Shown: piece by piece, positions 1 to 64,000 of the stretch
Layout: each line of letters starts with the position of its first letter
Numbering within the stretch: position 1 is the stretch's first letter
NCBI RefSeq assembly: GCF_900111575.1
Contig: NZ_FOIF01000004.1
Coordinates: forward strand, 1 to 64,000
Length of the DNA stretch: 64,000 nucleotides
Source: Anaerobranca gottschalkii DSM 13577
GTDB lineage: Bacteria > Bacillota > Proteinivoracia > Proteinivoracales > Proteinivoracaceae
Direction of reading: 5' to 3'
Notes under the pieces: generated by a model
Told to the model about the DNA's origin: nothing
The model's input: only the letters and a program-made list of their open reading frames with translations
Databases searched by the model: none
Translations under genes and position numbers: made by a program

Positions 1-269
1 TTTTTATATGCTAGGCAGGCATCCTTAATAGCTTGTTTTGTTATATTATTTGAATAGTCATTAAGCCATGAGTATTCTTTTGTCTTTTTTAGCTCAGTTA
101 ATCTTTTCCTAAGTTCTCTATCATTTAAAAATTTACCACCGTTATTATAATTCTCTTGTTCTGTAGCTAAAGCCCAATTATATGCCCATCTTGCTACTCC
201 TGCACATTCCTTTAGTTTAGTTTTTTGTTTGTTGTTAGGTAGAAGCATTACTTTATAGGTTTTAATCAT
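1..269 (-). CDS. tnpB: TnpB-type transposon protein, N-terminal part (IS200/IS605 group), cut by window edge
   Basis: Reading the minus strand from an ATG at 269 gives an open frame of 89 codons that runs off the left edge. It begins MIKTYKVMLLPNNKQ and continues with a stretch containing ARWAYNWALA and NITKQAIKDACLAYK. This is the N-terminal helix-turn-helix region of the OrfB/TnpB family, the RNA-guided nuclease relatives of Cas12 carried by IS200/IS605 elements. The RuvC-like catalytic part and the 3' guide-RNA region lie outside the window, so activity cannot be judged. An AGGGGGTGA ribosome binding site sits 7-8 bases before the ATG. No tnpA (Y1 transposase) gene lies upstream inside the window, so this may be a stand-alone tnpB element. 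The identification is confident; intactness is unknown. Confidence 0.85.
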   Translation of the reverse strand, partial: MIKTYKVMLLPNNKQKTKLKECAGVARWAYNWALATEQENYNNGGKFLNDRELRKRLTELKKTKEYSWLNDYSNNITKQAIKDACLAYK

Positions 270-591
270 TAGGTTTATCACCCCCTAACAATTTCCTCAT
301 TTATAAAATTGTTATAGATATTTAGATTATTTTATAAATATAGTTTAACTGTTAAAAACCTCCTAATCCCATTTTTCCAACACAATCCCACTAATAAATA
401 AAGCAAGAGTTATGCCAATATTTTTAAATACCTTCCAACCCTTTATATTGAGTATTTTTTATATAAATATAATTTTCAAATTATAATAATATGGCAGGCA
501 ATGTACGAATTTCACACACACTACCTGCCACCCCTTATCAATTCCCCTTTAATTTTGTCTTTAAAAAAGACATATGTACAAAAACACTACA
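270..591. other. Noncoding gap between tnpB and the sigma-54 activator
   Basis: I see no convincing gene in these 322 bases. The stretch is AT-rich. It holds a 9-bp inverted repeat (TTATAAAAT at 301-309, ATTTTATAA at 329-337), a longer hairpin at 492-530, and a short GTCTTT/AAAGAC hairpin around 557-572 that could end the minus-strand activator transcript. The left end of the tnpB element presumably lies somewhere here, but its boundary cannot be fixed without a second copy. Confidence 0.5.
492..530. repeat. Imperfect 13-bp inverted repeat (possible IS end or terminator hairpin)
   Basis: TGGCAGGCAATGT (492-504) and ACACTACCTGCCA (518-530) pair over 13 positions with two wobble-type mismatches around a 13-base loop. 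It is much GC-richer than its surroundings. No T-run follows on the minus strand, so it is a poor Rho-independent terminator. It lies about 225-260 bases upstream of the tnpB start, where the subterminal hairpin of an IS200/IS605 left end could be. That role is inference only. Confidence 0.45.
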
Positions 592-2001
592 CTATTCTAA
601 ACCATATCTTTCTATTTTATCGTATAAACTAGAGCGACTAATGTTTAATATCTTGGCAGTTTTTTGTTTATTTCCCTTAGTCCTTTCTAAAACCCTTTTA
701 ATTACTTCTATTTCAGTTTCTTCTATTATTTCTTTTAAGGGGCGAAGGGGACCTTCCCCTTTTGTAACAGTCCTTTGGGTGATGTACATTGGTAAGTGTA
801 CCGGTAAAATGGTGTCTGAATCTGTTAAATTTATTGCCCTCTCCAAGACATTTTCTAACTCCCTAACATTTCCAGGCCAATTGTGTCCCCTTAAATATTC
901 TAAGGTTTTAGGGGAAATTTTTTTGACGTATTTTCCCATTCCATTTGAAAGTTTTTCTAAAAGTTTATAGGCTAATATTTCTATATCTTCCTTTCTTTCC
1001 TGTAAAGAAGGGATATAGATAGACATTACATTTAATCTATAATAGAGGTCTTCTCTAAACTGACCTTTGGCGACCAATTCTTCTAAATTTTGATTTGTAG
1101 CAGCAATTACCCTTACATCAATAGATTTAGGAGAATTACTGCCAATCCTTTCTACTTCCTTTTCCTGTAATACCCGTAAAAGTTTTGCCTGCATTTTAAA
1201 GGGCATATCTCCAATTTCATCTAAAAAAATAGATCCACCATTAGCTAGTTCAAATTTCCCTACCTTTCCCCCTTTTTTAGCACCAGTAAAGGCACCTTCT
1301 TCATAGCCAAAAAGTTCTGACTCTAGAAGTTCTTGAGGGATAGCAGCACAGTTTACTTTAACAAAGGGATAATGACTTCTGTTGCTAGCATTATGAATGG
1401 CATGGGCAAATAATTCTTTGCCAGTACCACTTTTCCCTAATAACAAAACATTTGAGTTAGTTTGTGCAGCTTTTGCTGCCAAATATTTTGCCTGAAGGAT
1501 CTTTTCACTTTCCCCTACGATATTTTCCCAAGAATATTTAGCCCCTTGTATTTCCTTAAGCTGAGTTTTATAAAGACTAAGTTCACTTTCCAATAACTTA
1601 TTTTTTTGAATTATATCTTTGAATTCTTCTACATCTTGAAATAAAACCATTCCAAAGCCATATAAAACTTCCCCATTTTCATCTAAAACTGGGATCCGGT
1701 GGACAATAGCTGTATGTCCATTTTCAAATTTGTGTTTCCAAGCAATTTCCGCCTTTTTATTCTTAAAAACATAGGGAAAGCGGGAATTTCTATCTACATC
1801 TAAAACTTTTTTGCCAATAATCTGTTCTTTAGGATAACCTAAAAAATCGGCGAATATTTGGTTTATCATAATAACTTCTGTATTTTTCCCTATTAATATA
1901 ATAGGGACCGGTATTGGGTCAAAAATTTTTTCCATCATGGAAATCAACATATTATCAATTACAATTTCATCGAGTTTTTTTCCTTTTGCCTTATTACTCA
2001 T
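592..2001 (-). CDS. PAS-domain sigma-54-dependent transcriptional activator
   Basis: This 469-residue enhancer-binding protein activates RNA polymerase carrying sigma-54 (RpoN). Its layout is a single PAS sensor domain (about 20-130), a short coiled linker, an AAA+ domain (about 160-390) and a Fis-type helix-turn-helix (about 435-469). In the AAA+ part I see the Walker A loop GKSGTGKE near residue 190, an intact GAFTGA sigma-54 contact loop near 237, and the Walker B segment [11 protein letters not shown]. All residues needed for activation therefore look present. There is no response-regulator receiver domain, so the signal is probably a small ligand sensed by the PAS domain, as in RocR/BkdR-like regulators of amino-acid and acyl-CoA catabolism. 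It diverges from an ABC exporter whose promoter is not sigma-54-like. The sigma-54 site before bcd at about 9.1 kb is its best target in this window. Confidence 0.93.
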
Positions 2002-2164
2002 TTCCTCCCCACCCTTAAATAGTTTCCAATATAATTTATTCTATAACTTTTAAATAAAACCTTTTTGTTCTAAAAAATTAAATTATGTATTATATCAAAT
2101 ATATAAAATATTAACTTTTAATAAAATATTAAATATTCTACTTTTTTTAAACTATTGTGTTTGC

Positions 2165-2170
2165 TATAAT
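2165..2170 (+). promoter_or_regulatory. Extended -10 promoter of the FtsX/MacB-type exporter operon
   Basis: TATAAT at 2165-2170 is preceded by TGC, giving an extended -10 (TGCTATAAT). The -35 region is only a T-run (2142-2147). It lies 47 bases before the ATG of the first permease gene. No GG-N10-GC sigma-54 signature is present, so the divergent activator is unlikely to control this operon through sigma-54. Confidence 0.6.
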
Positions 2171-2216
2171 GTTAATTAGGAACTTAAGGTTTAATTTTTA
2201 AAAGGGAGATGGGTAA

Positions 2217-3251
2217 ATGAAAAAAATAAATTGGCTATTAGTTTTTTTAAATACCCTTTGTACTGGGGCAACGGCAGTTTTTTTTCTCTTTACTATATTT
2301 CAATTAACTATTGCTAAGGAAACTCCTTTTAATTTCAAAGAATCCTATAATCAATTACGGATTACAAATATTTATACCATAAATCAATCTGAAACTGTGG
2401 AATTAAAAGAAAAAATCCATACTCTAGTTTCTGATCAAGATGTTGTAATAATTATGACAAATATTGATTTAGTAGGTCTAGCCCTCTATGATCCTCAAGG
2501 ATATTTTAAGCAATATCCATTAAAAACTGGAAATTATTTAGATTTTTACGATCCTTTGGGAGAAAATGAAGAAATCCACCAAATATTAGTTAAAGAAAAT
2601 TCCTTTCTTTATAATTCAATGGAAAACAATACTATAATGTTACATGGCAAAGAGTATAAGGTAGTAGGAGTTTACTCTGAAGATCATCCACTAGCAACGG
2701 AAAACACCCAATATATTTACAACTTTTTTTCCACTATAGATCTTAGAGGTGAATATGTAATCTATACTGAAAATGAAAAGTTAATTGATGAAATAATTAT
2801 CTTATTTGATAATTCTGAATATAAAATAAAAATTTTTGAGTTGAAGAAAGAAAATCTTTTTATAACATTTTTAAATCAAGTAATAACTATCCCCCTTTAC
2901 CTAACTTCTTTTATTGGGATTATTTTTATTTACTTCAATTATTATTTGTATTTCAATGTCTTTTTATCAAAGTTTAGTAAAATTTCTAGTATCCATTTAA
3001 GGTTTGGAGCTACTAAATTTAAATTACTTCTGGAATATTCTAAAGAAATATTAATGAGCCTAACTATTGGCAGTGGTTTAGGTAGTATATTTTACTGGCT
3101 GTTTATACCTTTAAGAAATGAACAGCCTCCCTTTAAAATATATTTACTTTTACTAGTAGTTTCCATTTCCCTTAGTTACTTGTTATTTGCTGTGGTTTAT
3201 TGGTTTAAAAAATTTAATGATACAAAATGGAGAGTTGATTATGAGAGGTAG
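2217..3251 (+). CDS. FtsX/MacB-type ABC exporter permease, first subunit
   Basis: This 344-residue membrane protein has one N-terminal membrane helix (about 7-30), a large extracytoplasmic domain (about 35-220), and a C-terminal block of about three helices (about 222-335). That is the FtsX/MacB permease layout. The C-terminal part (ISSIHLRFGATKFKLLLEYSKE) resembles the coupling region of such permeases. It overlaps the next permease gene by 11 bases, and that gene overlaps an ATPase gene, so the three form one operon. Lantibiotic/bacteriocin exporters and cell-envelope stress exporters use this arrangement, but nothing here identifies the substrate. Neither permease resembles classic MacB closely. 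The ATG start at 2217 follows GGGAGATGGGTAA. Confidence 0.75.
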   Translation: MKKINWLLVFLNTLCTGATAVFFLFTIFQLTIAKETPFNFKESYNQLRITNIYTINQSETVELKEKIHTLVSDQDVVIIMTNIDLVGLALYDPQGYFKQYPLKTGNYLDFYDPLGENEEIHQILVKENSFLYNSMENNTIMLHGKEYKVVGVYSEDHPLATENTQYIYNFFSTIDLRGEYVIYTENEKLIDEIIILFDNSEYKIKIFELKKENLFITFLNQVITIPLYLTSFIGIIFIYFNYYLYFNVFLSKFSKISSIHLRFGATKFKLLLEYSKEILMSLTIGSGLGSIFYWLFIPLRNEQPPFKIYLLLLVVSISLSYLLFAVVYWFKKFNDTKWRVDYER

Positions 3252-4341
3252 AATATATTATGCTTTAAAGGATATTAAGAAAAACATCTTATCTATAATA
3301 ATTTTTATGGGGCAGCTTGTTATTTTTACATTCTTTTTGCTAATTGTCATCAATGAATTATTTAATGTTTATTCATACGGAAAAAATATGGAAAAATTAT
3401 ATGATTATAATTTGGTATATTTTAATACCTATTACCACCCTTTAGGAACAAAAGTCACTGAGAAAGTAGATACTACTTTAAAAGAAGTTTTAGATGATAA
3501 AAAAAGGGCCTATTCAATTATCGAAAACTTTCCAGTCCAGGATATCCAAAATATCAAAACAGTAGTTGCCTTAGGAAATTTTCAAGAAATCTACGATATC
3601 AACCTAGAAAAAGATGATTTTGACAATCAAAGTAAAATCCCCGCTTTGTTAGGCAGAAATGTTAAAAATGTTAAAGTAGGGGACGAATTTTCTTTGAATC
3701 TTTTAGATAAAAAAGTGGTTATCGTTGGAGAGCTACCTAAGAATTCCTCATATTTTAAAAGACAAATGGAAGAATCATTAAATAATAGTATCCTTATTTT
3801 ATCTTCTTATGAAGGATTAGGTCTTTTGCGGTATCACAATGTAGAACAGATAATTACAAATATTACCTTTGTGGATCCCGATATAAAAGAAATAAATGAC
3901 TTTATTAATAATATGGAAGAAAGTAATCTAAGTTTTACCCCCAATTACTTCAATGACACTGTTTCAAAGTTGTATAGACAAAATAAAACCAACATTTTAT
4001 TTTTCTTCACTTTCTTCTTATTTACCTTTGCATTTTCTATTTTAGGAATTTTATCTAATTTGATTACATTGGTAGATAAAAATCTACAAGAGTTTGCTGT
4101 ACATTTACTTTACGGCGGAACATTAGCTGACCTTTACTGGAGGACATATATCTATGTTGCATCAATGATCTTTTTACCACTACTTGCTTCCTTGTATCTC
4201 CTTGAACAAACTGGTTTAAAATTTTTTTCTAATCTAACCATGTTAATTTGGGGGGGTATATTAATTGGATTAATTTCCCTTTATCCGTTGTGGAAATTGA
4301 AAAATAAAGACTTAGTTTTTTATTTAAGGAGGGATTACTAA
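3241..4341 (+). CDS. FtsX/MacB-type ABC exporter permease, second subunit
   Basis: From the ATG at 3241 (GGAG 8 bases upstream, inside the end of the previous gene) this is a 366-residue permease: an N-terminal helix (about 18-42), an extracytoplasmic domain (about 45-250), and three C-terminal helices. An earlier in-frame start at 3187 exists but has no ribosome binding site and lies inside the upstream gene. It has the same topology as its neighbour, so the exporter is probably a heterodimer of two FtsX-like permeases with a homodimeric ATPase. Its TAA stop shares one base with the ATG of the ATPase (TAATG), which implies translational coupling. The substrate is unknown. Confidence 0.75.
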   Translation: MRGRIYYALKDIKKNILSIIIFMGQLVIFTFFLLIVINELFNVYSYGKNMEKLYDYNLVYFNTYYHPLGTKVTEKVDTTLKEVLDDKKRAYSIIENFPVQDIQNIKTVVALGNFQEIYDINLEKDDFDNQSKIPALLGRNVKNVKVGDEFSLNLLDKKVVIVGELPKNSSYFKRQMEESLNNSILILSSYEGLGLLRYHNVEQIITNITFVDPDIKEINDFINNMEESNLSFTPNYFNDTVSKLYRQNKTNILFFFTFFLFTFAFSILGILSNLITLVDKNLQEFAVHLLYGGTLADLYWRTYIYVASMIFLPLLASLYLLEQTGLKFFSNLTMLIWGGILIGLISLYPLWKLKNKDLVFYLRRDY

Positions 4342-5024
4342 TGGAAGTTATTATAAAAGCTATGGAAGTAAAAAAAGAATACCTTACTGGTAAAAATAAA
4401 ACTTTAGCAATAAATAATATCTCCTTTGATGTCTTCAAAGGGGAAAAACTCGCTATAACTGGACCTTCCGGTTGTGGTAAAACAACTTTGCTTAATATAT
4501 TAGGGTTAATTGTAAAACCAACTTCTGGCAACATAATCATAGATTCTAAAGAAATATCAAGTTTTAAAGAAAGGGAAAGGGCTAGATATCGAAATAAATA
4601 TTTTGGCTATATAGTTCAAGACTTCGCTTTAATAGAAGAATTTACCGTTTACGAAAATATTGAAATTCCCCTTTTATATACATCTGAAAAAGTTCCTAGA
4701 AGTAGAAGGAGGAAACTAATCTCAGAGCTTTTAACACAAGTAGGTTTAGAAGTTAAAATTAACGAAAAGGTTAAAAATTTATCAGGAGGTCAAAGGCAAA
4801 GGGTAGCTATAGCTAGAGCTATTGTAAATGACCCTGAAATCATTTTAGCCGATGAACCAACTGGTTCTCTTGATTCTAAGACAGGGGAAGAAATTATGAC
4901 AATTTTAGATAACTTAGTCCAATTAGGAAAGACATTGATATTGATTACCCACGATAACGGCTTAGCCCAGTCCTGTGATCGACAAATCAAATTATTAGAC
5001 GGAAAAATTACGGAAATAATATAA
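4341..5024 (+). CDS. ABC exporter ATP-binding protein (MacB/LolD/FtsE class)
   Basis: This 227-residue single-domain ATPase has Walker A GPSGCGKTT (about 40), signature LSGGQRQRVAIARA (about 147), Walker B EIILADEPTGSLDS, and a switch His in ITHDN. The sequence is typical of the MacB/LolD/FtsE exporter class that pairs with FtsX-like permeases, which agrees with the two permease genes fused to it by overlaps upstream. It is the last gene of the operon and ends just before a strong convergent terminator. It probably powers export of a peptide, lantibiotic or lipid, or extrusion of an antimicrobial; the sequence does not decide which. Confidence 0.9.
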   Translation: MEVIIKAMEVKKEYLTGKNKTLAINNISFDVFKGEKLAITGPSGCGKTTLLNILGLIVKPTSGNIIIDSKEISSFKERERARYRNKYFGYIVQDFALIEEFTVYENIEIPLLYTSEKVPRSRRRKLISELLTQVGLEVKINEKVKNLSGGQRQRVAIARAIVNDPEIILADEPTGSLDSKTGEEIMTILDNLVQLGKTLILITHDNGLAQSCDRQIKLLDGKITEII

Positions 5025-5073
5025 AAACAGGCAAGATTTTATCCTAGAAGTTGGGATAAATCTTGCCTTGTTT
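5025..5073. terminator. Bidirectional terminator between converging operons
   Basis: A long stem joins AAACAGGCAAGATTTTATCC (from about 5026) with GGATAAATCTTGCCTTGTTT (to about 5073), with a short loop near 5047-5052 and A/T-rich flanks on both sides. It serves the plus-strand exporter operon and the minus-strand thioesterase gene. Confidence 0.85.
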
Positions 5074-5079
5074 CTTTGA

Positions 5080-5475
5080 TTACTTTCCTTTATTAACAGC
5101 TTTTTCTAAAAACTTATCTAATTTAATGATATACCTTTCATGGATTCCTTCACCTATTTTCTCTAACTGGTCAAAGGCTTCAACCTTAAATAATAATCTT
5201 TTCCCTTCAATTTCCAAAAGCTCTGCTACAGCCCATACCGTCATACCCACTGGGGTAGCTGCTAAATGTTTGACATCTAGATGGGTTCCAACGGTAGCAA
5301 ATCCTTCGGGAAGGTGAGGATCTACAGCCTTTAATGCAGCATTTTCCATCAAGCCTATCATCAATGGTGTAGCAAAAACTTTAACTCCTCCACTGCCAAA
5401 GGCCTGGGCAGTATCTACTTCCCCTACCACTTTTTCCACTTTGGCATTCATACCAACAGTTAGATTAAATTCCAT
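5080..5475 (-). CDS. FlK-like acyl-CoA thioesterase (hotdog fold)
   Basis: This 131-residue protein resembles the fluoroacetyl-CoA thioesterase (FlK) family. The features are a segment with VFATPLMIGLMENAA (the Thr and Glu of the catalytic region), GTHLDVKHLAATP carrying the conserved His, and VEAFDQLEKIGEG near the end. These small hotdog enzymes hydrolyse short acyl-CoA thioesters. It lies 16 bases behind a MaoC-like hydratase gene and probably shares its transcript. The pair sits next to bcd-etfBA, so a housekeeping role in short-chain acyl-CoA turnover is plausible. True fluoroacetate specificity is not implied; most family members act on other substrates. Confidence 0.82.
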   Translation of the reverse strand: MEFNLTVGMNAKVEKVVGEVDTAQAFGSGGVKVFATPLMIGLMENAALKAVDPHLPEGFATVGTHLDVKHLAATPVGMTVWAVAELLEIEGKRLLFKVEAFDQLEKIGEGIHERYIIKLDKFLEKAVNKGK

Positions 5476-5491
5476 AGTGAACCTACCTCTC

Positions 5492-5908
5492 TTATTTAGG
5501 TGGCATTACAGTAGCCATTCCATCTAGTACCATTTGGCCCTTTTGGTTAGTACAAGTTGTTCTTAACTTAACCCTATTTTTTTCTTCAATTATTTCTACT
5601 ACTTCAACTTCAGCTTTAACTGTGTCACCGATATATACAGGGGCGGTAAACTTTAATTCTTGTCCTAAATATATTGTTCCACATCCTGGAAGTTTCATTC
5701 CTAATACAGCAGAAATTAACCCAGCATTGAGCATACCATGGGCAATTCTAGTTTTAAACATAGTATTTTTTGCATACTCTTCATTGGTATGGGCAGGGTT
5801 TAAATCCCCTGTAATTCCACCGAAAAGATAAACATCAGTTTCTGTAATTGTCTTTTCAGTAAATGCTTTGTCACCAATTTTTAATTCCTTAATTGTTAAA
5901 CCTTTCAT
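5492..5908 (-). CDS. MaoC-like (R)-specific enoyl-CoA hydratase
   Basis: This 138-residue single hotdog-domain protein carries the hydratase-2 signature FGGITGDLNPAHTNEEYA, with the catalytic Asp and His. Such PhaJ/MaoC-like enzymes interconvert crotonyl-CoA-type enoyl-CoAs and (R)-3-hydroxyacyl-CoAs. The gene starts at an ATG preceded by GGGAGAGG and heads a two-gene unit with the thioesterase. It is separated from etfA by a strong terminator, so it is probably expressed independently of the bcd operon. The substrate chain length cannot be read from the sequence. Confidence 0.88.
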   Translation of the reverse strand: MKGLTIKELKIGDKAFTEKTITETDVYLFGGITGDLNPAHTNEEYAKNTMFKTRIAHGMLNAGLISAVLGMKLPGCGTIYLGQELKFTAPVYIGDTVKAEVEVVEIIEEKNRVKLRTTCTNQKGQMVLDGMATVMPPK

Positions 5909-5980
5909 CCAAACCTCTCCCTTCTAAAATGGCTATTTTAATTCTATAACAAAATATAATATTTTAAAAATTTTTTCTTT

Positions 5981-6015
5981 AATATTAGGCTTTCCAATAA
6001 GGAAAGCCTAATATA
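5981..6015 (-). terminator. Terminator of the bcd-etfBA operon
   Basis: A perfect stem of about 15 bp (AATATTAGGCTTTCC and its complement) closes a 5-base loop (5996-6000), 12 bases after the etfA stop. On the minus strand an A-tract then six Ts follow. Confidence 0.85.
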
Positions 6016-6027
6016 ATTTTAATTTCC

Positions 6028-7020
6028 TTACTTTAATTCTTCAAGTAATGCAGGAAGAATTTTGTTAACATCTCCTACAATACCTAAATCAGCTACTTCA
6101 AAAATTGGAGCTTCAGGATTTGAGTTAATAGCAATGATAAACTCAGATTCTTCCATACCAGCTACGTGCTGAATGGCACCAGATATACCGCAGGCGATGT
6201 AAAGGTGAGGTCTTACAGTTTTTCCTGTTTGACCAACTTGGTGGTTTTTATCCATCCAACCTGCATCTACCGCTGCCCTAGAAGCAGATACCATTCCACC
6301 TAGTCTGTCGGCTAACTGTCCTAGAACTTCAAAACCTTCTTTTTTACCTAAACCTCTACCACCAGAAACTAAGACATTAGCATCTTCAATTCTAACTTTT
6401 GCTTTCTTTTCTTTAACTTCTTCTACTATTTCAACATTAATATCTGCCTCTGATAATTGAGGAGTTTCTACATGGACTTTACCAGCTCTAGTTTTATCCA
6501 TTTCTTTTAAAGGCATTACACCAGGTCTAACAGAAGACATTTGTGGTCTGTGATCTGGACAAATGATAGTTGCCATAATGTTACCACCAAAGGCAGGTCT
6601 TGTCATTAACAAGTTTTTAGTTTCAGGATCAATATCTAAAGATGTACAATCAGCAGTTAGTCCTGTGTGAACCCTAGCTGCAACCCTAGGTGCTAAGTCT
6701 CTACCTATGGTAGTTGCACCAATTAACATAATTTCAGGTTTTCCTTCATTGATGGCATGGGCTAATACCTTTGTATAAGGCTCAGTTGTATATTTTTTCA
6801 ATAACTTGTGTTCATATACCTTTACAGTATCAGCACCATAGTAAATTAACTCTTCAGCTAATCCTTGTACATTATCGCCTAATAATACTGCTGTAACTTC
6901 TGTTTCTAATTTATCTGCAATTTCTCTACCTTTGCAAATTAACTCTAGAGAAACCTTCTCTAAAACGCCATCCCTTTGCTCAACATAAACCCAAACACCT
7001 TTATAATCTTGTAAGTTCAT
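6028..7020 (-). CDS. etfA: Electron transfer flavoprotein alpha subunit
   Basis: EtfA, 330 residues, of normal family length. The N-terminal half is the adenine-nucleotide-alpha-hydrolase-like domain. The C-terminal half holds the FAD-binding signature, visible as GRGLGKKEGFEVLGQLADRLG (domain II start) and the segment PHLYIACGISGAIQHVAGM with SEFIIAINSNPEAPIF. It forms a heterodimer with EtfB and passes electrons to or from acyl-CoA dehydrogenase. The order bcd-etfB-etfA with tight spacing is the standard clostridial arrangement. In Clostridia such EtfAB can support flavin-based electron bifurcation with Bcd, but whether this pair does so cannot be told without structural comparison. Confidence 0.96.
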   Translation of the reverse strand: MNLQDYKGVWVYVEQRDGVLEKVSLELICKGREIADKLETEVTAVLLGDNVQGLAEELIYYGADTVKVYEHKLLKKYTTEPYTKVLAHAINEGKPEIMLIGATTIGRDLAPRVAARVHTGLTADCTSLDIDPETKNLLMTRPAFGGNIMATIICPDHRPQMSSVRPGVMPLKEMDKTRAGKVHVETPQLSEADINVEIVEEVKEKKAKVRIEDANVLVSGGRGLGKKEGFEVLGQLADRLGGMVSASRAAVDAGWMDKNHQVGQTGKTVRPHLYIACGISGAIQHVAGMEESEFIIAINSNPEAPIFEVADLGIVGDVNKILPALLEELK

Positions 7021-7046
7021 TTTAATCTCTCCCTCCTCAATTTAGC

Positions 7047-7832
7047 TTAGATGATAAATTTTTCTCTAAGCTTATCAGCTATTACTTTTGCAGCTTCTTT
7101 CGGTGTTAAGTCTTTATGAATCACACCTTTACCCTTTACCCCTTTTGTAAAGGATTTTTTAACCTTTGTAGGTGAACCTTTTAATCCGATATTAGATCTA
7201 TCTACATCGATATCTTCTAAAGTCCATTTAATAATTTCTTTTTCCCTGTAAGCATCAAAAATTCCACCTACAGACATGTATCTTGGTTCATTCATCTCTT
7301 TTAATGTAGTAATTAAGCAAGGCTTTTTAATTTTAATCCATTGGTAACCATCTTCAAAAATTCTTTTAACTAATAAATATTCGCCATCTAATTTTAAGTC
7401 TTCCACATAACTTACTTGTGGTAAACCTAAATGCTCAGCGATTTGTGGACCTACTTGAGCAGTATCACCATCTATCGCTTGACGTCCAGCAATAATTAAG
7501 TCGTATTCTAACTTTCTGATAGCAGCAGCTAGAGTTTGGGAAGTTGCCCATGTATCAGCACCAGCAAAAGCTCTGTCAGTTAAAAGGATACCTTTATCTG
7601 CTCCCATTGCCAGAGCTTCCCTTAAAGCTAATTCTGCTTGTGGTGGTCCCATAGTTAAAACTGTTACTTCAGCACCAACTTCTTCTTTTAATCTTAAGGC
7701 TGCTTCTAAACCACTTTTATCATCAGGGTTTATAATACTAGGTACCCCTTCCCTAATAAGGGTTCCTGTTTTAGGATCTAATCTAACTTCTGTAGTATCT
7801 GGAACTTGTTTTATACAAACGATTATTTTCAT
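7047..7832 (-). CDS. etfB: Electron transfer flavoprotein beta subunit
   Basis: EtfB, 261 residues. The N-terminus reads IVCIKQVPDTTEVRLDPKTG, and the family loop AGRQAIDGDTAQVGPQ, near residue 127, lines the nucleotide/flavin pocket. It pairs with EtfA encoded 26 bases downstream and with the acyl-CoA dehydrogenase upstream. The start is an ATG with AGGGAGGG before it. The protein is complete, with no unusual insertion. Confidence 0.96.
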   Translation of the reverse strand: MKIIVCIKQVPDTTEVRLDPKTGTLIREGVPSIINPDDKSGLEAALRLKEEVGAEVTVLTMGPPQAELALREALAMGADKGILLTDRAFAGADTWATSQTLAAAIRKLEYDLIIAGRQAIDGDTAQVGPQIAEHLGLPQVSYVEDLKLDGEYLLVKRIFEDGYQWIKIKKPCLITTLKEMNEPRYMSVGGIFDAYREKEIIKWTLEDIDVDRSNIGLKGSPTKVKKSFTKGVKGKGVIHKDLTPKEAAKVIADKLREKFII

Positions 7833-7851
7833 GACACTTTTCCCTCCCTAA

Positions 7852-8991
7852 TTATTTTAACAGGTTAGCGGCAATAACCATTCTTTGAACTTCAGAAGTT
7901 CCTTCATAAATTTCAGTTATTTTCGCATCCCTCATCATTCTTTCTACTGGATATTCTCTCGTGTAACCGTATCCACCATGTAATTGTACTGCTTTTACAG
8001 TTACTTCCATAGCAGTTTCTGCTGCATATAACTTAGCCATAGCAGCTTCTTTACTGTGTGGTAAGCCATTATCTTTATGGAAAGCTGCTTTATAGACTAA
8101 AAGTCTAGCGGCTTCAACTTTTGTATGCATATCAGCTAATTGGAATTGGGTATTTTGGAAGAAACTTAGAGGTTTGCCAAATTGTTTTCTCTCTTTTACG
8201 TATTTAACCGTTTCATCTAAAGCACCTTGAGCAATACCTAGAGCTTGAGCAGCTATACCAATTCTACCACCGTCTAAAGTTTGCATAGCAATTTTGAAAC
8301 CTTGACCTTCTTTACCTAGTAGATTTTCTTTAGGAATTACGCAATTTTCAAAGATTAACTCACAAGTAGCTGAACCTCTGATACCTAACTTAGCTTCTTT
8401 TTTGCCAATGGTGAATCCTGGAGTACCAGCTTCAACAATAAATGCAGAAATACCCTTTACCCCTGCAGATTTATCAGTCATAGCCATAACAATGTAAATA
8501 TCTGCATAACCAGCATTGGTAATAAAGATTTTAGTACCATTTAAAATGTAATTATCTCCGTCTAGAACTGCAGTTGTTTGTTGGTTACCTGCATCGGTAC
8601 CGGCATTAGGCTCTGTTAAACCAAAGGCTCCTAATTTTTCCCCTTTTGCCAATGGAACAAGATATTTTTGTTTTTGCTCTTCTGTTCCAAACATGTAAAT
8701 TGGGTTAGCACATAGTGAAGTGTGGGCAGAAACAATTACTCCTGTAGTAGCACAAACTTTAGATAGTTCTTCTACCGCCATAGCATAAGCTAGATTATCT
8801 CCACCTTGTCCACCATATTCCTTTGGAAAAGGAATACCTAAAAAACCATACCTAGCTAATTTTTTCACAGTTTCTACTGGAAACTCTTCTGCCTCATCTA
8901 CATGATGGGCTAAAGGCTTTACCTCTTTTTCAGCAAATTCTCTGTACATTGTCTGTAACATTTGATGTTCTTTAGAAAAACTAAAATTCAT
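7852..8991 (-). CDS. bcd: Short-chain acyl-CoA dehydrogenase (butyryl-CoA dehydrogenase type)
   Basis: This 379-residue flavoprotein has the usual three-part acyl-CoA dehydrogenase fold. I see the FAD/substrate loop [13 protein letters not shown] (about 126-138), the mid-domain beta segment, and the C-terminal [17 protein letters not shown] stretch followed by [13 protein letters not shown], where the Glu near residue 362 is the catalytic base position used in short-chain enzymes. It converts crotonyl-CoA-type substrates to saturated acyl-CoA (or the reverse) with EtfAB as redox partner. Isobutyryl- or isovaleryl-CoA dehydrogenase is an alternative. It is the first gene of bcd-etfBA, preceded by GGAGGA and a 336-base intergenic region holding a sigma-54 promoter. 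Sigma-54 control would favour a catabolic role, such as branched-chain acyl-CoA oxidation, over constitutive butyrate formation. Confidence 0.94.
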
Positions 8992-9103
8992 AAACTCTTC
9001 CTCCTTTTTGTGAAAGTTCTTTCTTTCACTTTATTTGTATTTTAAAAAATTATTTATCATTAGATAATGTGTTTATCTAATGTTTATAACCGACAATTTA
9101 TAA

Positions 9104-9120
9104 TAGCAAAAAACATGCCA
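9104..9120 (-). promoter_or_regulatory. Sigma-54 (-24/-12) promoter of bcd-etfBA
   Basis: Reading the minus strand from 9120: TGGCAT, five bases (GTTTT), TTGCTA. The invariant GG (9119-9118) and GC (9107-9106) are separated by exactly 10 bases, as sigma-54 requires. Only the C of the consensus TGGCAC is changed. The expected start point near 9094 leaves a leader of about 100 bases before the bcd ATG. No good sigma-A hexamer pair is obvious in the same stretch. Confidence 0.8.
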
Positions 9121-9264
9121 AATTTTTTAATGATAATAAACCCTTTATTTATCGCCTATTAAAGATTTGATTTTTTAACACCAAACAAATTCTGTCCCGA
9201 TTTCCGCACACTCCTGCAAGTTGTGTTGGTTTTTACTGTTTGTTTTCCCGGACAATAGTCAAAA

Positions 9265-9286
9265 TTTGTACAGGTTTGTGTACAAA
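9265..9286. promoter_or_regulatory. Perfect palindrome, candidate activator (UAS) site
   Basis: TTTGTACA and TGTACAAA form a perfect 8+8 bp inverted repeat around six bases. It lies about 145-165 bp upstream of the sigma-54 promoter, a normal distance for enhancer sites bound by Fis-type helix-turn-helix activators. The rest of 9000-9327 shows no gene. The alternative is a weak terminator of the minus-strand gene ending at 9328, since TTTT follows the stem, but the stem is AT-rich. Confidence 0.5.
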
Positions 9287-9327
9287 AAAAGACGGCACTT
9301 ACTGTACCATCTAGCTTTTCAAAAATT

Positions 9328-10047
9328 TTATGCACTTGTACTCACTTCTCTTTCAGCATATTCCCTAATTAAAATAATAGGTGTTTGTTCTCTATCTTGT
9401 CCTGCTGGATTATCTTTTAATAACTTTCTTACTAGATCTTCTTTATCTTGTATTTCTTTATTAGAGGCAAGAATTTCTACACCTAAATCATTGGCATCTA
9501 CAATCATAGAATCTATATCGTATTTCTCTTTAATTTTTTGGCATACTTTTTCTGGATTTTTAGGGGCAAAAATTCCTTTATCTGCATAATAATCATAAGC
9601 TTCATCATTAAAGCCATCTAAATTACTTATACCGTTACCAATTATTTTATAAAATACACCTTTGATGCGGAAGATCTTGCAGATAGCTGCAATAATAGCT
9701 GCAAATAGAATTTTCACCGGCCCTACTATATCGATAGCTACTTGCATTTTATATTCATTACGCAACCCTGTACAATGTTTATTCTTAACAACAAATTTAG
9801 ATAATAATTTAGCTAAAAGAGTAACTTTTACGTCTTTTTTATATATTATATCTCCTTGACTTAAGGCTACTATTTTTTCACTTAAAGTTATAATATCCCC
9901 CTTTTGATAGTAGGGAATGACATATTCTTCTATTACTTTATCTAAATCTTCACCTAAAGTAATAAAATGGGTTTTAATAGCATATCTGGCATAATTTTTA
10001 CCATCAATTTCTCTATATAGGGCCTTTCCCTCATTAGCTTTTAACAT
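9328..10047 (-). CDS. CofE/FbiB-like F420-0:L-glutamate ligase family protein
   Basis: This 239-residue protein resembles the coenzyme F420-0:gamma-glutamyl ligase family. The N-terminal region has RYAIKTHFITLGEDLDKVIEEY and GDIITLSEKIVALSQG, and the C-terminal part has FAPKNPEKVCQKIKEKYDIDSMIVDANDLGVEIL and NPAGQDREQTPIILIREY. In methanogens and actinobacteria CofE/FbiB add glutamates to F420. Many Firmicutes that do not make F420 keep homologues of unknown substrate, so the family assignment is firmer than the function. It is transcribed toward bcd but separated from it by the sigma-54 region, so co-transcription is doubtful. Confidence 0.72.
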   Translation of the reverse strand: MLKANEGKALYREIDGKNYARYAIKTHFITLGEDLDKVIEEYVIPYYQKGDIITLSEKIVALSQGDIIYKKDVKVTLLAKLLSKFVVKNKHCTGLRNEYKMQVAIDIVGPVKILFAAIIAAICKIFRIKGVFYKIIGNGISNLDGFNDEAYDYYADKGIFAPKNPEKVCQKIKEKYDIDSMIVDANDLGVEILASNKEIQDKEDLVRKLLKDNPAGQDREQTPIILIREYAEREVSTSA

Positions 10048-10174
10048 AAATTAACACCTTCCAATAACTTTAAAATTATTATTTTAAACTACTTGATAAC
10101 AAGTAAGTATGCCCATATATTTTTATACTATACAATATAATTATTACAAAATTATTAATTAAATCATAAATTTA

Positions 10175-11350
10175 TTACTCTAAAAGATAATCCCCTGCAT
10201 ACCTAATACCGATAGCTCCTAAAGGTGCTGTAATTACTATAGCTAAAACAGCTAATGCTAATATAATTTCTCCCCTTGGAACTCCCATAGCTAAAGGTAT
10301 TCCTCCAATAGCAGCTTGAACTGTCGCTTTAGGGCTATAGGCAATTGCACAAAAAATTTTTTCTTTAGTGTTTAAGCCACTTTTAATTAAGGAAAAGAAA
10401 ACCCCTATACTTCTTGCTAATACACCTGTAAATATCAATAAAATCCCCAAAAGTCCCGCTTCTTTCGCTACCATAATATTTACTTCAGCCCCTACTAATA
10501 CAAAAAGCAAAAGCTCAGCAAAAACCCAAACCTTATTAAGTTTTGTAGCTAACCTTTGAGCAACTAATGGGATTTTTTGAAGTAACACAAAACCTATTAC
10601 CATTACTCCTAAAAGTCCTGCTATCTCTATTTTTTCAGCAAATTCTTTTTCCATAGTAACTAATATTAAACCTGCTGACAGTAAAAATAGGACTTTTTTA
10701 GTATCCCTGATATGAAATTTTTTAAAAATTTTAATCAAAATTAAGGAAAAAATAAATCCTAATACTATACCCAAGAAAATAGCAACTAAAATTTTTTGTC
10801 CTTGAATAAATAGATTAAATTGACTTCCTCCATACAGTCCTAAAAAAGAAGTAAAGATAGTTATAGCAACTACATCATCTATACTGGCCCCTGCTAATAA
10901 TAGAGTTGGTATTCCCTTTTTTTCGCCTTTTCCTTCATTCATCAATTTTAACATAGAAGGGACAACCACTGCGGGAGATACTGCAGCGATAATAAAACCT
11001 AACATTCCTCCTTCAGTAAAATCGAAATTGAAAAAAATAGTACTTAAAAATAAAATTGTCAACCCTTCCAGTAATCCTGGAAAAAAACTCAAAAGTAAAG
11101 CAGGTCTTCCAACTTTAATTAATGTATCTTTTTTTATTCCTAACCCTGCCCTTAACAAAATAATTATTAAGGCAATCATCCTTAGTTCAGATGATATTAA
11201 AAGGATCTGGGGACTTAAGATATTAAATCCGTAAGGTCCCATTAACACCCCTAAAACTAACATACCTAATAAGCCTGGTAATTTAATTTTTTCAAAAAGA
11301 ACATAGAACAGTGAACCAAAAATAATTATTATAGCAAGACTTAATAACAT
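10175..11350 (-). CDS. Cation:proton antiporter (CPA2/NapA-KefB type) under fluoride riboswitch control
   Basis: This 391-residue membrane protein has about 12 hydrophobic helices and no C-terminal RCK/TrkA domain. The segment GASIDDVVAITIF near residue 155 holds the paired Asp-Asp of the ion-binding site found in electrogenic CPA2 exchangers. Such carriers swap Na+ (or K+) for H+. The gene has its own sigma-A promoter, a crcB-type fluoride aptamer and a terminator in its leader. Fluoride riboswitches are known to precede some cation/proton antiporter genes besides the fluoride channel and ClC-F genes. The product therefore either counters fluoride/HF acidification or itself affects fluoride. 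The start ATG has GAGGAGGAATGTAG before it. Confidence 0.88.
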   Translation of the reverse strand: MLLSLAIIIIFGSLFYVLFEKIKLPGLLGMLVLGVLMGPYGFNILSPQILLISSELRMIALIIILLRAGLGIKKDTLIKVGRPALLLSFFPGLLEGLTILFLSTIFFNFDFTEGGMLGFIIAAVSPAVVVPSMLKLMNEGKGEKKGIPTLLLAGASIDDVVAITIFTSFLGLYGGSQFNLFIQGQKILVAIFLGIVLGFIFSLILIKIFKKFHIRDTKKVLFLLSAGLILVTMEKEFAEKIEIAGLLGVMVIGFVLLQKIPLVAQRLATKLNKVWVFAELLLFVLVGAEVNIMVAKEAGLLGILLIFTGVLARSIGVFFSLIKSGLNTKEKIFCAIAYSPKATVQAAIGGIPLAMGVPRGEIILALAVLAIVITAPLGAIGIRYAGDYLLE

Positions 11351-11374
11351 CTACATTCCTCCTCTGTCTTGATT

Positions 11375-11410
11375 TAAAAAACAAAACTCCTACCCTGTCA
11401 AGGTAGGAGT
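11375..11410 (-). terminator. Riboswitch expression-platform terminator
   Basis: On the minus strand ACTCCTACC (11410-11402) pairs with GGGTAGGAGT (11395-11386), then TTTTGTTTTTT. The 5' arm is the conserved 3' end of the fluoride aptamer, so ligand binding should block this hairpin and allow read-through. Confidence 0.9.
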
Positions 11411-11458
11411 CATTAGCCAAGAAATTTAGGCGGTTCTAGTGGATCTCCATCACTAACT
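11402..11458 (-). promoter_or_regulatory. Fluoride riboswitch (crcB motif)
   Basis: Read on the minus strand, this has the conserved parts of the crcB RNA in order: AGTGATGGAGATCCACT (the first hairpin with its GATGG loop strand), AACCGCC, a short pairing arm, then GGCTAATGACTCCTACC. The AACCGC and CTAATGACTCCTAC blocks are the diagnostic pseudoknot strands. The last bases double as the 5' arm of the terminator, the usual transcriptional ON-switch design. It controls the antiporter gene that starts 50 bases downstream. Confidence 0.9.
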
Positions 11459-11473
11459 TTAGTTGTCAGTTCT

Positions 11474-11502
11474 ATTATACAAATTCAACTAAAATTAGTC
11501 AA
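11474..11502 (-). promoter_or_regulatory. Sigma-A promoter of the riboswitch-antiporter transcript
   Basis: On the minus strand TTGACT (11502-11497) and TATAAT (11479-11474) are spaced by 17 bases. Transcription should start near 11467, just before the aptamer. The -35 box overlaps the stop codon of the Nudix gene upstream. Confidence 0.88.
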
Positions 11503-11935
11503 TAAAATAACTCTGAATTTTTCTTATAAAAGGTATATCTGCGGGGGCAAAAAGGTATTCATTTAGTCCTTCGACGGAAACCCAACTGACCTTTTGATGA
11601 AATTTTTCTGTAGGTTGCCCTGAAACGATAGAACATAAATAACTTTTTATTTTAACCACCTTGTCCCCGTAATTATGGGTATTTTCTCCAAAGAAATCTC
11701 CTACTAAGATTTCAATTCCCAATTCTTCAAAAATCTCCCTTTTTAAAGTTTGTTCAGGGGTCTCACCCTTTTCAACCTTTCCTCCTGGAAATTCCCACAA
11801 ATTTTCTAAAGAATCCCCTAAAGGTCTTTGGGCAATTAGTATCCGATCCCCTTCTATTATGATAGCGGCACAAACTTCTAACTCCTTATTCCTTTCATTT
11901 AATCTTGATGGCTGTATAGTAATATTCCCTCTCAT
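11495..11935 (-). CDS. Nudix hydrolase (MutT/CTP-pyrophosphohydrolase type)
   Basis: The Nudix box is complete: GGKVEKGETPEQTLKREIFE followed by ELGI, the GX5EX7REUXEEXGU pattern. It is preceded by the usual ENLWEFPGG and RILIAQRP strands of MutT-like enzymes, which hydrolyse oxidised or non-canonical nucleoside triphosphates. The start is uncertain. The ATG at 11935 gives 146 residues; ATGs at 11944 and 12007 are also in frame. None has a well-spaced ribosome binding site, and all lie inside the 3' end of the upstream 77-codon gene, which is read in another frame. Conserved similarity begins only near ELEVCAAIIIEG, so 11935 or later is most likely. Translational coupling to the upstream gene is probable. 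Confidence 0.85.
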   Translation of the reverse strand: MRGNITIQPSRLNERNKELEVCAAIIIEGDRILIAQRPLGDSLENLWEFPGGKVEKGETPEQTLKREIFEELGIEILVGDFFGENTHNYGDKVVKIKSYLCSIVSGQPTEKFHQKVSWVSVEGLNEYLFAPADIPFIRKIQSYFID

Positions 11936-12128
11936 GTCCTCCATGGGGCTGAAAGTCAAACCCCTGCCTTTCCAATTCTTCAACAATTCCTTCTGATTGA
12001 GTAGCATCTGCTCCTTCTAGCCTAATAACTATTCTATCATTAACTTCCATATCCTTTAATTGTTCTCTTAACCTCTGCAGGTCAAGGGGAGTTATTTCTG
12101 TGCCACAATTAAAGAAGTATTCTTTCAT
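11895..12128 (-). CDS. Small conserved-looking protein, function unknown
   Basis: This 77-residue protein starts at an ATG preceded by GGGAGGAATTTAG, a strong ribosome binding site. The composition is that of a folded alpha/beta domain: RIVIRLEGADATQSEGIVEEL (strand-helix), then GFDFQPHGGHEREYYYTAIKI (strands). It vaguely resembles small TusA-like sulfur-carrier folds but lacks the CPxP motif, so I do not assign it. It overlaps the Nudix gene downstream by about 41 bases or more, in a different frame. Confidence 0.65.
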   Translation of the reverse strand: MKEYFFNCGTEITPLDLQRLREQLKDMEVNDRIVIRLEGADATQSEGIVEELERQGFDFQPHGGHEREYYYTAIKIK

Positions 12129-12199
12129 CTAAATTCCTCCCTTAACATTTTCCTCAAGTTTAGTTTGTACTAAATAATAATTTTTAAACACAAAAGAAA

Positions 12200-12229
12200 C
12201 CGTCATCTCAAGTTACCTTGAAATGACGG
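12200..12229 (-). terminator. Terminator after the LysM gene
   Basis: A 13-bp stem, CCGTCATCTCAAG with CTTGAAATGACGG (one mismatch), surrounds a 4-base loop. On the minus strand TTTCTTTTG follows, about 25 bases after the stop of the LysM gene. Confidence 0.8.
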
Positions 12230-12252
12230 TCTAATTATTTCTTTACCGTATT

Positions 12253-12882
12253 TTATTGAGAAATGACATTGAAATCTCTAGAACGGCGGCAGAAAGTACC
12301 TTCACAACCAATTACAAATACTGTTCCTCTTATATTACTTGGAACTTGCCAATGAAACTCGATGATATTTGTCCTTTGAACTTTTTTAGCTTCAATAAGC
12401 CTTGTTTGATTAAAAGGTTGACTTGCAGGGGTAAAGAATAAGAATCCTTCATTTACGTGCATTGGGAACCTAGCTCTAATTATAGTATGTCTCGCTAATC
12501 GTACTCCCCCTTCTACAACTGGTAATGGTTTTCCATCTGATCCTAAAAATTCAACTGCAACGGGCTCTGGAGGGTGTGGAGGAGTTGGTGGGTGTGGTGG
12601 ATGGGGTGGCATTGGTGGGTGTGGTGGATGAGGTTTTTTAGTTGGAACACAAATTCTTTGCCCTACAAAAATAAGTGCAGGATTTGGAATTTGGGGGTTA
12701 GCTGCTATAAGTTGTTGTAATGGTATTTGAAAACGTTGAGCTATTAAAAATAAACTATCTCCCTTTTGCACAGTGTAAATGAACCCACTGCAATGGGCTG
12801 GTGGAGCTGGAGGTCTGACATTTTGAGCCAAAGGACTTGCCACTTCATGCATGGATCTATTTTTAGCTAACTTTCTTTTCAC
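12253..12882 (-). CDS. LysM protein with histidine-proline-rich linker
   Basis: This 209-residue protein uses a GTG start preceded by AAAGGTGGTG. After a short basic N-terminus without a clear signal peptide comes one LysM domain (about 34-80: YTVQKGDSLFLIAQRF, then VGQRICVP), which binds peptidoglycan or chitin-like glycans. Next is a striking linker of His-Pro-Pro units (about 83-107), then a C-terminal beta-rich domain of about 100 residues that I do not recognise. Lack of a signal peptide plus LysM is typical of spore coat/cortex-associated proteins such as SafA relatives. The His-Pro repeat could bind metal or act as a rigid spacer. The role is inferred, not shown. Confidence 0.8.
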   Translation of the reverse strand: MKRKLAKNRSMHEVASPLAQNVRPPAPPAHCSGFIYTVQKGDSLFLIAQRFQIPLQQLIAANPQIPNPALIFVGQRICVPTKKPHPPHPPMPPHPPHPPTPPHPPEPVAVEFLGSDGKPLPVVEGGVRLARHTIIRARFPMHVNEGFLFFTPASQPFNQTRLIEAKKVQRTNIIEFHWQVPSNIRGTVFVIGCEGTFCRRSRDFNVISQ

Positions 12883-13176
12883 TTTTTTTCACCACCTTTA
12901 TAGGTTTTCCCTACATTATATGTCAAAAGATAATTAAAGTTTTAGGACATTTGTGTATTTTTAAAGATATTTACTTTTTCCAAAAAATAACTGTACTTTT
13001 TTTTTGCAACAAGCAGGAATTTTGTTATACAACAGCGAATATATTAAGTAATAAATTTTCTATACATTCAGTATTGTGTGTAAAGTTTGAGATTTATTTC
13101 ACAAGGAAGGAGGGTAGACTAACAATACTGGATAATAGAAAAAAATCTAAATCTAAGAAAAGGAGAGTGTTAGTAA

Positions 13177-14499
13177 ATGGAAAAACGGGAACAGTGGGGT
13201 TCAAGGTTAGGTTTTATTTTCGCTGCAGCAGGTTCTGCCATTGGATTAGGTAATATTTGGCGTTTCCCGACAAGGGTTGGGGAAAACGGTGGAGGAGCTT
13301 TTGTACTAATTTATTTATTAATTATGTTTGCCATCGGTATCCCTGTTATGATTTCTGAATTCGTTGTAGGTAGAAAAGGGCAGAAAAATATAGTAGGGTC
13401 CTTTACTTCTATCAAAAAAACTCCCCTTTGGTATGGAGTTGGATTTATGGGAGTTTTATCAGGATTTTTAATCTTAAGCTTTTACTCTGTAATAGCCGGT
13501 TGGGGTGTAAGTTACATTTTTAAATTCATAACTGGTACTTTTTCTGGCAATGTAGATACAGAATCAATATTTGTAGGATTAATAACTAATCCAACTCAGC
13601 CACTATTTTGGCACTTAGTATTTATGGCTATGACAACATTTATAGTGTTAAAAGGAATTGGTGATGGTATAGAAAAATACAGTAAACTCCTAATGCCTAC
13701 CCTTTTGGGTTTGCTTGTTCTATTGGCAATAAGGGCTCTAACTTTAGATGGAGCTTGGGAAGGAGTTATCTGGTACTTAAAACCAGATTTTAGCGAAATC
13801 AAAGCAGATACCATTTTAGCTTCACTAGGGCAAGTATTCTTTAGCTTAAGTTTAGGTATGGGTGCAATGATCACCTATGGTAGTTATCTTTCTAAAAAAG
13901 AAGATATCCCTGGCAATGCGGTGTTAATTTCCCTTGCCGATCTACTAATCGCAGTATTGGCCGGTTTTATCATCATCCCAGCGGTATTTGCCTTTGGCTT
14001 AGAACCTGGAGCTGGTGCTGGTTTAGTGTTTATGACTTTACCTGCAGTTTTTGGTGCGATGCCCTTTGGTAATTTCTTTGGCTTCTTATTCTTCGTTTTA
14101 TTAACTATAGCTGCTTTAACTTCTGCAATTTCCCTCCTCGAGGTTGTAGTAGCTTACTTTATTGATGAAGTTAAATGGGATAGAAAAAAGGCAGCTTTAA
14201 TAGTTGGAACAATTATTTTCTTAATGGGTATTCCTGTATCTTTATCCCAAGGTGGAATCACTATCGCTAATATCGACTTCTTAGATCTGTTTGATAAAAT
14301 TACTTCTTTAGTTTTCTTACCCCTTGGTGGTTTAATGACCGTTATCTTTGTCGGTTGGGTCTGGGGTGGTAAAAATGCCCTTGAAGAAATTCGCCAAGAA
14401 GGAGTTAAGTTTGAACTTGGTAATGCATGGTTATTCTTAATTAAATATGTACTACCAATAGTTCTACTTTATATACTAATAAGTGGTTTATTCCTATAA
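13177..14499 (+). CDS. Na+-dependent neurotransmitter:sodium symporter (NSS) family transporter
   Basis: This 440-residue carrier has about 11-12 helices. The first helix holds the family signature GSAIGLGNIWRFP (about residues 14-26), the unwound segment that binds Na+ and substrate. GGGAFVLIYL follows in helix 2. Bacterial NSS proteins (LeuT, TnaT, MhsT) import amino acids with Na+. The specificity cannot be read from the sequence. The ATG at 13177 has AAGGAG 12 bases upstream. A second ribosome-binding-like GGAGGG lies at about 13107 without a good start codon behind it. The gene is flanked by a strong terminator, so it is probably monocistronic. No small MetS-type subunit gene follows. 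Confidence 0.93.
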   Translation: MEKREQWGSRLGFIFAAAGSAIGLGNIWRFPTRVGENGGGAFVLIYLLIMFAIGIPVMISEFVVGRKGQKNIVGSFTSIKKTPLWYGVGFMGVLSGFLILSFYSVIAGWGVSYIFKFITGTFSGNVDTESIFVGLITNPTQPLFWHLVFMAMTTFIVLKGIGDGIEKYSKLLMPTLLGLLVLLAIRALTLDGAWEGVIWYLKPDFSEIKADTILASLGQVFFSLSLGMGAMITYGSYLSKKEDIPGNAVLISLADLLIAVLAGFIIIPAVFAFGLEPGAGAGLVFMTLPAVFGAMPFGNFFGFLFFVLLTIAALTSAISLLEVVVAYFIDEVKWDRKKAALIVGTIIFLMGIPVSLSQGGITIANIDFLDLFDKITSLVFLPLGGLMTVIFVGWVWGGKNALEEIRQEGVKFELGNAWLFLIKYVLPIVLLYILISGLFL

Positions 14500-14532
14500 T
14501 AAAATTTTATTTAATTTAAACTAATAAATTTC

Positions 14533-14569
14533 AAGGCTATGGCAAACTACAAAAAATTGCCATAGCCTT
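14533..14569 (+). terminator. Terminator of the NSS transporter gene
   Basis: AAGGCTATGGCAA (14533-14545) and TTGCCATAGCCTT (14557-14569) form a perfect 13-bp stem followed by TTATTTTTTT. Confidence 0.92.
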
Positions 14570-14654
14570 TTATTTTTTTATTATGGGTTTTAAACTATAT
14601 TGTTCTGTAGTATAATTTTAATAAACTATTAATCTAATCTGAGGAGTAGAGAAT

Positions 14655-15344
14655 ATGCTCAAATCATTTAAGGGAAACACATTATACAAACTTCCTACCC
14701 TTTTTTTCGGCTTTATTCTTTGCAGTTTAGGAATTACAATGATGTACAAAGGGAGAGATTTAGGTTTAGGGCCATGGGATGTACTACACACCGGTATTAT
14801 GAATTACCTTCCTCTAACCTTCGGTCAAGTCTCACAAATGACGGGATTTATTATTATTCTTATTAGTTCATTGTTAGGGGTAGCTCCAGGTATCGGTACC
14901 GTGTTAAATATGATTTTTATCGGAATATTTATTGACTTTTTCGATAATAGTCCTTTGTTATTTACCCCCCAAACCTTTGTTGGTAAATTGATAATGTTAA
15001 TTCTAGGGGTATGGATTTTAAGTATTGGTATTTATTTTTATCTAAAATGTGGTCTTGGAGCTGGACCTAGAGATGGTTTAATGTTAGGTCTCGTAAAAAA
15101 AACAAATCTTTCCGTTGGCAGAATAAAAACTTTCATGGAAATATCTGTATTGATATTGGGAGCTTTATTAGGTGGTCAAGTGGGAATTGGAACAATCATT
15201 GTAGCCCTAACATTAGGTTATTCTTTACAAATTGTTTTCACTATAGGAAAGTATAATTCAAGGGATATTATTCATAGAACTTTAAAGGATGAATTTTTAT
15301 CTTTATCAAAAATATTTAACCAAAAAGAAAGGAGTTTATTATGA
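14655..15344 (+). CDS. YczE-like integral membrane protein (COG2364)
   Basis: This 229-residue protein has five to six hydrophobic helices. It carries two copies of the family motif: GRDLGLGPWDVLHTGI (about 35-50) in the first half and KCGLGAGPRDGLMLGL (about 132-147) in the second half. The repeat G-L-G-x-x-P-x-D places it in the YczE/YyaS group; the molecular function of that group is not established. Its stop codon overlaps the next ATG (ATGA), so translation is coupled to the selenoprotein gene that follows. That pairing is the main clue to its job, perhaps transport of, or membrane anchoring for, a thiol/selenol reaction. Confidence 0.85.
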   Translation: MLKSFKGNTLYKLPTLFFGFILCSLGITMMYKGRDLGLGPWDVLHTGIMNYLPLTFGQVSQMTGFIIILISSLLGVAPGIGTVLNMIFIGIFIDFFDNSPLLFTPQTFVGKLIMLILGVWILSIGIYFYLKCGLGAGPRDGLMLGLVKKTNLSVGRIKTFMEISVLILGALLGGQVGIGTIIVALTLGYSLQIVFTIGKYNSRDIIHRTLKDEFLSLSKIFNQKERSLL

Positions 15345-15628
15345 AAATTACACTAACTGAAGAAGTGATGGGATATCTAAAAGAGAAAAATAAACAGGTA
15401 ATTACAGTCAATTTGGTAATAGGTGGTTCCTCTTGATGTGGGCAAACTTATAGGTCTGAGGTTCAGACTAAACCCCCAAAAAAACTGGATAATTATTATA
15501 AATATGAAATAGAAGACATAACTGTTTACGTAGATAAAGACTTACCTGTTGATAGAGAAAAAGGTCTTAACATTACTTTAGAAGGTTTTTGGTTATTCAA
15601 AGTTTTAAAGGTAGAAAACAAACTGTAA
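15341..15628 (+). CDS. Small selenoprotein (CC/Se-motif, HesB-like), Sec encoded by in-frame TGA
   Basis: From the ATG at 15341 the frame runs 95 residues to TAA at 15626-15628, interrupted only by TGA at codon 32 (15434-15436). Sequence around it: VIGGSS-[TGA]-CGQTYRSEV. Reading TGA as selenocysteine gives a Sec-Cys pair, the position where relatives carry Cys-Cys. The protein continues normally afterwards with EIEDITVYVDKDLPVD and ITLEGFWLFKVLKVENKL. The N-terminus MKITLTEEVMGYLKEK resembles A-type (HesB/IscA) iron-sulfur carrier proteins. A short stem-loop with a GGU-containing loop sits 18 bases after the TGA, as a bacterial SECIS should. AAAGGAG lies 8 bases before the ATG. A likely redox or metal-binding protein; the partner is the coupled YczE-like membrane protein. 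A plain nonsense mutation is the alternative, but the SECIS and Cys context argue against it. Confidence 0.85.
15454..15468 (+). promoter_or_regulatory. Candidate bacterial SECIS element
   Basis: GTCTGAGGTTCAGAC folds as a perfect 5-bp stem with loop AGGTT, with a G-U pair possible below. The loop G at 15460 is 24 bases after the TGA, inside the spacing accepted for SelB-dependent SECIS elements, and the AGGU loop resembles that of E. coli fdhF. Found by eye; no folding energy was computed. Confidence 0.75.
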
Positions 15629-15653
15629 TGGGAAGGGTTAGACCCTTCCCATT
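15627..15653. terminator. Bidirectional terminator between selenoprotein and glucan synthase genes
   Basis: AATGGGAAGGGT and ACCCTTCCCATT form a perfect 12-bp stem around a 3-base loop. The loop includes the stop codon of the convergent glucan synthase gene (15638-15640). Confidence 0.85.
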
Positions 15654-18600
15654 ATTACTTCTATGTTATGTTCCATTCCATCATCTTGTAAAGTGATAGG
15701 GAAATTTGTCAGGTTACCATCTAAAAATACCTCTTTAACCCCTTTATTATATTTTTCTGGGTTTCTTACCGTAATTAAATATGATGTTTCTCCATAGTTA
15801 TACTTGATGGTATATTCCTGCCAGTCTTTAGGAATACAAGGATCAACCGTCAGTTTATCCCCTGATAACTTAAATCCAATTATATGTTCAAGACCTACTC
15901 TATACATCCATCCAGCAGCACCGGTGTACCAAGTCCAGCCACCTCTACCTATATGGGGTGCTACAGCATATACATCGGCAGCTATCACATAAGGTTCCAC
16001 CTTATATGTGGATGCTTCTATAGGTGTTCTTGAATGATTTATCGGATTAACTAAATTGAACAGTTCCCATGCCTTATCTCCATCTCCCTTTAAAGCATAG
16101 GCTAAAATAACCCAGATTGCTGCATGGGTGTATTGCCCTCCATTTTCTCTAACACCAGGTACATAGCCTTTAATGTATCCAGGCTGTTGATCACTTTTAT
16201 CAAAGGGTGGTGTAAAAAGCTGAATTAAACCTTGATCCCTTTTTATCAAATACTTTTCTACTGAATCCATAGCCATTTGGATTCGCTCGGTATTTTTACC
16301 TCCTCCAGATATTATGGACCAAGTCTGTCCTAAAGAATCAATGATACATTCGGTATTTTGAGAAGAACCTAATGGTTTTCCATTATCATAGAAAGCTCGG
16401 AGATACCACTGACCATCCCATGCATTTTTTTCTATATTTTCCACTATTTCTTCTGCTATTTTTTCATACCTAGCTGCCCTATCACTTTCTCCCATATATT
16501 CTGTTATCCCTTTAAAATCTTGGAGAATTTTATACAAGAACCAGCCTAACCAAACACTTTCCCCTTTACCTTTATTACCAACTGTACTCATGCCATCATT
16601 CCAGTCTCCAGAACCCATCAAAGGGATACCCCTTTCTCCAAATTTAAGGGATCTTTCTATGGCTCTAATACAGTGTTCGTAAACTGAAGCTTTTTCCATA
16701 GAAATTCTGGGGATTCCATACCTTTCATCTTCCCTTCCTAAGGGTTCATCTTCTAAAAAATGAACCTCTTCTTTGAGAATTTCAAAATCCCCTGTCCTCT
16801 TTACGTAATCGGCGGTAACTAATGGCAGCCATAATAAATCATCGGAAAAACGGGTTCTTATCCCTTTATCTCCAGCCCCTGGATGCCACCAGTGTTGAAC
16901 ATCTCCTTCTACAAACTGATGGGCACAATGGAGTAATATTTGCTCTCTAGTAACAGTTGGTAAATTAAATACTAAATTCATCGCATCTTGTAATTGATCT
17001 CTGAATCCATAGGCTCCACCGGACTGATAAAAGGCAGATCTGGCCCAAATTCTACAAGAAAGAGTCTGATAAACTAACCAGCCATTTAACATCAAATCCA
17101 TAGATTGATCGGGGGTTTGGATTTGGATTTTCCTTATTAACCCTTGCCAGAATCTGGTTACTCCTTTTAAGGCATTTTTACACTGGGCCAATGACTTATA
17201 TTTAGTTGCTAAGTCAAGGTACTGTCCATCAACATCATACCCTGTTATAAAAGTCAATTCTGTTTCTGCTAAAGCCTTTAGTTCAATGGTTGTTTGAATA
17301 GCTGCACAGGGTTCCAATCCAGCTCCAACTTTGTTGCTCAACCTTTGATATTTTAAAGCTAATGGATTTGACATATCTCCTGTTAATCCAATAAACTCCC
17401 GGCGATCTCCAGTATAACTATCTATTTTCTCTGATGAGGTTATAAAAGCAACTCCATTGGAGAAATCAATGTTATAAGGATTTTTTACTACTAAACTTTG
17501 GGTTTTCTCACAAAACTCAGTTATTATATAATTCTTAGTAGTTTGTTCACTTACCCCTAGGACTGGTTTTAAGTAATAGGTTATGGTAAGTTTTCTCTTT
17601 TCCCCTGATCCATTTTTTAATTTCAACAAACTAATTTTAACTGAGTCTTTTTCAGGTACGAAAACCGTTAACTCTTGGTTAATGCCATTGCTATTATGGT
17701 TAAAAGTTGTATAACCAATGCCATGACGGACAGTATAACTTTCTTTTTCTCTAACGGGGAGTGGAGTTGGAGTGAAAATTTTTCCTGTTTGGTCATCCCG
17801 GATACAGATAACTTCCTCTGAAGGGTCTGATACCGGATCATTAGACCAAGGAGTGATTTTATTTTCTCTACTGTTTTCTCCCCAAATAAATCCAGAACCA
17901 CTTTCTGATACTAAAAAACCAAATTTTTTATTGGCTATGACGTTTATCCATGGTGCCGGGGTTTGTTTTTCCTCTTTAAGGCGGATTATATATTCTAACC
18001 CATCCTCTGAAAAGCCACCATATCCATTATAAAACTGAGTTCTTAATGGTTCATCTATACTGAGATAGCTGATATTTTGAGGTAAAAACTCCATTTCTTT
18101 TACATCTGGTGGAGTATAGGAAAACTCTATTTGACGGCTTAAAGCCCCTTTATCACCATGAATAATAATCCTGGCTACACTGTACAGTAAAGTTACATCT
18201 TCCTTAGCCATTTGTTTTGCATTCCTAATAAATACACCTCCAGGGGTATCTAGTAAATGCCTACCATGGCTAACAGAGACCATATCATTTAACATCTGTT
18301 GCAATGGTTGTAAGTAACTACTCTCTTCCTCATTTAGTACTACTAAATCCACCTTTAGTCCTTTAGATGTCCAATATTCATGGGCCTTTAGAAGACTTTG
18401 GAAAATAGATGCCTCTTCTGAATTTTTAACTACTAATAGAACAATTGGCAAATCTCCTGAAATCCCATAACTCCACAGGGCGGTTTGGTTTCTATTATTT
18501 TCTTTAATGATTTCTCTATATCTTTCTTTAGCAGGGCTAAGATAAATTAAAGAAGAAATCATATCTTGATAAATCTTCAATTCTTCCTTTTTAATATCCA

Positions 18601-21600
18601 AAAAGGACATTTCAACTTGACTTCTGGTATAGGCAAGATCAAAGCTTCGGATTATTGTATTGAAATCCCGATACTTCTTGGCTAAATCCAAGACTTCATC
18701 TTTACTATCACCAATCCCTGTAATGAATGTAACTTGTACCGAACCTCCAGCGGGAACATGTACCTTTTTCCTTAAACTAAAACAGGGATCTAAAACTATA
18801 CCAGTAGAATCAGTTAATGGGTTTTGATAAGCAATAGCATTTTTAATATTTTTACCTCTGCCAATAAAATTACCTCGCATAGTCTCATATTGTAATCCTC
18901 CCACAGATTGACCATTGACTACTATTGTGTGAAAACCCCATATTTCCCCTTTATGTTCTTCCCTAGGCCGTCTAGAAGCAATAAGGCATTCATATTCAGG
19001 GACCATTTCTGTCCGCAAGAATAAATTACTGAAAGCAGGGTGGGCTAAGTCGGCAAGATGGTTTCCTAAAACTAGTTCCATAAAGCTAGTAACTTCGATG
19101 GCAGCATCTGTTACATTGTGGTTAGAAAGGGTTATTTTCCTAATCTCTACATTATCTTCTGATGATACAGTAACTTCCATTTTAGTCGTTATATTATCAT
19201 CATGGCGATAATATAGAGCTTTATCATTATAAAACTTGACTTTATAACTATCTCCTTCATCCCCTAGTGGTTCATACCCAGCAGACCACAGTTTATCATC
19301 TTTTTTAAAGATGATATATGTTCCATATTTACCTATAAGGGAGTCTTCTCTCCATCTAGTTATATTATTGTCTAAACACTTACTATATCCCCCTCCCCTT
19401 TCATTTAGCATTACTGAGTATCTACCATTGGTTATTATGTGACAGCTAGGTAAGTATGGTGTAATCCCTTGGTACTCCCGGATTAACTCTTCTCCTTTAG
19501 TTACATATGTGGGAAGATAATCTTCAACTTCTTTAAATTCTTTAGTTATAACAGCCCTTACTGGAACCCTTTCTTGTAATAAAGTTTCCCCTGCCCTGAT
19601 CATAGGGTTTTGGTGAAAACGTTTTTGTAGGATATTATCATATAGGAAGTTGTCTAATGCCATAAGGATCATCCCTTGATGATGGGCCATAAAACTTTTA
19701 ACTATTTTTTTATCTTTACCGTGAATTATTGATCTTGCGGGGGTGTAATCAACAGCTTCATATAAACCATATTGACCACCAAGTCCTTCATTTAGTAATT
19801 TTTTTAAATTTTCTATAACCCCTTTAGGGTCAAAGGAAATTGCCAAAATACAAGCATATGGTGAAATAACGGTATCATTGGTCAACCCCCTTTTTAAACC
19901 GAGTTCCGGTATACCAAAGGCTTTGTACTGATAATTCAATGCTAAATCAAAGGTATAGTAACCAGATTCAGATACACCCCAAGGAACCTTCCTTTTCTTA
20001 GCATATTTCTTTTGGGCTAGTATTACCCCTTTGTAGGTCTCATCTAAAAGGGTATCTCTATAATTTTTCAAGAGTAAATTAGGCATAAAATACTCGAACA
20101 TGGTACCGGTCCATGATACTAGGCTCCTAGAACCATCAACTATAGATAATCCCCTACCTAACTTAAACCAGTGTTTCTTAGGTATTTCCCCTTTACTAAT
20201 GGCAAGATAACTGGTAGTTCTAGCTTCTGAAGCCAGTAAATCGTAGTATGAATTAGTCAATCTCTCATCATCGACATTATAGCCAATGGAAAAGAGGTTT
20301 CTTTTAGAATCATAAAGGTAGATAAACTCTGTTTCTTCAATTATAGTTTCTATAGTTGAAAGGAGTTCTTTTACCTTTTCTTCAGAAACAGTTATCTTAT
20401 CCAGCTTTTCTATTATCTTTTCTTTTAATCTAGCTATTTTCTGATTCTCTATTTCTTCATCCTCTATCTTTTGAAGTAACTTTTTGTATAGCCCTTTTAA
20501 TTTGTTAATGGTATTGCTATTATCTAGTTCCCTTAACAATGTTTCTATTTTAGGAAATTCAACATATTCATTTGGTTGATCCTTTAAATAAAATTCTTCT
20601 AGTTCTCCTCTAAATTCTTGGAGCATACTATTATATTTTTTCTGCCAATACCCCTGTTCAGTTGTTCCCTTTAACCCTTCTAAAACCTCATTATATTTAG
20701 TGACACCCAACCCTTTAGTCTTTATATCTGTATTCTCTAACATAAATAGCATTTTACTATCTTCAAAAACTTCTGCCAAAAGGGCAGTATCCCTTAAACC
20801 TAATAACTTGTTGTAACAGAAAATCTCTTCATCACCAAATTCCTCTAAAGCTTCTTTAATAACTATTAAGTTACTAATGAAGTTTCCACTATCAACGGTG
20901 GAAACATAGGCTGGTTTTAGAACTTCAAGGGTGTTAGTGTCATACCAATTATATAGATGCCCATGCCAAGTTTCCAGTTTTTCCACAGTTTTCAAAGTAT
21001 TTTCTAACCTTTGGAGGGTTTCTTTTACAGTTAGGTAACCAAAATCCTTAGCTATTATCACCCCTACTAACATACAACCAATATTGGTAGGAGAAGTTCT
21101 ATTAGCTAAACCTTTAGGAGGATATACCTGATAATTATCTGGAGGAAGATAGTTATTTGTTTCATTAGCGAAATCTTCATAATAGCTCCAGGTTTTCCTA
21201 GCTAATTCCCTTAACAATTCAAAGTCTTCCCCTGACAATCCAGCTTTTTCTTCCCCAAAAGAGATATCCTGACTAATTTTATAAGCTATATATGGGGATA
21301 CCGCCCAAAGAAAGACTATAGGTAAAGCATAAACAATATTTTGTGGAATGAAAAATAACACTCCAAAAATGGTAATTAAAGTAATAATTAACCCCGACTT
21401 CATCCTTACAAAATAACTTTTTAGATCATTTTGCAAACTTCTTTCCTGATCTGCTGCTGTAACCCATTCTAACATATTCTTTTTTGTAACAAAAACTCTG
21501 AATAATGTTCTAGTTATAGCATCTAATAACATATACCCTTGATAAGGTAAAAAACAGAAATTGAGTATAACCTGATACCAAAGGGCTGAAACACCATAAA

Positions 21601-24166
21601 ACTTCCGGACATTTGTTTTACCATTATAACCTTTTTGGCTTTGCCCTACTCGAAAATACTCTATCGTATTTAATAGGGCAGGAAAAAAGGCAATAAAAAG
21701 CCCTATAAATAATAGCAGCCCTTGTCCTTTGTCAACAAAAAGTAAAGTCATGATAAAGAAGATTAACAACTTTACTGGAACTAGACTTCTTCGAAGATTA
21801 TCAAAAATTTTCCATTTAGAAAGGGTAGATAAAGGATTTTTTACCCAATTATTTTCCCTATCCCTTACTTTACTAAAAAGCCAAGGAAGTAGCTGCCAAT
21901 CTCCCCTTACCCAACGATGTAACCGCATAATATATGAACTAAATTTAGCAGGATAGCCATCAATTAACTCTACATCAGTGGCTAACCCTGTTCTTAAGTA
22001 ACATCCTTCCAATAAATCATGGCTTAATACAGAATTCTCAGGAATATTTTTGTGTAATATTTCCCCAAATACCTTAAGATCATATATTCCTTTGCCTGTA
22101 AAAATCCCATGGGAAAACAAGTCCTGATAAATATCAGAACTGGCAGTGGTATAAGGGTCAATACCTCCTTGCCCTCCGTAAACCTTAGAGAAAAAGGTTT
22201 TGTTAGAACTTTCCACTGCTACCCCTATTCTAGGCTGGATAATACCATAACCTTCTTTTACAATATTGTTCTCTCCTATGATAGCTTTGTTTAGTGGATG
22301 AGCTATAATCCCTACAAGTTTTTTTCCGGTAGAAATGGGTAGTTGAGTATCGGCATCTAAAGTTATGACGTATTTTATCTCTTCTTTGGGAATTCCAGTA
22401 ATCACATTGAAAGTAGTGTTATTACTTCCCAATAGGAGATTATTAAATTCTTCAACTGCTCCCCTTTTTCTTTCCCAACCCATCCACTTTCCTTCATTGG
22501 AGCTGTAAACCCTTTTTCTTATATATAGGAAGAATCTATTTTCCCCATATTTTTCATTTAATTGTTTTATTTCTTCCACTGCACAATTAATTATCTCTTG
22601 ATCATTTTCACAGTTTTCTTCTTTAGAATCCTTTAAATCAGCCAAAAGGGCAAAGTAAAAGTTAGGGTCTTTATTTCCTTGATAATGGGTTTCCAATTGT
22701 CTAACCAATTCTTTTACTCTATCTATATTAGGAAGTAGAGTAGGAACAATAATAAATGTGGCATTTTCTCTACCTACCCCTGTTTTAAATTCTAATCTTG
22801 GTAATATTTTAGGATGGTAAATTTTTAACAGGAGATAATTAATTAGATGAACTACTACATCACTAACTGGTATAATTAAACTTAAAGAAAATAGTAAAGA
22901 CAAAATTATGTTATTCCAATAGTAATTGGTAATAAAGAGAAAACACAGGGAGATTCCTAAGGTCAATGAAATAATAGGAGTAATATAGATCCCTAAAGGA
23001 TTAGAAAGGGTTTTTAAGCCCTTAGCTTTTAATACTGAAGTTAATTCTTTAACCCCTTCATCTATAATATAAAAACCAACATGGGCATACTTATCCCTAT
23101 AACCTTCATCCCACTTCCTTTGAGCTAAATCTACTGCAACTTGAGCAATTTTGGTTTCAGATCTATTTAATTTATTTGATAATCTTTCAATCTCTGTTCT
23201 ATAGTAATCTCTAGATTCAAAATCCATTTTTTCGTAAATCTCTAAAGGATCATTCCTCAATATCTTTTCTACGACATTGAGGGATTCAAAAATATCATTC
23301 CAATCTAATGTAGATATGGTATTTAAACTGATGATGGAATTACCGATAGATATTTTTCTAGCAGCTTGTTCTCTATGTTCCTCTATTAATAGCTGTTGGA
23401 TAGATGTGTTAAACTCCGATAGTTTTTTTTCTAAAAAGCTAACTACATCTCCTGTTTCTGTGTCCATCCTCCTCAACTGTCTCAATAAATGCTCTACAAA
23501 GGCTGGACTTACAGAGTCAGCAAACTCCATCTTTTCTTGTAAATACTGGATAATCTTCTCTGGTTCTTCCTTAGCTAGCTCTTCTGCTTTTCTCCACCAT
23601 TTTTGATTTTGAGAAATATCTCGGCAGATAATATTTATGTTTTTGATTAATGCAATCCTTGCCATCAAGGAAATCGACCAAATTTCCCCTATGGATAATA
23701 TCCTTTGGCTTTGATAACCTTTAATAAACTCCATTAAAGTTTCTTCTTCAATTTTCCCATCAGTATGGGATATATAGTCTAATAAAAGGGCGTAAACCCT
23801 CGGATATCCTTTAAAGACACCACTTTTTATTGTATACAACTTTAAAAATCTGTCTTTTAATAAATTTAATCTTACTTCCTTTACTTGTTCTTCAACTTTA
23901 TAAAAATTATCAAGTAACCACTCGGAAGCTGGGCTCATAGGTTTTTTGTTTTGAGCTTCTATACTAAGTTCTTTATATACCTTAACTATTTCACTAAAGG
24001 TCTGATCTAGCTTCTTAATTAAGGGTCTAATGGGTTTAGGTTCTGAGTAAATCTTATGCTGTTTAGCTATTTCTTTAGCGTGATTCTTCAATTCTTCTCC
24101 TGTCAATATAACATCTTTTAATGATTCAATAGTTTGTAATTCAATTTCTTTTTTTGCTAGACTCAT
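15638..24166 (-). CDS. Cyclic beta-1,2-glucan synthase (NdvB/ChvB-like giant membrane enzyme)
   Basis: At 2842 residues this is close to the length of ChvB/NdvB, which polymerise UDP-glucose into cyclic beta-1,2-glucan. Order: N-terminal helical region (1-390); membrane helices (about 395-455); GT84 glycosyltransferase domain (about 465-780) with DADTQLP near 600, SHDLLEGCYLRTG, and the HRWVRGDWQ acceptor-site motif near 750; four or more further helices (about 800-960); a glycoamylase-like domain (about 980-1480); beta-sandwich repeats; and a C-terminal GH94 phosphorylase-like domain with GSGDWNDGMS near 2520, holding the general-acid Asp. All three catalytic modules look intact. In characterised enzymes GH94 sets ring size and the middle domain cyclises. 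In thermophilic Firmicutes the product may be an osmolyte or cell-envelope glucan. It follows the nucleotidyltransferase gene by 28 bases, so the two are one operon. Confidence 0.92.
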   Translation of the reverse strand: MSLAKKEIELQTIESLKDVILTGEELKNHAKEIAKQHKIYSEPKPIRPLIKKLDQTFSEIVKVYKELSIEAQNKKPMSPASEWLLDNFYKVEEQVKEVRLNLLKDRFLKLYTIKSGVFKGYPRVYALLLDYISHTDGKIEEETLMEFIKGYQSQRILSIGEIWSISLMARIALIKNINIICRDISQNQKWWRKAEELAKEEPEKIIQYLQEKMEFADSVSPAFVEHLLRQLRRMDTETGDVVSFLEKKLSEFNTSIQQLLIEEHREQAARKISIGNSIISLNTISTLDWNDIFESLNVVEKILRNDPLEIYEKMDFESRDYYRTEIERLSNKLNRSETKIAQVAVDLAQRKWDEGYRDKYAHVGFYIIDEGVKELTSVLKAKGLKTLSNPLGIYITPIISLTLGISLCFLFITNYYWNNIILSLLFSLSLIIPVSDVVVHLINYLLLKIYHPKILPRLEFKTGVGRENATFIIVPTLLPNIDRVKELVRQLETHYQGNKDPNFYFALLADLKDSKEENCENDQEIINCAVEEIKQLNEKYGENRFFLYIRKRVYSSNEGKWMGWERKRGAVEEFNNLLLGSNNTTFNVITGIPKEEIKYVITLDADTQLPISTGKKLVGIIAHPLNKAIIGENNIVKEGYGIIQPRIGVAVESSNKTFFSKVYGGQGGIDPYTTASSDIYQDLFSHGIFTGKGIYDLKVFGEILHKNIPENSVLSHDLLEGCYLRTGLATDVELIDGYPAKFSSYIMRLHRWVRGDWQLLPWLFSKVRDRENNWVKNPLSTLSKWKIFDNLRRSLVPVKLLIFFIMTLLFVDKGQGLLLFIGLFIAFFPALLNTIEYFRVGQSQKGYNGKTNVRKFYGVSALWYQVILNFCFLPYQGYMLLDAITRTLFRVFVTKKNMLEWVTAADQERSLQNDLKSYFVRMKSGLIITLITIFGVLFFIPQNIVYALPIVFLWAVSPYIAYKISQDISFGEEKAGLSGEDFELLRELARKTWSYYEDFANETNNYLPPDNYQVYPPKGLANRTSPTNIGCMLVGVIIAKDFGYLTVKETLQRLENTLKTVEKLETWHGHLYNWYDTNTLEVLKPAYVSTVDSGNFISNLIVIKEALEEFGDEEIFCYNKLLGLRDTALLAEVFEDSKMLFMLENTDIKTKGLGVTKYNEVLEGLKGTTEQGYWQKKYNSMLQEFRGELEEFYLKDQPNEYVEFPKIETLLRELDNSNTINKLKGLYKKLLQKIEDEEIENQKIARLKEKIIEKLDKITVSEEKVKELLSTIETIIEETEFIYLYDSKRNLFSIGYNVDDERLTNSYYDLLASEARTTSYLAISKGEIPKKHWFKLGRGLSIVDGSRSLVSWTGTMFEYFMPNLLLKNYRDTLLDETYKGVILAQKKYAKKRKVPWGVSESGYYTFDLALNYQYKAFGIPELGLKRGLTNDTVISPYACILAISFDPKGVIENLKKLLNEGLGGQYGLYEAVDYTPARSIIHGKDKKIVKSFMAHHQGMILMALDNFLYDNILQKRFHQNPMIRAGETLLQERVPVRAVITKEFKEVEDYLPTYVTKGEELIREYQGITPYLPSCHIITNGRYSVMLNERGGGYSKCLDNNITRWREDSLIGKYGTYIIFKKDDKLWSAGYEPLGDEGDSYKVKFYNDKALYYRHDDNITTKMEVTVSSEDNVEIRKITLSNHNVTDAAIEVTSFMELVLGNHLADLAHPAFSNLFLRTEMVPEYECLIASRRPREEHKGEIWGFHTIVVNGQSVGGLQYETMRGNFIGRGKNIKNAIAYQNPLTDSTGIVLDPCFSLRKKVHVPAGGSVQVTFITGIGDSKDEVLDLAKKYRDFNTIIRSFDLAYTRSQVEMSFLDIKKEELKIYQDMISSLIYLSPAKERYREIIKENNRNQTALWSYGISGDLPIVLLVVKNSEEASIFQSLLKAHEYWTSKGLKVDLVVLNEEESSYLQPLQQMLNDMVSVSHGRHLLDTPGGVFIRNAKQMAKEDVTLLYSVARIIIHGDKGALSRQIEFSYTPPDVKEMEFLPQNISYLSIDEPLRTQFYNGYGGFSEDGLEYIIRLKEEKQTPAPWINVIANKKFGFLVSESGSGFIWGENSRENKITPWSNDPVSDPSEEVICIRDDQTGKIFTPTPLPVREKESYTVRHGIGYTTFNHNSNGINQELTVFVPEKDSVKISLLKLKNGSGEKRKLTITYYLKPVLGVSEQTTKNYIITEFCEKTQSLVVKNPYNIDFSNGVAFITSSEKIDSYTGDRREFIGLTGDMSNPLALKYQRLSNKVGAGLEPCAAIQTTIELKALAETELTFITGYDVDGQYLDLATKYKSLAQCKNALKGVTRFWQGLIRKIQIQTPDQSMDLMLNGWLVYQTLSCRIWARSAFYQSGGAYGFRDQLQDAMNLVFNLPTVTREQILLHCAHQFVEGDVQHWWHPGAGDKGIRTRFSDDLLWLPLVTADYVKRTGDFEILKEEVHFLEDEPLGREDERYGIPRISMEKASVYEHCIRAIERSLKFGERGIPLMGSGDWNDGMSTVGNKGKGESVWLGWFLYKILQDFKGITEYMGESDRAARYEKIAEEIVENIEKNAWDGQWYLRAFYDNGKPLGSSQNTECIIDSLGQTWSIISGGGKNTERIQMAMDSVEKYLIKRDQGLIQLFTPPFDKSDQQPGYIKGYVPGVRENGGQYTHAAIWVILAYALKGDGDKAWELFNLVNPINHSRTPIEASTYKVEPYVIAADVYAVAPHIGRGGWTWYTGAAGWMYRVGLEHIIGFKLSGDKLTVDPCIPKDWQEYTIKYNYGETSYLITVRNPEKYNKGVKEVFLDGNLTNFPITLQDDGMEHNIEVIMGRV

Positions 24167-24194
24167 TTACTATCAACCCTTTCCCTTAAATCCT

Positions 24195-26660
24195 TCATTT
24201 TTTCGTCTCTAATATTCCCTTTACTTTATCTGTAAAAAACTCACAAAGCTCCCTAGCATACTCCTCTGTTACACCTTCAGCATATATCTTGAAAACAGGT
24301 CTTTCATTGTCAGGAAGAATTACTCCCCAACCTCGTTTATCTTCAATTCTAACCCCTTCAAAAAGTTCTTTATTAGTAATTTGATTTTCCATCATCAATT
24401 CTTTTATTACCCTTCCTTTATCCTCCCAGTTACATGGTACTTCCCTTTTTTGGTAATAAAACTTGGGTAATCCATCCATTAAATCCTTTAATTCTATCCC
24501 TTTTTGCACTAAAAAATCCAAGATTATCCCTAATCCCCATACAGCATCATAATTAAGAATAAATTGTAGGTAATTTCCTAAACCTTGATCATCCTTTAAC
24601 ATTTCATTCATTACCGCTGAGGGGCTATTTTTAGTTCTAATTACAGGGCAATTATATGTTTTCCCCAAACGATCCACCACTTCGGGGAAGGTATGGGGTG
24701 CAATTAGTTTTAGTTTTTCACCTCTATTTAACAAAATTTGATATACCAAGATTTGATAAGCTTCTTCCGCTACCATTCTTCCCCTGTTATCTATTAACAC
24801 TAAAGATTCACCGTTTTCCTTAATAACAGCAGTTAAAATATGCTGACCCTTCCAGGCCTTTGCCCTGATTTTATCCATTACATGGCCATGGGAAATGTTA
24901 TCTACAACTTTCCCGATAACCTTACAACCTAGCCCTTTCAAAAAATCAGTCCCTATTTCTAAGGCTTTTAATGAGCTGGAAAGTAAATTAACAGAAGGAG
25001 CAACTTCTTTAATTCCTTTCAGATTAGAAACATATTTTTTCCCTTCTTCTATGTAAAAATAATCTAGGTTATCTACTTGGATTACCTCTTTAATCTCCCC
25101 TACATCACAACGTTTTACCCCTTCAGTACAAAGGAGATTTTCTAGTTCCCTTTCTACACTTTTTGAAATATTAGCTCCTTTTTCATTTAGAAATTCTATA
25201 CTGATAGTATTTGGTTTTAAGGCATCACCTTTAACATGGATTCCACCTAATGCATTAAAATGTCTAATGGCAAATCTAGTCATGGGCAAAATAGAATCCC
25301 TTACATCAATTACCCTTTGTCCTGTTGATTGGACTCCTGCTATAAAGGCATTTTTTATCAATGAAGAGCCTTTACTATCATCACCACCTACTACTATTGC
25401 CCCTTCCTTTTTAAAAACTGAACCAAAGGAACAACCTAACTTTGCTGCAAATTCCGGAGTCATATCGATGTTGATATCACCTTTTACACTTCGATTCCCA
25501 AAAATATTTTTCTTACTTTGAGTACCCCAAATTAGATTTTGAGTTAATACAGTTCCTTCTTCCACCCTTTTTTCCGGCCAAATCTTTACTTCTGGTTTTA
25601 CAGTACTATCTTCTTTCAAAATACTTCCTTGACCGATCACGGAGTTTTCATAGACCTTAACCCTAGAGGATAATTGAACATCTGAACAAAGGACAGCCCC
25701 TCTAATTTCACAAAAATTGCCTAATTTTACACCGGTCCAAAGGGTAGAGTTTTTTAATGTAGAACTAGCCCCAATCTTACAATTATCACCTAAGACAGTA
25801 TTAGGTCCTAATTCTACTCCATCATTTATAACACAGTTTTTACCTATATATAACGGGGGAATTAACTTAGCTTTTTTGGAAATTAAAGTACCTTCATCAA
25901 CCCAAATACCCGGTTCTATTTCTTTTGCATAGACTGGTAATTGGAGATTTTCACTGAGCATATAAAACTGGGTTTCTTTATAGGAAGTTAAAGCTCCTAT
26001 ATCATTCCAGTAGCTATCCATTACATAACCGTACATGGGAATTTTTTCTTCTAATAATTTAGGAAATAGATCTTTACTAAAATCAAAGGTATCCCCTTTT
26101 TGATAATAGTCTAGGACTTCAGGTTCCAAGATATATATTCCTGTATTAATGGTATTACTAAAAACTTCTCCCCAACTGGGTTTTTCCAAAAATCTAAGGA
26201 TTTTCCCATCAGAGTCTATTATTACTACTCCGTATTCTAAGGGAACTGGTTCTTTTCGGAGAACTAAAGTTGCTTTAGATTTTTTCTTTTTATGAAACTC
26301 AATGGCCTGAGTTAAATCAAGGTCTGTTAAAGCATCACCACTAATGACAATAAAGGTTTGATCTAAAAAATCTCCACAATTTTTAACACTCCCAGCTGTA
26401 CCTAATGGTACTTCTTCCACAAAATAATTTAATTTTACATTTAATTGTTCCCCAGTTCCAAAATAGTCGATAATCTTCTCTGGTAAATACGCCAAGGTTA
26501 CTGCAATATCTGTAATTGAGTGTTTACTTAATAAATTGATAGCATATTCCATCACCGGTTTATTTAAAATAGGTACCATTGGCTTAGGTAATCCACAAGT
26601 CAATGGCCTAAGTCTTGTTCCCTTTCCTCCTGCCATAATTACTCCTTTTATAGTAACCAC
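24195..26660 (-). CDS. Sugar-1-phosphate nucleotidyltransferase fused to degenerate phosphohexomutase
   Basis: This 821-residue fusion has an N-terminal nucleotidyltransferase (about 1-235, with MAGGKGTRLRPLTCGLPKPM and the Mg-site ISGDALTDLDL), a left-handed beta-helix of hexapeptides (about 250-370), and a phosphoglucomutase/phosphomannomutase-like part (about 385-821). Such fusions are usually annotated as mannose-1-phosphate guanylyltransferase. The mutase half is odd. The phosphoserine loop is KGDALKPN instead of TASHNP, the metal loop is KENGES instead of DGDADR, and the phosphate loop reads PDNERPVFKIY instead of RPSGTEP. It therefore cannot work as a mutase. It sits directly upstream of the glucan synthase, so it may supply its NDP-sugar. 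The start is uncertain: the GTG at 26660 keeps the first beta strand but has no spaced ribosome binding site, while the ATG at 26636 has AAAGGAG at 6 bases. Confidence 0.87.
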   Translation of the reverse strand: MVTIKGVIMAGGKGTRLRPLTCGLPKPMVPILNKPVMEYAINLLSKHSITDIAVTLAYLPEKIIDYFGTGEQLNVKLNYFVEEVPLGTAGSVKNCGDFLDQTFIVISGDALTDLDLTQAIEFHKKKKSKATLVLRKEPVPLEYGVVIIDSDGKILRFLEKPSWGEVFSNTINTGIYILEPEVLDYYQKGDTFDFSKDLFPKLLEEKIPMYGYVMDSYWNDIGALTSYKETQFYMLSENLQLPVYAKEIEPGIWVDEGTLISKKAKLIPPLYIGKNCVINDGVELGPNTVLGDNCKIGASSTLKNSTLWTGVKLGNFCEIRGAVLCSDVQLSSRVKVYENSVIGQGSILKEDSTVKPEVKIWPEKRVEEGTVLTQNLIWGTQSKKNIFGNRSVKGDINIDMTPEFAAKLGCSFGSVFKKEGAIVVGGDDSKGSSLIKNAFIAGVQSTGQRVIDVRDSILPMTRFAIRHFNALGGIHVKGDALKPNTISIEFLNEKGANISKSVERELENLLCTEGVKRCDVGEIKEVIQVDNLDYFYIEEGKKYVSNLKGIKEVAPSVNLLSSSLKALEIGTDFLKGLGCKVIGKVVDNISHGHVMDKIRAKAWKGQHILTAVIKENGESLVLIDNRGRMVAEEAYQILVYQILLNRGEKLKLIAPHTFPEVVDRLGKTYNCPVIRTKNSPSAVMNEMLKDDQGLGNYLQFILNYDAVWGLGIILDFLVQKGIELKDLMDGLPKFYYQKREVPCNWEDKGRVIKELMMENQITNKELFEGVRIEDKRGWGVILPDNERPVFKIYAEGVTEEYARELCEFFTDKVKGILETKK

Positions 26661-26725
26661 CCCTTTACATATTTTAGATATTTTTATTTTGTGAAAAATC
26701 CTTGTTATTCATTCATAAAAAATAG

Positions 26726-26764
26726 AGTATCGCAAAACTACTGGTTAAGTAGTTAGCGATACCC
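26726..26764 (-). terminator. Terminator after the MORN gene
   Basis: On the minus strand GGTATCGC and GCGATACT bracket a second inner pairing (ACTACTTAACCAGTAGT), followed by CTATTTTTT. It separates the MORN gene from the nucleotidyltransferase operon. Confidence 0.8.
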
Positions 26765-26767
26765 TTT

Positions 26768-27487
26768 TTAGTAAACGGGGTGGTCATTTTGCCACTCCCC
26801 TTGATATATCAGTTTACCATCCCTATACCATTTACCTTGCCCATGGCGTTTGCCGTTATAAAATTCTCCTTCATATAATAAACTGCCATCTTCCCTATAT
26901 TGTTTTCCTTCTCCATGAAAAATCCCTTCAACAAATTCCCCTTCATACCGCAAGGTACCATTATCATAATACAGCTTACCTTGTCCGTGGTATTTACCGT
27001 TTACATATTCACCTTGATATTTCACCACCCCATCCTTTGTATACCATGTACCAAATCCATGGGGTAAATTGTTTTTCCATCCCCCTTCATACCAAAGGGA
27101 ACCGTCTTCATAATACCATTTTCCTTCTCCCTGAGGAACCCCATTGACAAAATCTCCTTGGTACCACAATGTACCATTTCTAAAACTTTTCCCTTGTCCA
27201 TGTTGCCTGCCTTTATAAAATTGACCTTCATAAACCACCTGATTTTCTTCATTATATATAATGCCATATCCATGAAAATCTCCTTCAGAAAATTCTCCTT
27301 CATAATATAATTTACCCTCTTCAGTATAAAGCTTTCCTTTACCGTGGAACTGCCCCCCTTTCATTTCCCCTTCGTATTTTAGCGTCCCATCTTCATAGTA
27401 TACTTTTTTGATACCACAACCAGCTTGTACAAAAACTAAAAAAATAAATAATACTAAAAGAATTTTTTTATATGTACACCCTTTCAT
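26768..27487 (-). CDS. MORN-repeat lipoprotein
   Basis: This 239-residue protein starts at the ATG at 27487. A hydrophobic signal (about 9-22) ends in VQAGC with Cys24 as probable lipidation site; the Gln at -3 is unusual for a lipobox. The rest is nine MORN-like repeats of about 23 residues with the core YEGEF..G..HGxGKxYxxxGxLx (the last is incomplete). Bacterial MORN repeats form elongated beta sheets; no enzymatic function is known or visible. It lies alone on the minus strand between two terminators, downstream of the subtilase gene. Envelope-bound scaffold or glycan/lipid-contacting protein is the best guess, and only a guess. Confidence 0.88.
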   Translation of the reverse strand: MKGCTYKKILLVLFIFLVFVQAGCGIKKVYYEDGTLKYEGEMKGGQFHGKGKLYTEEGKLYYEGEFSEGDFHGYGIIYNEENQVVYEGQFYKGRQHGQGKSFRNGTLWYQGDFVNGVPQGEGKWYYEDGSLWYEGGWKNNLPHGFGTWYTKDGVVKYQGEYVNGKYHGQGKLYYDNGTLRYEGEFVEGIFHGEGKQYREDGSLLYEGEFYNGKRHGQGKWYRDGKLIYQGEWQNDHPVY

Positions 27488-27545
27488 CAAATCAATCCCT
27501 TCTCAATTTTTACTACAATTATATTACATATAGCTAGAAAAATGC

Positions 27546-27573
27546 AAAAGTCAGTGTGGGGGCACTGACTTTT
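27546..27573. terminator. Terminator after the subtilase gene
   Basis: AAAAGTCAGTG and CACTGACTTTT form a perfect 11-bp stem around a 6-base loop, with T-rich flanks in both directions. It lies just downstream of the subtilase stop. Confidence 0.88.
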
Positions 27574-27580
27574 TACTCCT

Positions 27581-29947
27581 TTATCTAATTTGGAAAGATC
27601 CTCCATATAGATATTGACCAACACCTGCTTTTTCAGCATAGAGGAAAGCGTGGTACGTAGTTCTAGGTAAGTTATTTCCATTTATTTTGCCATCCCAGAA
27701 AAATTCATGATAACCTGGAGCTACATTTTGAATTACTAAAGCATCTCCAACATAGAAGAATGGTGAATCCCTATAAATCCATACTTCAAATAAATCAGCA
27801 CCACCTGGTAAGTAAGTCCAAATGATAAAACCACCATCTACTGGTACTATTCCACCATGGGTTATCCTTGGATAATCTGGCTCTCCAACAAATAAAATTG
27901 CTGGAATGCTGTAAGTGTTGACTCCATCGGATACAGTTATTTTACCTTCGTAATACCCAGGTTGAAGTATATTAGTATCCACTTGTACGTTTAGATTTAC
28001 CCCCTGAGTTTTTCCAGGATTAACCCTTAAGTTATTACTGGTCATTACTTTTATTCCTTCAGGATTACCGAAAAATTCTACATCAAAGTTATAAGTAACC
28101 CTTTGATTTGATAAGTTTTTAATTGTAAAGCTTTGTCTTTCTACTTGTTTACCACTATCTTTTATAAATTTTCCAAAAGAGTAACTACCTGGGATTATTA
28201 AAGTTTCAGTATTCACTGCTTCTTTAACCCTTATACTACCTGCTCCTTGAGTATTGTGGGGATAAGGTTTACCTGTAACAGGGTTAATTAAAACCTCAGC
28301 AGTATTCATCAAAGCTGCTTTAACATCATCTACTCCCCAATGGGGGTTTTTCTGTAAAATTAAAGCTGCAGCCCCTGCCACATGGGGGGAAGCCATACTT
28401 GTTCCTTGCAATGCTGCATAACCTCCTGGAACTGAACTTACGATTCCTACCCCTGGAGCTACCACATCAGGTTTGATCATCCATGTTTGTGCGGCAGGTC
28501 CCCTTGAGGAAAAATCAGCTACTTGCTCTGGAACTACTCCAGTTTTCTCGATATTAAATTTAACTTTATTATATCCAGCTTGTAATTGAGCCAACATTTT
28601 TTGTCCATCTACATTATCTAATTTGATTGTAGGTAAGTCCATACCTGGAATGTAAAAAGGTATTTCCCCTGCAACATTATTAAAAATTATAGCTGCAACG
28701 GCCCCATTATTTTTAGCATTTGTAACTTTATTTACAAAAGGAATCTCTCCTCTGATTATTAAAGCCACTTTTCCTTGAACATTTTTCCCTACGAAATCAA
28801 CTGGTCTTCCTAAGCCAACATAAACAAATTCATATTCTTTACCATCTATATTTAATAAAGCATTGTCATTGGGGAAACCCATAATTTTGCTGGTAGGATA
28901 AACTACCCCTTCAGATGTAAAAATTTCTACATCATAGAGATTATAAGGTAGTTGAGTAGCACCTACAGATATAGCCCTTCTTGAAGCAGCTGGAGATCCA
29001 ACTGTCCAGTTATTAGGCCCTGAATTACCATTAGAAGTTACTGCTACAACCCCTTCAGCCATTGCCCAGTCTAAGGCAATACTAGTAGCCCAGTCTGGAG
29101 AATTCAAAGTATTTCCTAAAGATAAATTCATGATATTTGCTCCATCTAAAACAGCCCTTTCAATACCTGCAACAACATCTTGAGTTGTTCCACCTTGTGG
29201 TCCTAAAACCCTATATGCTAACAATTTTGCTTCAGGGGCAACCCCTTTAATTAAACCATTTCCAGCAACAGTTCCTGCTACATGGGTTCCATGGTATTGC
29301 CCAGGACCTTCCTGGGGATCATTATCATTATCTACAAAATCCCAACCCTTATAATCTCCAAAGGCATGGGCTAAATCTGGATGAGTATAGTCAACACCGG
29401 TATCAATAATTGCCACTGTTATTCCTTTACCGGTAATTCCTTCTTCCCATAAAAGTGGAGCACCAATATATGGGGCACTATCTAACATCTTAGGATGAAT
29501 TACTTCCCAGTCTAGAGGAATGATTTCAGTATTTACTTCATAATGTATATTTGGATATACTGCCTTTACCCCTGGAATACTCAATAATTGAGGTATTTGG
29601 TTTTGAGGAAGGTTTACTGAAAAGCCGGAAAATACATGATAGTATTTTCTATAAACTTCCACTCCAGCAACCCTTCTTCCTAATTCCTCAACTACATTAT
29701 CCGCTGCAGCCAACACTTTTTCTTTAGTTTGTTTTCGGCCAGTGTGTTTTCCTTCAACCACTGATGGTTCATCCAATTCTACTATAACTGTAACTAACTC
29801 TTCAGACCGAAGGTCAAATTCACCATAAAGTTCTGCTAAATTATACTTATCACTATAACTTTTCTGATTAGCCATTCCTGTTGTACTAAAAAATGCAACC
29901 ATGGTTAAGATTATTAAAAATATAGTCAATTTAGTTATCCTATTCAT
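27581..29947 (-). CDS. Secreted subtilisin-like serine protease with PA domain
   Basis: This 788-residue S8 peptidase has a signal peptide (1-26, ending TTGMANQ), an I9 propeptide (about 50-135), and a catalytic domain with the triad Asp near 181 (IDTGVDYTHPD), His near 220 (HGTHVAGTVAG) and Ser near 518 (GTSMASPHVAGAAAL). A PA-domain insertion lies between His and Ser (about 360-470, with GKVALIIRGEIPFVNKV and AAIIFNN). The C-terminal 220 residues are beta-rich and end in a domain resembling a FlgD/Fn3-type fold (FEVWIYRDSPF). It is complete and probably exported to feed on protein, consistent with an amino-acid-fermenting lifestyle. Its mRNA starts with a hairpin. Confidence 0.94.
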   Translation of the reverse strand: MNRITKLTIFLIILTMVAFFSTTGMANQKSYSDKYNLAELYGEFDLRSEELVTVIVELDEPSVVEGKHTGRKQTKEKVLAAADNVVEELGRRVAGVEVYRKYYHVFSGFSVNLPQNQIPQLLSIPGVKAVYPNIHYEVNTEIIPLDWEVIHPKMLDSAPYIGAPLLWEEGITGKGITVAIIDTGVDYTHPDLAHAFGDYKGWDFVDNDNDPQEGPGQYHGTHVAGTVAGNGLIKGVAPEAKLLAYRVLGPQGGTTQDVVAGIERAVLDGANIMNLSLGNTLNSPDWATSIALDWAMAEGVVAVTSNGNSGPNNWTVGSPAASRRAISVGATQLPYNLYDVEIFTSEGVVYPTSKIMGFPNDNALLNIDGKEYEFVYVGLGRPVDFVGKNVQGKVALIIRGEIPFVNKVTNAKNNGAVAAIIFNNVAGEIPFYIPGMDLPTIKLDNVDGQKMLAQLQAGYNKVKFNIEKTGVVPEQVADFSSRGPAAQTWMIKPDVVAPGVGIVSSVPGGYAALQGTSMASPHVAGAAALILQKNPHWGVDDVKAALMNTAEVLINPVTGKPYPHNTQGAGSIRVKEAVNTETLIIPGSYSFGKFIKDSGKQVERQSFTIKNLSNQRVTYNFDVEFFGNPEGIKVMTSNNLRVNPGKTQGVNLNVQVDTNILQPGYYEGKITVSDGVNTYSIPAILFVGEPDYPRITHGGIVPVDGGFIIWTYLPGGADLFEVWIYRDSPFFYVGDALVIQNVAPGYHEFFWDGKINGNNLPRTTYHAFLYAEKAGVGQYLYGGSFQIR

Positions 29948-29971
29948 CTATTCACTCTCCCCCTTATATTT

Positions 29972-30009
29972 TTGAGTTAGGTCCCCCACCCTAAACTCAA
30001 TAAATTATA
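29972..30009 (-). promoter_or_regulatory. Promoter -10 and 5'-terminal leader hairpin of the subtilase mRNA
   Basis: On the minus strand TATAAT (30009-30004) predicts a start near 29997. The transcript would begin almost exactly with a stem pairing TTGAGTTTAGG and CCTAACTCAA (one bulge), 29972-30000, just before the AGGGGGAG ribosome binding site. The -35 box is poor. A 5'-end hairpin of this kind stabilises the aprE protease mRNA in Bacillus subtilis; the same purpose here is inference. Confidence 0.55.
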
Positions 30010-30106
30010 TGGTTATTTTTTAAAAATTATAACAGCAAAAAATTTAACCCTTTAAAGGATTTTACGGCAAATAGTTTAAAATATTATAAATTTTTATGCT
30101 ATTATC

Positions 30107-30151
30107 TTGACTTTATGACACTTCTGTCATATAATGGTGACAAAGGTGTCA
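30107..30151 (+). promoter_or_regulatory. Promoter with two tandem TetR operators
   Basis: TTGACT (30107-30112) and TATAAT (30130-30135) are 17 bases apart. Two copies of TGACA-N4-TGTCA lie on it: one at 30116-30129 between the boxes (extendable to ATGACA/TGTCAT) and one at 30138-30151 over the expected start point. Their centres are 22 bp apart, two helical turns, so two dimers could bind the same face. This is a textbook autoregulated TetR promoter for the following operon. Confidence 0.85.
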
Positions 30152-30204
30152 TAATCGAAAATAAACTGTTGAAAAAACATAGATGGAGAAAGGAGCAATT
30201 TCCG

Positions 30205-30837
30205 ATGCCTACTCAAACCTTTTTCAATTTACCCGGAGATAAAAAACAGCGGATTTTAGATGCCGCTATAGAAGAGTTTTCTAGTTACCCCTTTAATGAA
30301 GTTTCCGTCTCTAAAATCATTCAAAAAGCTGAGATTCCAAGGGGCAGCTTTTACCAATATTTCTCAGACCTAAAAGATCTGTATAAATTTCTTTTTCAAA
30401 TAATTGCAGATAAAAAAATAGTTTATATAAATAAAGTAAATTTAGATCATAAAGGAGGAGATTTTTTAAATACCATTAGGAATTTGTATCTTGCTGGTTT
30501 ACAGTTTGCTATCGAAGAACCTCAACTAACCCAAATTGCCAACCGCTTTATGAAAGAAGATGAGCATTTCCGAAAAGAAATAATTGGTTCTCTAGAAGGA
30601 AAAACCTCTGATTTTTATTACAACTTGCTTTTAGCTAGTAAAGCTAAAGGGGAAATCGATGAAAAAGTAGACTTAGAAATGGCAGCTTTTATCTTTACTA
30701 CAATGAATTTAGCATTGTTTGACTATTTTCAATCAAAATTCAAGGGAGGTGACCTGTTAAAAGAAAAGGATTTGGTGGTAGAGATTGTAGATAAAATGTT
30801 CTATATTTTGGTCAATGGAATTATAAAGAGAAGTTAA
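30205..30837 (+). CDS. TetR-family repressor of the downstream ABC exporter
   Basis: From the ATG at 30205 (AAAGGAG 10 bases upstream) this is a 210-residue TetR-type regulator. The helix-turn-helix lies in residues about 10-55 (KKQRILDAAIEEFSSYPFNEVSVSKIIQKAEIPRGSFYQYF, split by the turn). The C-terminal ligand-binding domain is all-helical. A longer frame beginning at 30115 would start inside the promoter and operators and is not used. It heads an operon with an ATPase and two permeases, and its promoter carries two palindromes. The simplest reading is a drug-responsive repressor that is released when the exporter substrate binds. Confidence 0.92.
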   Translation: MPTQTFFNLPGDKKQRILDAAIEEFSSYPFNEVSVSKIIQKAEIPRGSFYQYFSDLKDLYKFLFQIIADKKIVYINKVNLDHKGGDFLNTIRNLYLAGLQFAIEEPQLTQIANRFMKEDEHFRKEIIGSLEGKTSDFYYNLLLASKAKGEIDEKVDLEMAAFIFTTMNLALFDYFQSKFKGGDLLKEKDLVVEIVDKMFYILVNGIIKRS

Positions 30838-30856
30838 AATTAGGAGGTGGATGTTT

Positions 30857-31711
30857 ATGTTTATTATTAAAGATTTAACTTTTAAGTATCCTAAAAACCC
30901 CACTAATACTATAAAAGGGATATCCTTTGAGATTAAGGAAGGGGAAATTTTCGGCCTTTTAGGTCCTAGTGGTGTAGGTAAAAGTACTACCCAAAAAATC
31001 CTAATCAAGTTATTGGATAATTTCACCGGTGAAGTTAAATATCGAGGTGTCGACATCAAAAAGTTAGGTAAAGAATTTTACGGAGAAATAGGGGTAGGTT
31101 TTGAAATGCCTGTTCATTTTTCTAAGTTAACTGCCCAGGAAAATATTCAATTTTTTAAAAACCTCTATAATAATAGGATAGATACCGATGCACTATTAAA
31201 AAGGGTAGGTCTTTATGAAGATCGGCATAAATTGGTCAGTGAGTTTTCTAAGGGTATGAAAATTCGTTTAAACTTTGTCCGGGCAATGCTTAATTCCCCT
31301 AAAATATTGTTTTTAGATGAACCTACCAATGGCCTTGACCCCTCTAACGCTCGGATTATTAAGGATATAATTAAAGAATTTAGAGATAATGGCGGTACTG
31401 TTTTATTAACTACTCATCTAATGAATGATGTAGAAGAACTTTGTGATCGGGTTGCCTTTATGGCTGACGGAAAAATCGTGGAGATCGATACCCCTAAAAA
31501 CCTTAAATTAAAATATGGTGAAAGAAATGTTGAAGTTGAGTATAAAGACGATCAAGGTGTGGGAAAAGAAGTTTTTCCTTTAGATGGACTTGGCAATAAT
31601 CCTCAATTTATTCAGTTACTTCAAAGTAAAGAAATCCTCACAATCCACAGTAAAGAAACGACTTTAGACCACATTTTTATTAAGTTAACTGGGGGGATAA
31701 CTAATGACTAA
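30857..31711 (+). CDS. ABC-2 exporter ATP-binding protein
   Basis: This 284-residue ATPase has Walker A GPSGVGKSTT, a Q-loop region (VGFEMPVHFSKLTAQEN) in which the usual Gln is replaced by Glu or Met, a variant signature FSKGMKIRLNFVRAM instead of LSGGQ, Walker B ILFLDEPTNGLDP and switch His TTHLM. The FSKGM-type signature is common in drug and fluoroquinolone exporter ATPases. The ATG at 30857 is 9 bases after AGGAGG; an ATG at 30851 is too close. It overlaps the first permease gene by 8 bases. It powers a TetR-regulated multidrug-type exporter. Confidence 0.9.
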   Translation: MFIIKDLTFKYPKNPTNTIKGISFEIKEGEIFGLLGPSGVGKSTTQKILIKLLDNFTGEVKYRGVDIKKLGKEFYGEIGVGFEMPVHFSKLTAQENIQFFKNLYNNRIDTDALLKRVGLYEDRHKLVSEFSKGMKIRLNFVRAMLNSPKILFLDEPTNGLDPSNARIIKDIIKEFRDNGGTVLLTTHLMNDVEELCDRVAFMADGKIVEIDTPKNLKLKYGERNVEVEYKDDQGVGKEVFPLDGLGNNPQFIQLLQSKEILTIHSKETTLDHIFIKLTGGITND

Positions 31712-32429
31712 ATTCCCTTACCTTGTAACTGGCGAAATTAAGAGGATGCAAAAATACCACATCATCGGTGCCAGTGTCTTAGTAGCACTAATATGGGTAG
31801 CAGTACTACATTTCACAGGAATAGAAAATATAGATACTATTTTCCCTTTGTTATTGTTTATCGATAGTACATTGATGTCGATGTTGATGGTGGGAGTTAC
31901 AATGTTTTTTGAAAAGGGAGAAGGTACCCTTAAAACTTTACTAGTAACTCCCATTAGTAAGTATGAGTATATTTTTTCTAAAGTTATTTCCAATCTCCTC
32001 TCAAACCTATTAACCCTTTTAATCCTCTATGGATATGCTTGGTATTTTAAAGATTTGAGTATTAGCTTTTTCCTGTTATTAGCAGTGATTGTCTTAATCG
32101 CTTTTTTCCACTCTCTATTAGGATTCTATATTATGTATTTTACAAAAGATTTTACTTCATTGTTAATGTGGATAATGGCCTATTCCTTTATCATGGCAAT
32201 TCCCGTTTTGCTAAACGAGATAGGAGTATGGGTTGGAAAATGGGTAGATAATTTACTCCTAATTCTACCAACTAAGGCTTCATCTACTTTATTGTTTGCA
32301 GTAACTTCTCTAAAGGGAACAGGTGAAACATATTTTTCAATTATTTACCTCATCTTCGCTTCTACCCTATTGTTCTATGTAGTTCAACTAAAATTCAATG
32401 AATTTGCTGCCAAGGAAAGCGGGGTGTAA
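31704..32429 (+). CDS. ABC-2 type exporter permease, subunit 1
   Basis: This 241-residue permease has six membrane helices. The stretch FEKGEGTLKTLLVTPISKYEYIFSK in the first cytoplasmic loop is the ABC-2 motif that contacts the ATPase. It overlaps the ATPase gene, with ATGACTAAA following GGGGGGATAACTA. It resembles the permeases of fluoroquinolone-type exporters and works with the second permease immediately downstream as a heterodimer. Confidence 0.85.
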   Translation: MTKFPYLVTGEIKRMQKYHIIGASVLVALIWVAVLHFTGIENIDTIFPLLLFIDSTLMSMLMVGVTMFFEKGEGTLKTLLVTPISKYEYIFSKVISNLLSNLLTLLILYGYAWYFKDLSISFFLLLAVIVLIAFFHSLLGFYIMYFTKDFTSLLMWIMAYSFIMAIPVLLNEIGVWVGKWVDNLLLILPTKASSTLLFAVTSLKGTGETYFSIIYLIFASTLLFYVVQLKFNEFAAKESGV

Positions 32430-32433
32430 TATA

Positions 32434-33153
32434 ATGTTTAAAGATTTTTTCTTAAGTGAAATAAAAAAGTGGGTTAGGGATCCTTTAACAGCTTTTATGA
32501 TATTTTACCCATTGCTTTTCGGCTCTGTAGTTAGATTTATCCTTCCGGTAATTGCTGAACAAAGTGGGTTTATTTTGAAACATTACAGTGATTTCATTTT
32601 AGCCGCTACTGCTTTAATTACTCCTTTAGCCTATGGAGCTTTAATAGCTTTTTCTGTATTAGATGATAGAGATGATAATATCTTGATTGCTATAAGGGTT
32701 ACTCCCCTCAATTTAAATCTTTTCTTAGCATTTAGAACTTTTTTAGCTACTTTCCTTGCTTTTATCGCTACAATCTTTGTACTTTGGTTTGCTAATATTA
32801 CAACTCTACCTTTAGGTACAACAATTGCCATTGCTTTTTTAAATTCATTGGCTGCACCTATGACTACCTTTTTTATCAATGCCTTTGCTAATAATAAAAT
32901 TGAAGGCTTTGCTGTAATGAAAGGTTTTGGCATGATTATAATTATACCTGTAGTTTCCCTAATCTTTACTGATATTAAAGAGTTTATTTTCGCTTTTGCC
33001 CCTGGGTTTTGGACTGCCAAAGCTTTAAGTGTAGCTATCCGGGGAGAAGGGATATTACAGCTCAGTTTTAATGGTTACTATTTTGGTGGATTGGTTTATG
33101 TATCTTCACTAATCCTTTTATCCCATAAATTGTTCATGAAAAAAGTGATCTAA
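32434..33153 (+). CDS. ABC-2 type exporter permease, subunit 2
   Basis: Starting at the ATG at 32434 this is a 239-residue six-helix protein, last in the TetR operon. An earlier in-frame start at 32398 lies within the previous gene and is not needed. The coupling loop LDDRDDNILIAIRVTPLNLNLFLAFR matches the position of the EKE-type loop in subunit 1. No terminator hairpin is obvious before the next gene, whose own ribosome binding site lies about 100 bases further on. Confidence 0.82.
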   Translation: MFKDFFLSEIKKWVRDPLTAFMIFYPLLFGSVVRFILPVIAEQSGFILKHYSDFILAATALITPLAYGALIAFSVLDDRDDNILIAIRVTPLNLNLFLAFRTFLATFLAFIATIFVLWFANITTLPLGTTIAIAFLNSLAAPMTTFFINAFANNKIEGFAVMKGFGMIIIIPVVSLIFTDIKEFIFAFAPGFWTAKALSVAIRGEGILQLSFNGYYFGGLVYVSSLILLSHKLFMKKVI

Positions 33154-33263
33154 ATAAGATTATATCTACCTCAAATTTGTCATAATAGCTGAAATTTGTT
33201 ACAATATAATAGTAAATTTTTTTAAGGGAGGTAAGAATATATTTAAATAGGAGGTAGATGTAA

Positions 33264-34904
33264 TTGACGAAGGATTTTAATAGCAAAGAACTTGAAGAAA
33301 AGCTTTTTAAACGTAATTTTACTAAATTAGGTCTTGACCTTAACCCAGTGGTTTCTTTATCTGTAGGTGTTTTTATTCTAATCTTTTCTGTCTATGCTTT
33401 AATCAATATCAATCATGCAAAGGTAGTTTTTGAAAGTGTTAGAGACTTTATCATTACCAACTTTGATTGGGTCTTTATTTTAGCTAGTAATTTCTTTATT
33501 ATTGCCTGCCTATATTTCGCTTTTTCTAACCTAGGGCATGTGAAAATAGGTGGAGTACACAGTAAAACCGAGTTTTCCAATTTTGCCTGGTATTCTATGC
33601 TAATATCTGCTGGAATGGGGATTGGTTTAATGTTTTGGTCTGTTGGGGAACCACTATGGCATTCTGAATCAATACCCCCGATTTTCCAGCATACCAATAC
33701 AACTTATTCAGCTATGGCCACTACATTTTTCCATTGGGGTTTCCACCCTTGGGGAATTTATGCTTTGATATCCTTGGCATTGGCTTTTTTTGCCTACAAT
33801 AAGAATTTACCTTTATCTCTCAGGTCCGTTTTTTACCCCCTTTTGGGTGATAAAGTATTTGGTCTATTAGGTGATATAATAGATTCTTTAGCAGTAATAG
33901 CTACTTTATTTGGTCTTGCTACTTCTTTAGGTCTTGGAGTACAACAAATCAATAGTGGATTAAATTACTTAATTGGTATTCCAATCAATGTAACTATGCA
34001 AGTAATTTTGATCGCTATAATTACCTTTATAGCAACTATTTCAGTAATATCCGGAATCGATAAAGGTGTAAGATTTTTATCTGAACTTAACATTAAACTA
34101 GCTACTGTATTTATGGTAAGTGTTTTAATATTAGGGCCTACCGGTTATATATTAAGGGTATTTTCCAATTCTTTAGGTTTATACCTTAACGATTTTTTAA
34201 GTTCTTCCTTTTTTATATCTATATCTGATAAATCATGGCAAGGAAGCTGGTCAGTCTTTTATCTGGCTTGGTGGATTTCTTGGTCCCCCTTTGTCGGTCT
34301 ATTTATCGCTAGAATCTCTAAAGGTAGAACAATAAGGGAATTTGTCTTAGCCGTTTTAGTTATTCCTTCCCTTTTATCTTTTATCTGGTTATCGGTTTTT
34401 GGTGGAACTGCTATCTTTATCAACGGAGAAAGTGATGGAGCTTTATTTGATGTAGTGCGGGATAACCTACCTGTAGCCCTTTTTGAAATGATTACTTACT
34501 TAAATATTCCTACATTACTAAGTGGAATATTTAGGGTTTTGCTTTTTGTTGTTGCAACATTACTTATAATTTCCTATTTTGTAACATCCTCTGATTCCGG
34601 TTCCTTAGTTGTTGATAAAATCACTTCTGGAGGTAAGTTAAAAACACCTTCTGCTCAAAGGGTATTTTGGGCAGTACTGGAAGGTTTAGTAGCCTCTGTA
34701 CTGTTAATAATTGGGGGAGAAAAAGCACTACAAGCTTTACAAACCGCTGTTATTAGTACAGGATTACCCTTTGCCTTAGTTTTAGTAGTTATGAGCATTT
34801 CTTTAATTAAGAACTTACAAATATCGCAAAAAAGACAAAAAAGAATACGGGATATCAATCAATTTAAGAAAATTTTAGAAGTTATAAACGAGGAAAAGAA
34901 ATAA
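33264..34904 (+). CDS. BCCT-family betaine/carnitine/choline transporter
   Basis: This 546-residue carrier has 12 helices. The signature WWISWSPFVGLFIARISKGRTIREF is present in helix 8 and the following loop. The helix-3 glycine stretch AGMGIGLMFWSVGEPLWH resembles that of Na+-coupled members such as BetP, not the H+-coupled GIDxG type. Start: TTG at 33264, with AGGAGG nine bases upstream; the only nearby ATG is immediately followed by a stop. It takes up compatible solutes such as glycine betaine for osmoprotection, or as a metabolic substrate. There is no long regulatory C-terminus. Confidence 0.93.
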   Translation: MTKDFNSKELEEKLFKRNFTKLGLDLNPVVSLSVGVFILIFSVYALININHAKVVFESVRDFIITNFDWVFILASNFFIIACLYFAFSNLGHVKIGGVHSKTEFSNFAWYSMLISAGMGIGLMFWSVGEPLWHSESIPPIFQHTNTTYSAMATTFFHWGFHPWGIYALISLALAFFAYNKNLPLSLRSVFYPLLGDKVFGLLGDIIDSLAVIATLFGLATSLGLGVQQINSGLNYLIGIPINVTMQVILIAIITFIATISVISGIDKGVRFLSELNIKLATVFMVSVLILGPTGYILRVFSNSLGLYLNDFLSSSFFISISDKSWQGSWSVFYLAWWISWSPFVGLFIARISKGRTIREFVLAVLVIPSLLSFIWLSVFGGTAIFINGESDGALFDVVRDNLPVALFEMITYLNIPTLLSGIFRVLLFVVATLLIISYFVTSSDSGSLVVDKITSGGKLKTPSAQRVFWAVLEGLVASVLLIIGGEKALQALQTAVISTGLPFALVLVVMSISLIKNLQISQKRQKRIRDINQFKKILEVINEEKK

Positions 34905-34926
34905 GGGCTAGCTCTAGCAAGCCCTT
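34903..34926. terminator. Compact bidirectional terminator overlapping both gene ends
   Basis: AAGGGCT (34903-34909) and AGCCCTT (34920-34926) pair around a 10-base loop and are followed by T's. The arms lie inside the last codons of the BCCT gene and of the convergent DUF885 gene. Confidence 0.78.
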
Positions 34927-36716
34927 TTTTCTATATATTTATCTACTACTTCTCCTAGTATTTTTAGTGGTACAGCTCCCGTTTTTAGAATTAAATCATG
35001 GAACTGTTTAATATCAAAATCCTCCCCTAAAGCTTTTTTCACCTTTTCCCTCAGCCTCAAGATTTCCAATTCCCCTATTTTATAAGCTGTGGCTTGACCA
35101 GGCATCACTATATACCGTTCCACTTCTATAACAACACTGGTTTCATCTAACCCTGTATTTTCCAACATATATTCTATTGCTTGTTCCCTTGTCCATTTTT
35201 TATAATGGATGCCCGTATCTATAACCAATCTGACAGCTCTGAACAATTCCGATTTCAGATACCCTAATTTACTGTAATCATCGGAAAAAAGGTCCTTTTC
35301 ATAGGCTAACTTTTCTGCATATAGTGCCCATCCCTCTACATAGGCAGTAAAGGGTATGACCCTTCTAAATGTCGGCATATTTTTTAATTCTTGTTGTATT
35401 GCTATTTGAAAATGGTGGCCGGGAATTCCTTCGTGAATAGCTAGTGATTCCATATCCCATTTTACTGGAAGTTTTAGTAAATTTACAGAAAAAATACCTG
35501 GTCGGGAACCATCCATTGAAGGAGGATTATAGTAGGCACCTGGTGCCGTTTTTTCTTTAAAAGGAGGAATTCGCTCTACTACCAATTTCCCCTTGGGTCT
35601 TATATTAAAAAGATCACTTATACTGGAATCTATTCTATCAATTATCTTTTGATAATCTAATAAAACCTGCTCTCTACTTTCTTCTGTATCTGGATAAGTA
35701 AATCTTTCATCTTTCCCCAATTCTACTAAAGTTTCAACGACATTTTTATTATCATTATAACCTAGTCTAGTTAGAATGTCCTTAATTTCCCCCTGTATCC
35801 TTTCTACTTCTTTAATACCGATATTATAAATCTCCTCAGCGGTTAATTCTGTAGTGGTATAGTGTTTTAACAAGTATTGATAATACTGATCTCCATTAGG
35901 TAAATTCCATACCCCAACATCTTTTACCCCTTTGGGTTTGAGCCTTTTAAAACAGTTAATTAATATTTCATAGGCAGGATATACATCATCTTTAATAGCT
36001 TTTTTAGTCTTTTCTAACAGTTCTTCCTGCACTTTTGGGGATATCTTATTTAATTTTTTTAATTTCTTTTCCATATTTTTATACAAGATATTTTCTTCAG
36101 CAGGAGTCATAATAAAATTTTCCATTTCCATTAGTACTTTTTCTATAACAAATAATGGTGGTATAATATTTTTCTTTTCCCGTATTTCAATTCCTTCCTC
36201 AACTTCCATAAATGCCTTTTTAAATTTCTTTAAACGGATAATATAATGTTTAGCATCCCTCAAAGTATTGATTTGATGAAAGGAAACCATAAAGGATGGA
36301 AGTTGATTTTGCACTCCAAACAATTGATTGACAGGATAGCTATGATATTTATATTTCCCTCCTTCCACCGAATCCCCTAAAAACCATTCCATAATATCGT
36401 AGGATAATCTATCTTTATCAGAAAGACTCTCCCTATCATAACTTTTTAGAATTTGAAATTCCCTTTCTATCCTTTTAATTTCCTTTTGTATAAACTTATC
36501 TGATAAATTATTGAGTTTTTTATTATGACTATATATCCCAAACTTTTCTAATACCCTTATCATAGTCAAAATTTCAGGATACCTTAAGGCAAATTTTAAC
36601 ATAACCCGTTCAAAAAAGTGGTTAATATTAACTGGTTTAAAGTATAATAAACGAATTAGCCAAATAATGAGTAATGCCAAAATTAAACTACCAACCCAAA
36701 AAACTAACTCTCTCAA
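34914..36716 (-). CDS. DUF885-family zinc metallopeptidase, membrane-anchored
   Basis: This 600-residue protein has a single N-terminal membrane helix (about 5-25). The metal-site motif HEGIPGHHFQIA lies near residue 430 and EGWALYAEKLAYE about 30 residues later, the hallmark of the DUF885 peptidases related to M2/M32 enzymes. It is complete. Substrate unknown; peptides or peptide-like compounds are likely. Start: TTG at 36716, after GGGGAGG. It stands alone between a convergent BCCT gene and a divergent ABC operon. Confidence 0.88.
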   Translation of the reverse strand: MRELVFWVGSLILALLIIWLIRLLYFKPVNINHFFERVMLKFALRYPEILTMIRVLEKFGIYSHNKKLNNLSDKFIQKEIKRIEREFQILKSYDRESLSDKDRLSYDIMEWFLGDSVEGGKYKYHSYPVNQLFGVQNQLPSFMVSFHQINTLRDAKHYIIRLKKFKKAFMEVEEGIEIREKKNIIPPLFVIEKVLMEMENFIMTPAEENILYKNMEKKLKKLNKISPKVQEELLEKTKKAIKDDVYPAYEILINCFKRLKPKGVKDVGVWNLPNGDQYYQYLLKHYTTTELTAEEIYNIGIKEVERIQGEIKDILTRLGYNDNKNVVETLVELGKDERFTYPDTEESREQVLLDYQKIIDRIDSSISDLFNIRPKGKLVVERIPPFKEKTAPGAYYNPPSMDGSRPGIFSVNLLKLPVKWDMESLAIHEGIPGHHFQIAIQQELKNMPTFRRVIPFTAYVEGWALYAEKLAYEKDLFSDDYSKLGYLKSELFRAVRLVIDTGIHYKKWTREQAIEYMLENTGLDETSVVIEVERYIVMPGQATAYKIGELEILRLREKVKKALGEDFDIKQFHDLILKTGAVPLKILGEVVDKYIEKRAC

Positions 36717-36798
36717 AAGCCTCCCCTCCTTTTTAAAAGATATAAATTATATATTCTGTGAATTTTACAAAATTCCTTTATCTTATTAATTTTTTTAC

Positions 36799-36826
36799 TT
36801 GAATAATTTTTCCCTTAAGTTATAAT
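36799..36826 (+). promoter_or_regulatory. Sigma-A promoter of the exported-protein/ABC operon
   Basis: TTGAAT (36799-36804) and TATAAT (36821-36826) with a 16-base spacer, 65 bases before the ATG at 36891. Confidence 0.75.
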
Positions 36827-36890
36827 ATGTAATATATTGTTTTTTTTGAAAAGATAACTTTTTTACCTTATAACTAAAAGGGGGAATTAT

Positions 36891-37889
36891 ATGTCAAAAA
36901 AAATTATCTTTTTATTAGTTTTTTTAGTAATTTCTTCTTTACTATTAGCTTTCATTAACAAAAATACTTCTTTTCCCAGTGATGAAACTTTAATTTATCC
37001 ATGGTCATACAGCATTGATGTTTCTTTAGAAAGTACTGATGAAGATTCCTTTGTAACAATAGGTTTTTTAATGCTAAAAAATTACCCTAATTCTAAAAAT
37101 ACAGATCCTAACTTGATTATTGAAGCAAGACTTTCATCTCCTATAACAGTAGACGAAACTACTGAAAAAGATTATGTAGACCCTCACTTATCAATTGCTG
37201 TAAGTGTTAAAGATATTGAAAAAATAGGTAAAACAAAAGTAGATTCAAAAGAGGTATATCTATATAATCTCTTTGTAAATATCCCTAGATCTACAAATTT
37301 TGTTTTTGAAGATGCCTATTTAGAATTAACCTATATCAGCGGTATCAAAGAAAAAATATATATAGGTGATCTCGCTTTTTTCAATGTTCAGTCCATATTT
37401 TATGAAGTTGACCATTGTATTCAAAAGACAAGGGCCCTCGTAGCTTTAAATGAATTATGGGAAATTACAGCTTTAATTATAGAATTTAATGTAAAGGATA
37501 ATGTTGTTTTAGAAGCCTTTAACTTTAGTTTACCTAAATTTGGGATAGATCAAGAAAACGTTGTTGTATTAAAGGAACCTTTAGATAGGGTTGAAGACTT
37601 ATATCTTAAAAGAGAGTTAGATAAAGAATTCCCTAATATATATGAAATGGCTATTGTAGAACAGCCAACCAAAGCTTTGAATGTTGAACTTCATCAAGGG
37701 GTAAATACCGTTATTATTCCCTTTACAAAATCCACTGCTGACTTTGTACCAAAAATTAAAGTTTTAGGGGGACTTTTCACTTATTTAAAAGAAAATGAAC
37801 AATTTATATACCCCCTTGAATCTTTGGAATACTTTTTAATTTCACCCTTTGAAAACTTAGAGGAGTTGATTCCAAATGACTGGAAATAG
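36891..37889 (+). CDS. Exported protein of unknown function linked to an ABC cassette
   Basis: This 332-residue protein has an N-terminal hydrophobic segment (about 4-22) that serves as signal or anchor. The remainder is beta-rich and extracytoplasmic, with no motif I recognise. Its end overlaps the ATPase gene by 14 bases, so the two are translationally coupled and the protein likely works with that transporter, possibly as an outer-face accessory or sensor. There is no lipobox. Starts at the ATG at 36891 after GGGGGAATTAT. Confidence 0.75.
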   Translation: MSKKIIFLLVFLVISSLLLAFINKNTSFPSDETLIYPWSYSIDVSLESTDEDSFVTIGFLMLKNYPNSKNTDPNLIIEARLSSPITVDETTEKDYVDPHLSIAVSVKDIEKIGKTKVDSKEVYLYNLFVNIPRSTNFVFEDAYLELTYISGIKEKIYIGDLAFFNVQSIFYEVDHCIQKTRALVALNELWEITALIIEFNVKDNVVLEAFNFSLPKFGIDQENVVVLKEPLDRVEDLYLKRELDKEFPNIYEMAIVEQPTKALNVELHQGVNTVIIPFTKSTADFVPKIKVLGGLFTYLKENEQFIYPLESLEYFLISPFENLEELIPNDWK

Positions 37890-38805
37890 TGTTATAGAGT
37901 TAAATGGTGTTTCAAAACTTTATAAAGGTAAGGCAGGAATATTAAACTGTAACTTAAAGATTCCAGAAGGACAAATAACTGCTTTTATAGGCAAGAATGG
38001 TGCTGGTAAAACAACTACTATAAAGTTGATTATGGGTTTTCTAAAGCCATCTAGTGGCAAAATCACTGTATTTGGCAAAGAAAAAAACTGGTTAAATCCT
38101 TGTAAAGATATCGGTTATTTACCAGAAATTTTTTCTTTTCCTCCCCTTTACACTATCCATGAACTATTTTCAAGTTTAGCTGGTATGAGAAAAATTTCTT
38201 ATAAAACAATAAAAGAAGATATTGATGTACTAATCGAGTTGTTTGAATTAAAGGAACACCTTAAAAAAAATATTGGAGCAATGTCTAAAGGAACAAAACA
38301 AAAAGTTGGTATAATACAAACACTCCTTCATAAACCCAAACTAATAATTTTCGATGAACCAACTACCGGTTTAGATCCCTTAGCTAGAAACCGTTTTTTT
38401 AAAGTAATTAAAGAATATTGTCTAAAAGAAAGGGCTAGTATTATCTTTAGTTCCCATGAATTGAAAGAATTAAGTGATCAAGCTAACTATTATTCCTTCT
38501 TCCATCAAAACGAAATAATTGATAGTATCCCAGCAGAAGAAATCCTTCAAACTGAGGAAAAAACAAAAATTTTTACTGACAAAGACATTGATGAGGAAAT
38601 TTATAGAAATTTACCGGAAAAAGAAAAAATAATTGTAGAAAAAAATAAAATAATTTTTCCTAAGGATAATGATAATACTTTTCTTAATCAAATTATCTCT
38701 ATACTTATAGGTTCAGGGGTTAATATCAAAGATATTCAAAATAAAAACTCCCTTACAGTAGAGGAATATTATTTTAACTTATTGAAGAAGAAGGGAGCGA
38801 TGTAG
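37876..38805 (+). CDS. ABC-2 transporter ATP-binding protein
   Basis: This 309-residue ATPase has Walker A GKNGAGKTTT, a signature read as MSKGTKQKVGIIQ instead of LSGGQ, Walker B LIIFDEPTTGLDP and switch His SSHEL. The SKG-type signature and the C-terminal extension of about 80 residues are typical of BcrA/YhaQ-like ABC-2 ATPases. It is coupled upstream to the exported protein and is followed after two bases by the permease gene. The substrate is unknown. Confidence 0.9.
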   Translation: MTGNSVIELNGVSKLYKGKAGILNCNLKIPEGQITAFIGKNGAGKTTTIKLIMGFLKPSSGKITVFGKEKNWLNPCKDIGYLPEIFSFPPLYTIHELFSSLAGMRKISYKTIKEDIDVLIELFELKEHLKKNIGAMSKGTKQKVGIIQTLLHKPKLIIFDEPTTGLDPLARNRFFKVIKEYCLKERASIIFSSHELKELSDQANYYSFFHQNEIIDSIPAEEILQTEEKTKIFTDKDIDEEIYRNLPEKEKIIVEKNKIIFPKDNDNTFLNQIISILIGSGVNIKDIQNKNSLTVEEYYFNLLKKKGAM

Positions 38806-38807
38806 AT

Positions 38808-39593
38808 ATGAGTATGTTTTGGGTTACATATGATACTATTTTAAAATTTTGTACAAAAAAAGTTTTAATATCTTCTTTTATACTCATTGTTGTTCTAGTC
38901 TTTTTACCATTAGCTATGACTAATTACTTAACATATAGTGAACCGATGAGAGATTTATATAAAGATATCATTTTTGAGAACTTTTTAGAAAGTGTCTATT
39001 TTTTTAGTCAAATGTTACTAACATCTTATATTATTATTTTAAGTGCAATTACCGGTGGAGAAGTTTTTTTAGGAGAATCGGAACAAATATATTTAACCGG
39101 TGGTGTTAACAAAATTAAGTATTTTATTGGAAGAATATTAGGTATTGTCTTATTTATATCAATGCTTTGGTGGACTTTATTTTTACTAACAGGCTTTACT
39201 TTACTAATTACTAAAACTTCTTATGTTGAGTTTTATATTCTAAATACCTTTATAAAACTTTGCTTCAATTCTATCCTTTTAGCCTTTGTTAGTATTTTCC
39301 TAGTTGGCTTATTCAAAGTTTTAGTTATTGGCTTTATTCCAATTTTATTATCCCAGTACTGGCTATATATTAATTCGAATGCATATCTAGAACTAAAAGA
39401 AGACAGAGTCTTAAATATAGTTAATTATATCTTACCAATTAATTCATATAAACTTCTTTCTATGGAAGAAAGTTTTACTATCTTAGACAAGTACCAAGAA
39501 CTTAATCCATTCCACGGAAATATTTACATGTATTCATATACCGCTATTTTGTTAATTATTATGATTTATATATACACTAAAGCAGAGTTTTAA
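38808..39593 (+). CDS. ABC-2 transporter membrane protein
   Basis: This 261-residue protein has six hydrophobic helices (about 15-35, 65-85, 105-130, 140-165, 170-190, 240-258). Its first cytoplasmic loop contains EVFLGESEQIYLTGGVNKIKYFIGR, the expected ATPase-contact position. Start: ATG at 38808, after GAAGGGAGCGATGTAG. It completes a three-gene exporter-like cassette with the exported protein and the ATPase. Confidence 0.8.
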   Translation: MSMFWVTYDTILKFCTKKVLISSFILIVVLVFLPLAMTNYLTYSEPMRDLYKDIIFENFLESVYFFSQMLLTSYIIILSAITGGEVFLGESEQIYLTGGVNKIKYFIGRILGIVLFISMLWWTLFLLTGFTLLITKTSYVEFYILNTFIKLCFNSILLAFVSIFLVGLFKVLVIGFIPILLSQYWLYINSNAYLELKEDRVLNIVNYILPINSYKLLSMEESFTILDKYQELNPFHGNIYMYSYTAILLIIMIYIYTKAEF

Positions 39594-39649
39594 TCCTAAT
39601 ATTTTCCCAAAACCCTTGACTTTATTACTCTAATATGCTAAATTAAATT

Positions 39650-39927
39650 AAAATATTAAAATTCAAAGGCGATGATGGGAAGAAGTAGATATAGAAGGTA
39701 GTTTCAGCGAGTTGGTGATGGTGGGAGACCAATACGAAAGCTATATCGAAAAACATCCTTAAGCAGCTAACCGAAATCCTTTAAGAGAGTAGGCTTAGAC
39801 GGAACCTGTACCGTTATCTTCAGGGCGGTTTGATAGAACCGTTATTAAGTGAGCCTTATGCTAATTAGGGTGGTACCGCGGAAGTATACCTTTCGTCCCT
39901 TTCAGGGATGGAAGGTTTTATTTTTTT
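39650..39927 (+). promoter_or_regulatory. T-box leader (asparagine specifier AAC) of asnA
   Basis: The 280-base leader has the conserved T-box AGGGTGGTACCGCGG (39867-39881) and a terminator with arms 39889-39900 and 39904-39915, then TTTTATTTTTTT. The stem I strand GATGATGGGAAGAAGTAGAT (from about 39669) returns as ATATCGAAAAACATCC. In that returning strand the codon in the specifier position is AAC (39752-39754), reading asparagine. Uncharged tRNA-Asn should therefore switch on the downstream asparagine synthetase. Confidence 0.92.
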
Positions 39928-39949
39928 ATTAAAAAAGGAGGTTTAATTA

Positions 39950-40960
39950 ATGCTAAAGAAATTTGCCCCACAAAAATACTGTTCCCTACTGGATATTAAA
40001 GAAACGGAAGTTGCCATCAAAGCTATTAAAGATTATTTTGAAAGAAAGCTGGCAGAAGAGTTAAATTTGACCCGGGTATCTGCCCCTTTGTTTGTAAAAT
40101 CAGATTCTGGCCTAAATGATGATTTAAGTGGTAAAGAACAGCCGGTATCCTTTTCTGTACCATCTACCGGTGGTCAGTATTTTGAAATAGTCCATTCTCT
40201 AGCAAAGTGGAAGCGAATGGCATTGGCCCGCTATGGTTTTGAAGTAGGTGAAGGTTTGTATACCGATATGAATGCCATTAGAAAAGATGAAAAATTAGGA
40301 AACCTCCATTCTATTTACGTTGATCAATGGGATTGGGAAAAAATCATTACACCAGAGCAGCGGAACAAGGATACTTTGAAAATGACTGTAAAGAAAATAT
40401 ATAGGGTTTTTAAATCTACAGAAGTTTTTATAACTAACCTTTATCCTCAAATAAAACCTACCCTGCCAGAAGAAATATTTTTTATCACAACCCAAGAATT
40501 AGAAAACCTCTACCCCCATCTATCCCCAAAAGAACGGGAAAATGCCATTACTAAAGAAAAAGGGGCGGTCTTTCTTATGGAAATCGGTGATACATTAAAG
40601 TCTGGCATAAAACATGATGACAGAGCCCCTGACTATGACGATTGGAAGTTAAATGGAGATATCCTCTTTTGGTACCCTGTCCTTAATTGTGCCGTTGAAC
40701 TTTCATCTATGGGAATCAGAGTGGATAAACATTCCTTAATCGACCAATTACAAAAGGCTGGTCAGACAGAAAGGCTTAATTTAGAATTTCACCAAATGCT
40801 GATCTCAGATAAACTTCCTTTAACTATGGGTGGTGGGATAGGTCAATCCCGGATTTGCCTGTTTTTCTTAAAAAAAGCCCATATTGGGGAAGTACAGGCT
40901 AGTATCTGGCCAGAAGAGATTATAAAGGAATGTGAAAGTTTAGGTATTCAATTATTATAA
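39950..40960 (+). CDS. asnA: Aspartate-ammonia ligase (asparagine synthetase A)
   Basis: This 336-residue class-II-synthetase-like enzyme makes asparagine from aspartate, ammonia and ATP. Recognisable parts are the N-terminal LDIKETEVAIKAIKDYFERKL, the RVSAPLFVKSDSGLND segment, the core KWKRMALARYGFEVGEGLYTDMNAIRKDE (split across two strands), and the C-terminal GGGIGQSRICLFFL. Length and motifs match E. coli AsnA (330 residues). Its control by an Asn T-box agrees with the function. AAAGGAGG lies 10 bases before the ATG. Confidence 0.96.
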   Translation: MLKKFAPQKYCSLLDIKETEVAIKAIKDYFERKLAEELNLTRVSAPLFVKSDSGLNDDLSGKEQPVSFSVPSTGGQYFEIVHSLAKWKRMALARYGFEVGEGLYTDMNAIRKDEKLGNLHSIYVDQWDWEKIITPEQRNKDTLKMTVKKIYRVFKSTEVFITNLYPQIKPTLPEEIFFITTQELENLYPHLSPKERENAITKEKGAVFLMEIGDTLKSGIKHDDRAPDYDDWKLNGDILFWYPVLNCAVELSSMGIRVDKHSLIDQLQKAGQTERLNLEFHQMLISDKLPLTMGGGIGQSRICLFFLKKAHIGEVQASIWPEEIIKECESLGIQLL

Positions 40961-40966
40961 AAAATA

Positions 40967-40988
40967 GGGCCCTTCTTTAAGGCCCATT
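40967..40988 (+). terminator. Terminator of asnA
   Basis: GGGCC and GGCCC pair around the 8-10 base loop CTTCTTTAA just after the asnA stop, followed by ATTTTTTATT. Confidence 0.78.
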
Positions 40989-40994
40989 TTTTAT

Positions 40995-41171
40995 TTATTT
41001 AGACGTAATAATTTGAAAGTTAGGGGGATTCATCAGTTTTAACCCTTCGGTAGATAACCCTTTGCTCTGACAAAATCCTAAAGCATAAACACCAGCACAG
41101 GTAGCTATAGAACTTAAAAACAAATCAAAGGGAGTTGGAGCTGAACCTTCTCCACCAGCGGCTCCAATATC
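40995..41171 (-). pseudogene. OsmC-family gene remnant
   Basis: On the minus strand an open stretch reads DIGAAGGEGSAPTPFDLFLS, then SIATCAGVYALGFCQSKGLSTEG, matching the middle of OsmC/YhfA-type peroxide reductases, including the conserved Cys in ATCAG. Only about 58 codons remain of the usual 135-150. There is no start codon with a ribosome binding site, a TAG stop lies three codons upstream, and the C-terminal half is replaced by a short unrelated tail ending at a stop. The 5' break coincides with a perfect palindrome. I read it as a decayed fragment. Confidence 0.78.
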
Positions 41172-41178
41172 ATTATAC

Positions 41179-41209
41179 TACAATTATACCCCATTAGGGT
41201 ATAATTGTA
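41179..41209. repeat. Perfect 13-bp palindrome at the OsmC break point
   Basis: TACAATTATACCC (41179-41191) and GGGTATAATTGTA (41197-41209) pair perfectly around five bases. It contains GTATAAT on the plus strand and TTATACC in the complement, so it could act as an operator/promoter. It could equally be the footprint of a small mobile repeat that disrupted osmC. Confidence 0.6.
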
Positions 41210-41227
41210 AAGGGATTATATAGAAAA

Positions 41228-41659
41228 TTAGAACTTATTATACCTTTTTAATATTCCCTCTAATATTCTGGCATGTCGCCCTTCATCTTTTGAAGATTCA
41301 TAAAAGTAGTCCCTCACATCATTAAGACCTAATTCTTGTGCTTTATCCCCTGCCTCTTTTTTCCCTTGATTTGCAAAAATTTCTCCTTCTAACATTTGTT
41401 TTATATTGGCAAATAAATCCTCCTGTATCAATCCGTTAAATTCAGCAAAGCGGGCAGCATGCTCTGCTTCTTCCCAGGCGATAGTTTTTAATATTTCAGC
41501 TATTTCAGGATACCCCTCCCTTTGTGCCTGCCTTGCCATAGCTAAATATATACCTACTTCAGAAGTTTCTCCTGTAAAGTTTTGTTTTACTACCCTTTCC
41601 AATTCTGTTCCTTTAGTATCACCTATTTTATTCTCCAAAACTAATTTAATTTCTTTCAT
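41228..41659 (-). CDS. Ferritin-like diiron protein (rubrerythrin N-terminal type, no rubredoxin domain)
   Basis: This 143-residue four-helix protein has diiron ligand motifs in order: GETSEVGIYLAMA (Glu), AWEEAEHAARFAE (Glu-x-x-His), EGEIFANQ (Glu) and SSKDEGRHARILEG (Glu-x-x-His). It is the erythrin part of rubrerythrin; the C-terminal rubredoxin Cys4 domain is absent. Such proteins remove hydrogen peroxide in anaerobes when supplied with electrons by a separate donor. The gene starts at an ATG with AGGAGG eight bases before it and follows a Cys-rich gene by 26 bases, so the two are probably one operon. Confidence 0.9.
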   Translation of the reverse strand: MKEIKLVLENKIGDTKGTELERVVKQNFTGETSEVGIYLAMARQAQREGYPEIAEILKTIAWEEAEHAARFAEFNGLIQEDLFANIKQMLEGEIFANQGKKEAGDKAQELGLNDVRDYFYESSKDEGRHARILEGILKRYNKF

Positions 41660-41685
41660 AACATCTACCTCCTATTATTTTTCTT

Positions 41686-42120
41686 TTATTTTTTCCTTTG
41701 GAATGCTGCAAAAACTTTATCAGCAACCTCACTATTAATGTTCTTTATATCACTTAAGTACATAAAAGTACTACCCCTATATTCTTGTGGATCCCCTAAT
41801 AATACTACTTCATAAGCAGAACGGATAACATTGATAATACAATCCTCATCATGGTATAAATTACAGTTTCTACATTGATGTAACAGAAAAGCTAATGAAT
41901 CAACCATAGTGTCTTCATCATATACCTTCATATCTTGTAATGGTAAATTATCCATACCACCATCAATAAACTCTTTATTTTCTTTTATTGAAGTTGTTAA
42001 ACAGTTTTTTGCATAACCTATTAAACAACTATCACTTTTACAGCCACCACAGTAGTCTTCTGTTAAGCAACATTCACTAACTGTTTTTATAATTCCTTCA
42101 TAATCAAATCTAGTACTCAT
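41686..42120 (-). CDS. Cysteine-rich protein of unknown function, paired with the ferritin-like gene
   Basis: This 144-residue soluble protein contains nine or more cysteines in two groups. One near the N-terminus is SECCLTEDYCGGCKSDSC with a further Cys at about residue 40; the other is HQCRNCNLYHDEDC near residue 82-95. The spacing suggests metal (Fe-S or Zn) binding. I do not recognise the family. GGGAGGAG precedes the ATG at 42120. Since the downstream gene encodes a rubrerythrin-like protein without its own rubredoxin, this protein could be an electron donor or iron-handling partner; that is inference from context. Confidence 0.72.
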   Translation of the reverse strand: MSTRFDYEGIIKTVSECCLTEDYCGGCKSDSCLIGYAKNCLTTSIKENKEFIDGGMDNLPLQDMKVYDEDTMVDSLAFLLHQCRNCNLYHDEDCIINVIRSAYEVVLLGDPQEYRGSTFMYLSDIKNINSEVADKVFAAFQRKK

Positions 42121-42210
42121 CTTTCTCCTCCCTTTAAATCATCGTTATTAGTTATAATTATTATTACAAAATATAGTTTACCAAAGAATTGGTAGTTAAG
42201 CAATAAAAAA

Positions 42211-42231
42211 GTGATAGAGGTTATCTATCAC
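42211..42231 (-). terminator. Terminator of the disaccharide-utilisation operon
   Basis: GTGATAGA (42211-42218) and TCTATCAC (42224-42231) pair perfectly around five bases that include the msmX stop. On the minus strand TTTTTTATTG follows. Confidence 0.85.
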
Positions 42232-43342
42232 TAAAAAATATGTTTTCTTGGGTATCTTTATCAAAAAAGAAAATTTTCTTGGAGTTTAGGATAACTTCTA
42301 TATTATCATCTATTTTTGCATCCATACCTTCGGTAAATTTACTTATAATCTGTTGAGTACCTAATTGAATATGGACAAAGGTTTCAGATCCCATTATTTC
42401 CCTTAAAATAACTTTTCCTTGTAACTCAATTTCATCATTTATCTCTTCATTTTCCTTTTTGGTAATATGTTCCGGACGTATACCTAAAATAACCTCTTTT
42501 CCAACATAGCCCCTTTTTTCTAGCATTTTTCCTTTTTCAAAGGGAATCATAATGGTATCATTGTTCTTTAATAAAGCAAAATATCCTTTTTCATTTTTAT
42601 ACAATTGACATTCTATTGTATTCATTTGTGGGCTACCTAAAAAAGTAGCCACAAATAAATTCTTGGGGTTATTATATAAATTTTGAGGGGTATCGAATTG
42701 CTGTACTACCCCTTTATTCATCACTACGATTCTATCCCCCATAGTCATCGCTTCTACTTGGTCATGGGTTACATAAATAAAAGTAGCCTGTAACCTTTTA
42801 TGTAATTTCATTATTACACTTCTCATTTCTGTCCTCAATTTGGCATCTAAATTAGATAGTGGCTCATCCATTAAAAAAACTTTAGGGTTTCTTACAATAG
42901 CTCTACCTAATGCAACCCGCTGCCGTTGACCACCGGAGAGCTCTTTAGGCTTTCTTGAAAGTAAATCTTCTAGCTGAAGGAGTTTAGCTGCTTCCATAAC
43001 TTTTTCTTTAATCTCTTTTTTAGATTCTTTTCTAAGTTTTAATGCAAAACCCATATTTTCTTCCACAGTCATATGGGGATACAAGGCATAGTTTTGAAAA
43101 ACCATAGCAATATCCCTATCTTTCGCCGGAACATCATTAGCCTTTAGATTATCAATATATATTTCACCATCGGTTATATCCTCCAAACCTGCAATCATCC
43201 GCAAAGTTGTCGATTTTCCACAACCGGATGGCCCTACAAAAACGACAAATTCTTTATCTCTAATTTCCAAATTTACGTTATTTACTGCTAGAACACCATT
43301 ATCATATTTCTTACATACATCTATTAATCTTACATTTGCCAT
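42221..43342 (-). CDS. Carbohydrate ABC importer ATPase (MsmX/UgpC type)
   Basis: This 373-residue ATPase has Walker A GPSGCGKSTT, signature LSGGQRQRVALGRAI, Walker B VFLMDEPLSNLDAKLR, and the C-terminal TOBE/OB regulatory domain (about 240-373, with IRPEHI) of the MalK/MsmX/UgpC family. In many Firmicutes one such ATPase serves several CUT1 sugar importers; here a copy is encoded within the locus and probably powers the two permeases upstream. It is the last gene of the sugar operon. Confidence 0.93.
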   Translation of the reverse strand: MANVRLIDVCKKYDNGVLAVNNVNLEIRDKEFVVFVGPSGCGKSTTLRMIAGLEDITDGEIYIDNLKANDVPAKDRDIAMVFQNYALYPHMTVEENMGFALKLRKESKKEIKEKVMEAAKLLQLEDLLSRKPKELSGGQRQRVALGRAIVRNPKVFLMDEPLSNLDAKLRTEMRSVIMKLHKRLQATFIYVTHDQVEAMTMGDRIVVMNKGVVQQFDTPQNLYNNPKNLFVATFLGSPQMNTIECQLYKNEKGYFALLKNNDTIMIPFEKGKMLEKRGYVGKEVILGIRPEHITKKENEEINDEIELQGKVILREIMGSETFVHIQLGTQQIISKFTEGMDAKIDDNIEVILNSKKIFFFDKDTQENIFFSDR

Positions 43343-43354
43343 TATAAGCCCCCT

Positions 43355-44044
43355 TTATTTTATTTCAATCTTTTGATTTAACCAATTGTTGTATTTTTCT
43401 ACCAATAATTCAAAGGTTAAATCATCAGTATTCTCCACTTGAAAATCTACATTTAATAAAGGTGTTTTTCCTATTCCCACAGCAAACATTCCTGCTTTTT
43501 TTATACCATCTATACCTGCTTGGGCATCTTCTATCCCTACACATTCTAAAGCTTGGATATTTAAACCATTTGCAACATCTAAAAAAATATCTGGCTCTGG
43601 TTTACCCCTTCCCACTTTTTTAGGATCAGCTATATAATCAAAATAACTATCTACTTTTAACAATTTTATTACTCTTTCTGCATTTAATGATGCAGATGCT
43701 AAACCTATTTTAATCTTATTTATTTTTAATTTTTCTAATAAGCTTCCTATCCCCGGCAAAATATCCTTTGGGGTAATAGATTGTATTAAACTTATATACT
43801 CGTTATTTTTTTCTTCTGCTAATTTTTCTTTTTCTTCTTTAGTAAACTTTTTCTCAACCTTTCCACGCTCCAAAATTAGCTCTAGGGATTCTAACCTACT
43901 AACCCCTTTTAATCTTTCATTAAATTCTCTATCGATACTTATCCCCAGTCTTTTACCTAGGTTTTTCCAAGCTAAATAGTGAAATTCAGCTGTATCAACT
44001 ATAACGCCGTCTAAATCAAATATAACTCCTTTTGGTAAAATCAT
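43355..44044 (-). CDS. pgmB: Beta-phosphoglucomutase (HAD family)
   Basis: This 229-residue HAD hydrolase-fold enzyme has the nucleophile loop FDLDGVIVDT (Asp at residues 10 and 12), the cap-domain hinge segment KGVSRLESLELILERG, the Ser/Lys region LASASLNAERVIKLL with KVGRGKPEPDIF, and EDAQAGIDGIKKAG. These match beta-phosphoglucomutase, which converts beta-glucose-1-phosphate to glucose-6-phosphate. That is the product made by the GH65 phosphorylase in the same operon, which fixes the pathway. ATG at 44044 after GGAGG. Confidence 0.95.
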   Translation of the reverse strand: MILPKGVIFDLDGVIVDTAEFHYLAWKNLGKRLGISIDREFNERLKGVSRLESLELILERGKVEKKFTKEEKEKLAEEKNNEYISLIQSITPKDILPGIGSLLEKLKINKIKIGLASASLNAERVIKLLKVDSYFDYIADPKKVGRGKPEPDIFLDVANGLNIQALECVGIEDAQAGIDGIKKAGMFAVGIGKTPLLNVDFQVENTDDLTFELLVEKYNNWLNQKIEIK

Positions 44045-44065
44045 GTCAAAACCTCCAATAAGCCT

Positions 44066-44896
44066 TTATTTTTCTCCATCCATACGAACACTTTCCATAA
44101 AATACTTATTTAACAAAATGTATAAAATCAAAATGGGTACTAAAGAAATTACACTGGCAGCCATTACTTCATCCCATTGGGTTATTCCACTATATCTACT
44201 CATCATCGATTGAATTCCTACTGTGAGTGTATATTTTGAGGTATCTGCCAAATACAGCTTTGCCCTTAAAAACTCATTCCAAAAACCTAAGAAAATAAAA
44301 ACTGCTTGGGTTGCAATAGCAGGTTTAGCTAAAGGCATAGCTATTCTAAAAAATACCCCTAATCTATTTAATCCATCTAAAGCCGCTGCTTCTTCTAAAC
44401 TTTTAGGAAAATTTATAAAAAACTGCCGCATCATAAAAATATAAGTAGCATTAACTGCAACAGGTAATATAACAGCATTATAAGAGTTAAGCATCCCAAA
44501 ACTCCGGACAATAAGATAATTAGGTATTAATAGAACTTGTCCAGGCACCATAATAGATGCCAATATAGCATAAAAAAGCATATCTTTACCTCTAAAGTTG
44601 ATCCGTGCTAAGGCATAGCCAGCCATCGAATTAAATAAAACATTTAAAGTTGTACCTACTATTCCTACAAAAAAGGAATTAGCTACCCAACGTAGAAAAT
44701 TATCATCCATTAAAAAAAGTTTTCTATAAGCTTGTAATGTTGGTTCTTGGGGAATGAGATTCAAACCTCCCCCTGTAATTTCTCGGTAGGTTTTAAAAGA
44801 AGCTGAAACTGCCCACAAAAAAGGAAAAAAAGTCACAAGTGCATAAATAATTAAAATTAAATAGAGAGCTAAACTTACATAGTTCCTCTTACCCAT
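44066..44896 (-). CDS. Carbohydrate ABC importer permease (MalG type)
   Basis: This 276-residue protein has six helices and the EAA-loop motif LEEAAALDGLNRLGVFFRIAMPLAKPAI (in the form EAAxxDG...P) near residue 190, which docks on the ATPase. It is the second permease of a CUT1-type sugar importer, together with the MalF-type gene upstream. AGGAGGTGCACT precedes its ATG. Confidence 0.93.
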   Translation of the reverse strand: MGKRNYVSLALYLILIIYALVTFFPFLWAVSASFKTYREITGGGLNLIPQEPTLQAYRKLFLMDDNFLRWVANSFFVGIVGTTLNVLFNSMAGYALARINFRGKDMLFYAILASIMVPGQVLLIPNYLIVRSFGMLNSYNAVILPVAVNATYIFMMRQFFINFPKSLEEAAALDGLNRLGVFFRIAMPLAKPAIATQAVFIFLGFWNEFLRAKLYLADTSKYTLTVGIQSMMSRYSGITQWDEVMAASVISLVPILILYILLNKYFMESVRMDGEK

Positions 44897-44932
44897 AGTG
44901 CACCTCCTAATAAAAATTTACTACCTGTATAT

Positions 44933-45823
44933 TTAGTAAAGGCTTTCTGATTTGTTTAGTTTTTGAGCTATAAATGAAATAGTAAAAATAACTATCGACA
45001 AAACTATAGATAATGCCGCTGCATAACCCATAGTATTGTTTTGTCCAAAGGCATACCTAAAGATTAATAAAGCTACTGTGAGGGTAGAATTTTCCGGTCC
45101 TCCAGAACCATTAGAAAAGATATAGGCTTGGTCAAACATCTGAAAGGTTCCTATTATACCCATTAGCACCACAAAAGTGGTAATGGGTTTTAAGTGGGGT
45201 ACCGTAATATATAAAAATTTCTGTACATTATTAGCCCCATCAATTTCCGCTGCTTCATATAAACTTTTAGGTATCTCTTGTAACCCTGCCAAGTAAATTG
45301 TCATAAAGAAAGGTACTGTAGACCAAATATTCATTGCCATAATTACTTGTAAAGCAAACCTCGGGTTATTTAAAAAGTTAATAGGTGTATCTAAAATATT
45401 TATTCTCATTAATATTTGATTAACAGGTCCTGTTAAACTAAACAAAAACATAAAAATCATCGTTAAAGCGGCACTAGAGGTAAGGGTAGGCAAAAAATAA
45501 ATAGTTCTGAAAAACATTTTACCTTTAATCTTACTATTTAAAACTGCTGCTAATACCATAGCTATAATAGTCTGAGTTGGCACCACTACACTGGCAAATA
45601 GAGTTGTGTTATAAAAAGCCCTTCTCGTTGCAGTATCATTAAAAACCCTTCGATAATTATCTAAACCTATAAATTCAAAATACCCAGTAAATAGGTTTAC
45701 CCTATGAAAAGAGATATAAATTGCATAAAAAATTGAACCAAAAATAAAAATCCCTAAAACTAATATCGCTGGGGTGAGAAATCCATAACCCATTAAATTA
45801 TCTGCTACTTTATTTTTTTTCAT
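44933..45823 (-). CDS. Carbohydrate ABC importer permease (MalF/UgpA type)
   Basis: This 296-residue protein has six helices, with the EAA motif LYEAAEIDGANNVQKFLYITVPHLKP near residue 200. It pairs with the MalG-type permease for disaccharide import. The gene is separated from the binding-protein gene by a strong hairpin that likely lowers its expression relative to the binding protein. Confidence 0.93.
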   Translation of the reverse strand: MKKNKVADNLMGYGFLTPAILVLGIFIFGSIFYAIYISFHRVNLFTGYFEFIGLDNYRRVFNDTATRRAFYNTTLFASVVVPTQTIIAMVLAAVLNSKIKGKMFFRTIYFLPTLTSSAALTMIFMFLFSLTGPVNQILMRINILDTPINFLNNPRFALQVIMAMNIWSTVPFFMTIYLAGLQEIPKSLYEAAEIDGANNVQKFLYITVPHLKPITTFVVLMGIIGTFQMFDQAYIFSNGSGGPENSTLTVALLIFRYAFGQNNTMGYAAALSIVLSIVIFTISFIAQKLNKSESLY

Positions 45824-45849
45824 TTCTCCACCAACCTTTATCCATTAAT

Positions 45850-45889
45850 GTTAGAGCATATAAAGGGATATTCCTTTATATGCTCTAAC
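45850..45889 (-). other. Intercistronic hairpin downstream of the sugar-binding protein gene
   Basis: A perfect 17-bp stem, GTTAGAGCATATAAAGG with its complement ending at 45889, has a 6-base loop. On the coding (minus) strand no T-run follows, so it is more likely an mRNA-stabilising or partial-termination structure than a full terminator. It would keep the binding-protein mRNA in excess, like the REP between malE and malF. Confidence 0.7.
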
Positions 45890-45902
45890 TTTTTCCCCTA
45901 AA

Positions 45903-47135
45903 TTAATTTTGTCTAATTATTTTATTAGCTTCTTCCTCAGCTATTTTTAGAGCTTCAGCTAAAGTTCTTTCTCCTTTTACTACTGATGGTATATAATTTC
46001 TAAACTCATTATTTATTGTATCTAAAGTAGTTCCCTTTTGCCAAGGTGTAGCATATTCAGCCCCTAGAATATGGGGAACTTTTCGCTGATCATCCATTAC
46101 ACCTATAGCTTCAGCTACATCAGCCCTAGATGGAAGAACCCCTGCACCTTTAGTCCAAATTGCCATCCCTTCTGTTCCTGTAGCAAACTTAATAAACTCT
46201 TTTGCTGCTTCCACTTCTTTTGATTTACTATAAATACCATATCCTACTGTAAATACCATAGTTCCTTTTTCCCCTCTAAAAGTGGGAACTTCTATTACTC
46301 CAAATTCAACTTCCGGAAAGTTTTGTTCAAGGAATCCAAGTACCCAGTTACCTTCGATCATCATAGCTGTTTTTTCATTACCAAAGGCATCTCCATTCCA
46401 ACCTACACCTAAGTCTTGGGGTGTTACCAATTTACCTTCTTTAGCTGCTTCAAATAAAGGAGTTAGATTTTCTACTATTTTAGGATCTGATAAATTAGAA
46501 TAAATTTCATCCCTAACGATAGAAACTCCTCCCCCTTGAGCAATAAACATTTTCCTTGCTAAGTCTTGATTATAGGTCATAGCTGCCATCCCAGAAGGCA
46601 ACTTAGCTTTAAGGTTAGTTAAAAAGTCACTGGTCCACAACTCTTCTAATGTATCAGGTATTTCTTCAGCATTTACATATTTTTTATTATAATAAAGGGC
46701 TAGTGTAGAATAATCCTTACTAACTGCATATACCTTTCCATCCTTAATAAATGCATTTGTTAATGGTTGATAAAATTTGTCTAACTCAAATTCATCATAA
46801 TCTAATTCTAATAATACCCCTTGCTCAATAAAAAATGGGGCCATATAAGCATCTACATAAAACACATCTGGTGCTGTCCCACCGATTAACTCTACCTGTA
46901 ATTCCATATTGTAATCAGAATAGATCCTTTGCTCCACTTTAATTCCAGTTTTTTTAGTAAATTCAGCAACCATTTTGTTAAAGGCAGCGGTTTCAGCATC
47001 ATTACCTCCCCATCTACCTACAACTATGGTTTTACCTGATAAGTCATCTGTATTGTTAGCATCAGAAGAGCCACACCCACTTAGCAAGCCAACTACTATA
47101 AAAGTAGAAATTAGGAAAACGAGAAACTTTTTCAA
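45903..47135 (-). CDS. Sugar ABC importer binding lipoprotein (family 1 extracellular)
   Basis: From a TTG start at 47135 (GGGAGG eight bases upstream) this is a 410-residue lipoprotein with signal MKKFLVFLIST and lipobox LLSGC, Cys21 being the anchor. The mature part has the family-1 solute-binding features IVVGRWGGNDAETAAFNKMV, DVFYVDAYMAPFF and KTAMMIEGNWVLGF. A longer frame back to 47198 lacks a ribosome binding site and would bury the signal peptide. It delivers the disaccharide to the two permeases downstream. The GH65 gene upstream suggests a kojibiose-, trehalose- or maltose-like ligand. Confidence 0.93.
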   Translation of the reverse strand: MKKFLVFLISTFIVVGLLSGCGSSDANNTDDLSGKTIVVGRWGGNDAETAAFNKMVAEFTKKTGIKVEQRIYSDYNMELQVELIGGTAPDVFYVDAYMAPFFIEQGVLLELDYDEFELDKFYQPLTNAFIKDGKVYAVSKDYSTLALYYNKKYVNAEEIPDTLEELWTSDFLTNLKAKLPSGMAAMTYNQDLARKMFIAQGGGVSIVRDEIYSNLSDPKIVENLTPLFEAAKEGKLVTPQDLGVGWNGDAFGNEKTAMMIEGNWVLGFLEQNFPEVEFGVIEVPTFRGEKGTMVFTVGYGIYSKSKEVEAAKEFIKFATGTEGMAIWTKGAGVLPSRADVAEAIGVMDDQRKVPHILGAEYATPWQKGTTLDTINNEFRNYIPSVVKGERTLAEALKIAEEEANKIIRQN

Positions 47136-47162
47136 ACTAAAAACCTCCCTTTTTTTATTTAT

Positions 47163-47191
47163 TAAATAACCTAATTTTGTTAGGTTATTTA
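47163..47191 (-). other. Intercistronic hairpin between GH65 and binding-protein genes
   Basis: TAAATAACCTAA and TTAGGTTATTTA form a perfect 12-bp stem around a 5-base loop. It lies after the GH65 stop and before the GGGAGG of the binding-protein gene. No T-run follows on the minus strand, so it probably protects or processes the mRNA. Confidence 0.65.
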
Positions 47192-47210
47192 AAAACAAAA
47201 TCCTTAAAAA

Positions 47211-49547
47211 CTAAATCTTCAATACTAGCTTATCTTTTAATAGATAAAACTGCTGATTATTTAAAATTTCAATTTCCCTATTTCTATTAGTCAACTTTTC
47301 AATCATTACTTTATCTTTAGTTATTTCTATACTTAATTTATCTCCTTGGTAATAGATAACAAATTTAAGTTTTGACCAATTCTCAGGCAATGAAGGTTGA
47401 ATCCTCAGTTTACCATCAATAATTCGTACTCCACCAAAACCGTTTACTACACACTGCCAAATTCCTCCAATAGAGGCAGCATGAATACCGTGATCACTTG
47501 ATTTCATATTAGGTCCTAAATCAATTTGGGCGGCTTTTTTAAATAATTGATAAGCCAATTCTTTTTCTCCTAAATCATTAGCTATAATACAATGGGTAGA
47601 AAGGCTTAATGAAGAATCATGCAATGTCTTAGGTTCATAATAGTCCCAATTAGCCTTTTTCACATCTTTACTAAAATAATGTTCTAATAAATAAAGTAAA
47701 ATAATTACATCTGCTTGTTTAGTTACTTGAATTTGATTGACCTGAGCTAAGTTATAGTCTCGAAATATTGAACCTACTTGCTGTTGATTTTTGTACTTTG
47801 TTAAATCAATAACTTCTTTTTGTAAATATGTATCATCTTGAGGTATTACTAAATTTTCATTAGGTTTAGGTAAATAAATTTTCCTTTGGACATCAATCCA
47901 TTTTTCAATCCAATCATCGATTTTAATTTTTTCATTTAATTCATCAAAAACCTTTTGATCAACTTTTTCTCTTAAGCTATTATAACAATCTATAGCAATA
48001 CTGATGGCAAATTTAGCCATATAGTTTGTAAAGGCATTATTATCTACATGTTCTTTATATTCATCTGGTCCAATAACTCCTTTTATTTCATAACGTCCCT
48101 TTTCTTCATTCCACTCTACCCTTGAAGCCCAAAACTTAGCTATTTCAAATAGCATTTCATAACCATATTTAATCAAGAAATCTTCATCACCGGTAATTTG
48201 ATAATATTGCCAAATAGCGTAACTTATATCGGCGGAAATATGTTGTTCAATAAAACCTGACCAAATTTTAGTTGCTTCTCCAGTTACTATATCGGCAGCT
48301 CCCCATACTGGCGTTACTTCTCCATCATCTTTCCATGCACTTTCCCAAGGATACATGGCCCCTTCATAGCCATTTTCCTTTGCTTTTTTCCTTGCACCAT
48401 CTAAAGTAAAATAACGGTATTCCAACAATAATCTAGCTTTATCAGGATAGGTATATATATAATAAGGTAAAATAAAGATTTCTGTATCCCAAAAAACATG
48501 ACCTTTATATCCTTCACCACTTAACCCCTTTGCTCCAACACTCATTCTATTATCGTGAAAAGGTGTCATAATCCTTAAATGATATTGAGCAAATCGTATA
48601 GCTAATTGATCAAATCCATCAGTTGATAAAATTTCTATTGGCCCTTGACTCCAAACTTCTTTTTCCCATTTTTCCTCACTTTCCATTAGTAATTGATTAT
48701 ATCTTTTTTTACTTTCTTCCCTTAACTCCTTTAAGCTCTCTAATATAATCTCTTTTAAACTTAATTTTTCCAATTCCTTATCTCTAGAGGTATGAAAAGT
48801 CGACAATTTATTTAAGACAAGTTCTTGCCCAACTTCTATTTTATCATTAAACTCAAAGAAAATTTTTCTTCTATCCATTAAAATTATTGATTCTGGTTCA
48901 TAGTATTCATTATTCTTAAAAAATGAATGGGTAGAATTTATTACAAAATGAATATTACTTTCTATAGTTGTTTGAATAAAATTTAAATATTTTCCGTCAT
49001 ACAGCCGTTTTTCACCTTCAAAAAAATGTTGTACCCCTGAATTAGTCATTTGCCCATTTATCCCTGATTTTAATTTTAGTTGAACAGGTTTACTTAACGG
49101 CTTTATCAAAACCTCCTGGGCTACCAAGTGATAATTAGCTAAAGAAACCAATCTTTTAAAAGTAAATTCTACTTCTTCTCCACTAGGACCTAACCAAATA
49201 AAATTCCTTACTAATTCACCGTTTTTTAAATTCAAATATCTACTGTAATTTTTAAAGTTCCCTTCCATTAAATTCATCTTTTTCCCATTGATATATATAT
49301 CTATACCTATAACATCCGCTGCATTGGGTAATTCAGTTACTTCACTGGGATGAAACTTGTTATATGTACCGCTAATAAAAGTATTTCTAACTTCTCCAGG
49401 ATACGTCTCTTCTGTACAAGCTCTAATTCCTAAATACCCATTACCTTGATACATAATTGATTCAAATTTCCCTAAGTACTCCTGACAAAAGTCCTCTTCT
49501 GCTACTATCCAATTCTTCAAGCCATTTATTTCTTTATCATATTTCAT
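47211..49547 (-). CDS. GH65 alpha-diglucoside phosphorylase (kojibiose/trehalose/nigerose type)
   Basis: This 778-residue cytoplasmic enzyme has three regions: an N-terminal beta-sandwich (about 1-270), the (alpha/alpha)6 barrel with KGLSGEGYKGHVFWDTE (about 340) and the catalytic block IGPDEYKEHVDNNAFTN near 490, whose Glu after Asp is the general acid, and a C-terminal beta part. GH65 phosphorylases invert configuration and release beta-glucose-1-phosphate, which matches the pgmB gene in the operon. Length and order resemble kojibiose phosphorylase of Thermoanaerobacter. Trehalose, nigerose or maltose specificity cannot be excluded by eye. It is the first gene after an operator-containing promoter. 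Confidence 0.92.
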   Translation of the reverse strand: MKYDKEINGLKNWIVAEEDFCQEYLGKFESIMYQGNGYLGIRACTEETYPGEVRNTFISGTYNKFHPSEVTELPNAADVIGIDIYINGKKMNLMEGNFKNYSRYLNLKNGELVRNFIWLGPSGEEVEFTFKRLVSLANYHLVAQEVLIKPLSKPVQLKLKSGINGQMTNSGVQHFFEGEKRLYDGKYLNFIQTTIESNIHFVINSTHSFFKNNEYYEPESIILMDRRKIFFEFNDKIEVGQELVLNKLSTFHTSRDKELEKLSLKEIILESLKELREESKKRYNQLLMESEEKWEKEVWSQGPIEILSTDGFDQLAIRFAQYHLRIMTPFHDNRMSVGAKGLSGEGYKGHVFWDTEIFILPYYIYTYPDKARLLLEYRYFTLDGARKKAKENGYEGAMYPWESAWKDDGEVTPVWGAADIVTGEATKIWSGFIEQHISADISYAIWQYYQITGDEDFLIKYGYEMLFEIAKFWASRVEWNEEKGRYEIKGVIGPDEYKEHVDNNAFTNYMAKFAISIAIDCYNSLREKVDQKVFDELNEKIKIDDWIEKWIDVQRKIYLPKPNENLVIPQDDTYLQKEVIDLTKYKNQQQVGSIFRDYNLAQVNQIQVTKQADVIILLYLLEHYFSKDVKKANWDYYEPKTLHDSSLSLSTHCIIANDLGEKELAYQLFKKAAQIDLGPNMKSSDHGIHAASIGGIWQCVVNGFGGVRIIDGKLRIQPSLPENWSKLKFVIYYQGDKLSIEITKDKVMIEKLTNRNREIEILNNQQFYLLKDKLVLKI

Positions 49548-49577
49548 GCTAACCCTCCACTACTTGTTTGTTTTCCC

Positions 49578-49620
49578 AAAACGTTTTCGGAAAAAACGAT
49601 AAAAAAATCCAAAACGTTTT
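49578..49620. promoter_or_regulatory. Two LacI-family operator sites before the GH65 operon
   Basis: AAAACGTTTT occurs twice, at 49578-49587 and 49611-49620, each extended to CCAAAACGTTTTCG. The centres are 33 bp apart. Both lie downstream of the -10 box, between the expected start point and the GH65 ATG, where a bound repressor blocks transcription. The central CG is typical of LacI-family operators, so the adjacent LacI regulator or CcpA could bind. Confidence 0.82.
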
Positions 49621-49627
49621 CGTTTTT

Positions 49628-49657
49628 ATTATACCACCACTATTATTTATTTGACAA
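49628..49657 (-). promoter_or_regulatory. Promoter of the GH65 sugar operon
   Basis: On the minus strand TTGTCA (49657-49652), an 18-base spacer and TATAAT (49633-49628), with TGG before the -10 (extended -10). The transcript would start near 49621, at the edge of the first operator. Confidence 0.75.
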
Positions 49658-49738
49658 GTATTTTCCAAAAATTTTTTTAATAATTTTTAAATACTAAGTT
49701 TAATATAACGACTATTGATAATTTCTTACCAATAGCCG

Positions 49739-50749
49739 TTATATCCTTTTAACAGATTCTCTAATAATAAATTCATAAGGGAAGTAGATAGTTTTTTCTA
49801 CCGGTTCATTATTCATCAATTTACTTAATTGTTTACCTGCTTCATAGCCCATAAGATAAAAGTCTTGTCTTATCGTTGTCAGGGGAGGAGTCGTATATTT
49901 AGATAAAGGTATATCATCAAAGCCGATAATAGAAATTTGATCCGGCACCTTTATATTTAAATCTGTCAAAGCTCTCATCGCCCCAATTGCCATCATATCA
50001 CTGGCACAAAAAATAGCTGTTATATCAGGATTTTCCTTTAATAATTTTTTTGTATACTGATATCCTTTTTCTTCTAGGTAATCAGCATAAACAATCAAAT
50101 TATCATCAAATTTAATATTATTTTCAATTAAAGCTGCTTTATAGCCCCTTTCCCTTTCTATAGAAACTGTTGCCTCTTTTCTTCCGTTAATCATAGCAAT
50201 TTTTTTATGATTCAAGCTAATTAAATATTCTACAGCTTCTTTAGAACCTTGGTAATTATCAATGGAAATATTGCATGTTCTTTTACCCTCTACATGAACA
50301 TCGATAAATACACAGGGGAAATCAGCTTCTATAAGCTCTGAAAAATAAGGATCATCTGTCCTGATTCCGTTTAAAACAGCCCCTCCTATATTATGTTCGT
50401 TACAAAATTGCAGATAAGACTTTTCTTTTTGTTTTGCAGAACTTGTAGTAAAAAGGGCAACTTCATGGTTAATCGTTTCTGCAAAGGCATACATCCCACT
50501 TAATAAACTATAGACAATATTATCCTTTCCTCCATCCTTTTCTAGACCTGAAAGTATTATCGCTAAAGTATTATTTTTTTGTTTAACTAAACTTTTAGCT
50601 GACTGATTTGGAATATAACCCATTTCTTTAGCTATTTTGAGAATTTGGGCTTTAGTAGTAGGGCTTACATCACTGTAGTTGTTTAATGCCCTAGATACAG
50701 TAGTTATTGATTTACCTGCAGCTTTTGCTACATCTTTTATAGTAGGCAC
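49739..50749 (-). CDS. LacI-family transcriptional repressor of the sugar operon
   Basis: From the GTG at 50749 this is a 336-residue regulator beginning MPTIKDVAKAAGKSITTVSRAL, the LacI helix-turn-helix and hinge (1-60). A periplasmic-binding-like ligand domain follows, ending IRESVKRI. A TTG one codon earlier is equally near the AGGGGGTGA site, but the GTG gives the usual N-terminus. It lies directly upstream of the GH65 operon, on the same strand, and that promoter has two palindromes of LacI type. It probably represses the operon until a sugar or sugar phosphate binds. Confidence 0.93.
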   Translation of the reverse strand: MPTIKDVAKAAGKSITTVSRALNNYSDVSPTTKAQILKIAKEMGYIPNQSAKSLVKQKNNTLAIILSGLEKDGGKDNIVYSLLSGMYAFAETINHEVALFTTSSAKQKEKSYLQFCNEHNIGGAVLNGIRTDDPYFSELIEADFPCVFIDVHVEGKRTCNISIDNYQGSKEAVEYLISLNHKKIAMINGRKEATVSIERERGYKAALIENNIKFDDNLIVYADYLEEKGYQYTKKLLKENPDITAIFCASDMMAIGAMRALTDLNIKVPDQISIIGFDDIPLSKYTTPPLTTIRQDFYLMGYEAGKQLSKLMNNEPVEKTIYFPYEFIIRESVKRI

Positions 50750-50758
50750 CAAAAAATC

Positions 50759-50827
50759 ACCCCCTAAAACCTTTGTTTTAATTTAGTATATACTATTTTT
50801 TTACTAAATTCATCAGTTTTAGGGGGT
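50759..50827 (-). promoter_or_regulatory. Nested hairpin that can sequester the lacI ribosome binding site
   Basis: ACCCCCTAAAAC (50759-50770) pairs perfectly with GTTTTAGGGGGT (50816-50827). An inner stem, ATTTAGTA (50781-50788) with TACTAAAT (50802-50809), sits inside the loop. In the minus-strand RNA the distal arm is exactly the GTTTTAGGGGGT Shine-Dalgarno region of the lacI gene, so the fold would hide it. It fills almost the whole gap between permease and repressor genes. Confidence 0.6.
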
Positions 50828-50833
50828 TTTCCT

Positions 50834-51901
50834 TTATTTTTTCTTACTACCCTTCCATGCGTGGATGGCTAAGGCTACTGCAATAACTCCATAAGCTACA
50901 AAGACCCTAAAAAATTCTCCCACTTGTGGATCACCTAAAAGTTTTTGTCCTGCCAATGGGGAAATGATAAATAAAGTATGGAATAAAAAGGTGCCTAATA
51001 TTGCATGACCGATGGTAGCTTTAGTTACCGAAGCTCCTCCTATTAGAATAGATGCTACAGCAAAGGTCCCAACTTGTTCATGACTACCAAAGGTGTTTAG
51101 TGTCCCTATACTTTGTAAAAATATTAATTGTCCCCATGCTGCAAGGATTGTAGAAATAATTATTGCTTTTATTCTCGTTTTATCTACATCAATCCCCGCT
51201 ATCGCTGCTATGTACATATTACTCCCTACACTTCTGAAATCTTGCCCTAACTTACTTTTCATTAAAAACCTTATAAAAAGACAAAGTAAAACTATGCATA
51301 TAATAGTAAGGATAGGAATAAAAATCATCCCAATATTTATACTTAATGGATTATCCAATGCCCTCCTAATTCCCTTTAAGTCTATGGAGTTTCTCAATCC
51401 CACCCCTAATGATAACAATAAAACTTCATTGGACATAGGAATTATTGTCCCTACCATTACCAAAAAGACCAATTGGTATAAACCATTGGCAAAAAATCCT
51501 AAAATCATTCCAGTAATCATTTCTTTTCCCTTAGCTTTGTTTAATACCAAACCCACTAAGTAACCAAATAGTATTGCAATAGGAGTAGATAAAAGTATAG
51601 ATAGACCAAACCCGGCAAACCCAGGTATTTCCCAATGGGTAATCATTATCACAGCCACTTGTCCTGCCATTGCCCCTAATACTATCCCAAAATTTAATCC
51701 AAGACCTGCCATAATAGGAATAATTAAAGAAATAACTAAAAAGGAGTTTCTAGCCATCCGCAAAATTATTTCTCTGATAAGAAATGTCATAGTTGTATCT
51801 GCAACCATAATACCCAAAATACAGATGATAGAAAAAAATATTGGAACAGCATTCTTTTTTAGTAAATCTAAAAAAATATTTTTAAATCTAGGGTGTAGCA
51901 T
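50834..51901 (-). CDS. ABC importer permease (RbsC/BPD_transp_2 type), second subunit
   Basis: This 355-residue membrane protein has about 8-10 helices and the family segment FGFSILLSTPIAILFGYLVG-like region (GFGLSILLSTPIAILFGYL), GKLGQDFRSVGSNMYIAAIAGI and ASILIGGASVTKATIGHAILG. It belongs to the branched-chain-amino-acid/ribose/nucleoside permease superfamily. Its ATG overlaps the stop of the first permease (TAATG). It is the last gene of a DUF3798-type importer; ligand unknown. Confidence 0.87.
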   Translation of the reverse strand: MLHPRFKNIFLDLLKKNAVPIFFSIICILGIMVADTTMTFLIREIILRMARNSFLVISLIIPIMAGLGLNFGIVLGAMAGQVAVIMITHWEIPGFAGFGLSILLSTPIAILFGYLVGLVLNKAKGKEMITGMILGFFANGLYQLVFLVMVGTIIPMSNEVLLLSLGVGLRNSIDLKGIRRALDNPLSINIGMIFIPILTIICIVLLCLFIRFLMKSKLGQDFRSVGSNMYIAAIAGIDVDKTRIKAIIISTILAAWGQLIFLQSIGTLNTFGSHEQVGTFAVASILIGGASVTKATIGHAILGTFLFHTLFIISPLAGQKLLGDPQVGEFFRVFVAYGVIAVALAIHAWKGSKKK

Positions 51902-52947
51902 TAGTGTTCACCTCCAGACTTTCTAGTTAAGGCATATAAAATTATTCCGTTCATAATGATTATTCTTGTTACTTCTGAAAGGTTTCCTGTTATCAATTCA
52001 TTGGCTATAGGAAGGGCAATAACTAAAAGGGATTGAAATAAGAAAGTTCCTACTATACATTGGGTTATTGTCCCTTTTTTCAATGTTGCTCCACCAATTA
52101 AAATCGATGCAACTACTGGAAAAGCCATGAATAGAGGTGCTAAGTATAGTTGTAAAAAGCCAAAGGATTGGGCATAAACTAAAATTCCCACTGCCCCTAA
52201 TACTGTTGATAAAATAATCCCTAATATCCGATATCTGTCCACATTTAAACCACAGGCTTTAGCAAAGGCTGGATTACTTCCAACAACTTTCATTGCAATA
52301 CCTGTTTTAGTTTTATGGAATAATCCCATGGCAATACAAAAGAGAGCAAAGGTTAATAATAACCCAGTCGGTATAGTTACCCCAAATAATGAAAATTTCA
52401 AGAAATCATTTAACACTTTATCAAATATGTCTTGTATTGATATCGTTACCCTTAAACCAACTCCACCATAGGGCCAAATCATTAGGGGACTAGTAAAGGG
52501 AGCCCTTGCCCAAAACATACAAATCCCGGAAACTACTGAAAAGCCCAAATAAGTACCTACTAACATTTCTTGTCCTTTAACCTTGTTTAACAATAGGCCA
52601 TATAAATATCCACTGAATATACTTAAAGGTAATGAGATTAAAATAGCTAAAATAAATCCCATAAAACCTACAAAACCTAGTTCTATTGATATAACTGCCC
52701 CTAACAATCCACAGATGATTCCTAAAGGTAAGCCAAAGTTAGGTCCTGCACCAACCCGAATGGATGGTATCATTGCCAGCACCAATATGCCATTCATTCC
52801 AGTTCTAACAAGCATACTGCCAATAATTTGAGTCATCTGTAACTTTAAAATATAACCGGTGATAATTAGGGATAAAAGAAAAGCACCGATGATTAACCTA
52901 GGCCAGCCGACCTGTTCTATTACTTTTTGCAATTTCCCTTTATCCAT
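51901..52947 (-). CDS. ABC importer permease (RbsC/BPD_transp_2 type), first subunit
   Basis: This 348-residue permease has the same layout as its downstream partner: GAGPNFGLPLGIICGLLG early, KTGIAMKVVGSNPAFAKACGL and ASILIGGATLKKGTITQC late. The two share topology and motifs but differ in sequence, so they act as a heterodimer. It overlaps the ATPase gene end by 8 bases (ATGGATAA). Confidence 0.87.
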   Translation of the reverse strand: MDKGKLQKVIEQVGWPRLIIGAFLLSLIITGYILKLQMTQIIGSMLVRTGMNGILVLAMIPSIRVGAGPNFGLPLGIICGLLGAVISIELGFVGFMGFILAILISLPLSIFSGYLYGLLLNKVKGQEMLVGTYLGFSVVSGICMFWARAPFTSPLMIWPYGGVGLRVTISIQDIFDKVLNDFLKFSLFGVTIPTGLLLTFALFCIAMGLFHKTKTGIAMKVVGSNPAFAKACGLNVDRYRILGIILSTVLGAVGILVYAQSFGFLQLYLAPLFMAFPVVASILIGGATLKKGTITQCIVGTFLFQSLLVIALPIANELITGNLSEVTRIIIMNGIILYALTRKSGGEH

Positions 52948-54526
52948 TTTGCTCCACCTCCTCCACCTGATCTAAAGTTCCTGCCATCAATAGACCATAT
53001 TTTATATCTGAATCTTCCGGTTTGAGAATTCCCACATTCTTTCCTTGATATATGATTGCTACTCTATGACAAATAGACCGTAGTTCCCCTAATTCGCTGG
53101 ATGTCATGATAATAGTCATACCCAACTCCTTATTGAGCTTTTTCAAAAGCTCTAATACTAAGTTCTTTGCCCCAATATCTATTCCCCTAGTAGGTTCTGA
53201 AACAAAGAGGAGCTTTGGTTCTAGTGTTAAAGCCCTGGCAATACAAACCTTTTGCTGATTACCTCCACTTAGTCTTTTGACAATTTGTTTAGGCCCTGTA
53301 CAGCGTATATCCAACATTTTTATCATTTCTTGAGTTTTTTCTCTAACAGCTTTCTTGTCTTCAAAATTTATCCCTAAAATCTTTCTAAAAAATTTGTTCT
53401 TTACTTGTTGAGCTGCAATACAGATGTTTTCCTCTATACTATCATCTAATAGTAGCCCAACACCCCGGCGATCTTCCGATACAAAGGCAATACCCTTTTC
53501 CAATATTTTAGCGGGGTTATTTAGGGGAAGTTCCATTCCCTCAAGTTCCACTTTTCCTCTACTAGGATAAAGACCCATAATTCCATTGGCTATTCCTATT
53601 TTCCCATGTCCTGCTAATCCGCCAATACCGATAATTTCTCCCTTCTTAACTTCTAGAGAAAAACCTTCTACCTGTTCTCCCGGCATATCTACATAAAGAT
53701 CAGTAATTTTTAAAATAACTTCATCCTTCCCTATATTATCTTTCTCACTGATAATTCTGTTGATCTTACGACCTACCATAAGTTCTGCCAGTTTAGCTAC
53801 AGTAGCCTGTTCTTTATCAATAGTTGCTACTTGTTCTCCATCCCTGAGTACCGTAATTCTATGGGCCACTTCAATTACTTCATCTAATCTATGGGTAATA
53901 AATAGTATTGAAATACCTGTTGCCGCTAAATTTTTCATTGTAGCTAAAAGGACTTCTGCCTCTTTTTCAGTTAAAACTGCTGTCGGTTCATCAAATACTA
54001 AGATTTTGATATTCTTCTTATCTATTTCCCTGGCAATTTCCACAAACTGCATATGTCCAACCGGCAACCCTGCTACAGGAAGATATTCATCTATAGTCAT
54101 TCCAGTTTTCTCTAATGCTTCCTGACTTTCTCTATTCATTTGTTCATAGTCTAATGTTTCTAGTTTTTGACCTAAAACTTTACTTAAAAGGTTAGGTTTT
54201 GTAATTTCTCTATTTAATTTAATATTTTCAGTTACAGTGAAATTAGGTAATAGCATGAATTCTTGATGTACCATGCCAATTCCCAGTTCCATAGCTTTAT
54301 GTGGACTTTGTATTTCCACTTTTTTCCCTTCTATGTAGATTTCCCCAGAGTATCCACCGGTTTCATGGATAACTGGCATACCAAATAATATATTCATTAA
54401 AGTAGATTTCCCTGCTCCATTTTCTCCTACTATAGCATGAATTTCACCTGGTGCAATTTCTAAATTTATCCCTTTTAAAACAGGATTTTGATAATATTCT
54501 TTTCGGATATCCTTTAATTTGATCAC
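52940..54526 (-). CDS. ABC importer ATPase with two nucleotide-binding domains (RbsA/MglA type)
   Basis: This 528-residue double ATPase has a first domain with Walker A GENGAGKSTL near 37 and Walker B ILVFDEPTAVLTEKE. The second domain has a degenerate Walker A (GLAGHGKIGIA), signature LSGGNQQKVCIARA and Walker B LLFVSEPTRGIDIG. One regular plus one altered half is usual for this family. GTG start at 54526, after GGGGGAG. A hairpin separates it from the DUF3798 gene. It powers the two permeases encoded downstream. Confidence 0.93.
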   Translation of the reverse strand: MIKLKDIRKEYYQNPVLKGINLEIAPGEIHAIVGENGAGKSTLMNILFGMPVIHETGGYSGEIYIEGKKVEIQSPHKAMELGIGMVHQEFMLLPNFTVTENIKLNREITKPNLLSKVLGQKLETLDYEQMNRESQEALEKTGMTIDEYLPVAGLPVGHMQFVEIAREIDKKNIKILVFDEPTAVLTEKEAEVLLATMKNLAATGISILFITHRLDEVIEVAHRITVLRDGEQVATIDKEQATVAKLAELMVGRKINRIISEKDNIGKDEVILKITDLYVDMPGEQVEGFSLEVKKGEIIGIGGLAGHGKIGIANGIMGLYPSRGKVELEGMELPLNNPAKILEKGIAFVSEDRRGVGLLLDDSIEENICIAAQQVKNKFFRKILGINFEDKKAVREKTQEMIKMLDIRCTGPKQIVKRLSGGNQQKVCIARALTLEPKLLFVSEPTRGIDIGAKNLVLELLKKLNKELGMTIIMTSSELGELRSICHRVAIIYQGKNVGILKPEDSDIKYGLLMAGTLDQVEEVEQNG

Positions 54527-54566
54527 ATTGCTCCCCCTTTCTATAAACTAAGTAGTATTAGTAATA

Positions 54567-54602
54567 GATAAAGCCCAATTAAATTTTTTATTGGGCTTTA
54601 TC
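54567..54602 (-). other. Hairpin between the DUF3798 binding protein and its ATPase gene
   Basis: GATAAAGCCCAAT and ATTGGGCTTTATC form a perfect 13-bp stem around a 10-base AT loop. On the minus strand TATTACTAA follows, a weak T-tract, so it likely lets part of transcription through and keeps binding protein in excess over the membrane complex. Confidence 0.7.
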
Positions 54603-54632
54603 TTTAATACTCGTAAATCTTAAAAATAGGAA

Positions 54633-55745
54633 CTAAAATACTATAGAATCAACAACAAATAGATAGAAATTATCTGTTCCTTTTAATAATTCTAATTGTA
54701 CTTCTCCTCCAACTGCTTCATTAAATTTTTTTTGTAAGATATCGTAATTAACCCCATCTACTTCCCCTTTAGCTAACGCCACTCCATATTCAGTAGCAGC
54801 CCAAATAATTGCCATATTAGCAGGAGCTTTCCATGTAGCCATACGGCCTGCATTACCAGCTTCGGCAACTTTAGCTTTAATTTGTTCAAACAAGTATTCT
54901 AAGTCCCCAGTTTTATCAGATGGTATTGACACCCCTAAAGCTCCTGGGTAGGCATGGTAAGGACTAGGACAACACTGTTCTGGAAAAATAGCTTTATTTT
55001 TTAGTACTTCCCTAATTAAAGGCTCTTGCATAGCACAGTTAGTACCAAAGAAAGCTGTATTTGGACCATGAACTTCTACTTGTCTTGAAACATCTTCTAA
55101 AATAAATTGTTGGGTACCGGGGATACCAGCATCTCCTAAAGGATCTGGAGCATCAACTTCGATAAACTCGATACCTAATTTTTCAGCTGTTTCCCTTAAT
55201 TTATCCCGACGGCTTGCTAACAGTTCATATGACATATGTCTAGGGAAAGAATAATGGATAAATTTCTCTGCTCCCATAGCTTTAGCTTGTTCCATTATAG
55301 AAACTCCCCTGAATAAATTATCTGTTTCTAACACAATGTCAGCATACTTAGCTATCATTGCTGGATCTTCATGGGGAACTCCAACTATAAAGAACACATC
55401 ATCCCTTGTTTCTCTAACTTGCTCGATAGCTGCAGCTGTACCAGGTACTCCTTGAACAATAACTATAACTTTTACTAAAGGATCAGCAGCTAAGTTAACA
55501 ATATTAGCAATAGTAGTTTCTTGTTCTTTTGTAAAGTTGTCTGGATAGGTTACATGTTTAATTACATCTTCACCATATTTTTTCACCATATCCTGAGCTG
55601 CTACGAATTCTTCCTCCCCTTGGGAAACGGTACCGGTCACAATCCCAATCCTAAATTTGTCTTCTTTTACTTCACTTTTACCACCACAACCTAATAAGGC
55701 AAAAATTAGTAATCCTGTTAAAAGAACACATAAAATCTTTCTCAA
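54633..55745 (-). CDS. DUF3798 substrate-binding lipoprotein of an ABC importer
   Basis: This 370-residue lipoprotein has signal 1-19 and lipobox ALLGC, Cys20. The mature part is like periplasmic binding protein family 1 (RIGIVTGTVSQGEEEFVAAQDM, VIVIVQGVPGTAAAIEQV, TAFFGTNCAMQEPLIREVL) and matches the DUF3798 family as I know it. TTG start at 55745, 7-8 bases after AAGGAGGG. The downstream genes supply a double ATPase and two permeases. The ligand is not established for this family. Candidates by transporter class are sugars, nucleosides or autoinducer-like molecules, but nothing in the window decides this. Confidence 0.86.
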   Translation of the reverse strand: MRKILCVLLTGLLIFALLGCGGKSEVKEDKFRIGIVTGTVSQGEEEFVAAQDMVKKYGEDVIKHVTYPDNFTKEQETTIANIVNLAADPLVKVIVIVQGVPGTAAAIEQVRETRDDVFFIVGVPHEDPAMIAKYADIVLETDNLFRGVSIMEQAKAMGAEKFIHYSFPRHMSYELLASRRDKLRETAEKLGIEFIEVDAPDPLGDAGIPGTQQFILEDVSRQVEVHGPNTAFFGTNCAMQEPLIREVLKNKAIFPEQCCPSPYHAYPGALGVSIPSDKTGDLEYLFEQIKAKVAEAGNAGRMATWKAPANMAIIWAATEYGVALAKGEVDGVNYDILQKKFNEAVGGEVQLELLKGTDNFYLFVVDSIVF

Positions 55746-55831
55746 AAAAATCCCTCCTTAATTTTGAGTTATCTATATATATTAAAGTTTTATGTTTAAT
55801 ATGCCATTGTATCTTAACACACAAAAAAAAT

Positions 55832-55856
55832 AGCTTGTTGTATTGCACAACAAGCT
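55832..55856 (-). terminator. Terminator of the VanY-type gene
   Basis: AGCTTGTTGT and ACAACAAGCT pair perfectly around five bases directly after the stop. On the minus strand ATTTTTTTT follows. Confidence 0.92.
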
Positions 55857-56816
55857 TTAGTTATTAACATAGATAATTTCTCTTTTTAAGTTTTGAGGAA
55901 GTTCTTTTAAGAATTGATTTAAAGTTAAACCAGATTCTTTCCATTCCTTTGCCTTTTCTACACCTATATAGCGATAATGCCATGGTTCAAAAATATAGCC
56001 TGTAATACTTTCTTTTCCTTCTGGATAACTTAGAACGAATCCATATTTATAGGCATTTTCCATTAGCCATTTTCCTGCTGAAGTATTGGCAAAACTTTGA
56101 TTTAAGCTACCCTCTGGTCTTTCTACAAAATCCACAGTTGTACCAAGCTGATGTTCAGATGTCCCTGGTTTAGCTGAAATCCTATTTGCCATTTCTTCTC
56201 CATATCTTAATACATGATTATTATAAATTTGTTTTTGGGTTTCATAATCTCTAAAAGCAGATGCTACGTACAAAGTAATTCCTTCTTCTTTTGCATCTTT
56301 CCACATTTTTTCTAAATAATAGGCAGCTTCTTTTCGTAAATAGTATCTCCATTGTGGTCTCGACAATAAATATTTTGGTAATTCCACTAAATCAGAAGGT
56401 CGATAATTACCTAAACTGACATTTTTAGTAACCAAAGTTAAAATATCATCAGGGTCAAGTGCTAGATATTGTTGATCTTCAAGGACAAATTTTGCCATAA
56501 TTGTCGCTGATTCCTCTGGTTTAAAACTATACTTAAGTTCAGTAGATAATAATTTCCCATCTAAGTACCACCCGTCGAAAATATAGTTTTCTTTAGGTAT
56601 TGCTTCAATAAATACTTCATCCCCTTTATTAAAAGTACCTCCTCCTAAAACACTTCCTCCTTCATTCCTAGATACTAATAGGCGAATTTGAAGTTCTTGT
56701 GGAGTTTTACTTTCTATCAAATTTTCTGAACGGGCACTCAATATATTATTTAATAAATTAAAGGAAACAAGGATTACTACTATTGATATAAATATATATA
56801 ATCTTCCATTTTTCAT
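55857..56816 (-). CDS. VanY-type D-alanyl-D-alanine carboxypeptidase (M15B) with N-terminal beta-repeat domain
   Basis: This 319-residue protein has an N-terminal membrane helix (about 5-24), then an InlB/Listeria-Bacteroides-like repeat domain of about 70 residues (RLLVSRNEGGSVLGGGTFNKGD, IFDGWYLDGKL), and a VanY catalytic domain (about 150-310). Zinc-site motifs are SEHQLGTTVDF near 223 (His and Asp) and EPWHYRYIG near 280 (Glu, His). SAFRDYETQKQIYNNH is also typical. It trims D-Ala from peptidoglycan stem peptides outside the membrane. The extra repeat domain is unusual for VanY and may bind the wall or another protein. Confidence 0.9.
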   Translation of the reverse strand: MKNGRLYIFISIVVILVSFNLLNNILSARSENLIESKTPQELQIRLLVSRNEGGSVLGGGTFNKGDEVFIEAIPKENYIFDGWYLDGKLLSTELKYSFKPEESATIMAKFVLEDQQYLALDPDDILTLVTKNVSLGNYRPSDLVELPKYLLSRPQWRYYLRKEAAYYLEKMWKDAKEEGITLYVASAFRDYETQKQIYNNHVLRYGEEMANRISAKPGTSEHQLGTTVDFVERPEGSLNQSFANTSAGKWLMENAYKYGFVLSYPEGKESITGYIFEPWHYRYIGVEKAKEWKESGLTLNQFLKELPQNLKREIIYVNN

Positions 56817-56930
56817 GGCAATCTCCCTCTCGCTAAGTTATATAAATTAATTCGCTATAAAAGTCTAAAAACCTGCTAAAACTTCTAAGATAAAAGAAAT
56901 ATTTTTCCGGGTTTATTTTCAAAATATTAG

Positions 56931-56958
56931 TTACATTTCTCTAATCATCTGATATAAT
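56931..56958 (+). promoter_or_regulatory. Promoter of the LnrLMN-like exporter operon
   Basis: TTACAT (56931-56936), a 16-base spacer and TATAAT (56953-56958), 35 bases before the ATG of the ATPase gene. Confidence 0.65.
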
Positions 56959-56992
56959 TAACATAACTGTATAAAAAAGGGAGAGATTTGTT

Positions 56993-57928
56993 ATGGGTTT
57001 TGTAGAGGTAAAGGAATTAACAAAAAAATACGGTAATTTTACCGCTGTAGACAAGATAAGCTTTACTATAAACAAAGGAGAAATTTTTGGTCTTTTAGGG
57101 CCTAATGGTGCTGGAAAAACCACTACTATCTCAATCCTAGCTACATTATTAGAACCTACCTCTGGGGATATTGTCGTCGATAATTACAGTGTTAAAAAAC
57201 ATCCTAATAAAGTACGGGAAATGTTAGGGTTTGTCCCCCAAGAAATCGCCCTCTATCACTCATTAAGTGCCATAGAAAACCTTACTTTTTGGGGAAGAAT
57301 GTATAACCTTAAAGAAAAAGAACTAAAGAAAAGGGTTGATTATGTTTTAGATTTGGTTAGTCTAAGTCAAAGGGCAAAGGAACCTATAAAAAATTATTCC
57401 GGTGGTATGAAAAGGAGAATTAACATAGCAGTAGGTCTTTTACACAATCCAAGGCTATTGTTAATGGATGAACCTACTGTAGGAGTTGACCCCCAATCAC
57501 GGAATAACATATTAGAAACTGTAAAAAATTTAAGCAAAGATGGTATTACTGTAATTTATACCAGCCACTACATGGAAGAAATTGAATACCTCTGTGATAA
57601 GGTAGCTATTATGGATAGTGGTGAAATTAAAGCTCAAGGAACAGTTGAAGAATTAAAGGCAATAGTAGGGAATAAAGATACTATCAAGGTTTTTCTGCAA
57701 AGACCCCTCTCCAGTGAAAAAATAACAATATTAAAAAATACCTTTAATTTCAAAGGAGAATTTACCGATAAAGAAATTTCTTTTCTAGTGGATAACGGTA
57801 GTGATCAATTAGTGGATATCTTAGGAAAATTACAATCTCTAGGGGTAGAAGTAAAATCTGTTGATATAATTAAACCAAATTTAGAAAAAGTATTTCTACA
57901 CCTTACCGGAAAGTCTTTAAGGGATTAG
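56993..57928 (+). CDS. ABC-2 exporter ATPase (LnrL/YfiL type)
   Basis: This 311-residue ATPase has Walker A GPNGAGKTTT, signature YSGGMKRRINIAVGLLHNP, Walker B LLLMDEPTVGVDPQ and switch His TSHYM, plus a C-terminal extension of about 80 residues. YSGGMKRR is the DrrA/NatA-type signature. Two large ABC-2 permeases follow, the order found in linearmycin exporter LnrLMN of Bacillus. Probable role: efflux of a lipophilic or peptide antibiotic. ATG after GGGAGAG. Confidence 0.9.
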   Translation: MGFVEVKELTKKYGNFTAVDKISFTINKGEIFGLLGPNGAGKTTTISILATLLEPTSGDIVVDNYSVKKHPNKVREMLGFVPQEIALYHSLSAIENLTFWGRMYNLKEKELKKRVDYVLDLVSLSQRAKEPIKNYSGGMKRRINIAVGLLHNPRLLLMDEPTVGVDPQSRNNILETVKNLSKDGITVIYTSHYMEEIEYLCDKVAIMDSGEIKAQGTVEELKAIVGNKDTIKVFLQRPLSSEKITILKNTFNFKGEFTDKEISFLVDNGSDQLVDILGKLQSLGVEVKSVDIIKPNLEKVFLHLTGKSLRD

Positions 57929-57939
57929 AGGTGTTTATT

Positions 57940-59160
57940 ATGAAACCATTATATATAGGTCTTAAAGATATAATTATACTGGTTAGAGATAAAAAATCTT
58001 TATCCAGCCTAATAACTGCCCCTTTAATTTTAACTTTTATTTTAGGTTTTTCGTTAAATGCCCTGTGGGCACAGGGTAATGCTAACAATCCTTTAGGTAC
58101 ATTATTAATATTAGACAATGATCAAGGGGGAACCTTTTCCCAGCTACTTATAAATGAGGTGTTTTTTTCCGATGAATTCAGCTCAAGGTTTGTTGTAGAA
58201 ATCATTGAAGATAAGGCTACAGGAAAAGAACTTGTAAAAAGGGGAAAGGCTGTTGCTCTCCTCCAAATTCCCCATAGTTTTTCTCAAGATATTTTAGCAG
58301 GAAATCCAACAACTATAGAGATTTTAGGTGATAGTGGAAATGAATTTGTTCCCCCAGTTATTTTAAATGTAACAGAAATCTTTATCGATGAAGTTTCAGT
58401 AAGATTCTTAGCTTCCGATGAAATCCAAAGGTTTTTAACCGGTGATGAAAAGGATTTAGAACTTATCAATACCTTCTTTGATAAATTAGAAAAGAAAGAA
58501 AAGAGTATCGAGATTGCCAAAGATCTCCGTTTTGCAAGGACTCCTGATACAACAAATTCCGTTTCAGCAATGGGCTACTATTCTGCCGCCATGGCTGTCA
58601 TGTACTTATTATTTAATGCTAATTTAGGTGGGAAAAGGATTCTAGAAGAAAATGAACAAAGAACCTGGCAACGGCTTAAAACTACAGGTATTACCTCTTT
58701 AAAATTCATCTTTGGAAAAACTATTGGTATCTATTTTTCAGCATTATTACAAATCACTGTTTTAATTTTAGCTACATCTTTAGTCTATGGTGTAAAATGG
58801 GGAAACCCCCTATCAGTTTTCCTTTTTGCCTTAATTGTCGCCTTCGCAGCATCGGGTTTAGGAATATTTATAGCAGCTTTAGCTACCTCTTCTACATCTG
58901 CCGACAATTTAGGAACCTTTATTATTTTAATAATGTCTGCCATCGGTGGTTCTATGTGGCCAGTATATGGTATGCCACCCTTTATGAAGTTTTTAAGTAA
59001 TTTTACTTTTAACCACTGGGCTTTAGACGGTTTTACAAAAATAATGTTTTTAAATTTCCATATAAATGATCTAACCACTAATATTTTTTATCTATTTTTA
59101 ATAGGTGTTATCCCTTTGACAATAGCTATTATAACCCTCAATAAAAGGGTGGTGAGTTAA
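57940..59160 (+). CDS. ABC-2 exporter permease (LnrM type)
   Basis: From the ATG at 57940 (GAGGTG 6 bases upstream) this is a 406-residue permease. It has an N-terminal helix, a long extracytoplasmic domain (about 45-210) and five C-terminal helices, with NEQRTWQRLKTTGITSLKFIFGK as the ATPase-contact loop and GGSMWPVYGMPPFMKFLSNFTFNHWALDG near the end. An alternative GTG at 57931 overlaps the ribosome binding site and is unlikely. Its stop is followed directly by the next ATG. Confidence 0.87.
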   Translation: MKPLYIGLKDIIILVRDKKSLSSLITAPLILTFILGFSLNALWAQGNANNPLGTLLILDNDQGGTFSQLLINEVFFSDEFSSRFVVEIIEDKATGKELVKRGKAVALLQIPHSFSQDILAGNPTTIEILGDSGNEFVPPVILNVTEIFIDEVSVRFLASDEIQRFLTGDEKDLELINTFFDKLEKKEKSIEIAKDLRFARTPDTTNSVSAMGYYSAAMAVMYLLFNANLGGKRILEENEQRTWQRLKTTGITSLKFIFGKTIGIYFSALLQITVLILATSLVYGVKWGNPLSVFLFALIVAFAASGLGIFIAALATSSTSADNLGTFIILIMSAIGGSMWPVYGMPPFMKFLSNFTFNHWALDGFTKIMFLNFHINDLTTNIFYLFLIGVIPLTIAIITLNKRVVS

Positions 59161-60297
59161 ATGAAAGTATTACATTTAGCTTTAAATCATCTTAAACTAC
59201 TTTTTAAATATAAAATGACTTTTGTTTGGTTTTTTGCCTTACCTATTACTTTAACTTTAATTATCGGCTCTTCCATGGGTGAAAATCCTAGTGAAGAAGT
59301 TTTTCCCGTCGCCATATTAGATGAAGAGAATTCCTTTTTTACCAATTATATTATAGAAAGAATCGAAGAAGATGATAAGTTTACAGTAGAAAGGGTAGAT
59401 TTTAACAGTGGATTAGAATTGGTGGAAAAAAGTGAAGTCGCTGGATTTATCCATTTCCCCAAAAATTTAAGTAAAGTTTATTTTTATCCATCTAGACGGA
59501 GGATTTCACCTCTGATGTTAGAAAAAAACTTAGAAAAGTCTATTGTTGAATTAAATAATAGTTTAAGGATTGCCCAAGGAATAGCAGAAGTTTTTTCCCC
59601 TGACTCTGATATCCTACTATTACAAAAAGAAATTCTACCAAAACTAAAAGAAGTTCCTATTTCTGCCCAATTATCTTGGACTAATGGTAGTGAAATTCCC
59701 GTAGGAAATAATATGAGTTCTCCCGGTATGGCCATTTTATTTACCCTTATGTCTGTGGTATTTTCAGGGGCAGGAGTTATTCTTTCTGATAAACATTATA
59801 AAACCTTTGATCGACTATTAACTACTCCAACATCTAGAAGAACTATTATTTTAGGAAAGAGTTTAGGAATTTTTTTAGTCGGTTTTGTCCAACTTTCTAT
59901 CTTGATATTATTTGGGCAGTTTGTTTTAAAGGTAAACTGGGGTGGAGATATTTTGGCTACCATTTTGCTGAGTTTAGCCTTTGTCTTTGCTGCTTCAGGC
60001 CTCGCCATGGCTTTAGTCTCTATTTGTAACAATAACAGCCAACTAAATGTATTAGGTAATATAATAGTAATAGGGATTTCTATGTTAGGGGGGTGTTACT
60101 GGCCAATAGAACTACTACCTAACCATATGCAAATAATCTCCAAGCTAGTTCCCACTGGCTGGGCAATGCAAGGTTATACCGACATAATACTAAGGGGATT
60201 AGGATTGAATGATGTCTTACTCAATATATTTGTTTTATTGATCTTTGGCTTTATATTAAATGGTTTTGGTATTTATAAATTAAAAAACATAGTATAA
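59161..60297 (+). CDS. ABC-2 exporter permease (LnrN type)
   Basis: This 378-residue permease has the same design as the previous gene: an N-terminal helix, an extracytoplasmic domain (about 40-200), then five helices with DKHYKTFDRLLTTPTSRRTIILGK as the contact loop and GGCYWPIELLPNHMQIISKLVPTGWAMQGY. It starts on the base after the previous stop, so translation is coupled. The two permeases probably form a heterodimer with the ATPase dimer. Confidence 0.87.
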   Translation: MKVLHLALNHLKLLFKYKMTFVWFFALPITLTLIIGSSMGENPSEEVFPVAILDEENSFFTNYIIERIEEDDKFTVERVDFNSGLELVEKSEVAGFIHFPKNLSKVYFYPSRRRISPLMLEKNLEKSIVELNNSLRIAQGIAEVFSPDSDILLLQKEILPKLKEVPISAQLSWTNGSEIPVGNNMSSPGMAILFTLMSVVFSGAGVILSDKHYKTFDRLLTTPTSRRTIILGKSLGIFLVGFVQLSILILFGQFVLKVNWGGDILATILLSLAFVFAASGLAMALVSICNNNSQLNVLGNIIVIGISMLGGCYWPIELLPNHMQIISKLVPTGWAMQGYTDIILRGLGLNDVLLNIFVLLIFGFILNGFGIYKLKNIV

Positions 60298-60354
60298 ATA
60301 GTTGCTTTAAGGAAATATTTATTATATAATATAGCATAATATTTATATATGATT

Positions 60355-60605
60355 TAAAGGCTATGAACAGGACAGTAGTAAAAGGGAGTAGTTCACAGAG
60401 AGATAATCATTAGGTGGAAGATTATCAACAAAACCTTTTATGAAGATCACCTGGGAGCTGGATAGCTGAAACTAAGTAAGCTATCCCGTATGGATACGTT
60501 AAATCCATTAAAGTGACAGCTTTATAGCTGTAAGTAGGGTGGTACCGCGGAAAACATTTATGAAATTTCGTCCCTAAGTCTTTAGACTTAGGGACTTTTA
60601 TTTTT
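60355..60605 (+). promoter_or_regulatory. T-box leader (isoleucine specifier ATC) of ileS
   Basis: The conserved T-box AGGGTGGTACCGCGG lies at 60536-60550. The terminator uses GTCCCTAAGTC (60570-60580) with GACTTAGGGAC (60585-60595) followed by TTTTATTTTT. In the stem I region TGAAGATCACCTGGGAGCTG (from 60441) places ATC (60446-60448) in the specifier slot, coding isoleucine. The leader fills most of the 338-base gap after the exporter operon; no gene is seen there. Confidence 0.92.
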
Positions 60606-60635
60606 AAAAAATCTATTATGAAAGGATGAAAAAAC

Positions 60636-63600
60636 ATGGAAAAGTTTAAAGAACTATCAAATCTGCCTGTAGCAGAAAATGAAAGTTCATTAGCTAAATT
60701 TTGGGATGAAATTGATCTACTAAACAAAACAGTAGAAAACCGAAAAGACGCTAAACCCTTCATATTTTATGAAGGTCCTCCAACTGCCAACGGTAAACCT
60801 GGTATCCACCACGTTATCTCAAGGACACTTAAAGATTCTGTTTGCCGTTATAAAACAATGACAGGATACCAAGTTAAAAGAAAGGCCGGTTGGGATACCC
60901 ATGGTTTGCCAGTAGAGTTAGAAGTTGAAAAACAACTAAATCTCTCCAGTAAAGCAGATATCGAAAAATACGGAATTGCTGAATTTAATCAAAAATGTAG
61001 AGAATCAGTATTTACTTACGAAAAATTGTGGACAGAAATGACTAAAAGAATGGCTTATCTAATTGATTTAGATAACCCTTATATTACCCTTTCTAACGAT
61101 TATATTGAATCAGTATGGTGGATCTTAGATAAATTCTTTAAAGAAGGATACATTTATGAAGGTCATAAAATATTGCCATACTGCCCAAGATGTGGTACTG
61201 GCTTAGCTTCCCACGAAGTAGCTCAAGGGTATAAAGAAATTAAATCAAATACCGTAATCGTTCCTTTCAAATTAAAGGATAAAGATGAATATGTATTAGT
61301 TTGGACTACTACCCCTTGGACCTTAGCTTCCAACGTTGCCTTAGCAGTACACCCTGAAGTTACCTATATCCGTGCTAACAAAGATGGTAAAGTATATATT
61401 GTTGCCAAAGCTTTAGCTGAAAAGGTATTAGGAGATGATTTCCAAATTCTAAGTGAACTAAAAGGTCAAGAACTAGAGTATACCGAATATGAACAATTAA
61501 TGCCCTTTGTTAAACCTGATAAAAAAGCTTTTTTTATCACCACAGCAGATTTCGTAACAACCGATGACGGTACAGGTATTGTTCACATCGCCCCTGCCTT
61601 TGGTGAAGATGACTACGGAGTAAGTTTAAAATATGATTTACCAATCTTACAACCGGTAGATGAATCAGGTAAATATACTGATACTCCATGGAAAGGTAGA
61701 TTTGTAATCGATTGTGATGTAGACATTATAAAATGGTTGCACAAAGAAGAAAAACTCTTTAGCAAAGAAAAGTTTGCCCATAACTATCCCCACTGCTGGA
61801 GATGTACTACTCCCCTATTGTACTATGGAAAACCTAGTTGGTTTATCGAAGTAACCAAAATGAAGGACAAACTGATCGAAAACAATAATTCTGTTAAATG
61901 GTTTCCCAGTTACGTCGGTGAAAAGCGTTTTGGTAACTGGTTAGAAAATCTAAATGATTGGGCAATTTCTAGAAACCGTTATTGGGGTACACCTCTAAAT
62001 ATTTGGAGATGTACTTGTGGTCATACACAATCAATCGGTTCTAGAAAAGAATTAGTTGAAAAGGCTATCGAAAAAATCGATGAAAGGATAGAGCTTCACA
62101 GACCTTTTATTGATGAAGTTCACTTAAAATGCGAAAAATGTGGTGGCTCTATGTCTAGAGTGACAGAAGTTATTGACTGCTGGTTTGATAGTGGAGCTAT
62201 GCCATTTGCCCAACACCATTACCCCTTTGAAAACAAAGAAAACTTCCATGAATTATTCCCTGCCGACTTCATCTGTGAAGGTATAGATCAAACTAGAGGT
62301 TGGTTTTATTCACTCTTAGCAATTTCTACTTTTGTAACTGGTCAAGCTCCTTATAAACAAGTGCTAGTCAACGACTTGATTTTAGATAAAGAAGGAAGAA
62401 AAATGTCAAAATCTAGGGGTAACACAGTAGATCCCTTCCAGTTATTTGATCAGTACGGTGCCGATGTTTTAAGATGGTATCTATTGTATGTTTCGCCTCC
62501 TTGGACCCCGACAAGATTTGATATTGAAGGACTCAAAGAAGTACAAAGTAAATTCTTTGGTACACTAAAAAATGTTTATACATTCTTTACCCTTTATGCC
62601 AATACCGATGAAATTAATCCTAGAAAATTTTTCATCCCTTATACTGATAGGCCTGAACTAGATCGTTGGATTATCTCAAAATTTAACAGCTTAGTTAAAG
62701 ATGTCAGAGAGGATATGGATGAATTCGATTTAACCAGGGCTGTTAGAAGAATTCAAGAATTTGTAAACGAAGATTTATCTAATTGGTACATTAGAAGGGC
62801 CCGCCGTCGTTTCTGGGCATCTGACTTAACGGAAGATAAAAAAGCAGTTTACAATACAACTTATGAAGTATTAGTAGGAGTAGCAAAAATGGTAGCACCT
62901 TTTGCACCTTATCTTGCAGAAGAAATGTATAGAAACTTAACCGGTAAACTTTCCGTCCACTTGGCCGATTATCCACAAGCTGATCTAACCCTTATTGATA
63001 AACACGTAGAAAAAAGAATGGATTTAGTTAGGGATTTAGTAAGCTTAGGTAGAGCTGCTAGGGTACAATGTAAAATTAAAGTTCGCCAACCAATCCAAAA
63101 AATGATCATCGATGGTTCCCATGAAAATCTAATCAATGATTTAGTTCCACTAATGAAAGAAGAACTTAATGTTAAAGAAGTAGAATTTGCTAAAGACTTA
63201 AATCAGTTTATGAACTTTATTTTAAAACCCAACTTCAAGGTAGCTGGACCAAGATTAGGTGAAAAGATCAAACTTTTAGTTCCTGCCCTACAAAAACTAG
63301 ATGGCAGCAAAGTAATTCCAAAATTAGAAAAGGGAGAAACTATCTCCATCGATATTGGTGGTGAAACACTAGAGCTAGATAAAGAATTAGTAATGATCAA
63401 TATTTCCGCTAAAGAAGGTTTTACAGTGGAGATGAAAAACAATTTATTTACAATTCTAGATACCACCTTAACCCAAGAGTTAATCGATGAAGGATATGCC
63501 AGAGAATTTGTTTCTAAAGTCCAGCAAATGAGGAAAAACAATGGTTATGAAGTAACTGATAATATCAGGATCTACTACAATGCCGATGACGAAGTAACCA

Positions 63601-63734
63601 ATGCTTTAAATACTTTTAAAGATTATATCATGTCAGAAACTTTAGCCCTCTCCATGGAAAAAGTTGATGATGATACCCTAGAAAAACAAGATATTAACGA
63701 TCATTTAACAGGTATCAAAATAGAAAGGGTATAA
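60636..63734 (+). CDS. ileS: Isoleucyl-tRNA synthetase, type 2, with GxHH in place of the HIGH motif
   Basis: IleRS of 1032 residues, the length of the eukaryote-like type 2 rather than the usual 900-940 residue bacterial type. The signature loop reads PTANGKPGIHHVISRTLKD. Residues 56-59 are G-I-H-H where class I enzymes normally have H-x-G-H. The KMSKS loop is intact (GRKMSKSRGN, near 589). The editing domain has VWTTTPWTLASNVALAVHP. Cys pairs of zinc-like sites are present (PYCPRCGTG, HCWRCTTP, HLKCEKCGG). Type 2 enzymes tolerate mupirocin, and the swapped GxHH motif has been linked to extreme resistance. A class-consistent Ile T-box precedes it. ATG at 60636. Confidence 0.96.
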   Translation: MEKFKELSNLPVAENESSLAKFWDEIDLLNKTVENRKDAKPFIFYEGPPTANGKPGIHHVISRTLKDSVCRYKTMTGYQVKRKAGWDTHGLPVELEVEKQLNLSSKADIEKYGIAEFNQKCRESVFTYEKLWTEMTKRMAYLIDLDNPYITLSNDYIESVWWILDKFFKEGYIYEGHKILPYCPRCGTGLASHEVAQGYKEIKSNTVIVPFKLKDKDEYVLVWTTTPWTLASNVALAVHPEVTYIRANKDGKVYIVAKALAEKVLGDDFQILSELKGQELEYTEYEQLMPFVKPDKKAFFITTADFVTTDDGTGIVHIAPAFGEDDYGVSLKYDLPILQPVDESGKYTDTPWKGRFVIDCDVDIIKWLHKEEKLFSKEKFAHNYPHCWRCTTPLLYYGKPSWFIEVTKMKDKLIENNNSVKWFPSYVGEKRFGNWLENLNDWAISRNRYWGTPLNIWRCTCGHTQSIGSRKELVEKAIEKIDERIELHRPFIDEVHLKCEKCGGSMSRVTEVIDCWFDSGAMPFAQHHYPFENKENFHELFPADFICEGIDQTRGWFYSLLAISTFVTGQAPYKQVLVNDLILDKEGRKMSKSRGNTVDPFQLFDQYGADVLRWYLLYVSPPWTPTRFDIEGLKEVQSKFFGTLKNVYTFFTLYANTDEINPRKFFIPYTDRPELDRWIISKFNSLVKDVREDMDEFDLTRAVRRIQEFVNEDLSNWYIRRARRRFWASDLTEDKKAVYNTTYEVLVGVAKMVAPFAPYLAEEMYRNLTGKLSVHLADYPQADLTLIDKHVEKRMDLVRDLVSLGRAARVQCKIKVRQPIQKMIIDGSHENLINDLVPLMKEELNVKEVEFAKDLNQFMNFILKPNFKVAGPRLGEKIKLLVPALQKLDGSKVIPKLEKGETISIDIGGETLELDKELVMINISAKEGFTVEMKNNLFTILDTTLTQELIDEGYAREFVSKVQQMRKNNGYEVTDNIRIYYNADDEVTNALNTFKDYIMSETLALSMEKVDDDTLEKQDINDHLTGIKIERV

Positions 63735-63740
63735 TTAAAA

Positions 63741-63775
63741 AAATAAACGAGGTTAAATTCTAACCTCGTTTATTT
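63741..63775. terminator. Bidirectional terminator after ileS
   Basis: AAATAAACGAGGTTA pairs with TAACCTCGTTTATTT around five bases and is followed by T's. It serves ileS and the convergent PTS gene. Confidence 0.9.
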
Positions 63776-63777
63776 TT

Positions 63778-64000
63778 TTATGCACTTATTCCTGTTTCTT
63801 CTACTTCAGAAAGGTTGCTTTTTTCCTCTTCTACCAACTGTTTTTCATATAGTTTAAAAAATGGATAATATACTGCACCTGATACGAAGAACAATAGAAC
63901 TACTAGTATTGCTGCCCCTACATTCCAATTAGCTGCCCACATCGCCCCAATTGGAGCAGGGGTAGTCCATGGAGGTAAGGCTACAACTTTAGATACTAAA
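63778..64000 (-). CDS. PTS cellobiose/lactose-type EIIC component, C-terminal end (cut by window edge)
   Basis: On the minus strand 73 codons run in from the right edge to TAA at 63780-63778. The peptide contains ALPPWTTPAPIGAMWAANWN, then AILVVLLFFVSGAVYYPFFKLYEKQ and an acidic tail. PWTTP and YYPFFKxYEKQ are typical of the last helix and C-terminus of LacE/CelB-type IIC proteins, which import and phosphorylate beta-glucosides. The rest lies outside the window. Confidence 0.82.
   Translation of the reverse strand, partial: LVSKVVALPPWTTPAPIGAMWAANWNVGAAILVVLLFFVSGAVYYPFFKLYEKQLVEEEKSNLSEVEETGISA

Follow-up and report, generated by a model that had tools for sequence, protein, structure and literature searches.

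A predicted selenoprotein gene of the CC/Se motif family in Anaerobranca gottschalkii with a predicted IscA/SufA-like fold

Results

The locus and its reading frame

The window, the whole stretch of 64,000 nucleotides that was analyzed (positions 1 to 64,000 of contig NZ_FOIF01000004.1 of Anaerobranca gottschalkii DSM 13577), carries the following features around the gene of interest.

14655..15344, + strand: upstream YczE-like membrane protein gene (NF052291, 156.9 bits, below the cut-off of 205), with an ATGA overlap
15328..15334, + strand: probable ribosome-binding site (AAAGGAG region), read from the sequence, AGGAG about 10 nt 5' of the start
15341..15628, + strand: predicted CC/Se motif family selenoprotein gene, 95 codons plus TAA (full-length NF041239 match and dN/dS)
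15434..15436, + strand: predicted selenocysteine (Sec) UGA codon, residue 32; relatives align TGA or Cys codons here
15437..15439, + strand: Cys33 codon, vicinal partner of Sec32 (UC motif; UC in 15 of 40 Sec-form sequences)
15449..15472, + strand: 24-nt block TATAGGTCTGAGGTTCAGACTAAA, identical in the window and in loci L015 and L010, although silent substitutions outside the block approach saturation (dS about 1)
15453..15469, + strand: predicted bSECIS hairpin, GGTCTGA-GGT-TCAGACT, with a 7-bp stem and a GGU loop (15460-15462) starting 23 nt after the UGA
15626..15654, no strand assigned: inverted repeat of 13 pairs just 3' of the gene, scored on the - strand only (1 found versus 0.9 expected by chance)

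The initial annotation described a 96-codon frame broken only by a TGA at codon 32, directly before a cysteine, and ATGA-coupled to the gene upstream. This description agrees with what we find: the frame encodes 95 residues plus TAA, its only in-frame break is the TGA at 15434-15436, inside GGSS-U-CGQ, and the start overlaps the upstream stop at 15341-15344. Ordinary gene calling would truncate such a Sec-decoding gene at codon 31. The YczE-like gene precedes the selenoprotein gene in the window, in L015 and in L010, and the neighbor in the gene's own genome is a membrane protein gene and not a redox gene. On the 3' side, a 2842-codon open reading frame on the - strand (15638-24166), presumably encoding a protein of the cyclic glucan synthase type, converges on the selenoprotein gene, and this large gene is also located 3' of the family member in L015 and L010. 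The inverted repeat at 15626..15654 is a possible, if weak, candidate for a terminator between these convergent genes.

Family membership

When translated with a residue placed at the TGA, the protein matches the NCBIfam profile NF041239, 'CC/Se motif family (seleno)protein', with 69.6 bits (curated cut-off, 40 bits); residues 1-92 align to profile positions 1-89 of 91, the homology spans the UGA and the score is far above chance. The family name given in the initial annotation, CC/Se motif, is the one that NCBIfam uses. Of the proposal that this is an unlisted selenoprotein gene, the selenoprotein part holds, while the family is already catalogued and has its own NCBIfam model. A 2026 review of prokaryotic selenoproteins includes it as hypothetical, naming Moorella thermoacetica as the organism of the prediction and CxxU as the motif (PMC13188914). 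The gene is a further member of a known, functionally uncharacterized family, and the family is not new.

Members were found at 115 places in 73 of the 300 genomes sampled from the phylum. A single in-frame TGA is present at 80 of these places, two are present at 8, and 27 lack any. In all, 88 of the 115 read through a TGA, and the homologues continue beyond codon 31. The column of codon 32 is occupied by U or C in 24 of 24 members of our alignment A1, as would be expected from the earlier claim that relatives carry Cys at the Sec position, and the single exception in a wider alignment, L025, is a degenerate copy. The partner cysteine is less constant. Relative to Sec, it lies at +1 in 15 of 40 Sec-form sequences, at -3 in 12, at +3 in 5, at -1 in 2 and at +4 in 1, giving motifs of the types UC, CxxU, UxxC, CU and UxxxC; the other 5 have no partner at the tested positions and no Cys near Sec. 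On these aligned sequences the CxxU motif, found in 12 of 40 as against 15 of 40 for UC, varies within NF041239 and so is not family-defining. CxxU is the motif of the example protein in the review and not a requirement of the NF041239 model (PMC13188914); it is absent from the present member, which has UC.

Several other arrangements were seen among the family places. The eight places with two TGAs (in G056, G278, G089, G158, G232, G255 and G125), most of which align to only part of the profile, may be two-Sec paralogues or may reflect overrun of a real stop. One genome holds three members within 4 kb, each with one TGA (L007 and L022; G049:C21:6363-10096), a local selenoprotein gene duplication. 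In another, one Cys form and one Sec form are arranged in tandem, separated by a few bases (L014/L024; G056:C17:28912-29489), and would allow the two to be compared biochemically as a direct pair.

Selection across the UGA

In comparison with the same-genus relative L015, the 31 codons 5' of the UGA gave a dN of 0.11 and a dS of 1.31, and the 60 codons 3' of it gave a dN of 0.09 and a dS of 1.01. With dN/dS at about 0.08-0.09 on either side, purifying selection, as estimated from these sequences, is equal 5' and 3' of the UGA. The UGA itself is conserved in L015 and L010. A true stop at codon 32, leaving a 31-codon reading frame with decay of the sequence beyond it, or a pseudogene, would account for the frame mechanically ending there, but we reject this reading as highly improbable on conservation, given the unchanged dN/dS, the retained UGA in L015 and L010, the phylum-wide alignment of UGA or Cys codons and the presence of Sec machinery.

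Sec machinery

The initial annotation would have failed had the genome lacked sel genes, and all four are present. The selA, selB and selD genes are located on contig C42 and selC, with anticodon UCA, on contig C50; since these contigs share 259 identical overlapping bases, the sel genes very probably form a single locus. The selD gene has an in-frame UGA of its own, and a second IscA/HesB-fold selenoprotein gene of this genome (L075; G000:C18:13003-13242) has an in-frame TGA within MGUGGPQ. Among the 300 sampled genomes, a strong SelA was detected in 62 of the 65 with UGA forms versus 136 of the remaining 235 (p = 7e-10). Among the three UGA-form genomes that lack a strong SelA, one has selB; in G176 and G184 neither SelA nor SelB reaches the thresholds used.

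The genome also contains a tRNA-Sec-like tRNA (G000:C27:2070-2163; L033:1501-1594) that scores 53.3 bits against RF01852, above the cut-off, with the anticodon GCA and a U before CCA. A place on contig C6 shares its anticodon-stem sequence; the true tRNA-Sec is separate. This tRNA could suggest that the UGA is decoded as Cys or Trp, by recoding or by a selC*-type tRNA-Cys, and not as Sec. However, a GCA anticodon reads UGC and UGU and cannot read UGA, which leads us to reject Cys read-through; the only UCA-anticodon tRNA found in the genome is of the SelC type, and the genome has selA and a selD that carries a Sec UGA of its own. Decoding as either amino acid therefore has very little probability.

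The predicted SECIS hairpin

The initial annotation placed a hairpin with an AGGTT loop at SECIS distance, and we recover it with the loop 23 nt after the UGA; AGGTT is the GGT loop with the last A-U pair opened. Published bSECIS criteria are a loop of 3-9 nt, a stem of 4-16 bp, a G in the first two loop positions, a distance of 16-37 nt from the UGA and an MFE of <= -7.5 (PMC13188914). The hairpin falls within all of these, with a 3-nt GGU loop, a 7-bp stem, the distance of 23 nt and a fold energy of -9.9 kcal/mol for the 52 nt 3' of the UGA. Stability by itself was rejected as evidence for a SECIS, as the region 15432-15495 is no more stable than shuffled sequence (z = -0.02). Conservation was more informative: among codons whose residue is conserved in the window, L015 and L010, 8 of 8 in the 24-nt block around the hairpin are identical across the three genomes versus 14 of 28 elsewhere (Fisher p = 0.011). 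Judged on these sequences, it is conservation and not stability that lifts the putative SECIS above chance.

In most other members the loop at this 23-nt offset belongs to a different hairpin, CCUGC-CGUGUAU-GCAGG or a variant of it. Across 26 relatives, its pair cells are 96% standard pairs, and 21 cells have changed on both sides. Slid controls were only 24-39% paired, and the covariation score was reached by 0 of 500 shuffles, a count that relatedness of the sequences can inflate. Eight Cys forms were checked at the 23-nt offset, and none showed such a hairpin. That two hairpins unrelated in sequence occupy an identical offset illustrates how a SECIS constrains the protein sequence.

Predicted fold

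An AlphaFold (AF2) model of the protein has a mean pLDDT of 91.6. A sequence search of the PDB gave no match; the fold search alone did, with SufA/IscA structures at the top (2d2a, 1r94 and 1s98; E of 1e-4 to 1e-3, TM only about 0.5). The model, itself of high confidence, suggests an IscA/SufA-like fold. Sec32-Cys33 is modeled near a hairpin turn between strands 20-31 and 34-42, at what we take to be the position of the first ligand cysteine of IscA. The C-terminal CxC of IscA is found in 0 of 40 Sec-form sequences, most of which hold just one Cys besides Sec. The absence of this motif makes a classical Fe-S scaffold role improbable for the NF041239 protein.

Discussion

Our results indicate that 15341-15628 is almost certainly a selenoprotein gene of the NF041239 family with Sec at codon 32. 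The gene, its Sec codon, the machinery, the hairpin and the fold model are read from the sequence, and we infer from them that insertion takes place in the living cell. SelB, bound to the hairpin that follows the UGA at 15434-15436, would deliver Sec-tRNA(Sec), and Sec would be inserted at residue 32 of a 95-residue protein with a predicted IscA/HesB fold.

The biochemical function is likewise inferred. In the model, Sec32 and Cys33 would sit where two beta-strands are joined by a tight turn, at the position of the first cluster-binding cysteine of IscA. Given that the protein lacks the C-terminal CxC ligands found in IscA, a selenol/thiol pair is the most likely way for this site to work. Such a pair might take part in thiol-disulfide (selenenylsulfide) redox fed by thioredoxin, or might bind a soft metal(loid). 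A role in selenol/thiol redox or soft-metal(loid) binding is the one that we favor, as somewhat probable on present sequence comparisons. A fixed Sec with a moving second Cys fits a thiol-assisted reactive selenol better than a fixed metal site, although this is no proof. As 5 of the 40 Sec forms have no Cys near Sec, a mechanism of the dithiol type cannot be general to the family.

The genes around other members offer leads only, as the counts are small. Some Sec forms (L002, L003, L005, L006 and L009) are located near a thioredoxin, a thioredoxin-thioredoxin-reductase-like fusion or a disulfide oxidoreductase with a rhodanese domain. Three Cys forms (L023, L028 and L030), each in a different genome, adjoin ACR3 arsenite efflux genes, with ArsA in one case and an arsenate-reductase-like gene in another. 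These neighbors would suit a protein that binds or chaperones a soft metalloid (arsenic) through its CC or UC pair. We regard this narrower role as rather doubtful: such neighbors were seen at three of the Cys-form loci examined and at none of the Sec-form loci, two of the three (L028 and L030) score below the family cut-off, and other Cys forms adjoin cstA, phoU or unrelated genes. Less probable still, and in our view unlikely, is an Fe-S cluster scaffold or carrier like IscA/SufA with Sec as one ligand. The predicted fold and the weak, sub-cut-off matches to IscA/HesB families would be in keeping with such a scaffold, but it would have to do without the C-terminal CxC and, in most Sec forms, with a single Cys besides Sec.

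To return to the selenol/thiol pair, one tentative possibility is that NF041239 is an offshoot of the IscA fold in which Fe-S ligation gave way to a Sec/Cys pair whose partner cysteine is mobile, serving thioredoxin-linked redox or the handling of arsenic (a soft metalloid). To our knowledge, neither use of the IscA fold has previously been described. The family is common in the phylum yet functionally unstudied, and the combination of a fixed Sec, a shifting partner Cys and a predicted IscA fold without CxC narrows the functions that can be tested.

Among known systems, IscA/SufA proteins (PF01521) gave the top matches to the predicted fold, but their C-terminal CxC is missing here and the score is 16.9 against a gathering threshold of 26.3. 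The HesB-like TIGR01911 and IscA_HesB_Se NF038090 families would have in common with this protein the fold class and Sec at the position of the first Cys of IscA; however, it scores only 17.4 bits against TIGR01911 (cut-off, 66.35) and 13.7 bits against NF038090 (cut-off, 85). The motif given for HesB-like selenoproteins is UxGP (PMC13188914). The C27 tRNA, with its GCA anticodon, resembles the selC*-type tRNA-Cys that has been described (PMC7609411). Relative to NF041239 at large, where the local sequence is P-A/T-V in most members, the present protein has R-S-E-V, which goes with the GGUCUGA/UCAGACU stem and GGU loop. The NF041239 family itself, for which the review gives the motif CxxU, is the closest known system: the full-length match, Sec/Cys column, size and hairpin offset agree, and the present member differs in having UC.
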